Source of the DNA: Bacteroides timonensis
Lineage (GTDB): Bacteria > Bacteroidota > Bacteroidia > Bacteroidales > Bacteroidaceae
Reading direction: 5' to 3'
DNA length: 64,000 nucleotides
Assembly (NCBI RefSeq): GCF_000513195.1
Contig: NZ_CBVI010000115.1
Span: forward strand, 1-64,000
Numbering within the stretch: position 1 is the first letter of the stretch; each line of letters begins with the position of its first letter. Shown piece by piece: positions 1-64,000 of this stretch. Made by a program: the position numbers and the translations under genes. Under the pieces are notes generated by a model. That model was not told the origin of the DNA. It worked only from the letters and a program-made list of their open reading frames with translations, and made no database searches.

Positions 1-18
1 AGAAACGGATCTAATATA

Positions 19-128
19 AGAAGGTTGCGGCTGAAAAGGGCGACACCATTTGCCCGAAAGGGTGTAGCCATGTGCCCCAAATGGTGTAGCCATGTGTTTA
101 AAAGGGTGTAGCCTTACCGGATAAAAGG
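19..128. repeat. 22-nt tandem repeat array, five degenerate units
   Basis: Units start at 19, 41, 63, 85 and 107, exactly 22 nt apart. The clearest two (63 and 85) share TGTAGCCATGTG and end in AAATGG or AAAGGG. The first and last are more degenerate. Bridging the unit junctions is a 17-mer imperfect palindrome, for example AAATGGTgtaGCCATGT, followed by 5 nt. The left-hand neighbour is outside the window, so its transcriptional context is unknown. Function unknown. Three more arrays with the same period but other sequences occur in this window. Confidence 0.75.
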
Positions 129-599
129 TTATTTTGTCCGAAATATGAGCGTAAGTTTCCTTTGAAAAAGGTTTTATCCGCTACTTTCCGGTATATTCTG
201 TTTGTTTTCGCAATGTCTATTTGATTAAAAACATACCTAAAATAGGTATTTTGAGCCTTTTATTAGAGTATTATCATGCAATGTTCTTTTTATTATCCGT
301 ATGCGCTTTCTATTTGCATTTCCCCCAATAAGGATTCCTTGCATTCTTTTTCATCAAGTGCCGCACGATGGGGAAATACTCAATCCAGACATCATTATCT
401 CATATCTCCGCACAAAACGATAACTGACAAATAAATTCAGCTAATGGAAGTAAATATGGAGAACAAACGAGCTCCGTATCACTTCATCAGTTTCGCATCT
501 CAAAATGTTTCGCTAATTAAATACGCTATCCACCAGATTTACCGCTTCGACTTTCTTGGATAGTAGTATAGAGCCATGATGGAATGTTTCCGAAAGAAA
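129..599. other. intergenic region with no recognised gene
   Basis: AT-rich non-coding stretch between the 22-nt array and the operator of the GH5 operon. I see no open reading frame with Bacteroides-like composition, no tRNA or rRNA signature and no insertion-sequence ends. It may contain the promoter or 3' end of a gene lying to the left of the window. Confidence 0.5.
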
Positions 600-687
600 A
601 TGTAACACCGACATTAAAGATGTAACATCAGCGAATAACTATGTATCATGAAGATGCGGTTCGTTTCATTTCTATCCGTTACATTTG
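600..687 (+). promoter_or_regulatory. promoter and two-site operator of the GH5 operon
   Basis: A Bacteroides -7 box TACATTTG lies at 680-687. Upstream are two direct copies of ATGTAACA at 600-607 and 620-627, 20 bp apart. The GTAAC core of the first ends exactly 73 bp before the -7 box and that of the second 53 bp before it. The same arrangement occurs before the GH35 gene (39185) and the xylan SusC gene (48088), so it is probably the binding site of one of the two HTCS regulators. No clear -33 TTTG is visible, as expected for an activator-dependent promoter. The -7 box itself overlaps a GTTACAT. Confidence 0.6.
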
Positions 688-693
688 AAACCG

Positions 694-932
694 GAAAGAT
701 TTCTAAAATAATTATTAAAGATCAAATGAAAAACAACATGAGAAACAAGAAGTCTTTTGTTAAGGAACTAATCGAAAGGAAATAATTTTAAAAAGATATA
801 TCAGTTCTCATCTTCCCGAGAACTTGATGTAATTTGTGCATTTTATAATATCTTTCCTGCATCCTCTGTGAAGAGTGTGCAGGAACACAAATGAAAAAAC
901 AGTTTTATAATTAATTACTTAAAGATATTAAA
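694..932 (+). promoter_or_regulatory. long structured 5' leader of the GH5 operon
   Basis: If transcription starts about 7 nt after the -7 box, the leader is about 240 nt. It contains a 19-codon ORF (726-785), a hairpin AGTTCTC/GAGAACT (803-809 and 818-824), and a second, well-formed hairpin at 854-885. In the second, TTCCTGCA pairs with TGCAGGAA, followed by a 2x2 internal loop, CTCT paired with AGAG and a GTGA (GNRA-type) loop. A further mini-ORF MKKQFYN starts at 891. There is no T-run, so it is not a simple terminator. A translational or stability role is inferred only. Confidence 0.4.
726..785 (+). CDS. possible 19-residue leader peptide
   Basis: An ATG-initiated micro-ORF encoding MKNNMRNKKSFVKELIERK lies inside the leader of the GH5 operon, just before two hairpins. 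It is basic and not hydrophobic, so it is not a signal peptide or toxin-like membrane peptide. I do not recognise it. Its position suggests a leader peptide, but a chance ORF in AT-rich DNA is equally possible. Confidence 0.2.
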   Translation: MKNNMRNKKSFVKELIERK

Positions 933-2900
933 ATGAAAAGGATTGTAACAGTATTTTTCTTCTTGGGCTTTATACTATTGTCATCTTGTTCCGATAATGC
1001 AATGCAAGAGGCAGTGCCGCCGGAAGAACCGGTGGAGCCCGTTGAGCCTGATCCGGAACCGGGGGATAATAATACATTGCCTCTTCTAAGTGTAGTGGGG
1101 CGTTATCTTAAGAATACGGAAGGGGAGATTGTAAATTTGCACGGCTTTACGCAGACTTACAGTCCTTTCTTCAACAACAACGCTTGGGGTAACTATGACG
1201 TGCAGGCATGTCTCAGCTATAACAAGAGAATGGTGGATGAAATCGTGGCTGCCGGTTGGAAATTCAGTTTCGTGAGGATGCATCTCGATCCTTATTGGAG
1301 CGATGATCCTGCCAAGTCATCTGTGAGATATGAGGGGCATGAGCGCTTCTCGGAAACGCGCTTCCGGAAATATCTGGATGAACTGTTTGTGCCAATGGCG
1401 GAATACTTCATTTCTAAAGGGATGTATGTTGTGATGCGTCCCCCCGGTGTGTGTCCTAACAGGGAACCTGCGGATAAATATCAGGGGATAGAAGTAGGGG
1501 ATACTTATCAGCAGTTCTTATTAAAAGTCTGGGATATCGTATCACAACACTCAAAGTTGAAGAACAATACCGGAATCATGTTTGAATTGGCTAATGAACC
1601 GGTCAATATAAAAGGAACGGACGGAACTTATGGAAGTACGGGTGACGCTTGCTTTGCTAACATGAAAATCTATTTTCAAGCGATTGTCGATAAAATACGA
1701 AGTCATTGTAATAATATTATCTGGGTACCCGGGCTTGCGTATCAGTCATCCTATGCAGGCTATGCCACTCACCGTATTGAAGGTGAGAATATTGGCTTTG
1801 CCGTTCATTGCTATCCGGGTTGGTATGGCAGTGATGTGGAACAGGATAGCGGTGAAGGAATCGGCTCGCCTACAGGAGGAGGGTATGAGGCCTTTCAGCG
1901 TGGATGGGATGCGCAGGTAGGACCTGTGGCGGCTTTTGCCCCTATCATGGTGACGGAGATAGACTGGGCACCGAAGAAATATGATGCCACTTGGGGTAAA
2001 AGTATAACAGGCACGGCAGGGGGTGAAGGCTTTGGTGCTAACTTCAAGTACATAGCTGATAACTCGGGTAACGTCTCTTGGTTGTTTTTCACCACAAGGT
2101 CTCATGAGTTGGCGGCATTTAAGGATGTACCGGGTGAATCGGGTAATTATACTTTTCTTAATGATCCTGAAGCTTGTCCGTGGGCTATGTATCATTGGTT
2201 CAAAGAATATGCTGAAGGTACAATCGTGAACGGGGAGTTGGAAAAACTGGAACTGATGGGAGAGGAAGGTGAACTTCGCCTGCAAATGGGAGGTGCAAGT
2301 TATCTCAAGGTGAAAGCTACTTATTCGGACGGTACATCACGAATGGTGACTGCGGAAGCAACTGTAAGTAGTTCGAATACGTCTGTACTGAAAGTGGAAC
2401 GGGCCGGTAAACTGGTGGCTGTGGCACCGGGCGAAGCGACGGTGATTGTTACTTATCAATCCGCGGCCGGAGTCAGTAAGCAGTTATCACTGAAGGTTAC
2501 GGTGATTTCTCCTTTTTCATTAACAGCGGATGTGTTTAATCCGTCCATTTGGGAGAATGGCACTTTTGATGAGGCTACCCGTACTTTGGTGACAGGCCGG
2601 TATGGGTTCGGTGGTTGGCAGTATACTGACGGGCTTGATTTGTCAGGATATAAAACACTGACAGTAGAATTGGGCAATGATAATGAAAGTAGTGTTTCAT
2701 TCCGTTTGTTTGATAAAACCAGCTATTGGACAAAACCTGCCACTTATGATTTCGGTTCGTCTCGTAAAGTAGTTATCGAGTTGAATCGGATGACTGATGA
2801 GAGTGGGGGGAAGATTGATCCTTCACATCTTTATATTATAGGTTTCTGGTCTACAGGTGGCAAACCGATTGTAATATCCAATATTACTTTGGCGGATTGA
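933..2900 (+). CDS. GH5-family endo-glycanase, surface lipoprotein, with Big_2-like and C-terminal sandwich domains
   Basis: 655 residues. A lipoprotein signal ends in LLSSC with Cys19 as the lipidation site, followed by a Pro/Glu-rich linker (about 25-48), so the enzyme is probably anchored on the cell surface. The TIM-barrel (about 50-430) has the GH5 signatures: the acid/base in FELANEP (Glu222) and the nucleophile in VTEIDW (Glu342). Residues about 445-525 resemble a bacterial Ig-like Big_2 fold (ATYSDGTSR, VAPGEATVIVTY), and about 530-655 look like a carbohydrate-binding beta-sandwich. First gene of an operon with an esterase, an SGNH-GH95 fusion and GH8, so a xylan-type substrate is likely, but the GH5 subfamily cannot be fixed by eye. 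Start chosen because the signal peptide begins at this ATG. Confidence 0.85.
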   Translation: MKRIVTVFFFLGFILLSSCSDNAMQEAVPPEEPVEPVEPDPEPGDNNTLPLLSVVGRYLKNTEGEIVNLHGFTQTYSPFFNNNAWGNYDVQACLSYNKRMVDEIVAAGWKFSFVRMHLDPYWSDDPAKSSVRYEGHERFSETRFRKYLDELFVPMAEYFISKGMYVVMRPPGVCPNREPADKYQGIEVGDTYQQFLLKVWDIVSQHSKLKNNTGIMFELANEPVNIKGTDGTYGSTGDACFANMKIYFQAIVDKIRSHCNNIIWVPGLAYQSSYAGYATHRIEGENIGFAVHCYPGWYGSDVEQDSGEGIGSPTGGGYEAFQRGWDAQVGPVAAFAPIMVTEIDWAPKKYDATWGKSITGTAGGEGFGANFKYIADNSGNVSWLFFTTRSHELAAFKDVPGESGNYTFLNDPEACPWAMYHWFKEYAEGTIVNGELEKLELMGEEGELRLQMGGASYLKVKATYSDGTSRMVTAEATVSSSNTSVLKVERAGKLVAVAPGEATVIVTYQSAAGVSKQLSLKVTVISPFSLTADVFNPSIWENGTFDEATRTLVTGRYGFGGWQYTDGLDLSGYKTLTVELGNDNESSVSFRLFDKTSYWTKPATYDFGSSRKVVIELNRMTDESGGKIDPSHLYIIGFWSTGGKPIVISNITLAD

Positions 2901-2962
2901 GTATTATCTAATATTGATATTCAAATATCTAAAATTGCAAATCAGTGATCGGATTCATGCCT

Positions 2963-2970
2963 TATTTTTG
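2963..2970 (+). promoter_or_regulatory. possible internal promoter -7 box before the esterase gene
   Basis: TATTTTTG matches the Bacteroides TAnnTTTG box and sits 41 nt before the ATG at 3012. No convincing -33 element is at the right distance, so this may be only a weak internal start within the operon. Confidence 0.3.
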
Positions 2971-3011
2971 CAGATATATATGAATGGTCTGATAAACTTT
3001 AAATAAAAGAT

Positions 3012-3896
3012 ATGATGAAGAAGATAATTGTATGGTTGGCTGTAATGATGTATACATTGTCCGGTTATGCACAAAATGCACCTTGGAATTTTCAGAGTAA
3101 AGTAGTCACGGATACTCTTTTCAGTAAAGTGCTGAATTCAAAGCGTGCTTATACAGTTTTTCTGCCAAAGAGCTTTGAACAGAATAAAGAGAAAAAATAT
3201 CCGGTCCTATATCTTTTGCATGGTATGTGGGAGACCAATCCTGTCTGGGCCGAGCGTGGACATGTAAAAGATGTGATGGATCGCCTTGTAGCCAGTGGAG
3301 AAGCATGTGAGATGATTATTGTTACTCCGAATGCCGGTGGTAATATCCATATGGAATGGAACGGATATTTTGATATGCCGGGGTGGAAATATGAGACTTT
3401 CTTTTATACGGAATTCTTGCCCTATATAGAGAAGAAATACCGGGTGATAGGTGATAAGCAGCATCGTGCCATTGCCGGTTTGTCGATGGGCGGTGGAGGA
3501 GCTACTAATTATGGTCAGCGCCATAGTGATATGTTTTGTGCAGTCTATGCGATGAGCGCCCTGATGTCTATTCCTGAACAGGGAGCAGTGCCTGCTGATG
3601 ATCCGAATTCGAAGATAGCCATACTTACCCGTAGTGTTATTGAAAATAGCTGTGTGAAATATGTGATGGAGGCTGACGAGAACCGTAAGGCTGATTTACG
3701 TAATGTTGCTTGGTTTGTAGATTGTGGGGATGATGATTTCCTGCTTGATCGTAATATAGAGTTCTATCAAGCAATGCGTAATGCCGGTATACCTTGCCAG
3801 TTCAGGGTGCGCGATGGAGGACATGATTGGGAATATTGGCACTCGGCTCTTTATCAGTGTTTACCTTTCGTAACCCGGATATTTGATAAGGAATGA
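3012..3896 (+). CDS. CE1/esterase D-type carbohydrate esterase, secreted
   Basis: 294 residues with an N-terminal signal peptide ending near YAQ (about residue 21). The alpha/beta-hydrolase core shows the oxyanion region LYLLHG, the nucleophile elbow GLSMGG (Ser158), an acidic residue in VDCGDDD (about 237-242) and the catalytic His in DGGHDWEYW (His271). This is the pattern of CE1 acetylxylan or feruloyl esterases and esterase D-like proteins in Bacteroides xylan loci. It probably removes acetyl or feruloyl groups in the periplasm. Its stop overlaps an ATG of the next gene (ATGA), suggesting tight coupling. Substrate specificity cannot be told from sequence alone. Confidence 0.8.
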
Positions 3897-3928
3897 ATAT
3901 GCATATAAAAAACAATAATAGACAGATT

Positions 3929-6900
3929 ATGAGAACATTTGTATTTACATGCTTGCTTCTTTTAGGCATGACGACATTTGCACAGGACGCGAATTTCCAT
4001 ATCTATCTGTGTTTGGGACAATCGAACATGGAAGGAAATGCAAAGGTAGAAGAACAGGATACAGTGGCAGTTGACAGTCGCTTTCAGGTATTAGCGGCTG
4101 TCGATTGTCCTAATTTGGGGAGAACCAAAGGGAATTGGTATAAGGCGGTTCCTCCTTTGGCTCGTTGCTATACGGGCTTGACCCCGGGAGATTATTTCGG
4201 CCGGGCTATGGTGGCTAATCTTCCATCTAATGTGCGGGTAGGAATTATCAATGTTGCCGTAGGCGGTTGTAGGATAGAACTGTTTGACAAGGATAACTAT
4301 CAGTCCTATGTAGAAACTTCTCCGGACTGGCTGAAGAATATGGTAAAGGAATATGGCGGCAACCCTTATGCGCGTTTGGTTGAGATGGCAAAGCTTGCTC
4401 AAAAAGACGGAGTGATTAAAGGTATTCTGTTACATCAGGGAGAGTCGAATACAAATGATAAAGACTGGCCCTCAAAAGTAAAGGGAGTGTATGATAATCT
4501 TTTGAACGATTTAGGATTATCTGCCGCTAATGTGCCTTTGCTGGCGGGTGAGGTGGTACATGCAGATCAGAATGGCGTTTGTGCCAGCATGAATACAATC
4601 ATCGACAGCTTGCCACAGGTGATTCCTACCGCACATGTGATATCTTCTGCCGGTTGCCCGGCCGCATTCGATAACCTTCATTTTACAGCCGAAGGATACC
4701 GGATGTTAGGAGCTCGCTATGCTGCTAAAATGCTTTCTATTTTAGGATATGGAGATTGGACGTCTGCTCAGAATATGAAGTTGTGGTATAATCGTCCTGC
4801 ACAAGACTGGCTGGAAGCTTTGCCATTAGGTAATTCCCGTTTGGGGGCTATGGTATTTGGCGGAACTGCCCGTGAAGAATTGCAACTCAATGAAGAGACG
4901 TTCTGGGCTGGTGGACCGTACAATAATAATAATCCTAAAGGATTGCAGGTATTGCCTGAAATACGTCGCCTTATTTTTGAAGGCAAAACTTTGGAGGCTC
5001 AGAAACTCATTGATGAGAATTATATGACACCTCAGCATGGTATGCGTTACTTGACGCTGGGGAGTCTTTTCCTGAATTTCCCTGGGCATGAAAATCCTTC
5101 TGAATATTATAGGGATTTGAATCTGGAGAATGCAACTGCTACAACACGTTATGAAGTGGATGGAGTGAAGTTTGTCCGTACGGCATTTACCTCTTTGAGT
5201 GATGATGTGATTATTGTACGTATTCAGGCGGATAAGGCAAAGGCCTTGAATTTTGCCGTATCATACAGCAGTCCGCTGAAATCAGATGTACAAGTAAAGG
5301 GGGGGAAGTTGATTATTTCTTGTCAGGGAGCTGAACATGAAGGAATTCCTGCTGCTATGCGTGCCGAATGTCAAGTACAGGTGAGAACAGATGGTAAAGT
5401 GAGTAAGGAAGAAAGCACACTTGCCGTGAATGGGGCTACTGAAGCTACCTTGTATATTTCAGCAGCTACAAATTTTGTGAATTATTATGATGTTAGTGCG
5501 AACGAGTCGAAACGTGCAGCTACTTATTTGCAGAAAGCTACCCGTATTCCTTACGAACAGGCTTTGAAGAGTCATATTGCCTCTTATCGCAAGCAATATG
5601 ACCGTGTGGCCTTGACTTTAGAAAGTACTAGAGTTTCTGCTTTGGAGACACCTGCCCGTGTGCAACGTTTTATGGAAGGGAATGATATGGCGATGGCAGC
5701 TTTGATGTTCCAATATGGTCGTTATTTGCTGATTTCTTCTTCGCAGCCCGGTGGACAGCCTGCCAATCTTCAAGGTATTTGGAATCATAGCCCATATGCT
5801 CCCTGGGATAGTAAATACACGATTAATATCAATGCGGAGATGAATTATTGGCCTGCTGAAGTAACCAATCTGAGTGAGACGCATGAACCCCTCTTTGATA
5901 TGGTAGCCGACTTGGCAGTTACAGGTAGTGAGACTGCTAAAGTTCTTTATGATGCAAAAGGTTGGGTGGCACATCATAATACGGATATATGGCGTGCCTG
6001 CGGACCGGTGGATGCTGCATACTTCGGCATGTGGCCTAATGGAGGTGCCTGGCTGGCACAGCATCTGTGGCAGCATTATCTGTTTACCGGTGACAAAGAG
6101 TTTCTAAAGAAGTATTATCCGCTGTTGAAGGGAACTGCTGATTTTTATTTAAGTCATTTAGTGGAACATCCGAAGTATAAATGGATGGTTACGGTACCTT
6201 CCATGTCTCCTGAACATGGTTATCGGGGTTCACAAACAACGATTACGGCAGGTTGTACAATGGATAATCAGATTGCTTTTGATGCTTTGTACAGTACACT
6301 TCAGGCCAGTCGTATTCTGGGTGGAGATAAACAGTATGAGGATTCTTTGCAGGTAATGCTGAGTAAGTTGCCACCCATGCAGATTGGGAAACATAACCAA
6401 TTGCAGGAATGGTTGGTTGATGCTGATAATCCGCTGGATGACCATCGGCATATTTCGCACTTGTATGGCTTATATCCCAGTAATCAGATTTCTCCGACTA
6501 CAAATCCGGAGTTATTTCAGGCTGCCCGGAATACTTTGATACAGCGTGGAGATATGGCTACCGGTTGGAGCATTGGGTGGAAGATTAATTTCTGGGCGCG
6601 TATGTTGGATGGCAATCATGCTTATAAGATTATACAGAATATGCTTCATCTTTTACCTAATGATAAGGTTCAGAAAGAATATCCTGAGGGACGTACTTAT
6701 CCTAATTTATTTGATGCCCATCCACCTTTCCAGATCGATGGAAACTTTGGTTATACGGCAGGAGTTGCAGAGATGTTGCTGCAAAGCCATGACGGTGCAG
6801 TACACTTGTTGCCCGCATTGCCCGAAGCATGGAAAAAAGGAAGTGTGAAAGGCCTTGTTGCCCGTGGTGGTTTTGTGGTGGATATGGAATGGGATGGCGT

Positions 6901-7162
6901 TCAACTGAAAAAGGCGAAGATACATTCTCGTTTGGGCGGTGTACTGCGTATCCGTTCTTATGTTCCTTTAAAGGGAAAAGGAGTGAAAGTGGCAGACGGT
7001 GCTTGCCCGAATCCTCTGTATGCACCGGCAGTTATAAAAGAACCAATCGTTTCAAAACAGATAAATCCTCAATCTCCGATTCTCTATCGTACTTATGAAT
7101 ATGATATTGTTACTCAGCCGGGCGAGGACTATTGGCTGGAGCGTAGTACAAAACAATTTTGA
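3929..7162 (+). CDS. fusion of SGNH (CE6-like) acetylesterase and GH95 glycosidase
   Basis: From this ATG the protein has 1077 residues; an in-frame ATG at 3893 would add 12. I prefer 3929 because the signal peptide ([12 protein letters not shown]...FAQ) starts there. The N-terminal 250 or so residues are an SGNH esterase: block I LGQSNMEG with the catalytic Ser, a GESN block, and the DNLH catalytic pair. Then comes a GH95 enzyme beginning [18 protein letters not shown], with the expected catalytic-site motifs [17 protein letters not shown] and [16 protein letters not shown]95 members are alpha-L-fucosidases or alpha-L-galactosidases; a GH95 in the B. ovatus xylan system removes L-galactose from complex glucuronoarabinoxylan. 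The fusion would deacetylate and deglycosylate the same side chains. Periplasmic. Confidence 0.85.
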
Positions 7163-7183
7163 ATATCTACTTAAAACCTTGGA

Positions 7184-8437
7184 ATGATGAAACTTACAAC
7201 TTTATTTGCGGTTAGTGTCAGCCTGATACTTTCCGGCTTTTGTTCACTTGGAGTTCAGGCTCATCCTGTTCAGGAAAACAGTAGTGGGGACCCGGTTCCT
7301 GCAGGAGCTTACTATACTGATAACTATCGGAATTTGTTTAATGAGTATTTAGGTATTTCTCAGCAACAAACCGACCGGAAAATGGAGCAAATCTGGAATC
7401 ATTTCTTTGTGAATGAAAAAACAAAGGTTTACTATGAGAGTGATGACAATACTGCCTATATTTATGATACAGGGAATCAGGATGTACGTACAGAAGGAAT
7501 GTCCTATGGAATGATGATATGTGTACAGTTGGATAAGCAGGCTGAATTCGATAAGTTATGGCGGTGGGCCAAGAAATATATGCTATATACTTCGGGCAAA
7601 TGGTCGGGATATTATGCCTGGCACTGTACGCCTCATGGTGTTAAAATAGGTAAGGAGCCGAGTTGCGCTTCTGATGGTGAAATTTATTTTATAACTTCTT
7701 TATTCTTTGCTTCTCACCGTTGGGGGAATGACGGGGCATATGACTATAATCAGGAGGCTCAGAAAATATTGAAAGATGTTATGTCTAAAGATGGTTCCCA
7801 AGGCGTTTATAACCTGTTCAATACTGAGAGTAAACTCGTTACATTTGTACCGGAAAAGGTCTATTATAACTATACGGATCCTTCCTATAATCTGCCTGCT
7901 TTCTTTGAACTTTGGGCTTTGTGGTCTGACACTAATAAGGAATTCTGGAAGCAGACACCTGATGCAGCCCGTCGCTTGCTGGCTGATGCATCGCACAAAA
8001 AGACGGGTTTGTTCCCTGATTATTCTGCATTCGATGGCACTCCTTGGAAACCTAAGGATTGGGGATATGATACAAGAAGGTATCAGTTTGATGCCCTCCG
8101 TTGTGCCATGAATGTCGGTATGGATTATTATTGGTTTGGAAAAGATGCTGCTAACCAGACAGAGATGATGAGTCGATTGCTTAACTTTTTCAAGCAAGAT
8201 AATTTTACGCACGAATATTTCAATGTGGATGGCTCAGCACCTGCCGGTAATTATTCAACAGGTATGATCGGTGCAAATGCTGTCGGAGCTTTTGCTCTGA
8301 ATGACAAGAATCTGGCGAAAGAATGCATACAGAAATTGTGGGATGAACCATTGCCTACGGGTAAATTTCGTTATTACAGCGGTATGGTATATATGATGTC
8401 TATGCTGCATGTCAGTGGAAACTTCCGGATTGCTTGA
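7184..8437 (+). CDS. GH8 enzyme, probably reducing-end xylose-releasing exo-oligoxylanase
   Basis: 417 residues with a signal peptide cleaved after VQA (about residue 26). It has the GH8 hallmarks: TEGMSYGMM with the general acid Glu104, ASDGEIYF, and the downstream acidic region around YSAFDGTPW and GYDTRRYQFDALR. Length and layout match the Rex subgroup of GH8 rather than longer bacterial cellulases or chitosanases. Rex enzymes remove xylose from the reducing end of xylo-oligosaccharides. As the last gene of the operon, it would act on products made by the upstream enzymes in the periplasm. A GH8 endoxylanase or cellulase is the alternative. Confidence 0.85.
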   Translation: MMKLTTLFAVSVSLILSGFCSLGVQAHPVQENSSGDPVPAGAYYTDNYRNLFNEYLGISQQQTDRKMEQIWNHFFVNEKTKVYYESDDNTAYIYDTGNQDVRTEGMSYGMMICVQLDKQAEFDKLWRWAKKYMLYTSGKWSGYYAWHCTPHGVKIGKEPSCASDGEIYFITSLFFASHRWGNDGAYDYNQEAQKILKDVMSKDGSQGVYNLFNTESKLVTFVPEKVYYNYTDPSYNLPAFFELWALWSDTNKEFWKQTPDAARRLLADASHKKTGLFPDYSAFDGTPWKPKDWGYDTRRYQFDALRCAMNVGMDYYWFGKDAANQTEMMSRLLNFFKQDNFTHEYFNVDGSAPAGNYSTGMIGANAVGAFALNDKNLAKECIQKLWDEPLPTGKFRYYSGMVYMMSMLHVSGNFRIA

Positions 8438-8483
8438 TGGATAGAACACGTAAAGTAGTATAAGTGTAATATATTGATATAAT

Positions 8484-8528
8484 AAAGAAAGCCAGCTAAT
8501 TAGTTATGTGAATTAGTTGGCTTTCTTT
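8484..8528. terminator. bidirectional terminator between GH8 and HTCS genes
   Basis: An 18-bp stem with one G-T pair: 8484-8501 (AAAGAAAGCCAGCTAATT) pairs with 8511-8528, around a 9-nt loop. The stem ends in A-rich and T-rich flanks on both sides, so it can terminate the rightward GH5 operon and the leftward HTCS gene. Confidence 0.85.
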
Positions 8529-8537
8529 TTGTTCTGT

Positions 8538-11500
8538 TTAGTTCTGTTGCTCAATTTCGTCAGAAGAAGACTTTTGCTGTTCTTCCATATAGGTGGTGGG
8601 TGGTACTCCGTATAATTCTTTAAAAGCAGTAGAAAAATATGCTATATTAGTAAAACCTGTAAGGGTAGCGACTTCAGTAATGTTATGATACTGGTTTGCC
8701 AATAGTGATGCTGCTTGTTTCAGGCGGACATTGCGTATTAAGTCGCGGGTCGACTGGTTGGTCAGCTCTTTTAGCTTACGGTGCAAATGTACGCGACTGA
8801 TACCTACTTCAGTTGCTATCATTTCAACATTCAAGTCAGGATTACCGAGATTGTCATTAATAACTTTCATCACTTTATCAAGCAGCCTGTCGTCAGGTGA
8901 TTGGACTTTTAGTTTCTTCAACTTCTGTTCTTGCATCTGACTACCACTGAAACTATTGCGCAATACTTCTCTGCTCTTGATGAGGTTGATAGCCGTTTTT
9001 CTCAGTATTTCGATACTGAATGGTTTCACTATATATGCATCTGCTCCCATGTTTAAACCTTCCAGGTTATCTTCTTCCCTTGATTTGGCCGTCAAGAGGA
9101 TAATTGGTATATGGTTGATGGTTACGTTCTGCTTTATTTTTTTGCAAAGTGTCAATCCATCCATTTCAGGCATCATGATATCACTGATAATCAGATCCGG
9201 TTCTTTTTTTAGAATAATTGCAAGTGCTTCTTTTCCATTAGTACACTCGCTCATGTGGAAATCACTTGCCAATTCGTGGCAGATGTATTTTCGTATTTCT
9301 TCATCATCTTCTACTACCAGAACACGATTCTTTGTTCTGGAACGTATTTTTTCGTCTTCTTCATCAACAGGAGAAGTGGGTAGGGCAGTTGTGATATGTA
9401 CGGGAGAATTATTCTCAGCCGGGTTATTATCTATTTCTTCAGTGTTCAGATGTTCCTTGCCTAAGGGCAATCGTATAATAAAGCGGGAGCCCGGTTTCCC
9501 CTCATTATTTTCTGCTTCTATTGTTCCATGATGTAGTTCTATTAATGAACGACTTAGATGCAATCCGATACCAGTACCTACATTAGAGTTATTGTGGTTA
9601 TTACGGATTTGATAGAAACGCTCAAAAATTCTTCCTATCTCTGCAGGATCAATTCCGATTCCGCTATCTTCCACTATTATTTCAAAATAATGTTGTAAAG
9701 AGCGGGAGGCATTCATATCTTTACCTGTACGGAGATAAATATTGATTACTCCGTTTTCCGGTGTAAATTTGAATGCATTGGAAATTATGTTCAGGATAAC
9801 TTTATCAAAATTTTTAGGATCTATCCATGCCTGTAAGTTTTCCATCTTTGTTTGAAAACTAAGAGTGATATGTCTGGCATTTGCTTGATATTCGAAGGTA
9901 TAGCATAAATCCCGGATGAAGCCTACGATGTCCATCTCCTGAAATTTCAGTGACATTTGCCCTTTATCAATTTTTCGAATATCCATTAGCTGGTTAACCA
10001 GACGAAGAATACGTTCAGCATTCCGATAAATAGTATGATAGTTCTTCTGTCGCTCTCCATCTTTATCAGTAGAGATAAGCTTTTGCAGTGGGCTTATGAT
10101 GAGAGACATCGGGGTACGTATCTCGTGGGATATATTGATGAAGAACTGTAATTTGGCTTCATTGATTTGCTCTGCGTGAATATGCTCTAATATCTCCTGG
10201 CGGGCACGGTAACGATGGCGTACTTGGATGACGATGATATAGATGATGGCTATCAGCAATATCCCATACATTAGTTTGGCCCATCCAGATGCATACCATG
10301 CCGGGTCAATGGTGATACGTATTTCTCTAATATCAGAATAAGAGTCATTATCTTTTGCTTTTATCTGGAATGTATAGTCACCCGGACTTAAGTTGCTGAA
10401 TGATACTCGGTTGATACCTTGTTGTAAACTAATCCAGCTTGTATGGTTAATGCGATATATATAGGTAATTCGTTCCGGACTGAAAAACTCCATGGCTGAA
10501 AATTCTATGCTGAAAGAATTATCTTTGTGGGAAAGCTGGAAATGATCAGCATCCATTACTGCAGTAGTGACAATGTCTTTACCTCCTGATTCCATCCCTT
10601 TCTTTACCATTTTATCATGGATATAAAAGTCTGTGATCCGAATCTCAGGCTTTTTGCTTGAGTAGGTTATTTCTGCCGGATTAAAATAAGTGATGCCGTT
10701 TGTACCTCCAAAAATAAGTTCACCTTGTTGACATGCAAAGCCGGCTCCTTTGCTGAATTCATTACCTTGCAATCCGTCACTTGCATAGAAATTAATGAAA
10801 CTCTGGTTTTGGGGGTTGAACCGACTGATTCCATAATTCGTACTGATCCAGAGATATCCATTCGTATCTTCCTTGATTGCACAGATATAATTGCTCGGCA
10901 AACCGTCTTCTACTGTATATTCGCGAATATCAAGACTTTTGGGATTGAGGTGTTTTAATCCTTTAGATGTTCCTATCCAGATGCTTCCATCACTACCCTC
11001 GTGAAGGGCATAGATTACGTCTCCATATAATATTCTTCTATTTTTCAAAGGAGAGATGAAATCCATGGTCTTTATGTCCACGCATCCCAAACCGTCATAA
11101 GTTCCTATGTACAGTTTGCCTTCATTAGTGTATAAGAGACTGTTTATCCATGAGTTATGTAGCATGTTTACTTTTGTCCAGTCGGTGCTATTATTGGCAA
11201 GCATCGGGCAACGGACTACTTTTCTGGTATTGATATCCATGTAAAATAAGCCACCTCCCATGGTTCCTATCCACAATGTCTTATTGTCATCTTCTGCAAA
11301 GCAATATATGTTCTCTGTCAGATTAGACGGCTGTTCCGATAGCTTCAGATATTCGCAACGACCGGTCTTGGGATCCAATCGTGTCATGCCGTGAAGGTAA
11401 GAGCCTATCCACAGATTGTAGTTGGAATCTTCGAAGATACTCATGATGGTTGCAGGAACAGAATGTGGATCATCTGTAGGGGTAAAGTGCGCTTTCAGCG

Positions 11501-12641
11501 TGTTGTCCGGAGCAATTGCATAGATTCCATCGTTGTCAGTACCTACCCAGAGTGTTCCGGTGTGATCTTTGTATACTGACATGACGCAGTTAGAACCGAT
11601 TACATTATGTACGGAAGATTTATAGCCCATGTATTTGAATTCGTTTGTCGTGGCAGGTATAATCATAACTCCTTTCTGGAAAAAGCCTAACCATATATTT
11701 CCTATTTTGTCTTTCAGAATGGAATGTACTTTGGCTTTTTTCAGGTTAAATGTAGTGATATTAAAATTGGCTTCTTTTATCTTTTGTTCTTGAGTATCAT
11801 ATACTTTCATTCCCGAACCGTCTGTACCGATAAATATCTCATTCTGATCTCCGGGATATAAGATTTTAATAGGCAAATCTGGATTAGGAGTATATGTAAG
11901 GGGAATAAACACATCTTTTTTGTCATCATATATAAATAACCCTTTCTTTAAGCTACTCATATAAAGATTACCCTGTTTGTCTTCACACATACTTGAAACT
12001 GTATTCTTGGCTATGTCTTCTTCGCCTGAATAGTGTTTAGATTGGTTGTTTTTATCAAAACGAAAGATGCCATTATCTCCTGTCGCTATCCATAAATTCC
12101 CTTTTCTATCTTCATATGCATAAGTAATCAGATTACTGGAGATAAACCGGCTTATTTGCCTGGCTTTTATGCTGTCTCCCCTTGTTTCCAGTAAAAACAT
12201 GCTATGCCCTGAGGTTCCTATTAGTATTTCTCCATTATTGCGTTCAAGTATTGTTGCTATATTGGGGTCTATCGAAGCTCCACTGGAAAGGTACATCGGA
12301 ATGGTGGTAAAACTGGCTGTTGCCCGATCATATATTTGTAGTCCATTCAGAGATCCTATGAAAAGGCGCCCTTGCTTGTCTTCATAGAGTGTACGTACGT
12401 AGTCGTTAAGTAGAGAATGGGGATTACTTTTTTCATTTCTATAAACGGTGAATTTAGCACCGTCATATCGATTCAATCCATCCTCTGTTGCAATCCATAT
12501 TATTCCGTCACGATCCTGGTATATTTTATTGAGCATACTGCTTGATAGGTCTTTATCAACCGTGAACATCTTTCCTTCCTGTCCATGAGATGTGCTAGAT
12601 AAGCATAAACCTAATAGGCATAAAATAAATACAGTCTTCAT
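8538..12641 (-). CDS. hybrid two-component system regulator (HTCS)
   Basis: 1367 residues, all classical two-component parts in one chain. Signal peptide (1-20); about 14 periplasmic beta-propeller repeats of the IWIATEDGLNRYDG type; a Y_Y_Y domain (about 710-785); one membrane helix (about 789-807); HisKA with FINISHEIRTP (His839); HATPase with N, G1 and G2 boxes; receiver (about 1105-1215) with Asp1154 in ISDIMMPEMDG; and an AraC-type HTH (about 1265-1352). It should sense an oligosaccharide in the periplasm and activate a polysaccharide locus. It is convergent with the GH5 operon. The second HTCS here (48673) has exactly the same length and similar sequence, so the two are paralogues. Confidence 0.95.
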   Translation of the reverse strand: MKTVFILCLLGLCLSSTSHGQEGKMFTVDKDLSSSMLNKIYQDRDGIIWIATEDGLNRYDGAKFTVYRNEKSNPHSLLNDYVRTLYEDKQGRLFIGSLNGLQIYDRATASFTTIPMYLSSGASIDPNIATILERNNGEILIGTSGHSMFLLETRGDSIKARQISRFISSNLITYAYEDRKGNLWIATGDNGIFRFDKNNQSKHYSGEEDIAKNTVSSMCEDKQGNLYMSSLKKGLFIYDDKKDVFIPLTYTPNPDLPIKILYPGDQNEIFIGTDGSGMKVYDTQEQKIKEANFNITTFNLKKAKVHSILKDKIGNIWLGFFQKGVMIIPATTNEFKYMGYKSSVHNVIGSNCVMSVYKDHTGTLWVGTDNDGIYAIAPDNTLKAHFTPTDDPHSVPATIMSIFEDSNYNLWIGSYLHGMTRLDPKTGRCEYLKLSEQPSNLTENIYCFAEDDNKTLWIGTMGGGLFYMDINTRKVVRCPMLANNSTDWTKVNMLHNSWINSLLYTNEGKLYIGTYDGLGCVDIKTMDFISPLKNRRILYGDVIYALHEGSDGSIWIGTSKGLKHLNPKSLDIREYTVEDGLPSNYICAIKEDTNGYLWISTNYGISRFNPQNQSFINFYASDGLQGNEFSKGAGFACQQGELIFGGTNGITYFNPAEITYSSKKPEIRITDFYIHDKMVKKGMESGGKDIVTTAVMDADHFQLSHKDNSFSIEFSAMEFFSPERITYIYRINHTSWISLQQGINRVSFSNLSPGDYTFQIKAKDNDSYSDIREIRITIDPAWYASGWAKLMYGILLIAIIYIIVIQVRHRYRARQEILEHIHAEQINEAKLQFFINISHEIRTPMSLIISPLQKLISTDKDGERQKNYHTIYRNAERILRLVNQLMDIRKIDKGQMSLKFQEMDIVGFIRDLCYTFEYQANARHITLSFQTKMENLQAWIDPKNFDKVILNIISNAFKFTPENGVINIYLRTGKDMNASRSLQHYFEIIVEDSGIGIDPAEIGRIFERFYQIRNNHNNSNVGTGIGLHLSRSLIELHHGTIEAENNEGKPGSRFIIRLPLGKEHLNTEEIDNNPAENNSPVHITTALPTSPVDEEDEKIRSRTKNRVLVVEDDEEIRKYICHELASDFHMSECTNGKEALAIILKKEPDLIISDIMMPEMDGLTLCKKIKQNVTINHIPIILLTAKSREEDNLEGLNMGADAYIVKPFSIEILRKTAINLIKSREVLRNSFSGSQMQEQKLKKLKVQSPDDRLLDKVMKVINDNLGNPDLNVEMIATEVGISRVHLHRKLKELTNQSTRDLIRNVRLKQAASLLANQYHNITEVATLTGFTNIAYFSTAFKELYGVPPTTYMEEQQKSSSDEIEQQN

Positions 12642-12661
12642 AGTTATTAATTTTATGCTCG

Positions 12662-12669
12662 CAAATATA
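12662..12669 (-). promoter_or_regulatory. -7 box of the HTCS gene promoter
   Basis: On the minus strand, TATATTTG fits TAnnTTTG and would give a leader of about 14 nt before the ATG at 12641. No clear -33 TTTG is seen. Confidence 0.5.
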
Positions 12670-12731
12670 CTTAATATCCGCTATATTTCCTTTTAAAATA
12701 TGAACTTATATGTCGAATTTCTTATTCAGAG

Positions 12732-12763
12732 TTTGCGGGGCTTTTATGTTTTTATTAATTTTG
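12732..12763 (+). promoter_or_regulatory. consensus promoter of the alpha/beta hydrolase gene
   Basis: TTTG at 12732-12735, a 20-nt gap, and TAATTTTG at 12756-12763 match the Bacteroides -33/-7 consensus. Transcription would start near 12770, about 46 nt before the ATG at 12816. Confidence 0.6.
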
Positions 12764-12815
12764 AATTCTGTGTAAATGGTAGATACCATGTCAATTGAAA
12801 GTAACGAATTGGAAG

Positions 12816-13598
12816 ATGAACAAGAGAGAAGCCAACGAGCAGATGGAGAGACAACAACCGTGTTATTATCCACGGGAAGGTGCGAGTACTATTGTTGTTT
12901 TCATACATGGTATAGTGGAAGGACCGGATCAGTTTCTAGATTTAATGAAACGAAGCTTCGAACTGGGTTTTGCTTCTTCTTCTTTGCTACTACCGGGACA
13001 TGGCAGAACAGGAGAGGAGTTTGCACGCAGTAGCAGACAGCAGTGGTTGGAACATGTCAATGCAGAAATCGCCCATTATAAGAAAAACTATAATTCGATT
13101 ATTTTGGTTGGGCATTCTATGGGTAGTCTTTTGTCGTTTCTTACTTATACCGAGAGCCCGGAGCAAATAATAGGCATAGTAGCTATAGATACCCCTTTAT
13201 ATGTGAGAGTTAAAGGTAGAGCTCTCAGAAATAATCTGAAGGTAGGCTTCTGCAAAGAAATCCCGGAAAGTGATCCTGCTCATGCTCTATTGGAGGCGAG
13301 TAGTGTAGCTCCTTGTTCCATACTCACTTATTTGAGTTGGGCACCGAGAATGATTGACTTGTTTTGTTTGATGAAGAAAACAAGAGAGGTACTACCTCAG
13401 GTCTCTATTCCTACATTGGTCTTTCATGCAGATGATGATGAATTGGTAAGTGCTTCCAGCGTGAAGTGCTTCGAGAGAACAATTCCGGAGAAGTACTTAC
13501 AACTTGTTCACTTAAAAGAGTCAACTCATTTTTTTTATGGAAATGTGGACTGGGATTTGCTTTATTATACTTTTAGCCACTTTCTACAATCCTGTTAG
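12816..13598 (+). CDS. cytoplasmic alpha/beta hydrolase (serine aminopeptidase/lipase-like)
   Basis: 260 residues from the ATG at 12816. An upstream TTG at 12795 would extend the frame but is a poor start, and 12816 fits the promoter at 12732-12763. Features: VVFIHGIVEGPDQF (oxyanion loop), the nucleophile elbow VGHSMGS, an acidic residue in VFHADDDELVS and the catalytic His in LKESTHFFYGN. There is no signal peptide. Close to the Hydrolase_4 family of monoacylglycerol lipases and esterases. It lies alone between two regulators, and its stop overlaps the stop of the convergent LuxR-type regulator by 4 nt. A role in the sugar locus is not evident. Confidence 0.75.
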   Translation: MNKREANEQMERQQPCYYPREGASTIVVFIHGIVEGPDQFLDLMKRSFELGFASSSLLLPGHGRTGEEFARSSRQQWLEHVNAEIAHYKKNYNSIILVGHSMGSLLSFLTYTESPEQIIGIVAIDTPLYVRVKGRALRNNLKVGFCKEIPESDPAHALLEASSVAPCSILTYLSWAPRMIDLFCLMKKTREVLPQVSIPTLVFHADDDELVSASSVKCFERTIPEKYLQLVHLKESTHFFYGNVDWDLLYYTFSHFLQSC

Positions 13599-16489
13599 AA
13601 GTTTTGCAAAAACTTCGACAGGCTCTCTTCCCGTGACAAACCTAATTTCTTTCTAAGCCTGTATCGTGCTGATTCCATACCCCGTTCCGATAGATTGAAT
13701 AGTGGTGCAACTTCTTTGGTGATTAAATCCATACGGATATATGCGGCTAATTTTAATTCGCTGGATGTAAGATCGGGATAACGCTCTTTCAGGCGGCTGA
13801 GAAAGTTATTGTGTACGATGTTGAAGTTATTTTCCAACTTCTGCCAGTTATCTTCGTCTTCGATATTGGCATGTACTTTCTCCAGAAGTCTGTTCAATTT
13901 ACGCAAGGCGTCTTTGGTCTGTTCTTTACGGAGGTAGGCAGAAATTTTCTGGAGTTCGTCTTGCATGAAAGTGAAAATTTCTTGCTTCTGGATTACATAG
14001 AACATGGAATTTGAGACTTCTTGGCTCTTTAATAATAACTCTTGTTGAAGCTTGTTGTTTTCCAGTTCAACGATCCTCTTTTCCTGTGCAAGAGCTTCCT
14101 CTTTTAGTTTGAATTCCCGTTTAAGGCTTTCTTCCTTCAGTTCATCCAGACGTTTTTGGTGTTGCTTGTTGAATCTCTGGTTCAATAGTTTATAGATTCC
14201 ATATCCGAGTGCAACAATGAGAAGTACGTACAAGATGTAAGCATAAATACTTCTATACCAGGGTGGAAGAATTCTGAGATGAATTTCTTCTACCTCCGTC
14301 TGGTGGGTATGATGATTGTAGGCACGTATAAGGAAGGTATAATTTCCTTCTTTCAGTCCAGTATATTCTTTTATGCCTGAAGCATTCAATGCCAGCATTT
14401 GTTCATCCAGCCCTTTTAGCTGGACGGAATAAGTGATTTTATCATAAGAATTAGTATTCGGATTCATTTCAAACCGATATGAAGCGTCCGGACGATATTT
14501 TCTTAGGATAGTCTGATGCTGTTTGTCAGTTGGAAAGCCATTGTAGAAATAAGAATCTATTTCTTCATTGCTGGAAGAGATTATTACTTTTTTAATAAGG
14601 AACTTGTAACTGTTGGAGAGGGATGACAATGAATCTGTGGTGATACGATAAAGACTGAAACCATCCAGAGTGCTGATAATACAAGTAGCCGAGTCCACTC
14701 TGTTGATACTTTCGAAGGTACCCATCAGATTGTTTTGCAAACGGGTGGTACTGACAGAATCTGTTATATAACCATGCGGAGTAATATAATTGATTTTCAG
14801 TTTACCGGACTGCATATACCATACACAACTGTTTTCTTCATTGCTGACTACACGAAGATAATCTCTGTTACCTATACGCTGATTCCATTCTTCGGATAAT
14901 TCGAATTCCTGCCTGATGGGGTTATAACGATAGATACCGGAATCTGTTGTGAAGTAAACACGGCCTTTGTCTTTAAACAGATTGGTCTGGTAAGAGTTAT
15001 TCTGATTCGGATAATGCTGGCAGGATATTACTTTACTATATTCCGAATCTAATTTGACCGCACTTAGACCTGTCCCATGAAATATCCACCAAATATCATC
15101 ATATTCATCATATTCTACATAGCGTACCGAGAGATTAAAACCTTTTATTTTCCGTGTGGATATCCAGAGAGGTGCAGATTCCGTGCCTTTGTTTTCTAGT
15201 AAAACCAATCCGGTGTAGCTGCCTGCCAGCACTTTGGATTTATTTTCTCCGACCGGTGTAAAGTTCCAAAAGCCATTTTCACCTATCAGGGGGATGGCCG
15301 TTCCTTCTTCAATCATAAAGGCTCCATTATTGTGACCGCAGAATAGAGTTTTTCCAATGGCAGTCAGATTCCAGACTTGTCCATCGGCATTCTTTACGGG
15401 ACGGAGAGCCAGGTGGCGGATGTCTTTGATAGGCCAGGGGCTATAATATAATCCCTGGTTCGTTCCGAAATAGATGTATCCATTATGAATAATCGACGCG
15501 TAGCCTACTCCGTAATTCTGGTTTCCGGTATAGAGGTTTGATAATGGGCTGTTGGTTTCCAGATAACTGATGCCATTGTCAAGTCCTAACCATATATTAT
15601 CTCCTTCGGTCACGTTCAGACTCAGTACGGAATTGTTTTGTAGTCCCGACCGAATATCATATTGCTCAATCTCTCCCGTAGGAATATCTGCAATTATCAG
15701 TCCGCTCTTAATCGTCCCGATATAAATCTTGTCATCCTTTATTTCTGCGCAATACAGCTGACTGGATTTGAGTAACGGATCATTTTGAGTGATGAGCGGA
15801 ACAGTTGTTGAATTGTCATAGATATAAATGCCATGATATTCAGTTATCAGTAATAGCTTTTGATCCTGATAGGGGAGTATTTCGCTGATATGGTAGTTAC
15901 TGATTTTTTCCGTACTTGCCAACGGTATAAATAACTGTCCGGTTTGCAGAAATACCCCCGCGTTTTCCTTGAACACATATAAATTTCCGTTTATATTGGC
16001 GGAGCAGAGCATACGTTCCTTACTTTGGATAACAGTAATTTCATCGTTCGTAAGTTTGAATATATGGTTGTAGGATACAAAGTAGATGCTATGATCTATG
16101 CAATAGATATCCCATACATCACTGAAATTTCGATACTTATCTTCCAGACTGTCGGATAAGGAATGATAGTGCATAGCTCCCTTTTCGTCCGGCGAGAAAT
16201 AACCGAAATTGTTGAATGCTCCTACATAGATACGTTCCTTGCCGTCATGGTAAGCCGTCCGGATAATCATGCCATTGCTGAACAGATGCCATGAGTAACC
16301 GTCGAACTGTAGTAACCCTGAGTTGTTGGCTGCATAAATCCAGCCGTTGTTGTCACGGGTGATTGTCCAATTCTGCGTGCCCCCACCATACTCCATACGG
16401 CTGATGTTATTGATATAAGGTAACCAGTTCTTTATGGAGTATGCATGAACGGAGAAGATGAGTAATAACAATATCAGTGTGTATTTCAT
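13595..16489 (-). CDS. membrane-spanning Y_Y_Y regulator with C-terminal LuxR-type HTH
   Basis: 964 residues. Signal peptide (1-18), a periplasmic beta-propeller region with many IYVG/IYIGT repeats, a Y_Y_Y-type domain (about 660-740), one membrane helix (about 748-769), a long cytoplasmic coiled coil (about 775-835), and a C-terminal helix-turn-helix with LTSSELKLAAYIRMDLITKEVAPLFNLS-like LuxR character (about 905-960). No histidine kinase or receiver is present, so it would pass a periplasmic signal directly to DNA, like SusR-type regulators. It is the last gene behind SusC/D and the GH26, MFS and GH43 genes, and is the natural regulator of that locus. The exact ligand is unknown. Confidence 0.85.
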   Translation of the reverse strand: MKYTLILLLLIFSVHAYSIKNWLPYINNISRMEYGGGTQNWTITRDNNGWIYAANNSGLLQFDGYSWHLFSNGMIIRTAYHDGKERIYVGAFNNFGYFSPDEKGAMHYHSLSDSLEDKYRNFSDVWDIYCIDHSIYFVSYNHIFKLTNDEITVIQSKERMLCSANINGNLYVFKENAGVFLQTGQLFIPLASTEKISNYHISEILPYQDQKLLLITEYHGIYIYDNSTTVPLITQNDPLLKSSQLYCAEIKDDKIYIGTIKSGLIIADIPTGEIEQYDIRSGLQNNSVLSLNVTEGDNIWLGLDNGISYLETNSPLSNLYTGNQNYGVGYASIIHNGYIYFGTNQGLYYSPWPIKDIRHLALRPVKNADGQVWNLTAIGKTLFCGHNNGAFMIEEGTAIPLIGENGFWNFTPVGENKSKVLAGSYTGLVLLENKGTESAPLWISTRKIKGFNLSVRYVEYDEYDDIWWIFHGTGLSAVKLDSEYSKVISCQHYPNQNNSYQTNLFKDKGRVYFTTDSGIYRYNPIRQEFELSEEWNQRIGNRDYLRVVSNEENSCVWYMQSGKLKINYITPHGYITDSVSTTRLQNNLMGTFESINRVDSATCIISTLDGFSLYRITTDSLSSLSNSYKFLIKKVIISSSNEEIDSYFYNGFPTDKQHQTILRKYRPDASYRFEMNPNTNSYDKITYSVQLKGLDEQMLALNASGIKEYTGLKEGNYTFLIRAYNHHTHQTEVEEIHLRILPPWYRSIYAYILYVLLIVALGYGIYKLLNQRFNKQHQKRLDELKEESLKREFKLKEEALAQEKRIVELENNKLQQELLLKSQEVSNSMFYVIQKQEIFTFMQDELQKISAYLRKEQTKDALRKLNRLLEKVHANIEDEDNWQKLENNFNIVHNNFLSRLKERYPDLTSSELKLAAYIRMDLITKEVAPLFNLSERGMESARYRLRKKLGLSREESLSKFLQNF

Positions 16490-16519
16490 TTCAGCCTCTT
16501 TTGCTCCAAAAATATAAAT

Positions 16520-17578
16520 TTATTCAATATGAGCTATCGGTTCATGGATATATCTTTCCATTTTCATTTTCTCTTTCCACTTCACAGTGATGTCCGGATT
16601 GATCTGTAACCGTGCATCTATATTGCTGAAAATCACCGTATCCCCTTGCCACATTGCTTCTGAAGGCCAATCTGCATTGATGTATGAAAATGCTTTCACG
16701 ACATCCGGATTACTCTCCACTGTATTGAACAGTTCCTTGTACCAGGTACGCCAGGCATGATTGGCCTGTTCCGGATTGGAAAGGCGTAACTCGGAAGCTA
16801 CAACTCCCTTTTCCTGGAACATAGGAGTAGATTCCGCAATAAAGAGTGGCTTGCCATGTTTGCGAGCTAGGTCTATCATAGTCTGGCAACGCCCCTGGGC
16901 AAACTGGCTGTATGCAAACCAATCTACATATTCATCACCGGGGTAATATTGATAAAGTTCATCCATACTGCTTTTGCCTCCGGTGGATTGCCAAACATAA
17001 GCTACATTGGATATGTTCAGTGAATCGAATAGGGTATGGATACGGCGGAAAGCTGTAATGTAAGCTTCTGGTTGATAGTGGTTCCAGGCATGCCCGTCGA
17101 ATTCATAGCCGATGCGCAGAAATACTCTTCGGGGGGCAATGTTTTGTATCCATTCTCCCAAGCGAATGATATAACTGTCATGTTCTCCGCTGGCTACTTT
17201 TTCTTCATGGTTTACTAATTCAAGACCGATGGCTACGTCACAGTCTTTAAGCAGGGGAGATGCAAGTTGTGCGTCCGCAAAGCAATTGCCTGCACCCCAA
17301 TTGGCATTCGATGTAAGCCCGTCAAGTCCCTGGTAAGTATATCCGTAAGATACATCTCCTGGGCGGATGTTGGTATAGATGGTTATACCTGCCGGAGTTC
17401 CGAAGAAGTCAACATATCCTTCTTTCCCTTCTATACCGCCTATTGCTTCCATATCCTGACCGATGAAAACCAGGCACTTGCCGTCTTCCGGCTCGAACTT
17501 GGCATAGTTTACGGAAGACTTCTTGTTTGTACAAGCTATGGCACAAAGAACTATAGCGAGATAAAATAGCTTTTTCAT
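16520..17578 (-). CDS. GH26-like glycoside hydrolase lipoprotein (copy 1)
   Basis: 352 residues; lipobox AIAC with Cys16. A single TIM-barrel domain has the acid/base in LRIGYEFDG.WNHY (Glu159) and the nucleophile in LFIAES (Glu249), the clan GH-A arrangement used by GH26. GH26 contains beta-mannanases, beta-1,3-xylanases and lichenases. The YEFDG...WNHY wording and the lack of mannan-processing partners nearby (no GH130 or GH36) make a xylanase-type activity more likely than mannanase; this is inference. It is paralogous to the gene at 20517-21599. It lies 18 nt from the GH43 gene and is in the same operon. Confidence 0.7.
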   Translation of the reverse strand: MKKLFYLAIVLCAIACTNKKSSVNYAKFEPEDGKCLVFIGQDMEAIGGIEGKEGYVDFFGTPAGITIYTNIRPGDVSYGYTYQGLDGLTSNANWGAGNCFADAQLASPLLKDCDVAIGLELVNHEEKVASGEHDSYIIRLGEWIQNIAPRRVFLRIGYEFDGHAWNHYQPEAYITAFRRIHTLFDSLNISNVAYVWQSTGGKSSMDELYQYYPGDEYVDWFAYSQFAQGRCQTMIDLARKHGKPLFIAESTPMFQEKGVVASELRLSNPEQANHAWRTWYKELFNTVESNPDVVKAFSYINADWPSEAMWQGDTVIFSNIDARLQINPDITVKWKEKMKMERYIHEPIAHIE

Positions 17579-17596
17579 ATAGCAAATTAATAGAGT

Positions 17597-19189
17597 TTAC
17601 AATAAAGGTTTGTATTCAAAGCTGTCAAAATAGGCCCATTTGCCCCGTCCTGATACATCCTGGCAGCACATACCGATGAAAGCTCCGGTAAAGGCGGCTT
17701 TGTATTCAAACTTGTTGCAAACGTAATCATCGGATATAATGGAAGCATCCAATGTACCCCCTATTTCCTGCCATGTACCCCCGTCGGTGGAATAACTGAA
17801 GCTCAACTTTTCTCTCTGAATAGTTGCCCGCAGCCATACTTCTCCCTTTTCCAGCCGGATATATTCCGGTAACGGCTCACTCCAGCGATTATCATCATTA
17901 ACGAATATATTCAGCACATAGCTGTTGAGAGATTCTTCCCACGACATGAAAAGATAGTAAAAGTGCCTTGTATTGTAGTAATAGGCCAATCCTGCCATTT
18001 GCTGGAAAGTATCTGGTTGAAATTCCAGTCGGGTGCTGGCTGTAAAGTTGAAATCTTGTTGTCGCCTGGCTATCATGCTTTGGTTATGGGTGGAACAAAG
18101 TGACTCCCTACCTTTAATACTCAGGAATCCGCTCCGTTTCCTGAGTGATACCCAGGTTTCATCCATCGGCACACGGAGTGACTGGAAGTCGATAGGCATA
18201 GTCTCGTCTTCAAAATCACATCGTTCCGGTAAAACCTCCCAACGGCAGGCTGTCAAGTCGGGAGCTTCAATTTGTACCTGCGGTTCATTACCTCCGCTTT
18301 TCAGATATAGCCAGTCATCTTCGTGCCATACCACTTCCTGCAGGCATGTTTCGCGCCCCAGGGTACATCTGCCACGGGTAGTTAATGGCCGCCCTGCAAG
18401 GTGAGTCAGATACCATCTGCCATCGGGAGTAGATACTACCGAGCCGTGACCTGCCTTTTGGAGATACAAATCCGGATTGTGAGCGGAAGTCAGTACCGGA
18501 TTCGTAGGATGCACTTCGTAGGGGCCGGTAATCTGTCTGGATCGTGCCAGAGTTACGGCATGATTATATTCCGTTCCGCCTTCGGCTGTTATCAGATAAT
18601 ACCAACCGTTGCGCTTGAAGAGTACGGGACCTTCCGTAATTCCCAATGCAGTACCGGGGAAGATATAATAAACCTCTCCGATAAGCCGGTGCTCCCGGTA
18701 AGAATATTCCTGCAAGACAATCCCACCGAAGAATTTTCCCTTCCGGTGATCTACAAGCAGATTGGGAACCCAGGCACGCCCGTCTTCGTCATGGAACAAC
18801 GAAGGATCAAATCCGCTACTGTTCAGATAGATGGGGTCGGACCATTCACCGTCTATCTTGGTTGCCGTCACAAGATAGTTGTGCGTATCTTTCCATCTGC
18901 CATCGAAGCGTTTGACATCTGTGTAGACCAGATAAAACCTTCCGTCCTTGTAGGTCAGATTGGGTGCCCAGACTCCGCAAGAGTCAGGATTTCCTTTCAT
19001 ATTGAGTTGAGACACACGGGTGAGTGGCCGGGTTAGTAAATGCCAGTGAACCAAGTCACGGGAGTGATGTATCTGTACACCCGGAAACCAGTCAAAAGTG
19101 GAGGTGGCTATGTAGAAATCATCTCCTACGCGGCAGATAGACGGATCCGGATTAAATCCGGTCAGAATAGGGTTTGTAATCATATTCAT
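17597..19189 (-). CDS. GH43 beta-xylosidase/arabinofuranosidase, cytoplasmic
   Basis: 530 residues, no signal peptide. An N-terminal five-bladed propeller begins NPILTGFNPDPSICR (base Asp15), with the transition-state modulator Asp128 (SGFDPSLF) and the acid Glu186 (ITEGPVLF). A C-terminal concanavalin-like sandwich (about 330-530) follows. This is the layout of XynB-type GH43 beta-1,4-xylosidases. It would cleave xylo-oligosaccharides in the cytoplasm after import by the adjacent MFS carrier. Its start lies 4 nt from the stop of that carrier, so the two are translationally coupled. Alpha-L-arabinofuranosidase is the alternative. Confidence 0.85.
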   Translation of the reverse strand: MNMITNPILTGFNPDPSICRVGDDFYIATSTFDWFPGVQIHHSRDLVHWHLLTRPLTRVSQLNMKGNPDSCGVWAPNLTYKDGRFYLVYTDVKRFDGRWKDTHNYLVTATKIDGEWSDPIYLNSSGFDPSLFHDEDGRAWVPNLLVDHRKGKFFGGIVLQEYSYREHRLIGEVYYIFPGTALGITEGPVLFKRNGWYYLITAEGGTEYNHAVTLARSRQITGPYEVHPTNPVLTSAHNPDLYLQKAGHGSVVSTPDGRWYLTHLAGRPLTTRGRCTLGRETCLQEVVWHEDDWLYLKSGGNEPQVQIEAPDLTACRWEVLPERCDFEDETMPIDFQSLRVPMDETWVSLRKRSGFLSIKGRESLCSTHNQSMIARRQQDFNFTASTRLEFQPDTFQQMAGLAYYYNTRHFYYLFMSWEESLNSYVLNIFVNDDNRWSEPLPEYIRLEKGEVWLRATIQREKLSFSYSTDGGTWQEIGGTLDASIISDDYVCNKFEYKAAFTGAFIGMCCQDVSGRGKWAYFDSFEYKPLL

Positions 19190-19193
19190 AGTG

Positions 19194-20480
19194 CTAAGTT
19201 GTTTTTATGAGTTCTTTTTCCAGTTCTTCCATGTTGCGCCCCTTTGTTTCGGGGTAGAGCAGGCTGACAGAGATCAGGCAGAATACCATGATGATAGCAT
19301 AAATCATAAAGGTATTGCCTGCACCCAGATGGTCTATCTCGACCGGGAACAAGGTGGTGACGGCAAAACTGATAATTCCGTTGAAAACACCTGCAAGCGA
19401 TATACCCAGTCCTTTTACATGATACGGGAATATCTCAGACAGTAATATCCAGGTAATCGGACCTAATGAAATAGAGAAGCCGACTATCATGCAGAGCAGT
19501 CCGATCAGGATAATGACGGGGGAGCCCGACATATAAAACGTAGCAGATACAGTCAGCAGTGAGGCTATCATGATACACGAACCGATAATCAGCAGAGGTT
19601 TTCGTCCGATCCGGTCAATCAATGTCATGGATGCGAGGGTCATAACCACCATACATATCCCGATAAGGTTGGATTGCAGGAAAGAGCTGTCGGGGGTGAA
19701 ACCCGCCATATCGAAAACTCTGGGTGCATAGAATAATACCGCATTGATTCCGCATGCCATCTGGAAGAAGGCGACACTGAAAGCAATAAACAGTATCAGC
19801 CGCATCGGGCGTTTAAACAATCTGCGTCCCTGTTCCTGATAGGAGAGGGCAGTCTTTTCCTTGTCTTTCCGTTGGCTCCGGTTTTCGGTCCATACCGGAC
19901 TTTCCGGTACGAATGTCAATCCGATTAGGTAGATAATCGGGAACAAAGTACCCAATCCGAGCATCCAGCGCCATTTCAGTTCCGGACTGTCGAACCAGCC
20001 ATTCACCAACGTATTGGAAGCGTAAGCCACCAGATAACCTACTCCGATGTTCAGTTGGTTGAACGATACGAGAAAACCCCGCTTATCGGAAGGTGCAAGT
20101 TCCGCAATGTATATGGGGACTACCAGCAGTGAGATTCCTATACCCAGTCCACCGATGAAGCGGCTTATCAGAAAAAACATATACGTCTGACTGAGTGCAC
20201 TGCCCAATGTGCAGAAGCAAAAGAGCAGTGCTGCCAGAATGAGTGATTTCTTTCGTCCGATTCTTTCGCTGACATTTCCGGCAAAGAAGTTACCGATGAA
20301 GGTTGCCAGCATGGTGATGCTTACAGCCAGCCCTTCCTGAAAGGAGCCGGATTGTAGACCGAAAAAGTCGCCGAAGTACATGCTTGCTCCCGATACATTG
20401 GCTGATATGCCCAGCAGCAGACCACCTATCGAGACGATGAAGCAGGTGATGTACAGATATGCATTGTTTCTTTTATCCAT
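19194..20480 (-). CDS. sugar:proton symporter, MFS sugar porter family (XylE-like)
   Basis: 428 residues with 12 predicted membrane helices. Family marks: GRVSERIGRKKSLI-like loop 2-3 motif (SERIGRKK), PESPVW at the end of helix 6, DRIGRKPLL in loop 8-9, and PETKGRNMEELEKEL at the C-terminus. These are the sugar porter signatures of XylE, GalP and related symporters. It sits between two hydrolase genes of the GH26 locus and probably imports the released pentose or short oligosaccharide across the inner membrane. Confidence 0.85.
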   Translation of the reverse strand: MDKRNNAYLYITCFIVSIGGLLLGISANVSGASMYFGDFFGLQSGSFQEGLAVSITMLATFIGNFFAGNVSERIGRKKSLILAALLFCFCTLGSALSQTYMFFLISRFIGGLGIGISLLVVPIYIAELAPSDKRGFLVSFNQLNIGVGYLVAYASNTLVNGWFDSPELKWRWMLGLGTLFPIIYLIGLTFVPESPVWTENRSQRKDKEKTALSYQEQGRRLFKRPMRLILFIAFSVAFFQMACGINAVLFYAPRVFDMAGFTPDSSFLQSNLIGICMVVMTLASMTLIDRIGRKPLLIIGSCIMIASLLTVSATFYMSGSPVIILIGLLCMIVGFSISLGPITWILLSEIFPYHVKGLGISLAGVFNGIISFAVTTLFPVEIDHLGAGNTFMIYAIIMVFCLISVSLLYPETKGRNMEELEKELIKTT

Positions 20481-20516
20481 TGATTTATTTATTCAGGGTA
20501 AATAATTACAGCGTGT

Positions 20517-21599
20517 TTATCGAGGCAGCTTACTCCAATCCAATTCCGCGGCATGTATATAGCCATTGCCCGAAATTTTCTCTTTCCAGTGGTTGCTTAC
20601 ATATTCACTTTGCTGAATACGCGAGTCGCATTGCTGGAAGGTTACATTTATTATCCACATCGGTTGTGAGAGCCATTCCACATTGATGTAAGAGAAAGCT
20701 TTAACCACATCGCTGTTTTCTTCGATAACACTGAAGAATTTGGTGAACCACTCATCCCATATCTTCCGGGCTATCTCAGGCTTTTTGATATCCGCATCGA
20801 AGTAAGTCTGTCCCTTCTGGAAGACGGGAGTCGATTCGGCTATGAATACCGGTTTGCCTTTCATCCGGGCAAACTCGATCATCACCTGATCCGGCTGACC
20901 GAAATAAGAGTAGGCACACCAGTCCACATATTCATCTCCCGGATACCATTTCTGCATATCGGACAAGGGAGTACCATCTCCTTTGGACTGCCATACATAA
21001 GCTACGTTGCGGATGCCTGCCGCATCAAAATGATCTTTGATGTGTTTGTAGGCGGGGATATACGTTTCGGGTACATAATGATTCCAGTCTGTACCGTCGA
21101 ATTCATAGCCGATACGCAGAAAGACGGGACGGGGAGCAAGCTTCTTGAACCATTCACCTATTATGTCCAGCTTCCGATCATATTTGCCGGATGCTATGTC
21201 CGATTCATTTCCCACAATGGCAAGCCCTACAGCGATCATTGAGTTGTTGAAACGTTCTGATTGAGGGTATAAGTTGGCACAACAATCGCCTGAACCCCAA
21301 TTGTCGATATCATAAAGACCGGATACTTTATCGGTGTCGCTACCGCCCAGTCCCAGGTAAACAGTTATTCCTGCCGGAGTCCGGAAATGATCGCAGTAGC
21401 CCTCATTGTATTGTTCCAGTCCGCCTACTGCTCCTAAATCCTGACCGATGAAGACAAAGCATTGGCCGTCTTCAGGTTCGTATTTGGAGAGTTCCCGTCC
21501 GTCAGGTTCCGGGGCGGGGGTATCGTGCTCTTTATTCTCACATCCGATACAGGAGGTGAAAAGGAGGTGAAATATGATATACTTTAGTATTGATTTCAT
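20517..21599 (-). CDS. GH26-like glycoside hydrolase lipoprotein (copy 2)
   Basis: 360 residues; N-terminal lipoprotein signal with Cys17 (FTSC) or Cys20 as anchor. The catalytic barrel is clearly paralogous to the 16520-17578 protein: CFVFIGQDLGAVGG, LRIGYEFDGTDWNHY (acid/base Glu166), GDEYVDWCAYS and VFIAES (nucleophile Glu255). Two related enzymes in one locus suggest division of labour, for example one on the surface and one in the periplasm, or different chain lengths. Same GH26 caveats apply: mannanase, beta-1,3-xylanase or lichenase cannot be separated by eye. It follows SusD after a 278-nt gap filled by a repeat array. Confidence 0.7.
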   Translation of the reverse strand: MKSILKYIIFHLLFTSCIGCENKEHDTPAPEPDGRELSKYEPEDGQCFVFIGQDLGAVGGLEQYNEGYCDHFRTPAGITVYLGLGGSDTDKVSGLYDIDNWGSGDCCANLYPQSERFNNSMIAVGLAIVGNESDIASGKYDRKLDIIGEWFKKLAPRPVFLRIGYEFDGTDWNHYVPETYIPAYKHIKDHFDAAGIRNVAYVWQSKGDGTPLSDMQKWYPGDEYVDWCAYSYFGQPDQVMIEFARMKGKPVFIAESTPVFQKGQTYFDADIKKPEIARKIWDEWFTKFFSVIEENSDVVKAFSYINVEWLSQPMWIINVTFQQCDSRIQQSEYVSNHWKEKISGNGYIHAAELDWSKLPR

Positions 21600-21696
21600 G
21601 CTTAATAAGAGTTTATAGTTTCAATAAATTCATTACTATACCGATATGCGTTATATAGGAGTGAACAGAAGAACGTAACTTCTTGTGTGATAGTGT

Positions 21697-21848
21697 ACTT
21701 AGTGTTCCACTAAGATTAGTCGTAGTGGAACACTAGTTCAGTCGTAGTGGGAAGTGGTTTCAGTCGTAGTGGGAAGTGGTTTCAGTCGTAGTGGGAAGTG
21801 GTTTCAGTCGTAGTGGGAAGTATGTTCAGTCCTAATGGGAATGTAGCT
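21697..21848. repeat. 22-nt tandem repeat array, six direct units plus one inverted unit
   Basis: Six direct units start at 21717, 21739, 21761, 21783, 21805 and 21827, all 22 nt. Three are identical (starting CAGTCGTAGTGGGAAGTG) and the outer ones diverge. The segment 21697-21718 matches the inverse complement of the first unit at about 18 of 22 positions and holds a perfect 7-3-7 palindrome, CTTAGTGttcCACTAAG. The array fills the gap between susD and the GH26 gene inside one operon, so it is transcribed. The 5-nt spacing of palindromes rules out CRISPR. Confidence 0.9.
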
Positions 21849-21877
21849 CATTACCGCACCACGTTGAATTCATCCCA

Positions 21878-23566
21878 TTACTGCCTCAGATTCGGATTCT
21901 TCTCTGTTTCACTGTGAGGAATGGGTAGATAGTAATTGTTTTCATTGAATACCCGTTCCTCAATGGTTACTATTTTATAGTTATTATTGTTTCCGTCAAA
22001 CTCAACCGTCATTCCCTTGATGGGTGCCCGTAGAGTCGTTGCTTCTTTCCAGCGACGCAAGTCGAAGAAGCGGTGTTCTTCCAGGCACAACTCTACGCGG
22101 CGCTCATTGTGAATACGGATACGCATCTCGTCTTTGGATAAACCTTCCGGTAATCCCGGTTGGCCTGCACGGTCGCGAACTTCGTTGACGGCATCGTACA
22201 CACTTTTGTCCGGTGCAGCCAATGCCTCATTCTGCGCTTCGGCATAGTTCAGTAACACTTCTGCATAGCGGAAATAAGGCCAGTTGTTATCCTGCGCAAA
22301 GGCTCCGGTGTATAAGTCGGCAGATGCTCCGTCATATTCCTGCATCATTTTGCGAAGCCCATACCCGCAGCGTGCGCGGTAATCGTTGGGCAGACAGTTG
22401 CCGCTCCAATCCGGGTTTTGCAGATGGCGATGCATAAGTAACTGGCTTCCTTCCCAGTAACTTCCATGATAAAGCAAAGTTTGATAGAAGCGTTTGTCAC
22501 GGTTGGCGTATGGATCCTGCGGATTGTAAATGGATGTAGGGTCGGTTATCAGTTTACCGTCTGTGGTTTCGTAAGCATCGGCTAAGTTCTGGGTGGGATA
22601 TAAACCGTTCCAGGAACCGCGGTCGGCATCGGCAGGGTCAAGACTCCATTGCATGTGGATGTTATGCGTGATTTCCGGAAACTGGAAGCGGCGCTCAAAG
22701 ATAATCTCCGTGTTGGCATTCGATTTGTCGAAGAATAAAGAACCGTAGGCATATTCACCGTTGCGGTAAAGATGATGTACTCCCAGAGTCATGACAGCTT
22801 GTGCGGCTTTGGCGGCATCTTCCCAACGCTCTTTAGAGTTGGAGGCATTGTTGAGCGGGCTGGCAAGATAGAGTAGGGCACGGGCTTTCAGCGCCAGGAA
22901 GGCACCACGGGTGGCACGCCCTTTCATGGCATCGGAAACGGTCGGGTCAAGATCTTCCGCATAGTTATCGCTCTCGGTGGCAATGAAGTTTATCAATCCT
23001 TCGAAATCGGTGGCCGGTACCAGTAGATTGTCTTCCAGTTGCTGAGCTTCCGTAATCAACGGTGCCCGTCCGAATGTCCTGGCAAGGTCGAAGTAACAGA
23101 ATGCCCGCAGGAAACGTGCTTCCGCTTCGTAATATTTCTTTTCGGTCGGTGTCAGCACCACGTCTTTGGTGTCCGGAACGGCGGCAATTATCAGGTTACA
23201 TTTGCGGATAATGCTGTAATTGCTCTTCCATATTTCATCGATGAACGGAGTGCTTTGCGCTGTGATCTGCCCTGTATTGAACTGATTTACATTTGCATCG
23301 AACTTGCCGTCAAAGTCGTCGGCACCGGCATCGAAGTTACCGCCGAAAGCGGCAGCCCAGTCTTGATCCCATCCCTGCGTATTACGGTTGAAGCCGCATA
23401 CCAGTGTACCGTACGTATTGGCTACGAATTGATCGATAAGCTTTTTGTCCTGCCAAATCAAGTCGTCGGAGACAAATGTCGTAGGCTTGATGTCCAGCAT
23501 ATCAGTACAGGAAGTCATGCTGATAGCGGCAAGTAGTATGAATAGGGGTTTAAATATTTCTTTCAT
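21878..23566 (-). CDS. SusD/RagB-type glycan-binding lipoprotein
   Basis: 562 residues; lipobox SMTSC with Cys20. Typical SusD features: N-terminal DMLDIKPTTFVSDD, TPR-like helices with ARFLRAFCYFDLARTFG, and the C-terminal signature EVRDRAGQPGLPEG...IRIHNERRVELCLEEHRFFDLRRW. SusD proteins sit on the outer membrane and lid the cognate SusC channel. The gene follows its susC partner by 12 nt. The ligand is probably the substrate of the two GH26-like enzymes downstream. Confidence 0.95.
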   Translation of the reverse strand: MKEIFKPLFILLAAISMTSCTDMLDIKPTTFVSDDLIWQDKKLIDQFVANTYGTLVCGFNRNTQGWDQDWAAAFGGNFDAGADDFDGKFDANVNQFNTGQITAQSTPFIDEIWKSNYSIIRKCNLIIAAVPDTKDVVLTPTEKKYYEAEARFLRAFCYFDLARTFGRAPLITEAQQLEDNLLVPATDFEGLINFIATESDNYAEDLDPTVSDAMKGRATRGAFLALKARALLYLASPLNNASNSKERWEDAAKAAQAVMTLGVHHLYRNGEYAYGSLFFDKSNANTEIIFERRFQFPEITHNIHMQWSLDPADADRGSWNGLYPTQNLADAYETTDGKLITDPTSIYNPQDPYANRDKRFYQTLLYHGSYWEGSQLLMHRHLQNPDWSGNCLPNDYRARCGYGLRKMMQEYDGASADLYTGAFAQDNNWPYFRYAEVLLNYAEAQNEALAAPDKSVYDAVNEVRDRAGQPGLPEGLSKDEMRIRIHNERRVELCLEEHRFFDLRRWKEATTLRAPIKGMTVEFDGNNNNYKIVTIEERVFNENNYYLPIPHSETEKNPNLRQ

Positions 23567-23578
23567 GATATTGTCTGT

Positions 23579-26500
23579 TTAAAATTGAATACTGATACCT
23601 GCGTTAAATGATTTCATTTGCGGATAAGACCAACCTTGTGAGTTTACATTCTCAGGGTCTATCTGAGGAACATCGGTAATGGTGAAGAGATTCTGTCCGC
23701 TGACGTACACACGTACATTCTCTAAACGGAGGTTACTCAACCATTTGCGCGGGAAGTTGTAACCTACTTCAATGTTTTTCAGTCTGAAATAAGACGCATC
23801 ATACAGATAGGTCTGCACGGGCGGGAAATCCGTATTCGGGAAGTTGTGCGTGGACTGCTCCAGACGCGGATAACGTGTGCCGGGATTGTTTTCGCTCCAT
23901 GCTTCTTTTACCCAGAACTGAGGCAGATTGCCATCATTGAAGTAAGGCATTACTACGCCACCATTCAGATAAACCTGCGCATGGGCTGCTCCCTGGAAGA
24001 GGAAACTGAGGTCGAAATTCTTCCATGCCAGGCTTCCGTTGATACCGTATACGATTTCCGGTACGTTGCCGTATCCCAGATAGGTCATATCACCGGCATT
24101 TACCACTTCGTCACCGTTTACGTTTACATATTTGATATCACCGGGACGGGTCACATAGTCGCTTCCTGCCACTTCCTGCTTGGCATACGCATCTATTTCC
24201 TGTTGGTTCTGGAAGATGCCGTCTGTCTTATAACCGTAGTAGCTGTAGATGGGACGCCCGGTTTTTCTCAAGTACTCGGAGGTTCCTGCGGCCTCAGCCA
24301 TTTCCAATATCTTGTTGCGGGCATAAGTGAAGTTTCCGCCTATGGAGTAACGGACTTTACCGATGTGATGATTGAACGTCAGGTTGGCATCGATACCTTT
24401 ATTCTCCACCTTGCCGATATTTTCAAGCGGGAGTTCTCCACCGAACGACCAGGGCACTTCGGCTCCTCGCTGTGCAAGGATGTCGGAACGGGTTTCTTTA
24501 AAGAAATCTAAAGACAGGTTGAACCTATCAAACAAACCTGCATCTATCGCGATATTCATCTTCTTGGAAGTTTCCCAGGTTGCCAGTGCATTGGCTATGG
24601 GGCCGGGAACCAAACCCTTGGTAACCAATTCTCCGAATACATAATCGCCAAGGTTATTCGCCAGTCCGCCGCCATGCGAACCGCGTGAAGCGTACAAGTC
24701 GAAGCGGCTGTAATACGGGAAGGCTACACCACCGGTATTGTCGTTACCCAATGTACCATAGGATCCTCTGATCTTCAGGAAATTTATCTTATTCTTCAAA
24801 GGTTCAAAGAACTTTTCTTCCGAAACCACCCAGCCGATAGACGCGGATGCAAATGTTCCCCAACGTTTGTCGGGAGCAAAGTTTTCGGAAGCGTCCCGGC
24901 GGATATTCGCTTCAAACAGGTATCTGCCGCCATAATTATAGTTGATTCTACCCACATAGCTGAGGCGTGCCGACTCTCTGTCATATCCACCCAATTGCTG
25001 TCCGGTACTGTTACCGGCACTGATCTGGTCCATTACGTCCGAGTCGAAAGAGTTGCGGGATACCCATACGTTGTGGTATTTTTCTTTGCGTCCCAATGCC
25101 ATCAACAGGGCTGAAACGGTATGGTTGCCGAAAGAACGGTCGTAGGTAAGATGTCCCTGCCACTCTATGTATTCGTTGTCATTCTGATTCTGATAGAGTG
25201 AGGCGCTACCTCGTGGCTGCAAGTTGTAGTTGTTGTCTTGGTCGCGTACATACAGGTAAGGGGAGAGTGACCAGGTCTTCTGGGCGTAATTGTTTTTATC
25301 GTATGAGAAGACACCCTTTATTTTCAATCCTTGGGTTACGAACGGAAGGTCTTGAGTCAGTTCGAGGCGGGTTAACAGACTGTTGTTTCGTGAGTCACTG
25401 TATCCTGCGTCTTTGCTGGTTTGCGCCATGATGTTCGGGTGAGTGGCATCGGGTACTGTGTAAAGGCCATTGTCATACTTGGCAAGTAGCACAGGAGTAT
25501 TACGGATCAACTGCTGGAAGACATTGGTACTGCTCTGTGGGCTTCCATGACGGTATTCCACACGACCGGATGCATCTACCGAGAGCTGAGTGGTAGAAGT
25601 GATCTTTATGTCGATATTGCTTCTTAAAGAGTAGCGTTCGTAGTTCAGATTGTCCCACAAACCATCCTGATGTACATATCCGAAGCTGGTAAAGAACTTG
25701 ATGTTATCGCGTCCGCCGTCCACGGTAATGTTGTGCTGATGCTGCACTGCATTCTTTGACAGCATTTCTTTGTACCAGTCGGTGTTCGGATAACGTTCGG
25801 GATCAGAGCCGTCGGCGAATTTTCTGATTTCCTCGTCTGTATAGATTGTATTGCCCATGTATATGTTCTTCATTCGGGCATAGTCGGTAGAATTGGCAAA
25901 TTCCGGCAGACTTGTAGGCTTCTGTATTGATACGTTGCCCGAGTACTTTACGTGGACTTTTCCGGTATTGCCTCGTTTGGTAGTGACCAGTATAACCCCG
26001 TTGGCACCGCGCATACCGAAGATAGCGGCTGAGGCGGCATCTTTCAATACGTTCAGCGATTCTATTTCATTGGGATCTATGCGGGCAAAGTCTTCTGCCT
26101 GGCGTTCGATGCCGTCGATGATATAGGTAGGTGAAGTTCCTCCCTGGAAAGTGGCAACACCGCGGATATAGATTTGTGAGCCGTCCAGTCCCGGTTCTCC
26201 GGTGGTTTGTTTGGCTATCAATCCGGGAATCTGTCCGATAAGTGCGTTGGAGGTATTTGCCGATTGGGCTTTCAGAATCTCGTCGCTTTTCACGGAAGCT
26301 ACGGCACCTGTCAGATTTACTTTCTTCTGGACGCCATATCCCACGACTACTACTTCATCCAGTTTCATGTTGTCTTCACTCATAACTACACGCATATCTT
26401 TGGCAGCGGCAAGTGTTACGGTGCGATATCCTATATAAGATATCTTCAGCATGTTTCCTATGCGGGTTTCGAGCGAGAATTTACCGTCTATATCGGAGAT

Positions 26501-26674
26501 GGTACCTTTTTGTGTCTTCTGGTCCTGTATGGATACACCAATCAGCGGCTCTCCGTTTTCATCAATAACCAGACCTTGAATAAGACTCTCTTGTGCGTAT
26601 CCGCTTGCCGTTATAAGAAGAAATAGTATCCATGCAAGAGGCCGCAGTGTGATAAGTGGCAGTCTTTTCTTCAT
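23579..26674 (-). CDS. SusC/RagA-type TonB-dependent outer-membrane transporter
   Basis: 1031 residues from the ATG at 26674. The open frame runs 39 codons further upstream, but the signal peptide (MKKRLPLITL...SGYAQ) starts here and the predicted promoter lies at 26789-26819, just at the extended start. Domains: carboxypeptidase D regulatory-like (about 30-110), the TonB-box-like VVVVGYG, plug domain with the SusC motif SLNVLKDAASAAIFGMRGANG, and a C-terminal beta-barrel ending in an aromatic residue (SIQF). It imports oligosaccharides with the SusD protein just downstream. First gene of the GH26 locus. Confidence 0.95.
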   Translation of the reverse strand: MKKRLPLITLRPLAWILFLLITASGYAQESLIQGLVIDENGEPLIGVSIQDQKTQKGTISDIDGKFSLETRIGNMLKISYIGYRTVTLAAAKDMRVVMSEDNMKLDEVVVVGYGVQKKVNLTGAVASVKSDEILKAQSANTSNALIGQIPGLIAKQTTGEPGLDGSQIYIRGVATFQGGTSPTYIIDGIERQAEDFARIDPNEIESLNVLKDAASAAIFGMRGANGVILVTTKRGNTGKVHVKYSGNVSIQKPTSLPEFANSTDYARMKNIYMGNTIYTDEEIRKFADGSDPERYPNTDWYKEMLSKNAVQHQHNITVDGGRDNIKFFTSFGYVHQDGLWDNLNYERYSLRSNIDIKITSTTQLSVDASGRVEYRHGSPQSSTNVFQQLIRNTPVLLAKYDNGLYTVPDATHPNIMAQTSKDAGYSDSRNNSLLTRLELTQDLPFVTQGLKIKGVFSYDKNNYAQKTWSLSPYLYVRDQDNNYNLQPRGSASLYQNQNDNEYIEWQGHLTYDRSFGNHTVSALLMALGRKEKYHNVWVSRNSFDSDVMDQISAGNSTGQQLGGYDRESARLSYVGRINYNYGGRYLFEANIRRDASENFAPDKRWGTFASASIGWVVSEEKFFEPLKNKINFLKIRGSYGTLGNDNTGGVAFPYYSRFDLYASRGSHGGGLANNLGDYVFGELVTKGLVPGPIANALATWETSKKMNIAIDAGLFDRFNLSLDFFKETRSDILAQRGAEVPWSFGGELPLENIGKVENKGIDANLTFNHHIGKVRYSIGGNFTYARNKILEMAEAAGTSEYLRKTGRPIYSYYGYKTDGIFQNQQEIDAYAKQEVAGSDYVTRPGDIKYVNVNGDEVVNAGDMTYLGYGNVPEIVYGINGSLAWKNFDLSFLFQGAAHAQVYLNGGVVMPYFNDGNLPQFWVKEAWSENNPGTRYPRLEQSTHNFPNTDFPPVQTYLYDASYFRLKNIEVGYNFPRKWLSNLRLENVRVYVSGQNLFTITDVPQIDPENVNSQGWSYPQMKSFNAGISIQF

Positions 26675-26788
26675 AATATTAAAAGATTTAATAGTTAATA
26701 ATAGTGTTTTCATGCAATACAGAGAAAAGGGATATCCGAGGTTACCGCGCGTTGTAGTCCGTCCATCCTTTGGTCTGTTTGGCTGATA

Positions 26789-26819
26789 CAAAAGTAGAGG
26801 GTGGGAAGAGTAAAAGCAA
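26789..26819 (-). promoter_or_regulatory. promoter of the susC-susD-GH26 operon
   Basis: On the minus strand, CTTG (-33, core TTG at 26817-26819), a 20-nt gap and TACTTTTG (-7, 26789-26796) fit the Bacteroides consensus. The leader would be about 110 nt to the ATG at 26674. The GTAAC operator seen before the other xylan operons is absent at the corresponding distance, which fits control by a different regulator. Confidence 0.6.
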
Positions 26820-26982
26820 GCGAATCACTACTCTTTACATACTTTTGTCGGAGGTAAATTATACGTTTGAAATACGCTTGCTGATTGCTAATGTGTTGAT
26901 AAGTAGTTGTGTATATAAGCATGGACTTTGTTCGTGTATAAAAATAGCCTTCATGTTTTCATAGAATCAGCCGAATATAAAA

Positions 26983-27010
26983 AAGAGGGGAAGCTTTGGC
27001 TTCTCCTCTT
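26983..27010 (-). terminator. rho-independent terminator after GH67
   Basis: A 12-bp stem with one G-T pair (26983-26994 with 26999-27010, TTTG loop in plus orientation). On the minus strand it is followed by a run of six T. It lies 26 nt after the GH67 stop and marks the end of the long xylan operon. Confidence 0.85.
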
Positions 27011-27035
27011 GAAGATAGGTTTGTGAAGTATGTGA

Positions 27036-29117
27036 TTACCTTCTTTCATTCAGCATTTTCGGTGTCGGGCATTCATGATTGTCGATAGGAAGCTTCACTT
27101 GTTTCAAATCGTCCAATTCATGTATTGGCCTTTCCACTTCGTAAGGGGGACGCATACCCGAAAATTCCTGGAAGTATAGCAGACAGGCATCTTTCCACCA
27201 TACGGCATCACGTGCCTGTATCTTCAGGCGTGACTGTACATCCTTGAAACGTTCCGCATCGATATAGTTCTCGGCCAGGTCCCATTTTTTCTGAAAACTT
27301 CTTACCAGCTGTACACCATGATCGTAGCGATAGCAAAGCTCGTCCCATAAAGTACGTCCGCTTTGCATGGTGTGTTGCCAAGGGGCATGATGGAACCACA
27401 AGAGATACTCATCCGGACAAGTACGGATGTCATCGTAAAGGTGGCAGAGTGAATCGGGATATTGGGCTGTGGCATTGCTACCCGTGTGGCTACGATCGAA
27501 ACCTATGCCTGCCTTATCAGCTTTGTGATAATAAGACGGCATCCAGTCGGGGCGTGCACCGGGCACATCGCACCAAGGTTCCGGGCCGTAATGGTGTCCC
27601 CATGCAAAGAGGTGATGCAGCCCGAGCGGCATCATATAGTCTACCACAGCCTCGCGGCTTTCCATCATCATTTGCTTTAATGAAGAATGAAGAGTTAAGA
27701 ATGAAGAATTGGCTGCACTATCGGTCTGCAAACCTTCTTCATTCTTCATTTTTAGTTCTTCATTGTAGAAGGTCTGTTTCAGCCATTCTTCTGCGATTGT
27801 TTCTGATGTCAGGGAAGGATTCCAGGCCATGCGCCCGAAAGCGTACCAGTTGGCTTGGGCGAAAGGATGACCGCACCAGTTTGTATCCGTACCTATATTG
27901 GCAACACCTGCTATGGCTTTCAGTGAAGACGGCTTCACAAAGTCGAAGAACTCTTCCCACATCGGGGCAAGATAGGCAAGGTGATTGGAGAAGCCCAGAT
28001 ATTCTTGTGTAATCTGGAATTCGACCATCTGCGGAGTCCGGGGCATAGCGCCGAATAAAGGACTATACGGTTCGCGAGGCTGGAAGTCGACCGGACCGTT
28101 CTTTATCTGTACGATGACATTGTCGCGGAATTGTCCATCCAAAGGCTGGAATTCCAGATAGGCTTGCTTAGCGCGGTCTGCATCCGTTGGGCTGTAGACG
28201 AAAGCACGCCACATGACAATACCTTTATAGGGCTTCAATGCATCTGCCAGCATATTGGCACCTTCGGCGTGTGTACGGTTGAAGTCGCACGGGCCGGGCT
28301 GTCCTTCGGAATTGGCTTTCACCAGGAAGCCACCGAAGTCGGGAATGGTGCGATAGATCTCTTTGGCTTTCTGCTTCCACCAGGCGATGACATCTTTGTC
28401 CAAAGGATCGGCTGTGGAAAGCCCGCCCAGTTGCATGGGGGAGGCAAAGTTGATAGAGAGATATACCTTGATGCCGTAAGGACGGAATATGTCTGCCAGA
28501 GCCTTTACCTTTTCCAGATATTCGGCGGAAAGGATTTTAGAAGAAGCATTTACATTGTTCAGTACCGTTGCATTGATTCCGATGGAGGCATTGGCACGCG
28601 CATAAGCTTCGTATCTGTCGGAGAGTGTGCCGGGCAGTTCTTCCCAGTTCCAGAGAGATTTGCCGGCATAACCGCGCTCGATGCTGCGGTCGAGGTTGTC
28701 CCAATGATTGAGAATACGCAGGTCATAGGCAGGATTCTCCGTTATTTCCTGGTCTGTTTCCGAAGGTTTTCCAAAGTTCCGCATTTCTTGCAGGCGGATC
28801 AGGTGATAGGCAGCATAAAGCAAACCCGCTTCGCTGGGAGAAGTGACGGTGAGTTTTCCATTTGCCTGTCGTATACGGAAGCCTTCGGGAGATAGTTGTT
28901 TGTCTTTCTTCAGTACAAGCGTAACGGGGAGCCCCTGCCATGCCTGCTTCAGTTCACGGACGGCTATATTTAGTGTCGGAGACTGGCGAGGCGCTGTAAT
29001 TTGTGCCCGGGCATCTGTCGATTGCCGGAGCCACAAACGGCTGCCGTCTTCCGCGGATACGGGTCCGAGTAAACAAGATAATAATAAGAATAAAGAGAGC
29101 AGTTTTTTCATAAACAA
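27036..29117 (-). CDS. GH67 alpha-glucuronidase with an in-frame palindrome insertion
   Basis: 693 residues; signal peptide cleaved near VSA. It removes (4-O-methyl-)glucuronic acid from the non-reducing end of xylo-oligosaccharides. GH67 marks: IKVYLSINFASPMQLGGL, the acid in GGFLVKANSEGQPGP, and the two acidic residues in LEFQPLDGQFRDN and PQMVEFQITQEYLG. The family motif QMMMESREAVVDYMMPLGLHH is intact. Just before it, residues about 451-480 form an unusual polar stretch, NEELKMKNEEGLQ followed by a Ser/Leu-rich part, encoded by an inverted repeat (27679-27765) of the kind usually found between Bacteroides genes. The frame is preserved, so the enzyme may be active. Last gene of the long operon. 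Confidence 0.9.
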   Translation of the reverse strand: MFMKKLLSLFLLLSCLLGPVSAEDGSRLWLRQSTDARAQITAPRQSPTLNIAVRELKQAWQGLPVTLVLKKDKQLSPEGFRIRQANGKLTVTSPSEAGLLYAAYHLIRLQEMRNFGKPSETDQEITENPAYDLRILNHWDNLDRSIERGYAGKSLWNWEELPGTLSDRYEAYARANASIGINATVLNNVNASSKILSAEYLEKVKALADIFRPYGIKVYLSINFASPMQLGGLSTADPLDKDVIAWWKQKAKEIYRTIPDFGGFLVKANSEGQPGPCDFNRTHAEGANMLADALKPYKGIVMWRAFVYSPTDADRAKQAYLEFQPLDGQFRDNVIVQIKNGPVDFQPREPYSPLFGAMPRTPQMVEFQITQEYLGFSNHLAYLAPMWEEFFDFVKPSSLKAIAGVANIGTDTNWCGHPFAQANWYAFGRMAWNPSLTSETIAEEWLKQTFYNEELKMKNEEGLQTDSAANSSFLTLHSSLKQMMMESREAVVDYMMPLGLHHLFAWGHHYGPEPWCDVPGARPDWMPSYYHKADKAGIGFDRSHTGSNATAQYPDSLCHLYDDIRTCPDEYLLWFHHAPWQHTMQSGRTLWDELCYRYDHGVQLVRSFQKKWDLAENYIDAERFKDVQSRLKIQARDAVWWKDACLLYFQEFSGMRPPYEVERPIHELDDLKQVKLPIDNHECPTPKMLNERR
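27679..27765. repeat. imperfect palindrome inserted in the GH67 coding sequence
   Basis: Left arm 27679-27710 and right arm 27734-27765 contain repeated GAAGAATGAAGA / TTCTTCATTCTT blocks that pair over 12 and 9 bp stretches, with a loop of about 23 nt. Such ATTCTTCATTCTT palindromes are typical Bacteroides intergenic elements. Here the element adds about 30 codons in frame in a surface-loop position of GH67. Confidence 0.7.
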
Positions 29118-29132
29118 AAAGTATTGGTTGGT

Positions 29133-30113
29133 TTATTCATCGGCGGGGTAGCGTACTCCCCATTCGCGGCGTAAGTCATCCATCATGCGCATGATGCGCA
29201 GGGTTTCGGCGTGAGGCATATAGGGAGATTCGAGCCACCCGTTCCTCAGAGCTTCCATGGATGCATATACCTGGTATTCGTATCCGGTGATTTGTGGCGG
29301 ACAGTTGTAGACAACTGCCGTCTTATAATCTTCTGTTACCACCCTGATTCGTTGTGGATTGTTGATATTTTCAATGATTAGATGGCCTTTGTCACCGGAA
29401 ATGATGCCTTGGCGGTCGGTCATACTCAGCATACTGCTGTGCAGTACAGCGATTTTCCCATCCTTGAATGTAAGAGTTATACTATTCTGTGCATCGACTC
29501 CGGTATCGGTCTTTACGCAGGTAGAGGTGACACACTCTACATCCGTCCCGAAAACCATGGAAGCAAAGTTCAGTGCATACACTCCCAGGTCGAGCAGAGC
29601 CCCGCCTGCCAGTGCCGGTTGGCGGAGGCGCTCACGGTTGCCGATTGGGTAACCCAGATTGGCAGACAGCGTCATGGGGCGTCCGATGATTCCACCGTTT
29701 ACAAGGTCATTGATGGTTTGCGATAGAGGCATATAACGTGTCCAGATAGCTTCGGTGATGAAGAGCTCCTTTTCTTTGGCAAGATTCAGCAGTTCTTCCG
29801 CCTGGCGGGCATTGGCGGTGAATGCCTTTTCGCATAAAACCGCTTTGCCTTTCAGCAGACTCATACGTGCATGTTCGAAATGGTGAGAATGGGGAGTGGC
29901 AATATATACCAACTCCACCTCTTCATCATCCAGCATTTCTTCATAAGAACCGTAGGCACGGGTGAAACCCCACCGGTCGGCAAAGTCACAGGCAGTCTGC
30001 AACTGGCGGGAAGCGACTGCATAAGCTTCTACTCCCTCCATTCCTTCGAGGGTGATTGCCATCTTTTCGGCAATCCACCCGGTACCTATAATACCTATTT
30101 TGACAGTATCCAT
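29133..30113 (-). CDS. Gfo/Idh/MocA-family NAD(P)-dependent oxidoreductase
   Basis: 326 residues, no signal peptide. An N-terminal Rossmann fold with IGIIGTGWIAEKMA (GxGxxA) is followed by the family marks VYIATPHSHHFEHA and the CEKAFTAN loop (the usual EKP lysine is present as EK). The C-terminal substrate domain has GGALLDLGVYALNFA. Similar proteins are annotated as dihydrodiol or glucose-fructose type dehydrogenases. It sits between GH43 and GH67 in the xylan operon, with 15-17 nt gaps, so a role on a sugar or sugar acid released from xylan is plausible, but the substrate is unknown. Confidence 0.85.
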   Translation of the reverse strand: MDTVKIGIIGTGWIAEKMAITLEGMEGVEAYAVASRQLQTACDFADRWGFTRAYGSYEEMLDDEEVELVYIATPHSHHFEHARMSLLKGKAVLCEKAFTANARQAEELLNLAKEKELFITEAIWTRYMPLSQTINDLVNGGIIGRPMTLSANLGYPIGNRERLRQPALAGGALLDLGVYALNFASMVFGTDVECVTSTCVKTDTGVDAQNSITLTFKDGKIAVLHSSMLSMTDRQGIISGDKGHLIIENINNPQRIRVVTEDYKTAVVYNCPPQITGYEYQVYASMEALRNGWLESPYMPHAETLRIMRMMDDLRREWGVRYPADE

Positions 30114-30130
30114 ACTCTATCGGGCAACGG

Positions 30131-31108
30131 TTAATCCAGTCCTTCAATGGTGATAATTTTTCCGTCGGCGTCGTATTCCAGTTCGCATACTTTCAGGCTG
30201 CGCAACCAGGTGCGTCCGCCGGAAGGCACACTGTCGTGATGGAACAGATACCATTTGCCCCGGTATTCCACAATGGAGTGGTGGGTAGTCCAGCCTACTA
30301 CCGGAGTCAGGATTACTCCCTGATAGGTGAAAGGACCATAAGGATTGTCGCCGATGGCGTAGCACAGACGGTGGGTATCACCGGTAGAGTAGGAGAAGTA
30401 ATACTTTCCGTTATACTTGTGCATCCAGCTTGCTTCAAAGAAACGGCGTTCGTTGTCTCCGGCTGTCAGCGGTTGCCCGTTTTCGTCCAGGATCACTACG
30501 GCTTTAGGTTCTTCGGCAAATTGCAGCATGTCCGCACTGAGTTTGGCAACGCGTCCGGGGATGGACGGCTCGTTGTCTGCGGGGAAAGTAGCTCCACTTT
30601 CCAGGGCTTTATTGTCGCGATAGCGTTGCAATTGTCCGCCCCACAGACCACCGAAGTACATGTAGTAGTTACCGTCTCCATCATTCAGAACGGCAGGGTC
30701 CATGCTGTAACTTCCGCGCATCGGGTCGGGTTGGGGAATGAACGGACCTTCGGGACGGTCGCTGATGGCAACACCGATACGGAAGATATCGTTCTGGTCT
30801 TTCAGGGGGAAATACATATAATATTTGCCGTCTTTCTCAGCTACGTCGCAATCCCAGAGTTGGCGTCCTGCCCAGGGAATATCTTCGGTGGTGAGTACCA
30901 GTCCGTGGTCTACGATTTCACCTTTCATGGGGTCATCGGTAGAGAAGACGTGGTAGTCTTTCATATTGAAATGGTCGCCGTTATCATTTTCGGGGATACC
31001 GCTTTCCCAATCGTGGGAAGGGTAGATGTAGAGACGGTCGTTGAACACATGCACGGCAGGGTCTGCCATATAATCTCCGGGTACCAGATATCTTTTTTCT
31101 TTCTTCAT
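30131..31108 (-). CDS. GH43 beta-xylosidase/alpha-L-arabinofuranosidase, cytoplasmic
   Basis: 325 residues, a single five-bladed propeller without signal peptide. Catalytic residues are in place: base Asp16 (MADPAVHVF), modulator Asp137 (YSMDPAVL) and acid Glu225 (RRFFEASWMH). Short single-domain GH43 proteins of this kind (GH43_1-like) act on arabinoxylo- or xylo-oligosaccharides inside the cell. It is 17 nt from the oxidoreductase gene and in the same operon, downstream of the GPH symporter that would bring in its substrate. Confidence 0.85.
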   Translation of the reverse strand: MKKEKRYLVPGDYMADPAVHVFNDRLYIYPSHDWESGIPENDNGDHFNMKDYHVFSTDDPMKGEIVDHGLVLTTEDIPWAGRQLWDCDVAEKDGKYYMYFPLKDQNDIFRIGVAISDRPEGPFIPQPDPMRGSYSMDPAVLNDGDGNYYMYFGGLWGGQLQRYRDNKALESGATFPADNEPSIPGRVAKLSADMLQFAEEPKAVVILDENGQPLTAGDNERRFFEASWMHKYNGKYYFSYSTGDTHRLCYAIGDNPYGPFTYQGVILTPVVGWTTHHSIVEYRGKWYLFHHDSVPSGGRTWLRSLKVCELEYDADGKIITIEGLD

Positions 31109-31152
31109 AATGGTATTGTTTTTAAGTTATTGATAGTTTCAGTTATTAATGT

Positions 31153-31214
31153 GAATCAGTAGTTGAATTATGTTCATTTCTATACGGATATGAACATAAT
31201 TCATCTACTGATTC
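31153..31214. repeat. 25-bp inverted repeat between two operon genes
   Basis: Arms 31153-31177 and 31190-31214 pair over 25 bp with one mismatch, around a 12-nt loop. The right arm overlaps the last codons and stop of the GH10-GH43 gene (stop at 31205). No T-run follows on the minus strand, so it is more likely an mRNA processing or stability hairpin than a full terminator. Confidence 0.8.
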
Positions 31215-33922
31215 GTATTATTAGTATTCTCATAATCTCCTGTGGCATAAATGCCGACCATGGTTCCGGTAAAACCTCCGGCTGTCTGCGTGCTTATCAG
31301 GTCGGCGGAGACGGGTTCGCCTACTTGCGTCCAGTTACCTTTAGGACTGGTGGAGTAGCTGAAGGTATAGTTTACTGCATTATCTCCTTCCACTTTCAGA
31401 TATACTTTTCCATCTGTCCGGGTTAGCGGGCTGTTTGCCTGTTTGCACAGTCTGCCATGGCTGTATGTTTCCAGAAGCATGACGGGGTTGCCGTCTTGAT
31501 CCAATGTCTTTCCGAAGCGAATATAGCAATTATCATCATGGAAACAGATGATGCCTGCGAAATCCTTCGGCTGTTGTGGCACGAAGTCCAAGCCGGTCTG
31601 AGCTGTGAATGTCCAATTGTTAATCCAGCGACCGATGGCAGCAGGCTGACGCTTTTGGTTAAGATCAGTGCTGCTGGCGGTCATTTCCAACTGCCCTTTG
31701 CTGTTTATATCATAGCAGGGCACCAGTGGAGTGCGGATAAAAAATGCTTCTTTAGCCAGTCCGTTTGCTGTCCATAGTGGGGCAGGACCGTAGGAGCGGT
31801 CGGCGGTATAAGTGATGATGTCACCCTCAGGAAGAATAATGGGTTGATTCTCTTTCCAGGTCACCGGGAGCATGAAAGTCTCGCGTCCCATCACGTCGTG
31901 ACCGTCGCGATAGGGGCGGACACCGAGGAAAACAGCATACCAGTCGCCATCGGGAGTTTCCACCAGATCGGCATGACCGACGCAGGTAACCGGGTTGGGA
32001 CGGTCGCCCGGCAAGCCGCGTTGCGTCAATATCGGGTTGATGGCACAAGGTTTGAAAGGGCCGAATGGAGACGCAGAGGTGAAGATCACTTCCGAGTGGT
32101 TGGGGCCTGTGCCACCTTCGGCAGCCATCAGGTAGTATGTGCCGTTGATGTGGTAGAGGTGTGGACCTTCTATCCAGCTGGGATGCTGGGTTTTGTCTAC
32201 ACCCCCGTCAATAATCATCTTCTGTTTTCCTATGGTACAACCGTTTTTCCAGTCAAATTCGCGTATCCAGATAGCGCGGTGACCGTCATATTCGGGCTTT
32301 CCTGCCGGACCGTCATTGTTCACAATGTATGCTTTCCCGTCTTCATCGAAGAGAAATCCGGGGTCGATGCCGCCCACTTCGGGCAGGAAAGTGGGATCAC
32401 TCCAGTTTCCTTTCTTCGGATCATCCGTGGTGACGAAGAAGTTGCCGCCACCGTCTACGGCTGTGGTGATCAGATAGAACAGTCCGTTGTGAGGATTGTA
32501 TTTGATGTCCGGAGCATAGATACCGCCGCTGATACGCAGGCCGTCGTACATAGGCAACTGTGAGGGGCGGTTGAGGACGTAGCCCAGTTGTTCCCAGTTC
32601 GTCAGATCTGTGCTGTGCCAGATGGGTACGCCGGGGTAGAAGGCGAAAGAGGAGTTGACCATATAATAGTCGTTTCCTACGCGGCAGATGCTCGGGTCGG
32701 GATAACAACCCGGTAACACGGGATTCAATGTGCCCGGTGTGGTAACCTGACCAGTTGCTTTATCGGTATCCTTGGGAGCTACCGTATACGTGAACTCATC
32801 GAACACAGCCTTTTTCGGTTCCAGAATTTCTTTCAGGAAGGGCTTGGGCTGATAGTTACGGTCGAAGAGTAGGGGATATTCCCGTCTTCCCGGTACGGGC
32901 CAGTCATTCTTCCAGGAGTCGCCGTCCGATACTCCCCAGGCGGTTACGCGTGTAATGACGTCCGAGTGCTTTATGAAAAGTTCCATGAACGATTTCATAC
33001 GTGCATTCCACAGATTGGAAACACTATCCGGCAGAGTTTCGGGATAGGGATTTAAGGCTTTCTCAAAGGCTACTTTGTCGGCAATATTTGCTCCGCGGTT
33101 TACGGTTGGCAAAGCACTCATGTCCCATTCCGTTATCATCACTTTAGCGCCTGTGGAGGCAAAGGCGAGAAGGCTGGTTTCATATTCACCTATACTCGGG
33201 TAATCCAATCCCATGTGTCCCTGCATACCTATGGCATCTATGCGCAATCCTTTTTCTTTGAGTGAATTGACCATGCGCACCACTGCGTCGCGGCGTCCCG
33301 GTTCGTGCATACCGTAGTCGTTATAGTAGAGTTCCGCTTCCGGATCTGCCTCATGTGCATATTGGAAAGCCAGCGGGATATATTCTTCTCCCAGTATCTC
33401 GTAGAACTTGCTTTTGCGGTAGCTTCCGTCTCCTTCGATGGCTTCGTTTACTACGTCCCAGCCTTTAATGCGACCTTTGTATCGGCCCACGATAGTATGA
33501 ATATGACTTTTCAGTCGCTCTTTCAGGACTTCGGGTGAAACATTCTTTCCTTCGGCATCTGTGCAGAACCAAGGTGAGAGCTGGGAATGCCACACCAGGC
33601 AATGCCCGATGATGAACATTCCGTTATCCTCGCCGAACTGAACGAATTCGTCTGCCAGGCTAAAGTCATATCTGTCTTCTTCCGGGTGTATCACTTCACT
33701 CTTCATGCAGTTTTCGGCCACAATGGAGTTGAAGTGGCGGCGCACTACATCGACTGCGCTGGTGTCGCGACCCGCAGCCTGTTCGGAATTAATGGCGACA
33801 CCAACAAGGAATTTATCACCGAGAATGTTTGTTAGAGTCGGGTCTGCCGCAACAGGTTTGTCACTATTACAAGACATTAATGCGGCAGCACAAACTGATA
33901 ATGCTAAATACTTTAATTTCAT
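31205..33922 (-). CDS. bifunctional GH10 endo-xylanase-GH43 lipoprotein
   Basis: 905 residues; lipobox LMSC with Cys18. GH10 barrel (about 30-370) has the acid/base in GWDVVNEAI (Glu160), the nucleophile in VMITEWDM (Glu265) and the substrate motif [10 protein letters not shown] short linker ([12 protein letters not shown]) leads to a GH43 propeller (about 400-690) with base Asp409 (CYPDPSICR), modulator in GGIDPGFLF and acid in [10 protein letters not shown]-terminal concanavalin-like sandwich follows (about 700-895). It joins backbone cleavage with removal of xylose or arabinose in one molecule. Membrane-anchored, outer surface or periplasmic face. Both active sites appear intact. Confidence 0.9.
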
Positions 33923-33969
33923 GCTGTTTTAGTATGATTAATAGGTACTTATTGCTTTACCTACCACCT

Positions 33970-34065
33970 CCCCCTACGGGGACTCCTCCTTCAAGAAGGA
34001 GGAGAATTTAGATAGTACAAGCTGTTATTTAACTCATTTCAGACCGGGATTAGGAAAATATCCCG
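33970..34065. repeat. Bacteroides-type intergenic hairpin cluster
   Basis: Three hairpins in the gap between the GPH symporter and the GH10-GH43 gene: CCCC(TAC)GGGG at 33971-33981; CTCCTCCTT/AAGGAGGAG at 33983-33991 and 33996-34004; and CGGGAT/ATCCCG at 34045-34050 and 34060-34065. The C-rich plus CTCCTCCTT combination is a pattern I recognise as common between genes in Bacteroides. Probably a transcript-stability or attenuation element within the operon. Confidence 0.6.
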
Positions 34066-34077
34066 TACCCGGGGTGG

Positions 34078-35574
34078 TTAATAATCTTCTTTACTTCTGC
34101 GTTCCGTCAGTTCAGCCTGCATCTCTTCATTATACTTCTTTGTAATAGGATAGAAGTACAGCGCTATGACACCGATAAAGAACGTAACAGCCGGAATAAT
34201 ACTGGATGAAAGCACGATACCATGAATAGCCGATTCGCTTTGTGCGATCCCTGCACCCGATACATAACCGAAACCGGAGAGCAGGAAACCCAAAATAGCG
34301 CCGCCAATACCCAATCCGGCCTTCAGGGCAAACACCACACCTGCGAACACGAAACCCGTTGCACGGCGGTGATTGACATATTCCGAATGATCCGCCACGT
34401 CAGCAATCATAGCCCAAAGCAATGGAACGGTGGGAGCGTATGCCAAACTCTTGAGGAAGTTCAGGACGAACATTGTTTCTACATCCGTTTCATTCGGGAA
34501 ATAGAAGAAGGCGGTGAACACTGCCGTCAGTGCCAGACAAACGATAAACACCGATTTCTTTCCGAAACGATTGGCTAAGAAGCCGGACAGGAAGATAACG
34601 CCGAAGAACTGTACCACTGCTCCCAGCATATTAAACACACCGAACCCCACTTCATAAGCCCTTTCAGGACTACTGACAATAAGGCCGAAAGCATTCAGTA
34701 TCGTATAGCCCACCGAATCACTGGTCTGTGTAGCCACCAACCCCAGTTTATCGAGGAAGGCAAATAATGCGCCCGAATCCACATAATTCTCAAAGTAGTA
34801 GTTCATAGCGCTTCCCCACATGGCGAGGGTAGTGAAAAGGAAGAGTGTCAGGATGAACATCGCCCGCCAGGGAATATTCTTGAATACATCCTTGATATCT
34901 TTCCGGGTATCAGTTTTCTGATTTGCCGGCGGTGTGATACGTTCGCGGCTGGAGAAGAAGGTAATAACCAGGAACACGAAACCGATGACTGCAAACAAGG
35001 AAATAGTGCATAGCCAACCGTGCCCCTTATCACCGCTTTCACCTGCAAACTTGCTTACCAGCGGGAGCGTCAAGCCCTGTACCACAAACTGCGCAATGGT
35101 AGCGGCAACGAAACGGATAGACGTAATGCTTGTACGTTCCTTGATGTCACTTGACATTACACCACCCAACGATGCGTACGGTGTATTGTTGAACGAGTAA
35201 AGCGTCATCAACAAGGTATAAGAGATTGTAGCATATACCGCTACCAAACCTTTATCCTCGATACCGGGATTGTAGAATGCCAGCACATAGAACACCATGA
35301 ACGGCAATGCAGTCCAGAGTACCCATGGGCGGTATTTGCCCCATTTGGTTTGTGTCCGGTCGGACAATATACCTACGGTAGGGTCTACAAAAGCGTCCAC
35401 AATGCGGGCAATCAGCATCACTGATCCTGCAATGGCGCCTTCCAGACCGAAGACATCGGTATAAAACTTGGTTTGGTAAATCATCATCATCTGGAACACG
35501 AGGTTCGCGGAGCAATCTCCTAAACTATAGCCAATCTTCTCGGCCATAGACACTTTTTGACTTAGTGCGTTCAT
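34078..35574 (-). CDS. GPH-family (glycoside-pentoside-hexuronide) cation symporter
   Basis: 498 residues with about 12 membrane helices. Opening motif KIGYSLGDCSANLVFQ, then DAFVDPTVGILSDRTQTKWGKYRPW, is diagnostic for the GPH family (MelB, XynT, UidB). In xylan operons these carriers import xylose, xylo-oligosaccharides or aldouronates with Na+ or H+. Compared with typical members of about 460 residues it is slightly long because of a loop near residues 270-310. It lies between the acetylesterase and GH10-GH43 genes, consistent with uptake of their products across the inner membrane. Confidence 0.9.
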   Translation of the reverse strand: MNALSQKVSMAEKIGYSLGDCSANLVFQMMMIYQTKFYTDVFGLEGAIAGSVMLIARIVDAFVDPTVGILSDRTQTKWGKYRPWVLWTALPFMVFYVLAFYNPGIEDKGLVAVYATISYTLLMTLYSFNNTPYASLGGVMSSDIKERTSITSIRFVAATIAQFVVQGLTLPLVSKFAGESGDKGHGWLCTISLFAVIGFVFLVITFFSSRERITPPANQKTDTRKDIKDVFKNIPWRAMFILTLFLFTTLAMWGSAMNYYFENYVDSGALFAFLDKLGLVATQTSDSVGYTILNAFGLIVSSPERAYEVGFGVFNMLGAVVQFFGVIFLSGFLANRFGKKSVFIVCLALTAVFTAFFYFPNETDVETMFVLNFLKSLAYAPTVPLLWAMIADVADHSEYVNHRRATGFVFAGVVFALKAGLGIGGAILGFLLSGFGYVSGAGIAQSESAIHGIVLSSSIIPAVTFFIGVIALYFYPITKKYNEEMQAELTERRSKEDY

Positions 35575-35647
35575 AGTGCTGTATTATTCAGTTATTAATT
35601 GTCAGTAATCAGTTGTTCGCTTGCTGTTATCCGTTTCCGGCTGTCCG

Positions 35648-37321
35648 TCATTTATTATTCTCCAGCGCACTTTCTGCTGCGCGTTGTCCCAGGGTTTTCT
35701 TATCCAATGGATGTATATCGTTCCATTCGCCCAGGTCACTGTTGCGGATGAGTCGGGTGTTCCGGTTGGTTTCAGCTACTTTGGCCTGTTCTTTGCGCAT
35801 CTCAGCCCAGGCCTGCCGACCGCTGACGTCATCTCGGGACAGGAAGTCTGCCAGCTCTACAATGTAGAAAGGTAATTCCGGGTTGCCGAATGTGCTGCGC
35901 CAATCAGCAATCAGAGCTGTCAGTAGGGCAGCGTATTCATTGCGGCGGTCCACATTGGACTCTCCCTGATACCAGAGGACACCACGGATGCCATAGTTTT
36001 GTAACGGGGCAATCATGGCATTGTACAGGCATACCGGTTTGTAACAGAAGAACATCATTCCCGGAGCCGGAGGCATGGAAGCACCCTGTCTGTATTTCCA
36101 TTCTCCTTGCAGGCTTACTTCTTCATTTCCGCAAATAATCTTATAAGGTTTCTCCTTCACAAAGTGCGGATAACCGTTATTGCTGATGAGGCGTATGGTC
36201 ACTGTATTCTTCTTTCCCGCTTTCAGTACACCTGCCGGAATGGTATAGATGCGTGGAGGATACTGGTAGGAAATAGTACCTACGAATGTACCGTTCACAT
36301 AGACGGAGTCTGCATCTACGATGCAACCTAAACGCAAGGTCGCTTCTTTTCCATTCCAATCCTGCGGTACTTCCACTTCTTTGCGGAACCAGTGCGAACC
36401 GTTTATCGGATTCAAACCGTTGGTTCCCCAGTCGGTAGAGAATAAATCAACGGTCTTCCAGTCTTTATCATTGTAGTTGGCGGCATACCAAGGTGTTGCT
36501 TCGTGCAGTCCTGCATCTCCCCGGTATAGGGAAGTGTTCCAGCGATAGAAGTTCAAACCTTCTGTCTGTTTAATGCTTTTCAGATAAGCATCATCTTCAT
36601 ATTGCCGTTTATCATTGATATATTTCGGAAATTCTTTCAGTCCTTCTTCGCTTATCCACGCCTCAACGGGAGTTCCGCCCCAACTGGAGTTTATCAGTCC
36701 GACGGGTATGTTGTTCTTTTCATACATGGCTTTGGCAAAGAAATAGCCCAGAGCGGAGAAGCTCATTACGTTTTCCTGCGTCAGTGGTTTCCAGGCAACG
36801 TAATCCGGCAAGTCCGTTTGCGGTGCATGGAAGTTGAAGATATTGGGTACTTTCAACTGCCTTATATTCGTATTCTCATAAGCGGAGATTTCATCACGGA
36901 ACATATCCGTAACCCGGCTGACGGACAGTTCCATATTGGACTGACCGGAGCATAGCCATACATCTCCCACCAGAATATCTTTTAGTTCGATGTCATTTAC
37001 TTGAAGGATGTAAGGCCCGCCCGGTTTCATGGCAGGAAGGGTGAGGGACCATTGGCCGTTTTCATCTGCTGTGGCTGTGTAGATAGCTTTTAGTTTTCCA
37101 CCTTTTACACCTGTAGGAGTGGCATTCTTCAGGAACTTTACCTGTACACTTTCTCCGGCATCTGCCGTACCCCATACTCGGATGGGTTGTTCGCGTTGCA
37201 GTACCATTCCGTCAGAAATCAAGGCAGGCAACTTTACCTTTGCGTCCACCATGGAAGTAGCGCAAAGGCAAAGTAACACTGCCAGACTCAACCTAACTTT
37301 ATTAAACCTAACCTTATTCAT
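35648..37321 (-). CDS. SGNH acetylesterase (sialate O-acetylesterase-like, acetylxylan esterase)
   Basis: 557 residues with a signal peptide ending near VDA. It has a split SGNH domain: the catalytic Ser in LCSGQSNMELS, GVLWYQGESNVD, and the Asp-His pair in WNDIHPLDKK. Between the two halves lies an inserted jelly-roll domain (about 240-380, WFRKEVEVPQDW, VYVNGTFVG). This is the standard layout of SIAE-like esterases, which in xylan operons remove acetyl groups from xylose. No sialic-acid gene is nearby, so acetylxylan is the more likely substrate. Periplasmic. Its upstream gap holds a 22-nt array. Confidence 0.85.
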   Translation of the reverse strand: MNKVRFNKVRLSLAVLLCLCATSMVDAKVKLPALISDGMVLQREQPIRVWGTADAGESVQVKFLKNATPTGVKGGKLKAIYTATADENGQWSLTLPAMKPGGPYILQVNDIELKDILVGDVWLCSGQSNMELSVSRVTDMFRDEISAYENTNIRQLKVPNIFNFHAPQTDLPDYVAWKPLTQENVMSFSALGYFFAKAMYEKNNIPVGLINSSWGGTPVEAWISEEGLKEFPKYINDKRQYEDDAYLKSIKQTEGLNFYRWNTSLYRGDAGLHEATPWYAANYNDKDWKTVDLFSTDWGTNGLNPINGSHWFRKEVEVPQDWNGKEATLRLGCIVDADSVYVNGTFVGTISYQYPPRIYTIPAGVLKAGKKNTVTIRLISNNGYPHFVKEKPYKIICGNEEVSLQGEWKYRQGASMPPAPGMMFFCYKPVCLYNAMIAPLQNYGIRGVLWYQGESNVDRRNEYAALLTALIADWRSTFGNPELPFYIVELADFLSRDDVSGRQAWAEMRKEQAKVAETNRNTRLIRNSDLGEWNDIHPLDKKTLGQRAAESALENNK

Positions 37322-37396
37322 ATCTTGTTTATCTTTTTATTCCTTCTGCAGATAAGCCGTAAATCTACCTCTTAGCTTAACCGCCAGCTTACTTCT

Positions 37397-37457
37397 GGAC
37401 AAATCGTTAGTCTAACCTGGACAAATCGTTTGTCCACCCTGGACAAGTCGTTCGTCC
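37397..37457. repeat. 22-nt tandem repeat array, three palindromic units
   Basis: Units start at 37397, 37419 and 37441, 22 nt apart. The middle unit is a perfect 7-3-7 palindrome, GGACAAAtcgTTTGTCC; the flanking ones (GGACAAATCGTTAGTCT and GGACAAGTCGTTCGTCC) are imperfect versions. A 5-nt spacer separates them. The array lies between the GH35 stop and the acetylesterase start, inside the putative long operon. Confidence 0.85.
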
Positions 37458-37472
37458 AACTCTTAAAATATG

Positions 37473-39185
37473 TTATTTATACTCGTACAACTCCACATGA
37501 AGTATCTGGAAATCTCCCACTGAGATGCGCACATGGCGTCCCTGATGGTCCTGATCGCCATTCAGACGGCGGATATAAGAGAGTGTACCGTCCTCGTTCA
37601 CCTTCACTTCATCTACTGAACCTATGCCGCAACGTGCCCCTTTCCACATCACCTTATCACTTATCACCCTATCCCCCTTTCCTCCTGTCTGGGCAAATCC
37701 GTCTTCGCCCAATGCCCGGACTTTGGCCTGATTTTCTGTAGCTTTTTCAAACTCGATAACGATACCACTACCAGCTACTATATACTCATTAGGAGCCAAT
37801 TTTAATAATATACCTCCACCTTCGGGCCATACACTGCCATCAGTGGCACGCGCATCCCAGGGAAGAGTAAAGAAATGGCGACAGGTTATCTTCAGATCAT
37901 CCTGATAAATGATACGTTCTTTATTTTCCTGATCGAAAAGTAATCCTTTCATTGCGCCTTTACCCTGATACTTAGCGAGCAGAGGCATGAACTCTTTCAG
38001 CGTACGATAGCTTTTCACCAACGGAGAGTTGGGAGAGTCGGAACCTCCTTCGATGGAGAACGGGCTGATACCGATGGCATCATGTTCACCAAAGATATAG
38101 AAAGCTCTTACGCCATTATTATCTGTCAGTTTGATTTCGGGAATAAACAACGGGTTGTTGTGTAACTTATATTTAGCTACCCAGTCTGTAAAGCCATTGT
38201 CGTACAGGTCGGGAGCAAGAAGGTCGATGCTGGGCGCTCCGCAATGCCATATATCAATAAGGTGTGCCAGCGGACCGGCAGAAGGATATTCCCCCGGCTT
38301 CCGGTTGCGGCTGTTCATGGCAGCGTTCACGTATAGTGGAATATTGTAGATGGACCGGGCGCTTTGTGCCATTCTTTCCACATAGCGGGCGTAGTGCCAG
38401 GCCATAAATAATTCATCGGTGTAGATATCGGCTCCAAATACTTCTTGCCAGGTACCTTGCTTCTTGCTACCTTGGCTTTCCCATTTCTCAAGCATTTGGG
38501 GGTGGAGCGTTTTCTTATTTTTCTGCAAGTAACTCATTAATTCCGCGGGCACCGGTGCATTGAACAGTGCGTTGGCCTCTTTAGAATAGTCTCTGGTATC
38601 TTCCAGCATACCTATCTCATTTTCTATCTGTATCATGATGACGGTACCTTCCTCTTTATCAATGGCTGCGACGTGTTCCATCCACCCGGAAAAAGCGCGG
38701 TTGTCGGCTTGGAATACATTTTCAGAGAATGCGCTGGCTATTTCGAGTGGTTTCCCTTTTTGTGTATAAGCACGTGGGTATTTCTTGTAGTTTTCCTTGA
38801 ACCAGAGGGGAGCGTAGCAACTCATGGAGTTCTTCCAGGCACCGAACCAAAGAAAGATTACTTTCAGATCGTTCTGCCGGGCTTGACGGATGACTTTATC
38901 TGTGAGGGTGAAGTCGAATTGTCCTTCCTGCGGTTCTATCAAATCCCAGTATGCGGGAACGAGTACTGTATTCAGTCCCATCCGTTGCAGCTTCGGGAAG
39001 ATACGTTCAATATCTTCTGTGCATGCTGCCGATGAATTTCCTAATTCACCGCCTAAAACAAGAAATGGTTTACCGTCTACTACTAATTGAGTAGCGGTGC
39101 CTTGTTTTTGTAATGTACTTTTTTGAGCATTTACATACCCAACTGTCATTACACTCAAAACTAAAATTAAAATCCAATTCTTCAT
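37473..39185 (-). CDS. GH35-like beta-galactosidase with DUF5597 domain
   Basis: 570 residues from the ATG at 39185; the frame is open 12 codons further upstream, but the signal peptide (MKNWILILVLSVMTVGYVNA) starts here. The barrel shows LNTVLVPAYWDLIEPQEG and the acid/base region MIQIENEIG (Glu190 of the NE pair); the nucleophile is probably in LFIPEIKLTDN. The C-terminal sandwich resembles DUF5597, a partner domain of GH35-type enzymes. It probably removes terminal beta-linked galactose (or arabinose-like units) from complex xylan side chains in the periplasm. First gene after the operator at 39227-39314, so it likely opens the long operon. Confidence 0.8.
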   Translation of the reverse strand: MKNWILILVLSVMTVGYVNAQKSTLQKQGTATQLVVDGKPFLVLGGELGNSSAACTEDIERIFPKLQRMGLNTVLVPAYWDLIEPQEGQFDFTLTDKVIRQARQNDLKVIFLWFGAWKNSMSCYAPLWFKENYKKYPRAYTQKGKPLEIASAFSENVFQADNRAFSGWMEHVAAIDKEEGTVIMIQIENEIGMLEDTRDYSKEANALFNAPVPAELMSYLQKNKKTLHPQMLEKWESQGSKKQGTWQEVFGADIYTDELFMAWHYARYVERMAQSARSIYNIPLYVNAAMNSRNRKPGEYPSAGPLAHLIDIWHCGAPSIDLLAPDLYDNGFTDWVAKYKLHNNPLFIPEIKLTDNNGVRAFYIFGEHDAIGISPFSIEGGSDSPNSPLVKSYRTLKEFMPLLAKYQGKGAMKGLLFDQENKERIIYQDDLKITCRHFFTLPWDARATDGSVWPEGGGILLKLAPNEYIVAGSGIVIEFEKATENQAKVRALGEDGFAQTGGKGDRVISDKVMWKGARCGIGSVDEVKVNEDGTLSYIRRLNGDQDHQGRHVRISVGDFQILHVELYEYK

Positions 39186-39226
39186 CGTTTGTCTCTGGTA
39201 TTGATTTGAGATGTTTTCCATTGCAA

Positions 39227-39314
39227 CAAAGATAGTGAGCTATAATTTAGAAAGCTTTTCGCAGTGTTGCAGAAAACTTCATTTCGGTTACATCATTCCT
39301 CAATGATGTTACAT
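39227..39314 (-). promoter_or_regulatory. promoter and two-site operator of the GH35-led xylan operon
   Basis: Minus-strand -7 box TATCTTTG (39227-39234). Upstream, ATGTAAC occurs twice in the same orientation (plus-strand GTTACAT at 39287-39293 and 39308-39314, 21 bp apart). The distal GTAAC lies exactly 73 bp and the proximal one 52 bp from the -7 box, as before the GH5 operon. Transcription would start near 39220, about 35 nt before the ATG. Confidence 0.6.
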
Positions 39315-39409
39315 AATTTTTTGTTTATCGTACATTTCCCTGTTTCAGGGGGTAAAATAGGTGTTTTTACCGTATTCGGGAATAGTTTGGTAAATGGTTT
39401 GATGAATGG

Positions 39410-39439
39410 AATCCGGTAAGGCCGGAGCCTTACCGGATT
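39410..39439 (-). terminator. hairpin terminator of the xylan uptake operon
   Basis: A perfect 13-bp stem (AATCCGGTAAGGC, 39410-39422, with 39427-39439) around a 4-nt loop, 15 nt past the GH10 stop. No strong T-run follows, so termination may be weak or the hairpin may mainly protect the 3' end. Confidence 0.65.
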
Positions 39440-39454
39440 TCCTGTCTTCACACT

Positions 39455-41773
39455 TTATTCAGCCGGAGTTTCTTCTCCTTCTGTTTCATACGCATTCTTC
39501 CAGTCGTCACCGCTGAAATCTTCACTGATATCTTTTCCGGCAATACCATCGCATACACCTTTATAGGCATGTTTGCGTTCATAGTTTGCGTCGAAAAGGT
39601 TCGGTGCATCGCCTGACAGCCAATATTCATGCTCTGCGGCATTATCGCTCAGCGTCCAGATGGTAATACCTGACTGCTGAGATTCAGGAACGTTTGCTTT
39701 GTATGATTCAAAGATCATCTGATAAACGTTGGCCTGAGTTGCCAGTTGTTCGGCAGAGGGGCTGGATGTTCCTAATGCTACATCCAATTCTGTTACGCGA
39801 ACCAGTTTTCCGGTGGCAGCCATTGTCTTGAACATGGCATCTATTTGTTCTCTTGTGATACTGGAAGCAGTCACGTGCATCTGGGTTCCTATACCGTCAA
39901 CGGTTTGTCCATTGTCTTCGATGTAATTTACGAAGTCTATCAAAGCTGCAAGCTTACTTGGGTTTGTCTCCAGATTGTAATCATTAACATAGAGCTTAAC
40001 GTCGGCTGCTGCATACTTGCGTGCATATTCAAATGCTTTCACGGCATATTCCTTACCGATGTAGTATCCCCAATAGAAGTGATCGTTTGCCCAGTTCAGG
40101 TTCAGACCGTTTTCTTCGTCTTCTACCGGTGCAGTGTCCGGCGCGTCATCACCATTACTCATGAAGTTACCGTCTATGCCACGCCATTGATTGTTGTCCG
40201 CAATAGGTTCGTTGATGACATCCCATTCTTTTACGCGTTCCATCCCCTGATGTTGCAGCATACCTTTAATCCATGCTTCCATTGCACCCAGTAAAGCTGC
40301 TTTTTTCTCTTCAGGAGTCTTCAGTTTGTAACTAATGCCACCGGCGCGGGTTGATGCGCGTAAAGTCTGGGCTGTTGCAGTTTCTTTCTTTTCACCGAAT
40401 TTGAAATTGTCAATGTAGTAAGTTCCGGCAACTTTTCCGTAGTTGATGCAGAGGCGAGCTATACCTTCATGGCTACAAACAAATTCGCCTTCAATAGGTA
40501 TCCACTGATCAACGGCTGTTGCAGCACTTACATATCCTTCACCGTTACCGCCATTGGCGTCTTGTACCTGGAATGTGAAGTCCGGATTGATGACGGTTGC
40601 CTTTACCATAGCAGAGTACATGTAGGTCTTTCCAACGGTTAATGTCTCTGGGAATGAGTGAGCAGTCTGAGCACTCCAGGAATCTCCATCGGAAGGATTG
40701 ACCATCACCATGCAGTAATCACTGTTGTAGCCTTGTCCCTTTTCTGAGATAGTACGGGTAGAGCCATTACCCCAACCGAACCATGAGCCGAGAGTTCCGT
40801 CTTCAAACTTTCCGTCGTCTATGATATTGATCATCTTTTCCTCTATCTTCTTTCCGAACTTGAAGTCATCTACCCATAAATTGCTTCCCGGCGTTCCGCC
40901 GAATTGAATACCTATGCGTTCGATGTTTTCAGTGTCACCTTCTGTATAGGTGAATTCGCCCGTACAGAGAATCCAGTCGCTTGGTGCGGTAAATTTGTCT
41001 TTATAGATACCTGCATAAGAAGCATTCTGCCCTATGAACTGAACCTCTAAGCCGACATCCGATTTTACCCAGAACGAGTAAGCGTAGGTTACGCCTATTT
41101 CAAGCAATCCCGTCGGCCAGAATAGCTGACTGTCATAGTTCACGTTTGATTCATTGGTCATGGTGAAGTGAAGGGCGTAGTCACTGTCGCGACCCGGTTG
41201 CTCCACGGCGTAAGTATATTTCCCCCATAGGCCTGTCCATCCATTTGCATTGCCTCCTTCAAATCCGTAGTTACTGATGACATTCTCGCATACATCATCA
41301 TCACCTACCTCAACGATAACTTCCGGCGCGATCAGTGATTTCAGGTATGTCTGTTTTTGCTGAGTATGCCAGAGGAAGTTATGCCCATATATCTGGATGT
41401 CGGCCGGAACCAGGTTCAGGAATGCGTCGATTGTTGTGAAATCCAATTCACCGTTCGCTTTTACTACAGCCGAATGTTTCATGGCGTTTCCGGTTGTAAA
41501 CATCTGGAAGTTAGCATCGGCTATGGTTCTGTATGTCGCATCGTTGATGTATAGATCGGCTCCTAAGCCAAGTCCTACATTCATGTTAGGAGCATATTGT
41601 GCCACATACGATTTTATGTAGTCATAATTTGCTATCTTTTCCTTTAATGCAAGAGGAATGTCGGAGGCTGTGATACTTCCGTCGGAGTTTTTCCATTCCA
41701 TTATCTGGTCATCGCAACTACTCCATGTCAGTGCACAAGCCATCAGTGGAAGAATAATTCTATTTAGTTTCAT
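39455..41773 (-). CDS. GH10 endo-xylanase lipoprotein with two CBMs inserted in the catalytic domain (Xyn10C-like)
   Basis: 772 residues; Cys20 lipidation site (WSSC). GH10 is split: the N-terminal part (about 45-150, with VGLGLGADLY and HNFLWHTQQ) and the C-terminal part (about 485-745) flank two tandem carbohydrate-binding modules (about 162-308 and 314-462), each ending with a VDDFKFGKK or IDNFKFGEKK motif. Acid/base Glu522 (WDVINEP) and nucleophile Glu662 (VTELDV). This is the well-known surface xylanase of Bacteroides xylan systems, encoded last in the xus operon. It would cut xylan at the cell surface for capture by SusC/D. The C-terminus is very acidic. Confidence 0.95.
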   Translation of the reverse strand: MKLNRIILPLMACALTWSSCDDQIMEWKNSDGSITASDIPLALKEKIANYDYIKSYVAQYAPNMNVGLGLGADLYINDATYRTIADANFQMFTTGNAMKHSAVVKANGELDFTTIDAFLNLVPADIQIYGHNFLWHTQQKQTYLKSLIAPEVIVEVGDDDVCENVISNYGFEGGNANGWTGLWGKYTYAVEQPGRDSDYALHFTMTNESNVNYDSQLFWPTGLLEIGVTYAYSFWVKSDVGLEVQFIGQNASYAGIYKDKFTAPSDWILCTGEFTYTEGDTENIERIGIQFGGTPGSNLWVDDFKFGKKIEEKMINIIDDGKFEDGTLGSWFGWGNGSTRTISEKGQGYNSDYCMVMVNPSDGDSWSAQTAHSFPETLTVGKTYMYSAMVKATVINPDFTFQVQDANGGNGEGYVSAATAVDQWIPIEGEFVCSHEGIARLCINYGKVAGTYYIDNFKFGEKKETATAQTLRASTRAGGISYKLKTPEEKKAALLGAMEAWIKGMLQHQGMERVKEWDVINEPIADNNQWRGIDGNFMSNGDDAPDTAPVEDEENGLNLNWANDHFYWGYYIGKEYAVKAFEYARKYAAADVKLYVNDYNLETNPSKLAALIDFVNYIEDNGQTVDGIGTQMHVTASSITREQIDAMFKTMAATGKLVRVTELDVALGTSSPSAEQLATQANVYQMIFESYKANVPESQQSGITIWTLSDNAAEHEYWLSGDAPNLFDANYERKHAYKGVCDGIAGKDISEDFSGDDWKNAYETEGEETPAE

Positions 41774-41805
41774 AATTCTTAATGTTTAATGGGTTTCTAC
41801 TGAGT

Positions 41806-43209
41806 TTATTCCGTAGTTTCTTCATCTTCAGGATAATCGGAGATCGTGACAGTCTTGTAAGGTACTACACGCCAGTTGTCCAGATAGATACGGCTTGAGA
41901 AAGCTGTGGATGTGATGCTTACATCTTGGTAAGTAAAGTCTGTATTGACAAATCCCATACCGAAGTTTCTGTAAGTGGCGGCATTGCGGTCTTCTACCAC
42001 ATTTTGGAATACCGGGCTTTCTTTATCTTCTATCATGGTGGCGTATTTGTTGAACTGGCTAAACGGAATAGTTACAGTCTGCCAACCTGTGGTTGAGAAT
42101 GGAACGATAGCACCTTCCTGAATCCAAGGAACATAGAATGCCACTTGATTGGAAGCACCATCATCGTCGGAACCTATACCTCCGAAATTGAAGTTGTTGA
42201 ATAAGCTTATTTGCAGATGTCCTGTGCCGCTCCATGCTTCGGGCACATAAACGTCGAATTGCAATGCTACTTCGGTCAGTGGGGTAGTTGCCGGTATATA
42301 AGAATACATACGGCTCCAATCATCTGCTGCATCGTCATTGCCGGCTGTCCAACATTCGGATACACGCGGTTTGCCGGATATAACTCCTGCTTTTAATAAA
42401 CGTTCGGGAACAATCTGAACGCATTTGCCACGTCCGCTATCATGAGGATCTTCTACAAGGTCGTCAGCGTTTATCATCGAACCGGTTTCGCTCCAGCTCC
42501 AGAAGCCTTGGCTGCCATTGCCATCGAAATCAAGTATCATACAGTCTGCAAAGTTGAAGTAAGCCGGAGTGGCTGCCTGTCCGTTGGCGCCTTCCGAATA
42601 GATGGAACCGCTTCCTGAATAGTTTTCCGGCATGATGAATGAATACCATTCACCGTCTTCATCGCTTTCAATGTCGGCTGTGATTTCTATTCCGCCGGGC
42701 AGGGTTACTTTGGTGGTTTCCTGTAGGCCGGTGCCGTATACGGTTACTTTCTCCTTGTCCTTAGGTAAAGTATTGCTGATGCCTGTTATGGTAGGAGATG
42801 CTGCACGGATGATGAAGGGGTACTCCAGCGTGGCGTCATCTTTTACAAAGTGGATCTTATTGCGGTCTGCCTCTTCAGCGTCTTCAACGGGAGTATTGCT
42901 GTTGATTTGAATCAACATGGAGTGGTCGGTTACGTAGGCGCGGTTAAAGTAAGTCTCATATCCGTTGATGTAGACTTTCTTCATGCCATAGAGTCCGCTA
43001 CCTTCTACACGGATCAACTGTCCGAGGCGTGCGAAAGTAACCGGTCGGTCGGGTACAGACGATTCATAATCTTCCAGATAGATCTGGTCAATCACAATCT
43101 TTGTGCTTTGGTATTTGCTGTCAAAGTATTTATCCTCCTCATTGCATGAGGTGATGCCTGCGGCCAGGCATGACAAGCATAATATCCATATATATTTTAA
43201 GCTTTTCAT
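41806..43209 (-). CDS. surface glycan-binding lipoprotein, XusE-like, with IPT/TIG-like repeats
   Basis: 467 residues; lipobox ITSC with Cys22. The N-terminal third has Ig-like IPT/TIG features (LIRVEGSGLYGMKKVYINGYET, ITGISNTLPKDKEKVTVYGTGL), and the C-terminal half looks like a beta-sandwich binding domain (LDFDGNGSQGFWSWSETG, LQFDVYVPEAWSGTGHLQISLF). It has no enzyme motif. Its position between SusD and the CBM-split GH10 matches XusE of the Prevotella/Bacteroides xylan operon, where it binds xylan on the surface. Assignment rests mainly on domain type and order. Confidence 0.8.
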   Translation of the reverse strand: MKSLKYIWILCLSCLAAGITSCNEEDKYFDSKYQSTKIVIDQIYLEDYESSVPDRPVTFARLGQLIRVEGSGLYGMKKVYINGYETYFNRAYVTDHSMLIQINSNTPVEDAEEADRNKIHFVKDDATLEYPFIIRAASPTITGISNTLPKDKEKVTVYGTGLQETTKVTLPGGIEITADIESDEDGEWYSFIMPENYSGSGSIYSEGANGQAATPAYFNFADCMILDFDGNGSQGFWSWSETGSMINADDLVEDPHDSGRGKCVQIVPERLLKAGVISGKPRVSECWTAGNDDAADDWSRMYSYIPATTPLTEVALQFDVYVPEAWSGTGHLQISLFNNFNFGGIGSDDDGASNQVAFYVPWIQEGAIVPFSTTGWQTVTIPFSQFNKYATMIEDKESPVFQNVVEDRNAATYRNFGMGFVNTDFTYQDVSITSTAFSSRIYLDNWRVVPYKTVTISDYPEDEETTE

Positions 43210-43224
43210 ATCTTCTATAGTTTG

Positions 43225-44913
43225 TTAATCATTGAACAAATCATTTTCTGTGACTTCTTTTGCGCCGAATTCGTAAGCTACCGGGTCGTTATTCAGAAGC
43301 GGATTACGTCCGCGGTCTACATCCGAGATAGGCAGTGTCAGATTGGCCGATGTAGCGGTTGAAACTCCGGTTCCGTCAGAAGTCTTTGCATACTGGCAGG
43401 CTTCTGTTTCATCCCATTCGTAACCGGCATTACGCTCTTGGCTGTTGAGGTAGTTCACCACTTCCTGTTGCTGGTAATAGGAACGGCGCAGCAGATCGTA
43501 CCAGTACTGTCCTTCCAGAGCAAGCTCGATGCGGCGTTCGTAATGGATATCTGAATATGTGATGGTTGTCAGGGACGGCATACCAGCACGTTTGCGCACC
43601 GCATTGAAGGCGTCACAAGCTGCTTGATCGCTGGTCGAAGCATTATTTCCAAGAATTGCTTCGGCAAGATTCAGATATACTTCTGCCAGACGCATCATGT
43701 AGGTATTCATTCCACTGCTTTGTGCATAGCTTTGGCCATTGTCGTCAATCTTACCTATCACGTATTTTTTGAAGTTACATTTGTTGTCATAGCCGGTTTC
43801 GGTGACGTTATACGTGTATCCTCCGTTCTTGGTGTTGAGATCCGGATAATATTCACCTACGGTGGCGATAGTGTAATGGCGGCGGGTACGGTCTTGAGGA
43901 TCGTAAGCACGTACAAGGTCATAAGAGGCATAGGTGGCATTACCCCAGTTCTGTTCGCTTACCATAGTAGACCAGCCAAAATAGGTTGATATGGAATTAT
44001 TGCATCCCCAACCGATGGCATCCGTGCTACCCTGCAACCACTGCAACTGGAAGATGGCTTCACTGTTGTTGTTGCATGTGCTTGGTGCGAAAAGGTCTCC
44101 ATAGTTGTCGAGAAGTGAATACGGGCCTTCTTCGATCACCTTCGTGGCAGCTTTGCGCGCCATATCCAGATAGTACGTGTTGCGCGAACCGCGGTTGAAA
44201 TCAGTAGCTATATTACTGTCGTTGTATTCGCCTTCGGTTGTCAAACCTGCCATAGAGAGATACATGCGTGACAGAATAGCGTAAGCACTGTAACAAGTGA
44301 CGCGACCTACATCAGATGCTGTCTTGCTGAGGTTGACTGCTGCATATTCGAGGTCGCGGATAGCGAATTCTATCACATCCACACCACGGTTGGCGGGAAC
44401 CACAGAGTTGTTTACTTGTTCTGCCGTATTTTCATAGATGATACCTTTGTTCCATAAAGAGCCGATGTACCAGTATGCCAGTCCGCGCATGAAGCGTGCT
44501 TCGGCATAAGCTTGTACTTTGGCTTTTTCACTGACTTGCGGACCGGAATAATCCTTAATATTGTTGATGGCGTAGTTGGATTGTGCCACTACGGAGTAGA
44601 AAGATCCCCAGGCATCTTCAAGTCCCGGACTCAATGCTGTTTCCGTAAAGTTAGTATAAGGATAGATATAGTCTGACCAACGGGCGGTGATATTGTTTGC
44701 ACGTCCATCTCCCATGCTATAGTAGGCCTTATCATTAAAACTGTTCCACACATAGTTATAAAGCGGTGCGGTAGCTGCTTCCAGAGCCTCGTCAGTGTCG
44801 AAGAAGGTCTCTTGGTTGGCACTGGTGGTGTTATCGTGTGTCAAGAAGTCCTCGCAGGAACTCAATACCAATGAACCGGCCAATGTTGCTATGATTAATA
44901 TCTTATTTTTCAT
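43225..44913 (-). CDS. SusD-type xylan-binding lipoprotein
   Basis: 562 residues; lipobox VLSSC with Cys20. SusD signatures: EARFMRGLAYWYIGSLWN, AEVYLNLAEAILG, and near the C-terminus NAVRKRAGMPSL followed by IHYERRIELALEGQYWYDLLRR. It covers the partner SusC channel (44936-48088), 22 nt upstream. By gene order this is the XusD-type partner of the xylan uptake system. Equal in length (562) to the other SusD here, but the two are clearly different in sequence. Confidence 0.95.
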   Translation of the reverse strand: MKNKILIIATLAGSLVLSSCEDFLTHDNTTSANQETFFDTDEALEAATAPLYNYVWNSFNDKAYYSMGDGRANNITARWSDYIYPYTNFTETALSPGLEDAWGSFYSVVAQSNYAINNIKDYSGPQVSEKAKVQAYAEARFMRGLAYWYIGSLWNKGIIYENTAEQVNNSVVPANRGVDVIEFAIRDLEYAAVNLSKTASDVGRVTCYSAYAILSRMYLSMAGLTTEGEYNDSNIATDFNRGSRNTYYLDMARKAATKVIEEGPYSLLDNYGDLFAPSTCNNNSEAIFQLQWLQGSTDAIGWGCNNSISTYFGWSTMVSEQNWGNATYASYDLVRAYDPQDRTRRHYTIATVGEYYPDLNTKNGGYTYNVTETGYDNKCNFKKYVIGKIDDNGQSYAQSSGMNTYMMRLAEVYLNLAEAILGNNASTSDQAACDAFNAVRKRAGMPSLTTITYSDIHYERRIELALEGQYWYDLLRRSYYQQQEVVNYLNSQERNAGYEWDETEACQYAKTSDGTGVSTATSANLTLPISDVDRGRNPLLNNDPVAYEFGAKEVTENDLFND

Positions 44914-44935
44914 ACGTATAATTCTTTTTAAAGGA

Positions 44936-47900
44936 TTAGAAGGATATGTTTAATCCGAATGTGTAGATGCGTGGCGAAGGATAACGTCCGTAGTCCACAC
45001 CTGTCATTAATGCATCTCCATAGATGGCACCTACTTCAGGGTCGAGGCCTTTATATTTGCTCCAGGTGTATACATTCTGTATGTTGGCATAGATTCTCGC
45101 ATTGTTGAGGAAAATCTTGTTTATCCACTTCTTGGGGAATGTATAGCCGATGGAAATATTCTGGAGGCGGATGTAAGAAGCGTCTTCTACAAGCATATCG
45201 CTGATACGGGTGAAGTTATTGTTAGCATCCGATTCCTGCAAAGCCGGCAATGTAGTGACAGAGCCGTTTACTACATGGAGGTTACGATAGTCGTCATCCG
45301 GACCGTTGGGGTCTATCAAACCTATCTGTGCATAGTTCAGCGAAGATTTGAGTATGTTACCGTTGGAGCGGGGATCTTCAATACGGTAGCGGGTCAGATT
45401 CAAAGCCTTGTTGCCGTAAGACCCCGAGAAGAATATTGTCAGATCGAATCCTTTGTAAGAGAATGTATTACCGATACCGTAAGTGAACTTTGGTTCCGGG
45501 TTTCCGATGTAGGTACAGTCTTCGTTGTTGATGACACCGTCACCGTTGCGGTCCTCATAGATATAGTCGCCTATCCACGTACTGTTCTTGGCAATTGTAT
45601 TACCTTCGGGTATGGCTACTTGCTTCACGTTGCCATCGGCATCTTTGTAGTAGAAATCCGTCGGTTCATCGAAACGTCCGATTACTTTGTAGCCCCAGAA
45701 TTGTCCGATAGGCTGTCCTACGGTCGTTTTGGTTACGATGTAGCTTGCGGAACTGGGTTGATAACTCTTTTCAATGGAAGAATTGTCCGTATCGAGTTCC
45801 AGCACTTTGTTACGGTTGAGTGAGAATACGAGGTTGGATGTCCATTGGAAATCCTTGTTTGTGATGTTAGTCGTATTCACGGTAAGCTCGATACCTTTGT
45901 TCTCAAGAGAACCTACATTACCCCAAGGATTGGAAGCGGCACCTTGTCCACTTGAACCGAGATAGGCGGGCAAGGGGAGTTGCAGCAACAGATTTTTAGT
46001 CTTCTTATAATATACATCGGCAATTACTTCGATACGATTCTGGAATAAACCGAGGTCGATACCTACGTTATAAGAATGAGTGGTTTCCCATGTCAGGTCA
46101 GGGTTGGCGGTATTGCCTGTCAGTACACCGGTTCCCCAGGGAGTGGTTTTGTAAGAGAGCAGTGCCATATAAGCATAGTCGCTTACGTTCTGGTTACCCG
46201 TGGCACCCCAACCTGCGCGGAGTTTCAGGTTGTTGATAATTGCGTTGTTGCGCAGGAATGATTCCTGTGACGCACGCCATGCAAGAGCCACTGCCGGAAA
46301 CCAACCCCACTTATTGCCTTTGGCGAATTTGGAGGAACCGTCCCGACGAATGGTAGCGGTCAGCAGGTAGCGTTCGTCAAAAGAGTAGAAGGCACGTCCG
46401 AAGAAGGAAGCGATGGAATTCACCACGCGTGAACCGGTGGTAGTGGAAGTGGTGACATCACCTGCACTCAGGTCGGGAGTTGTATTACTCAGGAATCCTG
46501 TGGCTGTACCTACTTGTGTCTCCCAGTTGGAGTGTGACATTTCCTGACCTACCATTACGTTGATGTTATGTTTTTCTGCAAACGTATTATTATAAGTAAG
46601 GATATTGCGCCATGACCAGTATTTGGTATTGGTCTTGGTCCAGCGTGAGGTACGTGTGTCGCTTGTTTTGATACCGAACTGGTAGTCTGGTTGATAATAA
46701 TAATAGTTATTGAAGTTCCAGTCAGCTGATAATTCCGTCTTGAAAGTTAATCCTTTCAGTAGGTTTGCTTCCAGATAGGTATTGAAACGGAAGTTGGTTT
46801 TACGGTTATTGTTGGTGCGTATGGAAGCAAGTCCTACGGGGTTTTCAGGCATCCACACATCGTCCGGACCGTCGAAGGAACCATCGGGAGATGTAACGGC
46901 GACCGTAGGTTGCTGTATCAGTGCGCTCATAATCGTATTATTGTCGGTACCGACATTTTGCTTGGATTCAGCAAACGAGAAGTTTACACCTCCGCGTAAC
47001 CACGATTTGATTTCAGTATCGATATTGGCGCGCAGGGAAAGACGTCGGAAACTGGATCCTAATGCAATACCGTCTTGATCGAGGAATCCGCCGCTAAAAG
47101 CATAAGTGGTTTTGTTGTTACCGCCACTGACAGAAATATTATGGCTCGTCATGAAGGCTTTGCTGAACAATTCGTCTTGCCAGTTGGTACCTTCGCCAAG
47201 TAAGTCAGGGCGTACGAAAGAGCTGCTTTGTTCTACCAGACCAAGAGCCGAACGGTCATTGTGATGCTGTGCATACTGTCGTAGGTTCAGCATATCCAGT
47301 TGTTTAGGCATTTCCTGCCAGCCCGCATAGCCGTCGTAGGTTACGGTTGCTTCGCCTGCCTGTCCGCGTTTAGTAGTAATCATGATGACACCATTGGATG
47401 CGCGCGAACCATAGATGGCGGTTGCCGAAGCATCTTTCAGTACGTCCATGGATACGATGTCCGATGGATTGATGCTTGATAAAGGGTTGCTGTTTTCATC
47501 GTCAGTAGCAGAGTCCACCACTACGCCGTCTATCACGAAGATAGGCTGGTTGGTGGCGTTCAGTGAGTTGATACCACGGATGCGGATAGAGGTGGACGCA
47601 CCCGGTGTACCAGAGTTTGCCTGAATCTGCACACCGGCAGCGCGGCCTTGCAACACCTGATCGATAGAAGTCGGAACCGACTTCTTGATGGCCTGGTCAT
47701 TTACAGATACCACCGAACCCGTCAGGTCCGAACGTTTCATCTGTCCGTAACCTACTACAACGACTTCGTCCAGCATCTCAGTGTCTTCCTTCATCGTAAC
47801 ATTGATTTGTGTCTTCCCGGCTACAGGAATTTCTTGTGTTTTGTAGCCCACAAATGAAATTACGATGGTACTGTTGGATGGAACATTCAGTGTAAAGTTA

Positions 47901-48088
47901 CCGTCGATGTCGGTAATAATACCGTTGCTGGTGCCTTTCTGCACTACGCTCGCACCGATAACCGATTCTCCTGTGGCGTCCTTCACCACACCTTTCACAG
48001 TGATATTCTGTGAAAATGCCCATAGAGGTATCAGGCATAATAAGAATAGAAGCCCCAAAGGCTTAAAACAATAATTTGTGCATTTCAT
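44936..48088 (-). CDS. SusC-type TonB-dependent xylo-oligosaccharide transporter
   Basis: 1050 residues; signal peptide ending near AFSQ (about residue 27). Carboxypeptidase D regulatory-like domain (about 29-110), VVVVGYGQ TonB-box-like segment, plug with SMDVLKDASATAIYGSRASNG, and beta-barrel ending LNISF. It imports xylan oligosaccharides through the outer membrane with the downstream SusD. Only one SusC/D pair is present, whereas xylan operons in B. ovatus and Prevotella have two tandem pairs. It is divergent from an HTCS gene, the typical genetic layout for local regulation. Confidence 0.95.
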   Translation of the reverse strand: MKCTNYCFKPLGLLFLLCLIPLWAFSQNITVKGVVKDATGESVIGASVVQKGTSNGIITDIDGNFTLNVPSNSTIVISFVGYKTQEIPVAGKTQINVTMKEDTEMLDEVVVVGYGQMKRSDLTGSVVSVNDQAIKKSVPTSIDQVLQGRAAGVQIQANSGTPGASTSIRIRGINSLNATNQPIFVIDGVVVDSATDDENSNPLSSINPSDIVSMDVLKDASATAIYGSRASNGVIMITTKRGQAGEATVTYDGYAGWQEMPKQLDMLNLRQYAQHHNDRSALGLVEQSSSFVRPDLLGEGTNWQDELFSKAFMTSHNISVSGGNNKTTYAFSGGFLDQDGIALGSSFRRLSLRANIDTEIKSWLRGGVNFSFAESKQNVGTDNNTIMSALIQQPTVAVTSPDGSFDGPDDVWMPENPVGLASIRTNNNRKTNFRFNTYLEANLLKGLTFKTELSADWNFNNYYYYQPDYQFGIKTSDTRTSRWTKTNTKYWSWRNILTYNNTFAEKHNINVMVGQEMSHSNWETQVGTATGFLSNTTPDLSAGDVTTSTTTGSRVVNSIASFFGRAFYSFDERYLLTATIRRDGSSKFAKGNKWGWFPAVALAWRASQESFLRNNAIINNLKLRAGWGATGNQNVSDYAYMALLSYKTTPWGTGVLTGNTANPDLTWETTHSYNVGIDLGLFQNRIEVIADVYYKKTKNLLLQLPLPAYLGSSGQGAASNPWGNVGSLENKGIELTVNTTNITNKDFQWTSNLVFSLNRNKVLELDTDNSSIEKSYQPSSASYIVTKTTVGQPIGQFWGYKVIGRFDEPTDFYYKDADGNVKQVAIPEGNTIAKNSTWIGDYIYEDRNGDGVINNEDCTYIGNPEPKFTYGIGNTFSYKGFDLTIFFSGSYGNKALNLTRYRIEDPRSNGNILKSSLNYAQIGLIDPNGPDDDYRNLHVVNGSVTTLPALQESDANNNFTRISDMLVEDASYIRLQNISIGYTFPKKWINKIFLNNARIYANIQNVYTWSKYKGLDPEVGAIYGDALMTGVDYGRYPSPRIYTFGLNISF

Positions 48089-48222
48089 ACTGAAATTAAT
48101 TTAGTTGGATAACAATAATATTCTCTTTCTTTAATAAAGATGTGAAGACATGTTTTTCATTTTCAAGTTTCCATATTTGCATTAATCAGATTAAAGGGTT
48201 AAACATTACTTTTCGCTTGTGA

Positions 48223-48329
48223 CAAAGGTATTTTATAAAATGGAGAAACAGGTATTTAATTGTAGCCTGTGTTACATTTAAATGTAACATGACTTTTCCC
48301 TATGTTACAAAATCATTTGCTGGTGTTAC
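48223..48329 (-). promoter_or_regulatory. promoter and operator of the xylan uptake operon
   Basis: Minus-strand -7 box TACCTTTG (48223-48230). Upstream is a perfect 20-bp palindrome TGTTACATTTAAATGTAACA (48270-48289) and two further TGTTAC words at 48303-48308 and 48324-48329, 21 bp apart. The GTAAC read toward susC at 48304-48308 ends exactly 73 bp from the -7 box, the same distance as at the two other operons. Probably the binding site of the adjacent HTCS. Confidence 0.65.
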
Positions 48330-48381
48330 GTCCCGCGGTTGTTGATGCCCGAAAGATAAATAATTAAGTGATAAATCCCAT

Positions 48382-48526
48382 ATTCCTTTCACTTATATCA
48401 TTTATTCCTTTCATCTGCATCAATAAGAGGGCTGATGCAAAAGGTGGCATCTTTTGCTGTAAAAGATGCCATCTTTTGTATCATTAGATGCTACCTTTCG
48501 ATGTAAAAGATGCCATCTTTTGCAAT
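48382..48526. repeat. 22-nt-spaced repeats with 7-3-7 palindromes
   Basis: Two copies of ATTCCTTTCA at 48382 and 48404 are 22 nt apart. Then follow four units at 48439, 48461, 48483 and 48505, again 22 nt apart. Units two and four are the perfect palindrome AAAAGATgccATCTTTT plus a 5-nt spacer; units one and three are degenerate (AAAAGGTGGCATCTTTT, ATTAGATGCTACCTTTC). Confidence 0.9.
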
Positions 48527-48641
48527 GAATGTATAAGGCTTCCTGGTGAAAGGGTTTAAGGTTCCGTTCCTTTAGGTATAATGCGGAAGAGATAAAGAAC
48601 ATATATGCAATGGCTTCCCTGCCCATTTCGAAAGTTTTTCT

Positions 48642-48649
48642 TATCTTTG
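48642..48649 (+). promoter_or_regulatory. -7 box of the second HTCS gene
   Basis: TATCTTTG fits TAnnTTTG and lies 23 nt before the ATG at 48673. No clear -33 box. Confidence 0.5.
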
Positions 48650-48672
48650 CTTGCCTTTAAGTATAAAATGCA

Positions 48673-51600
48673 ATGAAAACAGCTCTTAGTAAAATCCTCC
48701 TTATAGTCTTATTGCTATGTTTGACCGTCCTGCCTTTGGCGGCGCAAACGGGTAAATTCTATTCTACTAACAACGAATTGTCCAGCAGTCTTATCAACCA
48801 GATTTTTCAGGATAAGCGTGGATTTATCTGGATAGCTACCGAGTACGGGCTGAACCGCTTCGACGGACTTCGTTTCTCTAACTATAAGCATATATCCGGC
48901 GACTCCACTTCCATTAAAAACAATTATGTGCGCACGCTTTTTGAAGACAGCCGGCAGAATCTGCTGGTAGGTTGCATCGACGGGTTGATGAAGTATGATT
49001 CGGAAACGGATACTTTCCGGGAGATTCCAATGATACGCGCGGGCAAGCGGGTTTTTCCACACATCACGCAGATGCAGAAATTGCATAATGGTGAGATCTG
49101 GGTAGTAACTACCGGACAGGGTATTTTCCGTTTAGACGAAGAGAAGCAGCAGGCGGAGTCCATTGACGCCATCATGAGGCAAGTGAATTATAACTTCCAG
49201 TCGAATTTATATGAAGATTCTGATTATAATATCTGGATTGGTACGGAAGGGCATGGATTGATTTGCTATCTGCCCGCTACGCAAGAAGTCCGTGTGTTCA
49301 GATATCCGGTGATTAATGATAACTATGTGTCGGCTATTGGTGAAGATAAGTACGGGAATCTGTTCATCGGCACTCAAAAGCATGGCTTGTCCCGTTATGA
49401 TCGTGAGCAGAACCGTTTTATTCCTGTTCCCTATACGGGTAGCGAGGAGCTGTCCATCTATTGTCTGACGCTGGTGGACGACCGTCTGTTGATAGGCACC
49501 GACGGTCAGGGGCTGAAGACTTACAACCGGATGACCGGGAAGATAGAGGATTATAGTATCAATTCCGCGCCGCTGGATTTTTCGGAAGGAAAGATACACG
49601 CTATCATGGAAGACCGGGACAAGAACCTGTGGGTAGGATTGTTTCAGAAAGGCATTGTACTGATGCCCAAGCAGGAGAATCCGTTTGAGTATTATGGCAA
49701 CAAGTCCATTTATTATAATCCCATCGGACAAGGATGTGTAATGTCCATCTATCAGGATAGTAACCGTCACCTGTGGGTAGGAGCGGACAATGAGGGAATC
49801 TTTGAACTAGATGCGGAAGGAAAGAGGCTACGGCATTATCAGCCCGGCAATAACCCGCGTTCGATGGCTAATACGATTATGTGTATGTACGAGGATACGG
49901 ACGGAGATTTCTGGCTCGGCACGTACACCCGGGGACTGGCAAAACTAAACCGGAGAACCGGTGAGTGCGAATATCCGCTACCGGTGGATAATGAGAAGAT
50001 TTTCTCGATTACGGAAGACCGGCATAAGAACCTTTATATCGCTACTTTCGGTTCGGGTTTCTACCGCTATAATCTGGTGACGAAGGAGTTGAAGCATTAT
50101 GAGTCATCTAAAGATGAGTCGGGCGACCTGACCCGGAATGAACTGGCAAATGACTGGGTGAACTACATCTTTTGTGATAGTGAGGGAATGATCTGGCTGG
50201 GGCATTATAAAGGTATCAGTTGCTTCAATCCGGTGAATGAGAGTTTCATTAACTACCGCAATGTGAATACTCTGATTGAAGACCGGGTAGGGTATGTTTT
50301 GCAGGAAGACCATGCCGGAAATATTTGGGCAGGTACGACGGACGGACTCTATCGCTTCAACAAGAAGACCGAAGAACTGACCTGTTTTACGGTGGCGGAT
50401 GGTTTGCCTAATAATGTAATCTGTGGAATTTGCGAAGACGAGGAACATAATATGTGGATCAGTACCTATATGGGTATCTGTAAGTATAATGTCGAAAACA
50501 ACCGTTACATCAATTATTATGCGGGCGACGGATTGCAGGGAAACGAGTTCACGCACGGCGCATTCTATAAAGACCAGGCGGGAAAAGTCTATTTCGGCGG
50601 TATAAATGGTATTACCTATTTCCAGCCTTTATCCATAGGGAGTGTGCTGAAAGACACCAAGGTCTGGATTACGGACTTCTTTATCTTCAACCAGCCTGTG
50701 CGGAAAAATACGCGTTCGGGAAGACATACCGTTATCTATACGTCTGTGCCGGATGCGAATATGTTCCAACTGGCTCATTACGATAATACGTTCAGTATCG
50801 TCTTCTCCACGTTGCAGTATAACAATCCGGAGCAGATATCCTATCAGTACAAGATTGAGGAATTGAGTAACCAGTGGCTCAGTACCGAGCCGGGAGTGAA
50901 CAGGGTGACTTATAATAATCTTCCGCCGGGCAAATATACTTTCCATGTGCGGGCGCTGAGTCACGGCAATCTTTCGGAGATACGTACAGTTAAGATTCTG
51001 ATTACTCCGCCCTGGTATGAAATGTGGTGGGCATATTGCATTTATGTTTTTCTGCTCGGCTTGCTTGTATTGGGCATTGTGAACTATATCCTGTCGCGTA
51101 TGCGCCACCGCCGTGAAATCATGAAGCGCGAACATGCCGAACAACTGAATGAAGCAAAGCTACAGTTCTTTATCAACATCTCGCATGAAATACGTACTCC
51201 GATGACGTTGATCATTAATCCCCTGGAGAAATTGTTGGCTGAAAAGAAGGGAGGGGAAGTACAAAAGACTTATCTGATGATTTACCGGAATGCACAACGT
51301 ATTCTTCGTCTGATAAATCAGTTGATGGATATCCGTAAACTGGATAAGGGACAGATGTTCATGAAGTTCCGTGAAACGGATATGGTTGGTTTCATTGATG
51401 ATGTGATGCTTACCTTCGATTATATGGCGCGGAAGAAGAAGATAAATTTCAGTTTCGAACACGCTATGCCGCAGTTGAAGGTATGGGTGGATATGAATAA
51501 CTTCGACAAGATATTGATGAATATCTTCTCCAATGCCTTCAAGTATACACCGGAGCAGGGTGAAATTACGGTTTCGCTTTCCACCGGGCGCGATGCCACC

Positions 51601-52776
51601 CGTCGCGATCCTCTGAAGGAATATTTTGAAATAACGGTCACGGATAGTGGTATCGGACTCGACCGGGAGAAGATAGAGCGTATATTCGAGCGTTTCTATC
51701 AGATAGATAATGATGTGACGAAGTCGAATTTCGGTACGGGTATCGGTTTGCATTTGTCCCGTTCATTGGTGGAACTGCATCATGGCATTATCTTGGCAGA
51801 GAACAGGGAGGATGCTCCGGGCAGTCGTTTCGTGATTCGTATTCCTTTGGGTTCAGCACATCTGCGTACGGACGAACTGGAAGATGTGGAAGCACTCATC
51901 ACCCCTCATCCCGTGCTGGTTAAACCGGAAAAGACGGACTTGGAGGAAGTCTTTGAAGAAGGAGAGGGTGAAGAGGATGAGGAAAGCAAGAAGACCGGTA
52001 AGGCGAAGAACCGTATGCGCATATTGATAGTGGAAGATGAGGAGGAGATTCTTTCTTATCTGAAAGAAGAATTGGAAGGGGACTATCGGATAATGACCCG
52101 GAAGAATGGCAGGGAGGCTTATGATACTATTCTCGCAGATACTCCTGATCTGGTAATCAGCGATATTATGATGCCGGAAATGGATGGTCTGTCACTTTGC
52201 CGGAAGATTAAGCAGAATACGAATGTCAATCATGTGCCTGTAATTTTATTGACTGCCAAGTCGAAACCCGAAGATACCATGGAGGGAATGGCAACCGGTG
52301 CGGATGCTTATATGGTGAAGCCTTTCAATACTGAACTGCTGAAGAGTACGATTGCCAACTTGCTTGCTAACCGTAAACTGCTGAAGAGTAAATTCAGTGG
52401 TGCGCAACAGCAAGAGGACAAGGTGCAGAAGCTGAGCATGAAATCGGCGGATGAGATATTGATGAGCAAGATAATGAAAGTTATCAATGAGAACCTTTCC
52501 AATCCGGATTTGAATGTAGAGATGCTGGCGGCAAATGTCGGTCTAAGTCGCGTCCATGTACATCGGAAGCTGAAAGAACTGACAAACCTTTCGGCACGTG
52601 ATTTTATCAAGAATATCCGTTTGCAACAGGCTGCCGCACTGCTGAAAGAGAAGAAACTGACGGTTTCCGAAGTGGCGTATGCTACGGGGTATACGAATCT
52701 GTCACATTTCTCCAGTTCTTTCAAGGAGGTGCATGGGATGTCGCCTAAGGAGTATATGTTGGCGCATCAGGGGTAA
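48673..52776 (+). CDS. hybrid two-component system regulator (HTCS) of the xylan locus
   Basis: 1367 residues. Signal peptide (1-25); beta-propeller sensor repeats starting GFIWIATEYGLNRFDG; Y_Y_Y domain (about 715-785); one membrane helix (about 785-808); HisKA with FINISHEIRTP (His838); HATPase with NAFKYTPEQG, DSGIGLD and GTGIGLHLSRS; an unusually acidic linker (EEVFEEGEGEEDEE) before the receiver (about 1113-1225, Asp1164 in VISDIMMPEMDG); AraC-type HTH (about 1270-1360). Divergent from the xylan SusC operon; equivalent to the XynR/xylan HTCS of other Bacteroidetes. It likely recognises the GTAAC direct repeats seen before three operons here. Confidence 0.95.
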   Translation: MKTALSKILLIVLLLCLTVLPLAAQTGKFYSTNNELSSSLINQIFQDKRGFIWIATEYGLNRFDGLRFSNYKHISGDSTSIKNNYVRTLFEDSRQNLLVGCIDGLMKYDSETDTFREIPMIRAGKRVFPHITQMQKLHNGEIWVVTTGQGIFRLDEEKQQAESIDAIMRQVNYNFQSNLYEDSDYNIWIGTEGHGLICYLPATQEVRVFRYPVINDNYVSAIGEDKYGNLFIGTQKHGLSRYDREQNRFIPVPYTGSEELSIYCLTLVDDRLLIGTDGQGLKTYNRMTGKIEDYSINSAPLDFSEGKIHAIMEDRDKNLWVGLFQKGIVLMPKQENPFEYYGNKSIYYNPIGQGCVMSIYQDSNRHLWVGADNEGIFELDAEGKRLRHYQPGNNPRSMANTIMCMYEDTDGDFWLGTYTRGLAKLNRRTGECEYPLPVDNEKIFSITEDRHKNLYIATFGSGFYRYNLVTKELKHYESSKDESGDLTRNELANDWVNYIFCDSEGMIWLGHYKGISCFNPVNESFINYRNVNTLIEDRVGYVLQEDHAGNIWAGTTDGLYRFNKKTEELTCFTVADGLPNNVICGICEDEEHNMWISTYMGICKYNVENNRYINYYAGDGLQGNEFTHGAFYKDQAGKVYFGGINGITYFQPLSIGSVLKDTKVWITDFFIFNQPVRKNTRSGRHTVIYTSVPDANMFQLAHYDNTFSIVFSTLQYNNPEQISYQYKIEELSNQWLSTEPGVNRVTYNNLPPGKYTFHVRALSHGNLSEIRTVKILITPPWYEMWWAYCIYVFLLGLLVLGIVNYILSRMRHRREIMKREHAEQLNEAKLQFFINISHEIRTPMTLIINPLEKLLAEKKGGEVQKTYLMIYRNAQRILRLINQLMDIRKLDKGQMFMKFRETDMVGFIDDVMLTFDYMARKKKINFSFEHAMPQLKVWVDMNNFDKILMNIFSNAFKYTPEQGEITVSLSTGRDATRRDPLKEYFEITVTDSGIGLDREKIERIFERFYQIDNDVTKSNFGTGIGLHLSRSLVELHHGIILAENREDAPGSRFVIRIPLGSAHLRTDELEDVEALITPHPVLVKPEKTDLEEVFEEGEGEEDEESKKTGKAKNRMRILIVEDEEEILSYLKEELEGDYRIMTRKNGREAYDTILADTPDLVISDIMMPEMDGLSLCRKIKQNTNVNHVPVILLTAKSKPEDTMEGMATGADAYMVKPFNTELLKSTIANLLANRKLLKSKFSGAQQQEDKVQKLSMKSADEILMSKIMKVINENLSNPDLNVEMLAANVGLSRVHVHRKLKELTNLSARDFIKNIRLQQAAALLKEKKLTVSEVAYATGYTNLSHFSSSFKEVHGMSPKEYMLAHQG

Positions 52777-52815
52777 GTTTTAGGAATTTATTTATTATGG
52801 AACGGTTATGAATCA

Positions 52816-52891
52816 GTTACGAGCTACAGGCTACAAGCTACAAGTAGCTGCGCTATGTTCCGAAAGGCACTTGTAGCCTGTAGCTTGTAAC
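52816..52891. terminator. 22-bp inverted repeat between convergent genes
   Basis: Arms 52816-52837 and 52870-52891 pair over 22 bp with one mismatch (GCTACAGGCTACAAG / CTTGTAGCCTGTAGC core) around a 32-nt loop. It lies between the HTCS stop and the convergent GT51 stop, so it may end both transcripts. The lack of T-runs means a repeat-element origin is also possible. Confidence 0.65.
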
Positions 52892-52917
52892 TTCATTCCT
52901 TTCTTTTCCGTTTTGCT

Positions 52918-54849
52918 TTATTGCCAACCTTCATTTACAAAACTTGATTTAGCCACTCCTTTTAGTACCACATTATTAATATTTACCTGTGCCGCTTGTG
53001 CATCAGTTATCACTTCTTTCTTGGCTAATCTTTCCGCAATCAGGCGGAAGTAGCCTTCCTGGCTTTCTTGCAACCGCCCATCTGCCGTAAATGAGTTTTT
53101 GAAGTGTTTCGGTTTTGGAACGATAGAAGCCAGGAAAATACTTTCTTCTAAACTTAACTGTGAGGGGCGTTTGTTAAAGTAGAAAGATGCCGCTTCGTGG
53201 ATGCCGTAAACCATAGGCCCCCATTCCGCTATGTTCAGGTAAACTTCGTACATGCGTGCCTTTGGAGTGAGGTGTTCGGTTTCGATGAGCCAGACGATAA
53301 GCGCTTCTTCCAGTTTGCGGGCAATGTTTTTGTTACGGTTCAGGAAAACATTCTTCACCAATTGCATGGAGATCGTGCTACCTCCGCGGGCAAACTTGCG
53401 AACTTCCAGGTCATGAATCAGAGCTTCTCGCATGGCATCCGGCAGGAATCCCCGGTGATAGAAGAAAGCTCCGTCCTCGCTCTGCATGACAGACATTTGC
53501 AGCAGAGGAGATATGCTGTCTAAGGGTGTGAAGTTCTCCCATGACGGACCGACTGGGAAGGTGTATACGGGTTGTCCGTTCTCGTACGCTGTATAGATAA
53601 ACTCATCGGACATCTTACCTAAATCCGTCTTTCCATAATGGAGAATACGGAAATCTTTTTCTTTCAGTTCCGACTCAAACTTCAAGCTATCCAGTTGCGA
53701 GAAATCCACATCCAATAGAAAGTGATAAGCTAATTGTCCGGTAGTGCCGAGACCTTCCAGGTTTTCGAAAAGTCCTTTGGGCAATGAACCGAACAACTCT
53801 TCCGAAGGGAACCAGGGTTTCCGAACAGAAGCTATAAAATGCCACTCTTTCTTGCCTGTACTTTTTCCGACACGTTCTGCCTTTAAATAAGGATGGAAGG
53901 TCAGTGCATTGAAACGTACAAGGCTGGTACTATCCAGTTCTACGGCTTGCGGACTGACATTTACGTGGAAATCCAGTTGTCCGCGATCCAGGTTGATCGT
54001 CTCGGACGACAACCGCCTATGATATACCTGCAATCCCCGTACTTCCGACTGGCCAACCAGATATGTGAGTCCGTTGCTTGCTTTTTCTTGTGAGAAGTCG
54101 CACGTCAGACTGTCGAACTGTACTTCTGCACCGAATCGGCGGTGGATATAAGGAACAGTCAGTTGTGGAGCGTGTAAAGTTGCATGCAATCGCCTTTCCG
54201 AAGGATTAAATTCTCCTTCGGTATTCCATTGTTGGTTCAGGCTGTCTTCTAGAACTGTTATTTCTGATTGGAAATGATAGTCATCAATCACAAAGCGGGG
54301 AATACGGAAGCTGACGAAATTACGGTCTTTCCGCTCAGTGATTGTAAGATGGGTGAGTTCACCGTTTCCGGGTAACAGGCCGAAAAGGAGATTTAATGTT
54401 GTATTGATGCGACGGGTGTAATCGGTACTGGTATTGCTTTCATTGGAGGCAGTTACTTCGGAAGAGGGCAGGAAAAGGAAATCATAGTTGGCTGTAGAGT
54501 CTTTTTTCATGAAATTGAGTGAGAGTCCGTCCAGGCGGACTTCTTTGATCTTGATATCTCTCCACAGCAGTTTCCAAAGACCGATACGGATATTGAGAGA
54601 TTGAAGGGAAAGCAATGTATCTCTTTTCTGTGGAACCACATTCAGTCCGTCGATAGAGATCGTATTCAACCCCTTCATGTGGAGTTTATTGTAACTTATG
54701 TCCAATCCGTAACGCTGTTCCAGTCTGACAATGCGTTTATCTGCGATATGGCGCAGTAGGCTTCCCCGGAAGATGAAAATACCTGTTGATAAAAGAAATA
54801 GCAGCATGAGACATGCTACTATTACTTTGGTTACTTTTCGTTTTATCAT
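52918..54849 (-). CDS. membrane-anchored GT51 peptidoglycan glycosyltransferase with AsmA-like N-terminal region
   Basis: 643 residues. An N-terminal membrane helix (about 8-28) is followed by a long region (about 35-440) of AsmA-like wording (LRHIADKRIVRLEQRYGLDISY, LRIGLWKLLWRDIKIKEVRLDG-type), then a GT51 domain (about 450-620) with SEDGAFFYHRG (catalytic Glu), GGSTISMQLVKNVFLNR, RKLEEALIVWLIE and YLNIAEWGPMVYGI. No transpeptidase domain is present, so it polymerises lipid II into glycan strands but does not crosslink. It has its own promoter (54869-54876) and is the first clear housekeeping gene after the polysaccharide loci. Confidence 0.85.
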   Translation of the reverse strand: MIKRKVTKVIVACLMLLFLLSTGIFIFRGSLLRHIADKRIVRLEQRYGLDISYNKLHMKGLNTISIDGLNVVPQKRDTLLSLQSLNIRIGLWKLLWRDIKIKEVRLDGLSLNFMKKDSTANYDFLFLPSSEVTASNESNTSTDYTRRINTTLNLLFGLLPGNGELTHLTITERKDRNFVSFRIPRFVIDDYHFQSEITVLEDSLNQQWNTEGEFNPSERRLHATLHAPQLTVPYIHRRFGAEVQFDSLTCDFSQEKASNGLTYLVGQSEVRGLQVYHRRLSSETINLDRGQLDFHVNVSPQAVELDSTSLVRFNALTFHPYLKAERVGKSTGKKEWHFIASVRKPWFPSEELFGSLPKGLFENLEGLGTTGQLAYHFLLDVDFSQLDSLKFESELKEKDFRILHYGKTDLGKMSDEFIYTAYENGQPVYTFPVGPSWENFTPLDSISPLLQMSVMQSEDGAFFYHRGFLPDAMREALIHDLEVRKFARGGSTISMQLVKNVFLNRNKNIARKLEEALIVWLIETEHLTPKARMYEVYLNIAEWGPMVYGIHEAASFYFNKRPSQLSLEESIFLASIVPKPKHFKNSFTADGRLQESQEGYFRLIAERLAKKEVITDAQAAQVNINNVVLKGVAKSSFVNEGWQ

Positions 54850-54868
54850 ACTCTTTACTTTTCGGGCG

Positions 54869-54876
54869 CAAAGGTA
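54869..54876 (-). promoter_or_regulatory. -7 box of the GT51 gene
   Basis: Minus-strand TACCTTTG, about 20 nt before the ATG at 54849. No clear -33 element. Confidence 0.5.
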
Positions 54877-54921
54877 TGGATAAAAATGTAAGTTGCTACT
54901 CTTGAAGCCTAAAAACAGTAA

Positions 54922-56139
54922 TCATTTGTTGCCTTTCCAGATGGAGAGAACTTTCTTTCGTATCAGGAGGATGTTTAAAGCGGATACCACTATAAATAAG
55001 ATACTTCCGGCAAGGATACAGGGCAGAAGAGAGCCTGTTTCCAGTTGTGGAATAAAAGTTTGCAGGACTCCGGTGTAGTAAGATCTTAACCAGACTACAC
55101 CAATGACGGCGAGGAGCAGTACCAGTAAATTCAAGCCTACGGTCAATACATGATAGGGCAATGCGACTTTAGAAGGGCTGTAACCTATTAATAGCAGGTT
55201 TTCTAACTTTGCCGTATTCTTCTGAAGCAGCAAGAATACACTTAACATCAGAATATAAAAAGACAAGATACTGATAAATAGTCCTACTCCCGAAACAATA
55301 CCTGTGATGAGGCGGAGGAAATAGGTTGTTTTTCCGGCATCCAGATTGTCTCCTTCGGTTTCATAGTTCTTTTGTAGGAAGTAGTCGGTGATGGCTGTAT
55401 CTGTGGGATTCTTTACTTCCACGATGAGGCGGGAGGGTTGCGCTTCCCGTTCGGGGGAGAAATTCTGATTTGCCCACTCCATAAAGGATTGAGGAACAAG
55501 GATGGTATTCAACCGGTTGGAGAAACCGACGATATTTCCTTTGTATTGTTCTACACGTCCGTTGCCACGCATGTTGATATCCATTTGTATCAGTCCCATC
55601 ACCCCTTCCGATAATTTCGGCAAGTTACGGCTTTGCGCAAAACCAAAGTTGTAAAGGTTCAGATAATTGCGGGGGATGATGATAGGTATGGTTTGTGTAC
55701 CTTCATCAAAGTGCCACTTGTCCAGGCTGACATCGACAAAAGCATCGGGAACAGATTCAAAAAACATATCCGTAGAAATACGGATACCGGCTTGTTGCAT
55801 TCCCAACCCTGCCGATACTTTGAAAAGGGTAGGTGTGAAGGCGCCTACGCTGCGTGTAAAAGGTTGTGCTTCCAGCTCCTTGATTTCATCTTTGGAAAAA
55901 GTATTGCTTTGTCCGGTAATGCTGCCAAGAGTGCTGATCTTTTTGGTAGCGATGATATAATCCTTCTTCATGAAACTGTCTCCCTGCGTGAAGACGGGAA
56001 GAACATCTTTATAAAATTGCACGCTCAACAGTACAATCAGCATACCGAAGATGTTGGCGAGAAAAAAGCCACTTAATTGTCCGATGCTGATGTGCTGGCG
56101 AAGAAGTTTCCAAACAAGCTTGTTCATTGAAATTATCAT
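54922..56139 (-). CDS. ABC-transporter-like permease (FtsX/MacB type)
   Basis: 405 residues. One membrane helix near the N-terminus (about 23-42), a large periplasmic domain (about 45-270), and three C-terminal helices, the last ones in a LLLIGYSPSKVALPYHVLTVG context, match the FtsX-like permease layout. The stop of the ATPase gene directly abuts this ATG, so the two are coupled; an internal ATG at 56127 (MNKLVWKLL) is a possible alternative start. Substrate unknown; MacB-type systems act on lipoproteins, peptides or cell-envelope stress. Confidence 0.75.
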   Translation of the reverse strand: MIISMNKLVWKLLRQHISIGQLSGFFLANIFGMLIVLLSVQFYKDVLPVFTQGDSFMKKDYIIATKKISTLGSITGQSNTFSKDEIKELEAQPFTRSVGAFTPTLFKVSAGLGMQQAGIRISTDMFFESVPDAFVDVSLDKWHFDEGTQTIPIIIPRNYLNLYNFGFAQSRNLPKLSEGVMGLIQMDINMRGNGRVEQYKGNIVGFSNRLNTILVPQSFMEWANQNFSPEREAQPSRLIVEVKNPTDTAITDYFLQKNYETEGDNLDAGKTTYFLRLITGIVSGVGLFISILSFYILMLSVFLLLQKNTAKLENLLLIGYSPSKVALPYHVLTVGLNLLVLLLAVIGVVWLRSYYTGVLQTFIPQLETGSLLPCILAGSILFIVVSALNILLIRKKVLSIWKGNK

Positions 56140-56784
56140 TTATAGTTTCATCACTTTATTATATTCTAATTCTATATGTTTTCCAATGGAAGTAACAATT
56201 ATTCCTGCGCCTTGCCGTTCGGCTTCTTCGGTCAGCATGCGTCCCATAAGTGTGCCGTTATCATCATCCAGGTGGCTGATAGGTTCATCCAGAAAGATGA
56301 AATCGAACGGTTGGCAGAGGGCACGGATGAAGGCTACACGTTGCTGTTGTCCGAAAGACAACTTTCCGGCTTTCTCGTTTACTTTCTCAGCGATACCGAG
56401 TGTTTCAAAAAGTGCAAGGATTTCTTTTTTCTTCTTATAATTGGTGAGTCGGTTCTTCAACTGAACGTTTTCCAAAGCTGTCAGTTCCGGGAAGATGCGC
56501 AGCTCCTGGAACAGCATGCTCAGCGAATGTTTCCGCAGTTCCACCCACTCATGAATGGAGAGCGAACGGATATTGCGTTCATCAAAGTTGATGATACCCT
56601 GGTAATCGCGGCGATATCCGTAGATATAGCTGCATAGAGAAGATTTACCTGTGCCGGAAGCAGCTTCTATCAGATACCGCTCTCCTTTTCGTAGCACAAG
56701 GTCTTGATGCCACACGTCGGATGTGATGGCATCCCGGTCGGCAAACACTTGGGGAAGTGTTTGCCGCAGATGAATGATTTCCAT
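56140..56784 (-). CDS. ABC transporter ATP-binding protein with atypical motifs
   Basis: 214 residues. Walker A is ASGTGKSS, the Q-loop is in LFQELRIF, the signature is LSFGQQQR rather than LSGGQ, and Walker B is FIFLDEPISHLD. At the place of the conserved H-loop His, the sequence reads GIIVTSIGKH, with Ser in the usual His position. This is a small LolD/MacB-like ATPase paired with the adjacent permease. The missing H-loop His suggests weak or altered ATP hydrolysis, unless the His two residues later takes over. It follows the DUF4836 lipoprotein gene, perhaps in one operon. Confidence 0.85.
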   Translation of the reverse strand: MEIIHLRQTLPQVFADRDAITSDVWHQDLVLRKGERYLIEAASGTGKSSLCSYIYGYRRDYQGIINFDERNIRSLSIHEWVELRKHSLSMLFQELRIFPELTALENVQLKNRLTNYKKKKEILALFETLGIAEKVNEKAGKLSFGQQQRVAFIRALCQPFDFIFLDEPISHLDDDNGTLMGRMLTEEAERQGAGIIVTSIGKHIELEYNKVMKL

Positions 56785-56796
56785 TATTTATCGGGA

Positions 56797-58347
56797 TTAG
56801 ATGCCTGCAAACCCTTTGATGAAGTTTACGATCTGTTTCAATGCATTTACATTCTTGTCTTTCAGCTGAATGACCATGTCTGCATCATTATTGGAATTGC
56901 CGGTTGCTTCTACATAAGCTATCTTATCAACCAGAGCAAAAGCCGTTGCATATTGTGAACCACCGTATTCCGACAGCATTTTCACAATCGGCAAAGCGAG
57001 AACCGCTTCTGTATTAATAACGAAAGCACCATTCTTTCCTTTGATATTAGATGCAAATTCGGTATCTTTGATTGAAGGATTAACAGTTTTATCTATGCTC
57101 TTATACAACATTTCGTCATTCGTAGCATACAAGCTATTATTGCGGACACCAAAGAATATATTCAGCATTCTGGACTTATATACATATTCGTTCTCACCCA
57201 GTTTCAGGATATCTTCTCCACGTTTCAAGCCCAGTTCATTCTTCTTTTCATACAGTAATTGTACGGGTGTCGCACTCTTTACGCTGGCGTACATCAGGAA
57301 AGTGGGAGCATTGTCCATTGTGAAGTTTATCAGCCCCATTGCCATATCTTTCTGGAATGTGCCGAACAACTCTTTTACTTCATTGGCCTTGGCAATGGAG
57401 AAGTTCTTTTGGAATTGCTCGTTCTCCAGTAGCAGGTTATAGAATTCCTCTCCGTTGATACCCATGCTGATATACATCAGAGTCGATTTAGGGAAATATT
57501 TCAGGAAAGTATTCTCTATGGGACAAGTTGCTTTTTTTTGCTTATCGAACAAGGCTTGCAGTTCAGGACTTTCAGTGAAGTTCTCATATTTCATGCTGAT
57601 CTTACCTTTTTCGAAAGAAAGACTTCCCAACATCTTCAGATCCTTCATGTTAAAAGGCATATCACTTTCTTTGATCATATTGGCGTAAGGACCCATCAGG
57701 CTTGCCGGAGAGAACATAGCATCGATATCTCCACCCATTTTCTGCATTTTCTTGAAAACGGCAGTTGAAACAATACTGTTTTCATTGGTCTGTTTCAGCA
57801 GTGCAGGAATATCTTGCTTGATTTTTTCAAGTTGGGTAGTACCTTTGTAATTAGTTAGCATAAGTACTGAAGGAGTGTATGCCATGAATACCTGATTACC
57901 CATTTGCGTGAACTGAAAGCCATCTCCACTTGCCAGGGGCTGACAAACTTTCTCTTTCTCTAATGTTTCCAGCAGTGCGTGCAGGTCGTCCTCGTTGCTG
58001 ACTTTTGCAATTACAGTAGTGGGAAATGTCTCAGTATTGAAAACGTATAAAGGTGCCGATACGTCGATTCCCGATTTCTTCGGATCTTTCATTATCATTT
58101 CCACTTGCTGGAATGTTGCGGCATTCATGCCACTCTTCATAGCATCCGTCAGCTTTTGCTGCGCTTCTTTGTTCTCCTTGTCATTGAGCCCTGCTTTATC
58201 AACCAATGATTTCATGTTGATACTGACTACCGTAGAGGCATTGGCAGGAATAACATTCGTATATTCGAACTTCTTCTCGGAACATGCGCTGACAAGAGCT
58301 ATCACTACAGCCATCAACGCCAAACGGGGAAACAAACTTTTCTTCAT
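56797..58347 (-). CDS. DUF4836 family lipoprotein
   Basis: 516 residues; lipobox LVSAC with Cys22. The opening EKKFEYTNVIPANASTVVSINMKSL is typical for DUF4836, a Bacteroidetes envelope family of unknown role with DUF3352-like repeats. No catalytic motifs are visible. It is 12 nt upstream of the ABC ATPase gene and 24 nt downstream of rsmE, so it may be the periplasmic partner of the ABC pair; that is inference from position only. Confidence 0.8.
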   Translation of the reverse strand: MKKSLFPRLALMAVVIALVSACSEKKFEYTNVIPANASTVVSINMKSLVDKAGLNDKENKEAQQKLTDAMKSGMNAATFQQVEMIMKDPKKSGIDVSAPLYVFNTETFPTTVIAKVSNEDDLHALLETLEKEKVCQPLASGDGFQFTQMGNQVFMAYTPSVLMLTNYKGTTQLEKIKQDIPALLKQTNENSIVSTAVFKKMQKMGGDIDAMFSPASLMGPYANMIKESDMPFNMKDLKMLGSLSFEKGKISMKYENFTESPELQALFDKQKKATCPIENTFLKYFPKSTLMYISMGINGEEFYNLLLENEQFQKNFSIAKANEVKELFGTFQKDMAMGLINFTMDNAPTFLMYASVKSATPVQLLYEKKNELGLKRGEDILKLGENEYVYKSRMLNIFFGVRNNSLYATNDEMLYKSIDKTVNPSIKDTEFASNIKGKNGAFVINTEAVLALPIVKMLSEYGGSQYATAFALVDKIAYVEATGNSNNDADMVIQLKDKNVNALKQIVNFIKGFAGI

Positions 58348-58371
58348 ACAATTCTTATTAAAATGTGATTA

Positions 58372-59070
58372 TCATTGATTTTGCAAGTTCAGTGTATGGC
58401 AAGCCACCAAAGCAGCCGTCTCTGTGCGTAGCCTCGACTTACCCAGACTGATGGGAGTAAAGCCGTTTTCTATAGCCTTTCGTACTTCTTCTTCACTGAA
58501 ATCCCCTTCCGGACCTATCAATACCAGTGCATCTTCTCCTTTGCGGAACACATCTTTCAGCAGCGGCTTTTCTCCTTCGTAACAGTGCGCAATGAACTTT
58601 TGCCCTTTGAATGGCTGTGTGATGAACTTATTGAAATCCGTCATCTCGTTCAGTTGTGGCAAACGTGCTTTGAGGGATTGTTTGATGGCAGATACCAATA
58701 TCTTGCTGATACGCTCTGTTTTGATGACTTTCCGTTCAGAGAAACGACAGTTCAGGAAAGTCAGTTCATCGAAGCCTATTTCAGTAGCTTTTTCTGCAAA
58801 CCATTCTGTACGGTCCATATTCTTGGTAGGGGCCATTGCAATGTGCAGATGCCCGTTCCATAAAGGTTCCTGATAAATGGTTTCCAGGATGTTTACCATG
58901 CAACGTTTATTGGTGGCGGCACTGATTTCTGCGCGATAGAAATTACCTTTACCGTCCGTCAGCGTAATCTGATCACCGATATTAAGGCGCAGTACGCGGA
59001 CGCAGTGCTGGGCTTCTTCTTCGGGAAGTTCGGCACGGGTTTGTATGTCGGGTGTATAGAATACGTGCAT
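58372..59070 (-). CDS. rsmE: 16S rRNA (uracil-1498-N3)-methyltransferase RsmE
   Basis: 232 residues from the ATG at 59070. The open frame runs 23 codons further, into the DUF151 gene, but MHVFYTPD is the normal RsmE start. An N-terminal PUA-like domain (HCVRVLRLNIGDQITLTDGKG) precedes a SPOUT methyltransferase fold with the knot motifs LVLIGPEGDFSEEE and SLGKSRLRTETAA. It methylates U1498 of 16S rRNA using S-adenosylmethionine. It starts 4 nt after the DUF151 stop. Confidence 0.95.
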   Translation of the reverse strand: MHVFYTPDIQTRAELPEEEAQHCVRVLRLNIGDQITLTDGKGNFYRAEISAATNKRCMVNILETIYQEPLWNGHLHIAMAPTKNMDRTEWFAEKATEIGFDELTFLNCRFSERKVIKTERISKILVSAIKQSLKARLPQLNEMTDFNKFITQPFKGQKFIAHCYEGEKPLLKDVFRKGEDALVLIGPEGDFSEEEVRKAIENGFTPISLGKSRLRTETAALVACHTLNLQNQ

Positions 59071-59074
59071 AAGT

Positions 59075-59677
59075 TTATTGCTGTTCTTTTCGTTTGGAAA
59101 TTTCATCCCTGATGTGGGCGGCGCGTTCGTAATTCTCATTGGCTATAGCTTCCTGCAAAGCTTTTTGCAGCATTTCCATTGTATCTCCATGGAAGAATTC
59201 ATCTTCGTATGGAGAAGGATTCTCTCCTATAGGAGCTACGCTTCCCGCTTCGCTTTCCTTTCCGGTTTTAAGTTGTTCCGACTCCAGAATTTCTTCGTAG
59301 ATAAAGATCGGAGCTTTCATTCGTAAAGCCATTGCGACTGCATCTGATGTACGGGCGTCCATACGAATGATAGCATCGTCTGCTTTCAGATAGATATAAG
59401 AATAGAATACACCGTTGTCTACCCTGTAGATAAGGGCACGCATCATGTTTACCCCTAATACTTCCAGACATGAAGCGAAAAGGTTGTGGGTCAACGGGCG
59501 TGGCGGAACAATTCCCTTCAGGCTGATTAACATCGCTTGTGCTTCTGCCGCACCGATGATAACCGGTAATTGACGGGCACCCTCCACTTCTCCCAATACG
59601 AGGGCATAAGCTCCTGCCTGTTCCTGACTGTTGGAGATGTTTAGTACTTCCAGTTCTATTTTTTTCTTTTTATCCAT
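59075..59677 (-). CDS. bifunctional nuclease family protein (DUF151) with C-terminal UVR domain
   Basis: 200 residues from the ATG at 59677 (MDKKKKIELEVLNIS); 10 further codons are open upstream but unlikely. The DUF151/BFN domain (about 1-135) includes LPVIIGAAEAQAM, RPLTHNLF and ARTSDAVAMALRMKAPIF. A short UVR-type helix pair lies at the C-terminus (ALQEAIANENYERAAHIRDEISKR), as in UvrB/C-interacting proteins. It is commonly found in Bacteroidetes and may act in DNA or RNA metabolism. Located between the nucleoside-type MFS gene and rsmE. Confidence 0.85.
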   Translation of the reverse strand: MDKKKKIELEVLNISNSQEQAGAYALVLGEVEGARQLPVIIGAAEAQAMLISLKGIVPPRPLTHNLFASCLEVLGVNMMRALIYRVDNGVFYSYIYLKADDAIIRMDARTSDAVAMALRMKAPIFIYEEILESEQLKTGKESEAGSVAPIGENPSPYEDEFFHGDTMEMLQKALQEAIANENYERAAHIRDEISKRKEQQ

Positions 59678-59719
59678 AATCTTTTTCTGAGTGGTGACAA
59701 CTGCCAACCACTTGCTTAC

Positions 59720-60976
59720 TTACTTTTTATTTACTGCTTCTTCCGGCTGGTGCTTGTACTTGAACACCAAGGCGAACAATATACCGATGACCAGGGCGTA
59801 AGCAGCAAAAATAAGCCAAATCTCAGGCCACTCACGACTTACCAGTTTGCCGTCGGCATATACAGAGAAAGCATCTACCACGGCACCGCTGGCATATCCT
59901 CCAATAATGGCGCCCAAACCGTTAGTCATCATAAAGAATAATCCCTGGGCACTGGCGCGGATATTGGAATTGGTTTCTTGTTCAACAAACAACGAACCCG
60001 AAATGTTGAAGAAATCGAATGCCATGCCATAAACAATCATGGATAGGATTAACATCCACAAACCGGATCCCGGATCTCCAAAGCCGAACAATCCGAACCG
60101 GAATACCCATGCAAACATACTGATCAGCATAACCTGCTTGATTCCGAAATGTCTCAGGAAGAAAGGTATGGCAAGAATAAATAATGTTTCGGACATTTGT
60201 GAGATGGATAGCAGGATAACCGAATGTTTCACGCCAAAGGAATCTGCGTATTCCGGAATACTGGCAAAACTACCCAGGAAAAGGTCACCATACGTATTGG
60301 TAATCTGCAACGCTGCTCCCAGAAGCATGGAAAACAAGAAGAAAATAGCCATTTTCTTTCTTTTGAATAATACAAATGCATCCAGTCCTAAAGAAGAAAG
60401 CAGTGATTTGTTTCCGGTCTTGGCAGGTTTACATGCCGGCAGGGTGAAAGCATACAGACCCAGCATTAATGCAGATGCACCACCTACATAAAGTTGGGCG
60501 CTTGAATTCTTGAATCCGGTAAGGTCTACTGCCCACATCGCACAGATAAACCCAATGGTTCCCCATACGCGAATGGGTGGGAAATCCTTGATCAGATCAC
60601 ACTTATATTGTTCAAGTGAATTGTACGAAACTGTATTGGCCAGTGATAAAGTAGGCATATATACCAATAAATTGAGTAACATTGCCCAATACATCTGGTC
60701 ATATCCCGTAGCGGTAGAGGCATAGAAAAGGCATGCGGCTCCTATAATGTGGCAAAGTCCGTATAAACGTTCAGCGTTGAACCATTTATCGGCGATGATA
60801 CCAATGATGCCGGGCATGATTAGAGAGGCAATGCCCATGGTTGCGAAGATTGCGCCGATTTGGCCTCCTTCGAAGTGTAGTTCTCTACCCATGTAACCTC
60901 CTAATGAAATTAACCATGACCCCCATACAAAGAATTGCAGGAAGTTCATGATAATCAAACGAACTTTTATACTCAT
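59720..60976 (-). CDS. MFS nucleoside:proton symporter (NupG/XapB-like)
   Basis: 418 residues, about 12 membrane helices. The start IMNFLQFFVWGSWLISLGGYMGRELHF and the loop DFPPIRVWGTIGFICAMWAVD are characteristic of the NHS family (NupG, XapB), as is FFLRHFGIKQVMLISMFAWVFRFGLF. Bacteroides genomes often carry such permeases next to nucleoside-related genes, but none is in view. It likely imports nucleosides across the inner membrane. Its promoter (61023-61030) lies just below a terminated candidate small RNA. Confidence 0.85.
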   Translation of the reverse strand: MSIKVRLIIMNFLQFFVWGSWLISLGGYMGRELHFEGGQIGAIFATMGIASLIMPGIIGIIADKWFNAERLYGLCHIIGAACLFYASTATGYDQMYWAMLLNLLVYMPTLSLANTVSYNSLEQYKCDLIKDFPPIRVWGTIGFICAMWAVDLTGFKNSSAQLYVGGASALMLGLYAFTLPACKPAKTGNKSLLSSLGLDAFVLFKRKKMAIFFLFSMLLGAALQITNTYGDLFLGSFASIPEYADSFGVKHSVILLSISQMSETLFILAIPFFLRHFGIKQVMLISMFAWVFRFGLFGFGDPGSGLWMLILSMIVYGMAFDFFNISGSLFVEQETNSNIRASAQGLFFMMTNGLGAIIGGYASGAVVDAFSVYADGKLVSREWPEIWLIFAAYALVIGILFALVFKYKHQPEEAVNKK

Positions 60977-61022
60977 GACTTTTCTAATTTGTGTGTTTTC
61001 TTTTCACATTAAATAATAAATG

Positions 61023-61030
61023 CAAATATA
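61023..61030 (-). promoter_or_regulatory. -7 box of the MFS nucleoside symporter gene
   Basis: Minus-strand TATATTTG, about 47 nt before the ATG at 60976. It lies past the terminator at 61066-61098, so the MFS gene can be transcribed separately from the candidate small RNA. Confidence 0.5.
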
Positions 61031-61065
61031 ATATTTTCGTTGATTGGGTGAGCACGTTTATGTAT

Positions 61066-61137
61066 AAAAAAAAAGAAGGCTATCTATCCCAGACAGCCAA
61101 TCTTTATTAACCTTAAATCTAATACCATGAAAAACAC
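61066..61137 (-). ncRNA. candidate small RNA (about 70 nt) with intrinsic terminator
   Basis: Read on the minus strand: a -7 box TACATTTG (61143-61150), predicted start near 61137, an unstructured stretch containing CATGGTATTAGATTTAAGG, then a terminator hairpin (GGCTGTCT-GGGAT-AGATAGCC, 61078-61098) and nine T (61066-61074). No ORF of note lies within it. The unstructured part looks familiar to me as a motif recurring in Bacteroides genomes, but I cannot confirm this here. It could be a free-standing small RNA or a premature termination product of the MFS leader. Confidence 0.5.
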
Positions 61138-61142
61138 AGTGC

Positions 61143-61173
61143 AAATGTAGAGGTTTTATGTTATACAACATAA
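61143..61173 (-). promoter_or_regulatory. promoter with overlapping palindromic operator
   Basis: The -7 box TACATTTG (61143-61150) is preceded by a perfect 7-bp inverted repeat, TTATGTTATACAACATAA (61156-61173), located where RNA polymerase would sit between -33 and -7. This position suits a repressor site. Confidence 0.45.
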
Positions 61174-61298
61174 CGTTTTACTAATTTTCTTCTTTGGTTT
61201 AACATCTTTTAGATTACAGGGCGGCTTTTGTCCTATTTATGAGAGAGTAAAGTGCATTTTTGGCAAAGATAGTATTAGTTAATCTTCTATCCCTTGCT

Positions 61299-61306
61299 TA
61301 CCTTTG
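61299..61306 (+). promoter_or_regulatory. -7 box of the GH2-like gene
   Basis: TACCTTTG matches TAnnTTTG and lies 17 nt before the first ATG (61323). A weak TTAG is at the -33 distance. Confidence 0.5.
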
Positions 61307-61322
61307 CTTCATAAATCGAGAA

Positions 61323-64000
61323 ATGATGAAAAACAGAATCTTATTGACTGCTGCGTTATGTATGAGCATGATGGCACAGATTACTGCACAAGGTTACACT
61401 TCTTTGCGGGAGCAAATCCAGTTAGCGGGAGAGTGGGAGAGTTCTTTAGGCACCTGTCGCCTGCCCGGTACGACAGATGAAAACCGACTGGGTGAAAGAA
61501 ACCGGGATACGCTGGTGACGTATCAGTTAACACGTCTCTATCCTTATAGTGGTAAGGTGATTTATACCCGTGAAATAAATATCCCTGAGAGTTTCCGGGG
61601 TAAGAAACTGTTTTTGATGATGGAGCGTACCAAACCGAGCACTTTGTGGGTAGATGGTGACAGCATCGGTAGCTATGGTCATCTGTATGCGCCTCACCGG
61701 TATGAGCTACCTGCCCTGGCAGTAGGAAAGCATCAGCTGAAAATCAGGATTGATAACTCACCGACTTCTGTCCCTAAAGAAATACAGGGTTCTCATGCCT
61801 GGACAGATGCTACGCAAACGAATTGGAACGGCATTCTGGGAGAATTTTATATCGAGGCAGTTCCTGTTTCTTATATTCAGTCGGTACAGGTATATCCGGA
61901 AGTGGATAAGAAACAAGCATTAGTTATAGTGGAAGTCGATGCGGACAAAGACGGAAAAGCGATACTGGATGTCAATGGATATGCCTGGAATACTTCTGAC
62001 ACACACACCTTGTCTCCCCGGCAACTTGCCGTGCAATTGAAGAAAGGACGAAACCGGATTGAGCTTCCTGTGAATATGGGTGATAAACCATTACTGTGGA
62101 GTGAATTTCATCCCGCACTTTACAAACTGAACATTACGCTCCATGCCGGGAAAAACCGGGATAGCCGGATGGTAGATTTCGGTATGCGCAAGTTTGAAGT
62201 GGAGGGTACGCAATTTGTGATAAATGGTTATAAAACTTTTTTGCGTGGGAAACATGATGCCTGTGTTTTTCCCCTGACCGGTTATGGTCCGATGGATGTA
62301 GCGTCCTGGCAGCGTGTATTCCGCATAGCTAAACAATACGGTATTAATCATTATCGCTGTCATTCTTTTACTCCGCCGCGTGCTGCGCTGGAGGCTGCCG
62401 ATATCGAAGGTATCTATTATCAGATTGAGTTGCCTTTGTGGGGGTATATCAAGCGTGAAAATACGGTTCTGAACGATTTTCTGAAAAAGGAAGGGGATAT
62501 GTTGCTGGAACACTTTGGGAATCATCCTTCATTTATGATGCTGGGTTTGGGTAATGAATTGGATGTGGAGATAGATGTGGTGCGTGAATGGCTCGATGAT
62601 TTCCGCAATCGGGATAATCGTCATTTGTATTGCTTCGGTTCCAATAATAGCCTTGGTTGGAAAGGGCCGCAGGATGGAGAAGATTTCTTTGTGACCTGCC
62701 GTGTAGGCGGTGGAGATGGATATACGACTCATGTACGTGCTTCTTTTGCGTACGTAGATGCTGAGAAGGGTGGCATTTTGAATAATACGCGTCCGGCTAC
62801 GGATAAAGACTATTCCGGTGCCATTGCGCACTGCCCCCGTCCTGTAGTGGGGCATGAAAACTGTCAGTTTCAAATCTATCCCGATTACGGTCAGATAGAG
62901 AAATATACTGGGGTGCTTCGTCCTTATAATCTTGAGATTTTTCGTGATCGTCTGAAAGAGAACCATCTTTCTTCTCAGGCAAAAACTTTTCACCAGGCTA
63001 CCGGACACTTTTCCATTGAATGTTACAAGGCAGATATGGAATATGCTTTCCGTACTCCCGGTTTTGGTGGCTTCCAGTTGCTCGATTTGCAGGATTATCC
63101 CGGACAAGGTTCCGCATTAGTGGGTATTCTGGATGCTTTTATGGATAGTAAGGGTATCGTTGCTCCCGAAACTTTTTATGGTTTCTGTGCACCTCTTGTT
63201 CCTTTGGCATTGATGAAGGATCATTGTTGGCTGAATACTCAGCCGCTTCACATAGATGTTGCTCTTTCTAATTATGTGGAAGGCGATTGGAATGAGCCTG
63301 TCCGCTGGAGTTTAGTATCTGATAATGGGGTATGGAAACGTGATGGAATACTCATGGCCTCCATTCCTCAGGGCAAAGTAGGAAAGGCGGGCAGTATTGA
63401 TCTTTCACTTTCCGGACTGAAAGAAGCTCAACGCCTGACACTGACATTGACCACCGGTAAGTATCGTAACTATTATCATCTTTGGGTATATCCTGATGAA
63501 ACTGCCGAGTCGGAAGGTTCTGTTCATGTGGCTTCTTTCCTGAACGATGATCTGCGAAAAAGGTTGGAAAGCGGAGCGTCCGTTCTGTTGATTCCCGATC
63601 ATGACAGTATTGTAGCACAGAGTGTTGGAGGAATGTTTACCCCTGATTACTGGAATTACTCCATGTTTAAGACTATTTCGGAAAATGCCGGAAAAGAAGT
63701 TTCTCCCGGTACACTTTCCATATTGACTGATCCCGGACATCCGTTATTGAAATACTTTCCGACTGAATATCACAGTGATTGGCAATGGTGGAGTATTACC
63801 CGTAATTCCCGTCCCATGATACTGAATGCAACCCGTGGTGAGTATCGTCCGCTTATTCAGGTGATCGATAACATTGAGCGCAACCATAAGCTGGGGCTGG
63901 TCTTTGAATTTGCTGTAGGAAAGGGAAAACTGTTAGTTTGCATGACCGATCTGCAAGCCATTGCAGGGACACCTGAAGGCAATCAGTTTCGTACATCCTT
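61323..64000 (+). CDS. GH2-like glycoside hydrolase, 3' end beyond the window
   Basis: Open for 892 codons to the window edge, no stop, so partial. Tandem ATGs at 61323 and 61326; a signal peptide (ILLTAALCMSMMAQITAQ) follows. Domains in order: GH2 sugar-binding sandwich (about 30-190, VIYTREINIPESFRGKKLFL, WVDGDSIGSY), an Ig-like middle (about 195-290), then a TIM-barrel (about 300-580) with YGINHYRCHSFTPP, the acid/base candidate Glu412 (GLGNELD) and the nucleophile candidate Glu512 (VVGHENCQ). After about residue 640 comes a sandwich and a region resembling a GATase-like fold (ASVLLIPDHDSI, KGKLLVCMTDL). GH2 members act on beta-galactosides, glucuronides or mannosides; the substrate here is unknown. 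No neighbour to the right is visible. Confidence 0.85.
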   Translation, partial: MMKNRILLTAALCMSMMAQITAQGYTSLREQIQLAGEWESSLGTCRLPGTTDENRLGERNRDTLVTYQLTRLYPYSGKVIYTREINIPESFRGKKLFLMMERTKPSTLWVDGDSIGSYGHLYAPHRYELPALAVGKHQLKIRIDNSPTSVPKEIQGSHAWTDATQTNWNGILGEFYIEAVPVSYIQSVQVYPEVDKKQALVIVEVDADKDGKAILDVNGYAWNTSDTHTLSPRQLAVQLKKGRNRIELPVNMGDKPLLWSEFHPALYKLNITLHAGKNRDSRMVDFGMRKFEVEGTQFVINGYKTFLRGKHDACVFPLTGYGPMDVASWQRVFRIAKQYGINHYRCHSFTPPRAALEAADIEGIYYQIELPLWGYIKRENTVLNDFLKKEGDMLLEHFGNHPSFMMLGLGNELDVEIDVVREWLDDFRNRDNRHLYCFGSNNSLGWKGPQDGEDFFVTCRVGGGDGYTTHVRASFAYVDAEKGGILNNTRPATDKDYSGAIAHCPRPVVGHENCQFQIYPDYGQIEKYTGVLRPYNLEIFRDRLKENHLSSQAKTFHQATGHFSIECYKADMEYAFRTPGFGGFQLLDLQDYPGQGSALVGILDAFMDSKGIVAPETFYGFCAPLVPLALMKDHCWLNTQPLHIDVALSNYVEGDWNEPVRWSLVSDNGVWKRDGILMASIPQGKVGKAGSIDLSLSGLKEAQRLTLTLTTGKYRNYYHLWVYPDETAESEGSVHVASFLNDDLRKRLESGASVLLIPDHDSIVAQSVGGMFTPDYWNYSMFKTISENAGKEVSPGTLSILTDPGHPLLKYFPTEYHSDWQWWSITRNSRPMILNATRGEYRPLIQVIDNIERNHKLGLVFEFAVGKGKLLVCMTDLQAIAGTPEGNQFRTS

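Follow-up and report, generated by a model that had tools for sequence, protein, structure and literature searches.

Intergenic tandem arrays of Bacteroides genomes have a spacing peak at 22 nt and belong to many unrelated sequence families, their spacing is fixed across variable spacers in two families followed genome-wide, and between species they change in unit steps. We tentatively read the arrays, at somewhat less than an even chance, as helix-phased DNA sites that would be shown on one helical face to a hypothetical binding protein, and prefer this DNA-level role over a fixed-step mutational origin, which we rate lower. If spacing is what is kept, and not sequence, these junk-like repeats mark either a new DNA-binding system or a mechanism of duplication in 22-bp steps, and the possible DNA-binding system would span a dominant gut genus.

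The arrays of the window and the period across genomes

The window (the whole 64,000-nt stretch of a Bacteroides timonensis contig that was analysed) carries arrays at the four sites of the original prediction, with TRF giving a period of 22 at each of them and all six rows of an ungapped self-match (lags 8–119) falling at lag 22, 44 or 66. The first, of about three 22-nt units at 46..113 (plus strand; TRF, self-match), is not significantly palindromic, and genome G057 has an array there too. At 37.4 kb, three palindromic units of the TGGACAAATCGTTTGTCCA type (37395..37458, plus strand) were recovered by TRF, self-match and the palindrome test, whilst at 48.4 kb TRF reports two 22-nt units at 48381..48422 and four palindromic units of the AAAGATGCCATCTTT type at 48433..48522, both on the plus strand. 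The focal array consists of a leader hairpin at 21701..21734 (plus strand), in which an inverted unit pairs with the first of the direct units (34 nt in all) to give a 12-bp stem with a 10-nt loop, and then five direct 22-nt units (TTCAGTC...) at 21737..21846 (plus strand; TRF, self-match), starting at 21737, 21759, 21781, 21803 and 21825; this is the layout foreseen, six direct units and an inverted one. Its predicted place between susD and a hydrolase gene was likewise recovered, both genes being on the minus strand: a SusD-like gene upstream in the operon (21878..23566; Pfam PF07980, 3e-54) and, downstream, a weak match to glycoside hydrolase family 26 (20517..21599; PF02156, 2.9e-6). The focal array had been called the longest, which holds within the window but not in the wider samples, where longer arrays occur (447 bp in genome G040; 155 and 137 bp in the window's own genome). 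No array scoring at least 19 appeared in mononucleotide-shuffled sequence, for which 11 of the 41 stretches were shuffled.

A histogram of repeat periods, the check that the original prediction had itself proposed, peaks at 22 and upholds the claim of a constant period with free sequence. In the window's own genome (G000; 857 kb sampled, window included) the ungapped self-match found 58 intergenic tandem arrays with periods of 10–69, of which 40 lie at 21–23 or 44: the periods are 22 (32 arrays), 23 (3), 21 (1) and 44 (4), with 11 (3), 33 (2), 14 (5) and one array each at 10, 12, 15, 17, 20, 28, 32 and 42. One array, of 7-nt units (TATGATT; L046:11388-11497), fills the gap between two genes, and other period-14 arrays sit at gene ends in G000. 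Samples of 14 other Bacteroides genomes placed 27 of 35 intergenic arrays at 21–23, 44 or 46, and G040, sampled more widely (480 kb), had 29 intergenic arrays, with periods of 11 (7), 19 (1), 21 (2), 22 (4), 23 (5), 42 (1), 44 (1) and 46 (2), and six at 65–66 from one stretch, a CRISPR-like array at L204:16613-17561 with a 65–66 nt period. A period of exactly 22 nt, as first claimed, holds for the four window arrays; periods of 21 and 23 and an 11-nt class occur as well. Samples from the same order, drawn mainly from other families, had 6 of 19 arrays at 21–23, in those from the same class one of seven arrays shared the period class, as an 11-mer array, and none of six arrays from other Bacteroidota classes had the period; 250 kb of E. 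coli K-12 held no intergenic array. With gaps allowed, TRF yields 84 intergenic rows for G000, 37 of them with period 22 and 13 with period 11, and in other Bacteroides 23 intergenic rows at 22.

The sampling was non-random: contigs C91, C134 and C14 of G000 were chosen through matches to family A, the dispersed family of the focal array, the exceptions being C1, which has such a match too, and part of C2, and stretch L070 of G073 was taken for the family A copy in it. The 22-nt peak does not depend on family A, because that family makes up only 5 of the 30 clustered arrays, but G073, G042, G057 and G018 are not independent of the window, since they were sampled partly or wholly at orthologous regions.

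The 30 clustered arrays (those with a period of 22, 23 or 44 in G000) fall into 17 unit clusters at a threshold of at least 17 of 22 matches, random pairs rarely exceeding 15, and 27 of 49 22-nt consensus units are non-redundant. This number of clusters speaks against a single ancestral 22-nt minisatellite or MITE family that spread and diverged past recognition with its period inherited, as do the existence of the 11-nt class and of 23-nt arrays, and one array without a relative in four genomes; the dispersal of families (family A occupies 12 places in G000, short inverted matches excluded) and a distant likeness by eye between some clusters (ACGACTGAA, AACGAC) are in its favour, and we consider such an ancestor very improbable. 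One step size for unrelated units would also follow if tandem duplications of ~22 bp arise whatever the sequence and without function, by paired nicks two turns apart with fill-in or by slippage favoured by an in-register helix, an origin we regard as possible though doubtful. TRF found no peak at 33 or 66 among ORF-borne repeats, which counts against this origin, although protein constraint could hide the peak; the argument is weakened by those 22-nt arrays that TRF places inside called ORFs (4 of 57 rows for G000), a figure to be read with the ORF caller's preference for the longest ORFs, by which some "coding" arrays (e.g. L019, L191, L203) may be intergenic.

Fixed spacing with variable spacers

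We also measured spacing without a repeat finder, by whole-genome pattern searches in which any gap of 0–30 nt was allowed. Among the matches listed for pairs of CTCCGTA, 100 of 100 in G073 (101 counted) lie at 11 (68), 22 (25) or 33 bp (7) and 41 of 42 in G000 (86 counted) are in register, whilst G040 has 205 matches as a count, with spacings not listed. The motif is not arrayed in G021, G086 and G060 (2, 6 and 0 matches), and a reversed-pattern control gave 0–2 matches per strand per genome. Adjacent [CG]TCCGTA spacings of up to 80 bp in the sampled Bacteroides sequence are multiples of 11 in 61 of 65 cases, those off register being 7, 42, 42 and 63. The GATGCCATC family (GATGCCATCTT...AAGATG), which includes the four palindromic units at 48433..48522, behaves alike: of its 36 matches in four genomes, 35 lie at 22 bp and one at 23, a count that includes orthologues and the same place on both strands, and its 15 distinct spacers differ on average at 5.2 of 9 positions. 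A third family, TGGCAA...TTGCCA, is weaker: spacers of 4 nt number 7 among those listed in G057 (39 counted) and 1 of 40 in G042, these being the two genomes with listed spacers (G000 and G073 were not listed). CTCCGTA 11-mer arrays sometimes have an inverted array after them (L032:16162-16243, L190:16372-16616 and elsewhere). The forward-to-reverse spacings include 26 (5), 37 (4), 43 (4) and 32 (1), which form pairs that differ by 11, and also 18, 27 and 75.

Local intergenic sequence has an indel-to-substitution ratio of 0.07–0.11 between species (one indel event per 9–14 substitutions), diverged spacers should therefore show some indels, and the scarcity of off-register copies is notable; the missing indels are nonetheless over-counted, because spacers copied by expansion, orthologous places and both-strand matches are not independent. 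The survival of exact spacing in diverged spacers argues against a purely mutational origin, as a duplicator would not maintain spacing afterwards.

Several units had been noted as palindromes, and among 63 arrays from the samples of Bacteroides and of the order, 26 do have a significantly palindromic unit; the remaining 37 do not, and palindrome lengths vary. In the 26 palindromic arrays the difference per unit pair is 0.143 in the arms and 0.454 at other positions (arms lower in 21 of 26, p = 7e-5), whilst the 37 non-palindromic arrays showed no conserved core (0.139 vs. 0.164, p = 0.28). Homogeneous arms with variable spacers are explained by the mutational origin too, in which template switching between arms would keep palindromes alike while loops and spacers drift. 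A clear 11-nt sub-period was not found in the unit consensus (0.283, se 0.023). The proposal that spacing, not sequence, is held thus draws on the palindrome arms against their spacers and on the register of the CTCCGTA and GATGCCATC families, with the third family as its weaker part. Two causes had been suggested for it. Two helical turns fit, because an 11-bp class with variable spacers exists too; negatively supercoiled DNA in cells has a helical repeat close to ~11.0 bp per turn, and 22 bp make two turns. A hairpin of fixed size did not stand up and was ruled out as a general cause, given the varying palindrome lengths, the 37 arrays that are not significantly palindromic and focal units that do not fold.

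Read as helix-phased DNA, the sites would be of three sorts, 7-mers (CTCCGTA for example), palindromes of ~14–23 bp and longer non-palindromic units, with their copies set whole helical turns apart (11 or 22 bp; 21–23). The arrays would act as DNA, a hypothetical DNA-binding protein or topology factor may bind them cooperatively, and copies would probably be won and lost by unit steps, out-of-phase copies not being kept. Against helix phasing, tandem duplication alone would give the sequence likeness of units within an array, and the mode at 22, with so few arrays at 21, is narrower than the tolerance of the helix would demand.

Family A, turnover between species and known systems

Family A, to which the focal array belongs as one copy, is a dispersed MITE-like element that carries a hairpin leader. 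The element at 21626..21852 (plus strand) comprises a ~75-bp tail, the hairpin leader, the 22-nt units and a right end; this extent is the longest shared with a copy elsewhere, 227 bp in G057 (L129), other copies being shorter. The copies have in common the tail, which extends furthest in the closest ones, the hairpin leader and the right end, with between one and six units, and so lie dispersed between genes as a leader, tandem 22–23 nt units and a tail. Family A occurs in 10 of 99 genomes of the genus, its own included and some by weak matches, and among 71 genomes drawn from the order in its own genome only; the focal array had no match in plasmids or phages (blastn, words of 11) or in E. 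coli (megablast). In the family A match list 17 of 47 matches have no locus, five of them short inverted. Pairing of the leader hairpin is kept in 85.3% of cells across 21 distinct copies and covariation is weak: all 500 shuffles fall short on three of the five measures, but not on the count of two-sided pair changes (62 of 500) or on that of additional pair types (485 of 500), and with the 3' side slid by one column 5–6 double-change cells still remain vs. 7. The count used 21 distinct copies of 30: seven with identical hairpins were dropped, as were L141, which the regular expression had put in the wrong place, and L130, which has lost units and next to them a changed 3' arm, a copy that speaks against a strict hairpin. 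Orientation to genes is mixed, with 11 same-sense, 6 antisense, 10 convergent, 3 divergent and 1 unresolved among 31 loci of 4 genomes, several of them orthologous. As for terminal inverted repeats, the ends by eye are imperfect GATATGAGCTATAT / ATATAGCTCATTAC, and no clean empty site or target-site duplication was found. Several copies of family A (flanks of L129, L144 and L154) have another repeat beside them, CACAGAGTAACACTGAG, which advances in steps of ~10 nt.

Unit number varies between species in whole 22-nt steps, which bears on the question of variation between strains that the original prediction had raised. At the focal locus there are 5 direct units in G000, 4 in G073 and 2 in G042, and in B. 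gallinarum the family A element is absent at the susD locus; among other loci, matched by shared flanks by eye, one has 6, 5, 4 and 3 units, others have 4 and 3 or 4 and 2, and two are invariant. At 37.4 kb G073 has two units whose sequence has changed, one being perfectly palindromic, and G042, G057 and G018 lack the array, whilst the array at 48433..48522 is nearly identical, with four units each, in G000, G073, G042 and G057. One slot, at 31.1 kb, is filled differently from genome to genome: by a palindromic element in the window, by a 22-nt array in G073 and by an unrelated 23-nt array in G042, whilst G057 has nothing of the kind there. A search of four genomes turned up no relative of the 23-nt array. 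The occupant in the window is a long near-perfect palindrome at 31153-31214 (GAATCAGTAGTTGAATTATGTTCAT...ATGAACATAATTCATCTACTGATTC), whose loop resembles the family A tail by eye. Fixed-step mutation explains the unit-step changes, an array found once in four genomes, the replacement of arrays in one intergenic slot and the little positional preference described below; the four units of the 48.4-kb array kept in four species count against it. In bacterial minisatellites (VNTRs) unit number varies by whole units, and the arrays resemble them in this variation between related genomes but differ by having one period across unrelated units, which to our knowledge is not expected of minisatellites.

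The nearest known system is BrickBuilt, a MITE/minisatellite of Porphyromonas gingivalis described, in part of its published account, as 23-nt tandem units with leader and tail segments that are always intergenic, with 19 dispersed copies in one strain and a strain-dependent unit number; the same part mentions 22-nt tandem repeats for P. gingivalis strain W83 (PMC4596501). The likeness extends to Bacteroidales, tandem units of 22–23 nt, leader and tail, intergenic position, dispersal and varying unit number. BrickBuilt differs in being one family with one unit sequence and terminal repeats like those of IS5-family elements, and unrelated families with a common period and variable spacers at fixed spacing, as in Bacteroides, are not found for it in that part of the account (PMC4596501). 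IS5-type terminal sequence (GAGACC...) was not seen by eye at the family A ends. REP and BIME elements, according to part of a published account (PMC3733652), carry a GTAG or CGTC tag, are linked to RAYT transposases and have variable dimer spacers, most of 20–100 bp; they too are small intergenic palindromic repeats of several families, some tandem or paired, but unlike the Bacteroides arrays their spacers are not locked to multiples of 11. By eye, no GTAG/CGTC tag is common to the 26 palindromic consensus units (GTAG occurs in single units), and a RAYT link was not found: G000 has one Y1_Tnp gene with no array in its surrounding 3.3 kb, where none of ten motifs from five families is present more than twice. 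Plasmid iterons are direct repeats ~22 bp apart, protein-bound on one helical face, which adjoin a replication gene and belong to one family per replicon; the arrays differ in being chromosomal and of many families, and the focal array, with susD and the GH26-like gene as neighbours, has no replication initiator gene adjacent. In open-literature titles and abstracts, a scope in which subscription papers mostly do not fall, we found no description of a common period among unrelated intergenic Bacteroides arrays.

Genomic placement and a role as DNA or RNA

The expected enrichment of arrays in glycan loci did not materialise: 12 of 40 arrays lie within 8 kb of SusC/SusD genes, as does 26.7% of intergenic DNA (p = 0.6), and the impression that arrays accompany glycan genes arose because the window itself is a polysaccharide locus. 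By region, 44 arrays are co-directional, 15 convergent and 10 divergent, where region lengths would predict 57, 16 and 27% (p ~0.05). Arrays also lie slightly closer to gene 3' ends (p = 0.05), and the location bias is marginal. Their presence in all three kinds of region suits a role as DNA better than one as RNA.

Transcribed palindromes of the REP/BIME type could stabilise or process mRNA and so tune susCD against downstream genes, which we judge improbable. Consistent with such RNA hairpins are the significantly palindromic arrays, the leader hairpin kept in most copies, the modest RNA fold of the 37.4-kb array (z = −2.39), its changed but perfectly palindromic unit in G073 and the slight lean to gene 3' ends. 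The focal direct units do not fold as RNA, however, the fold of the focal array (z = −3.25) coming from the leader hairpin, and the majority of arrays are not significantly palindromic; no intrinsic terminator was found at the focal array. Single-sided stem changes (13 G-U, 8 A-C, 11 other) show no clear G-U bias on the mRNA strand, compensated double stem changes number 2 vs. 95 single ones, RNA hairpins do not need a fixed spacing in multiples of 11, and 10 of 69 arrays lie in divergent regions. A DNA-level role is preferred because of the lack of SusC/SusD enrichment, of a terminator and of a focal-unit fold, the mixed regions and the absence of a clear G-U bias.

Extended to the genus, helix phasing would make Bacteroides carry unrelated site families locked to multiples of 11 and read by one or more hypothetical proteins, a reading we think doubtful, as is the figure that goes with it by extrapolation, perhaps hundreds of intergenic arrays in each large genome. 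If true, it would amount to a chromosome-organising or topology-sensing system, and we know of none of such kind in the phylum.

At gathering score Rfam returned nothing at the arrays; the one match in the window is FopS, a Bacteroidetes family of paralogous sRNAs, at 61065-61137 on the minus strand (78.4 bits).
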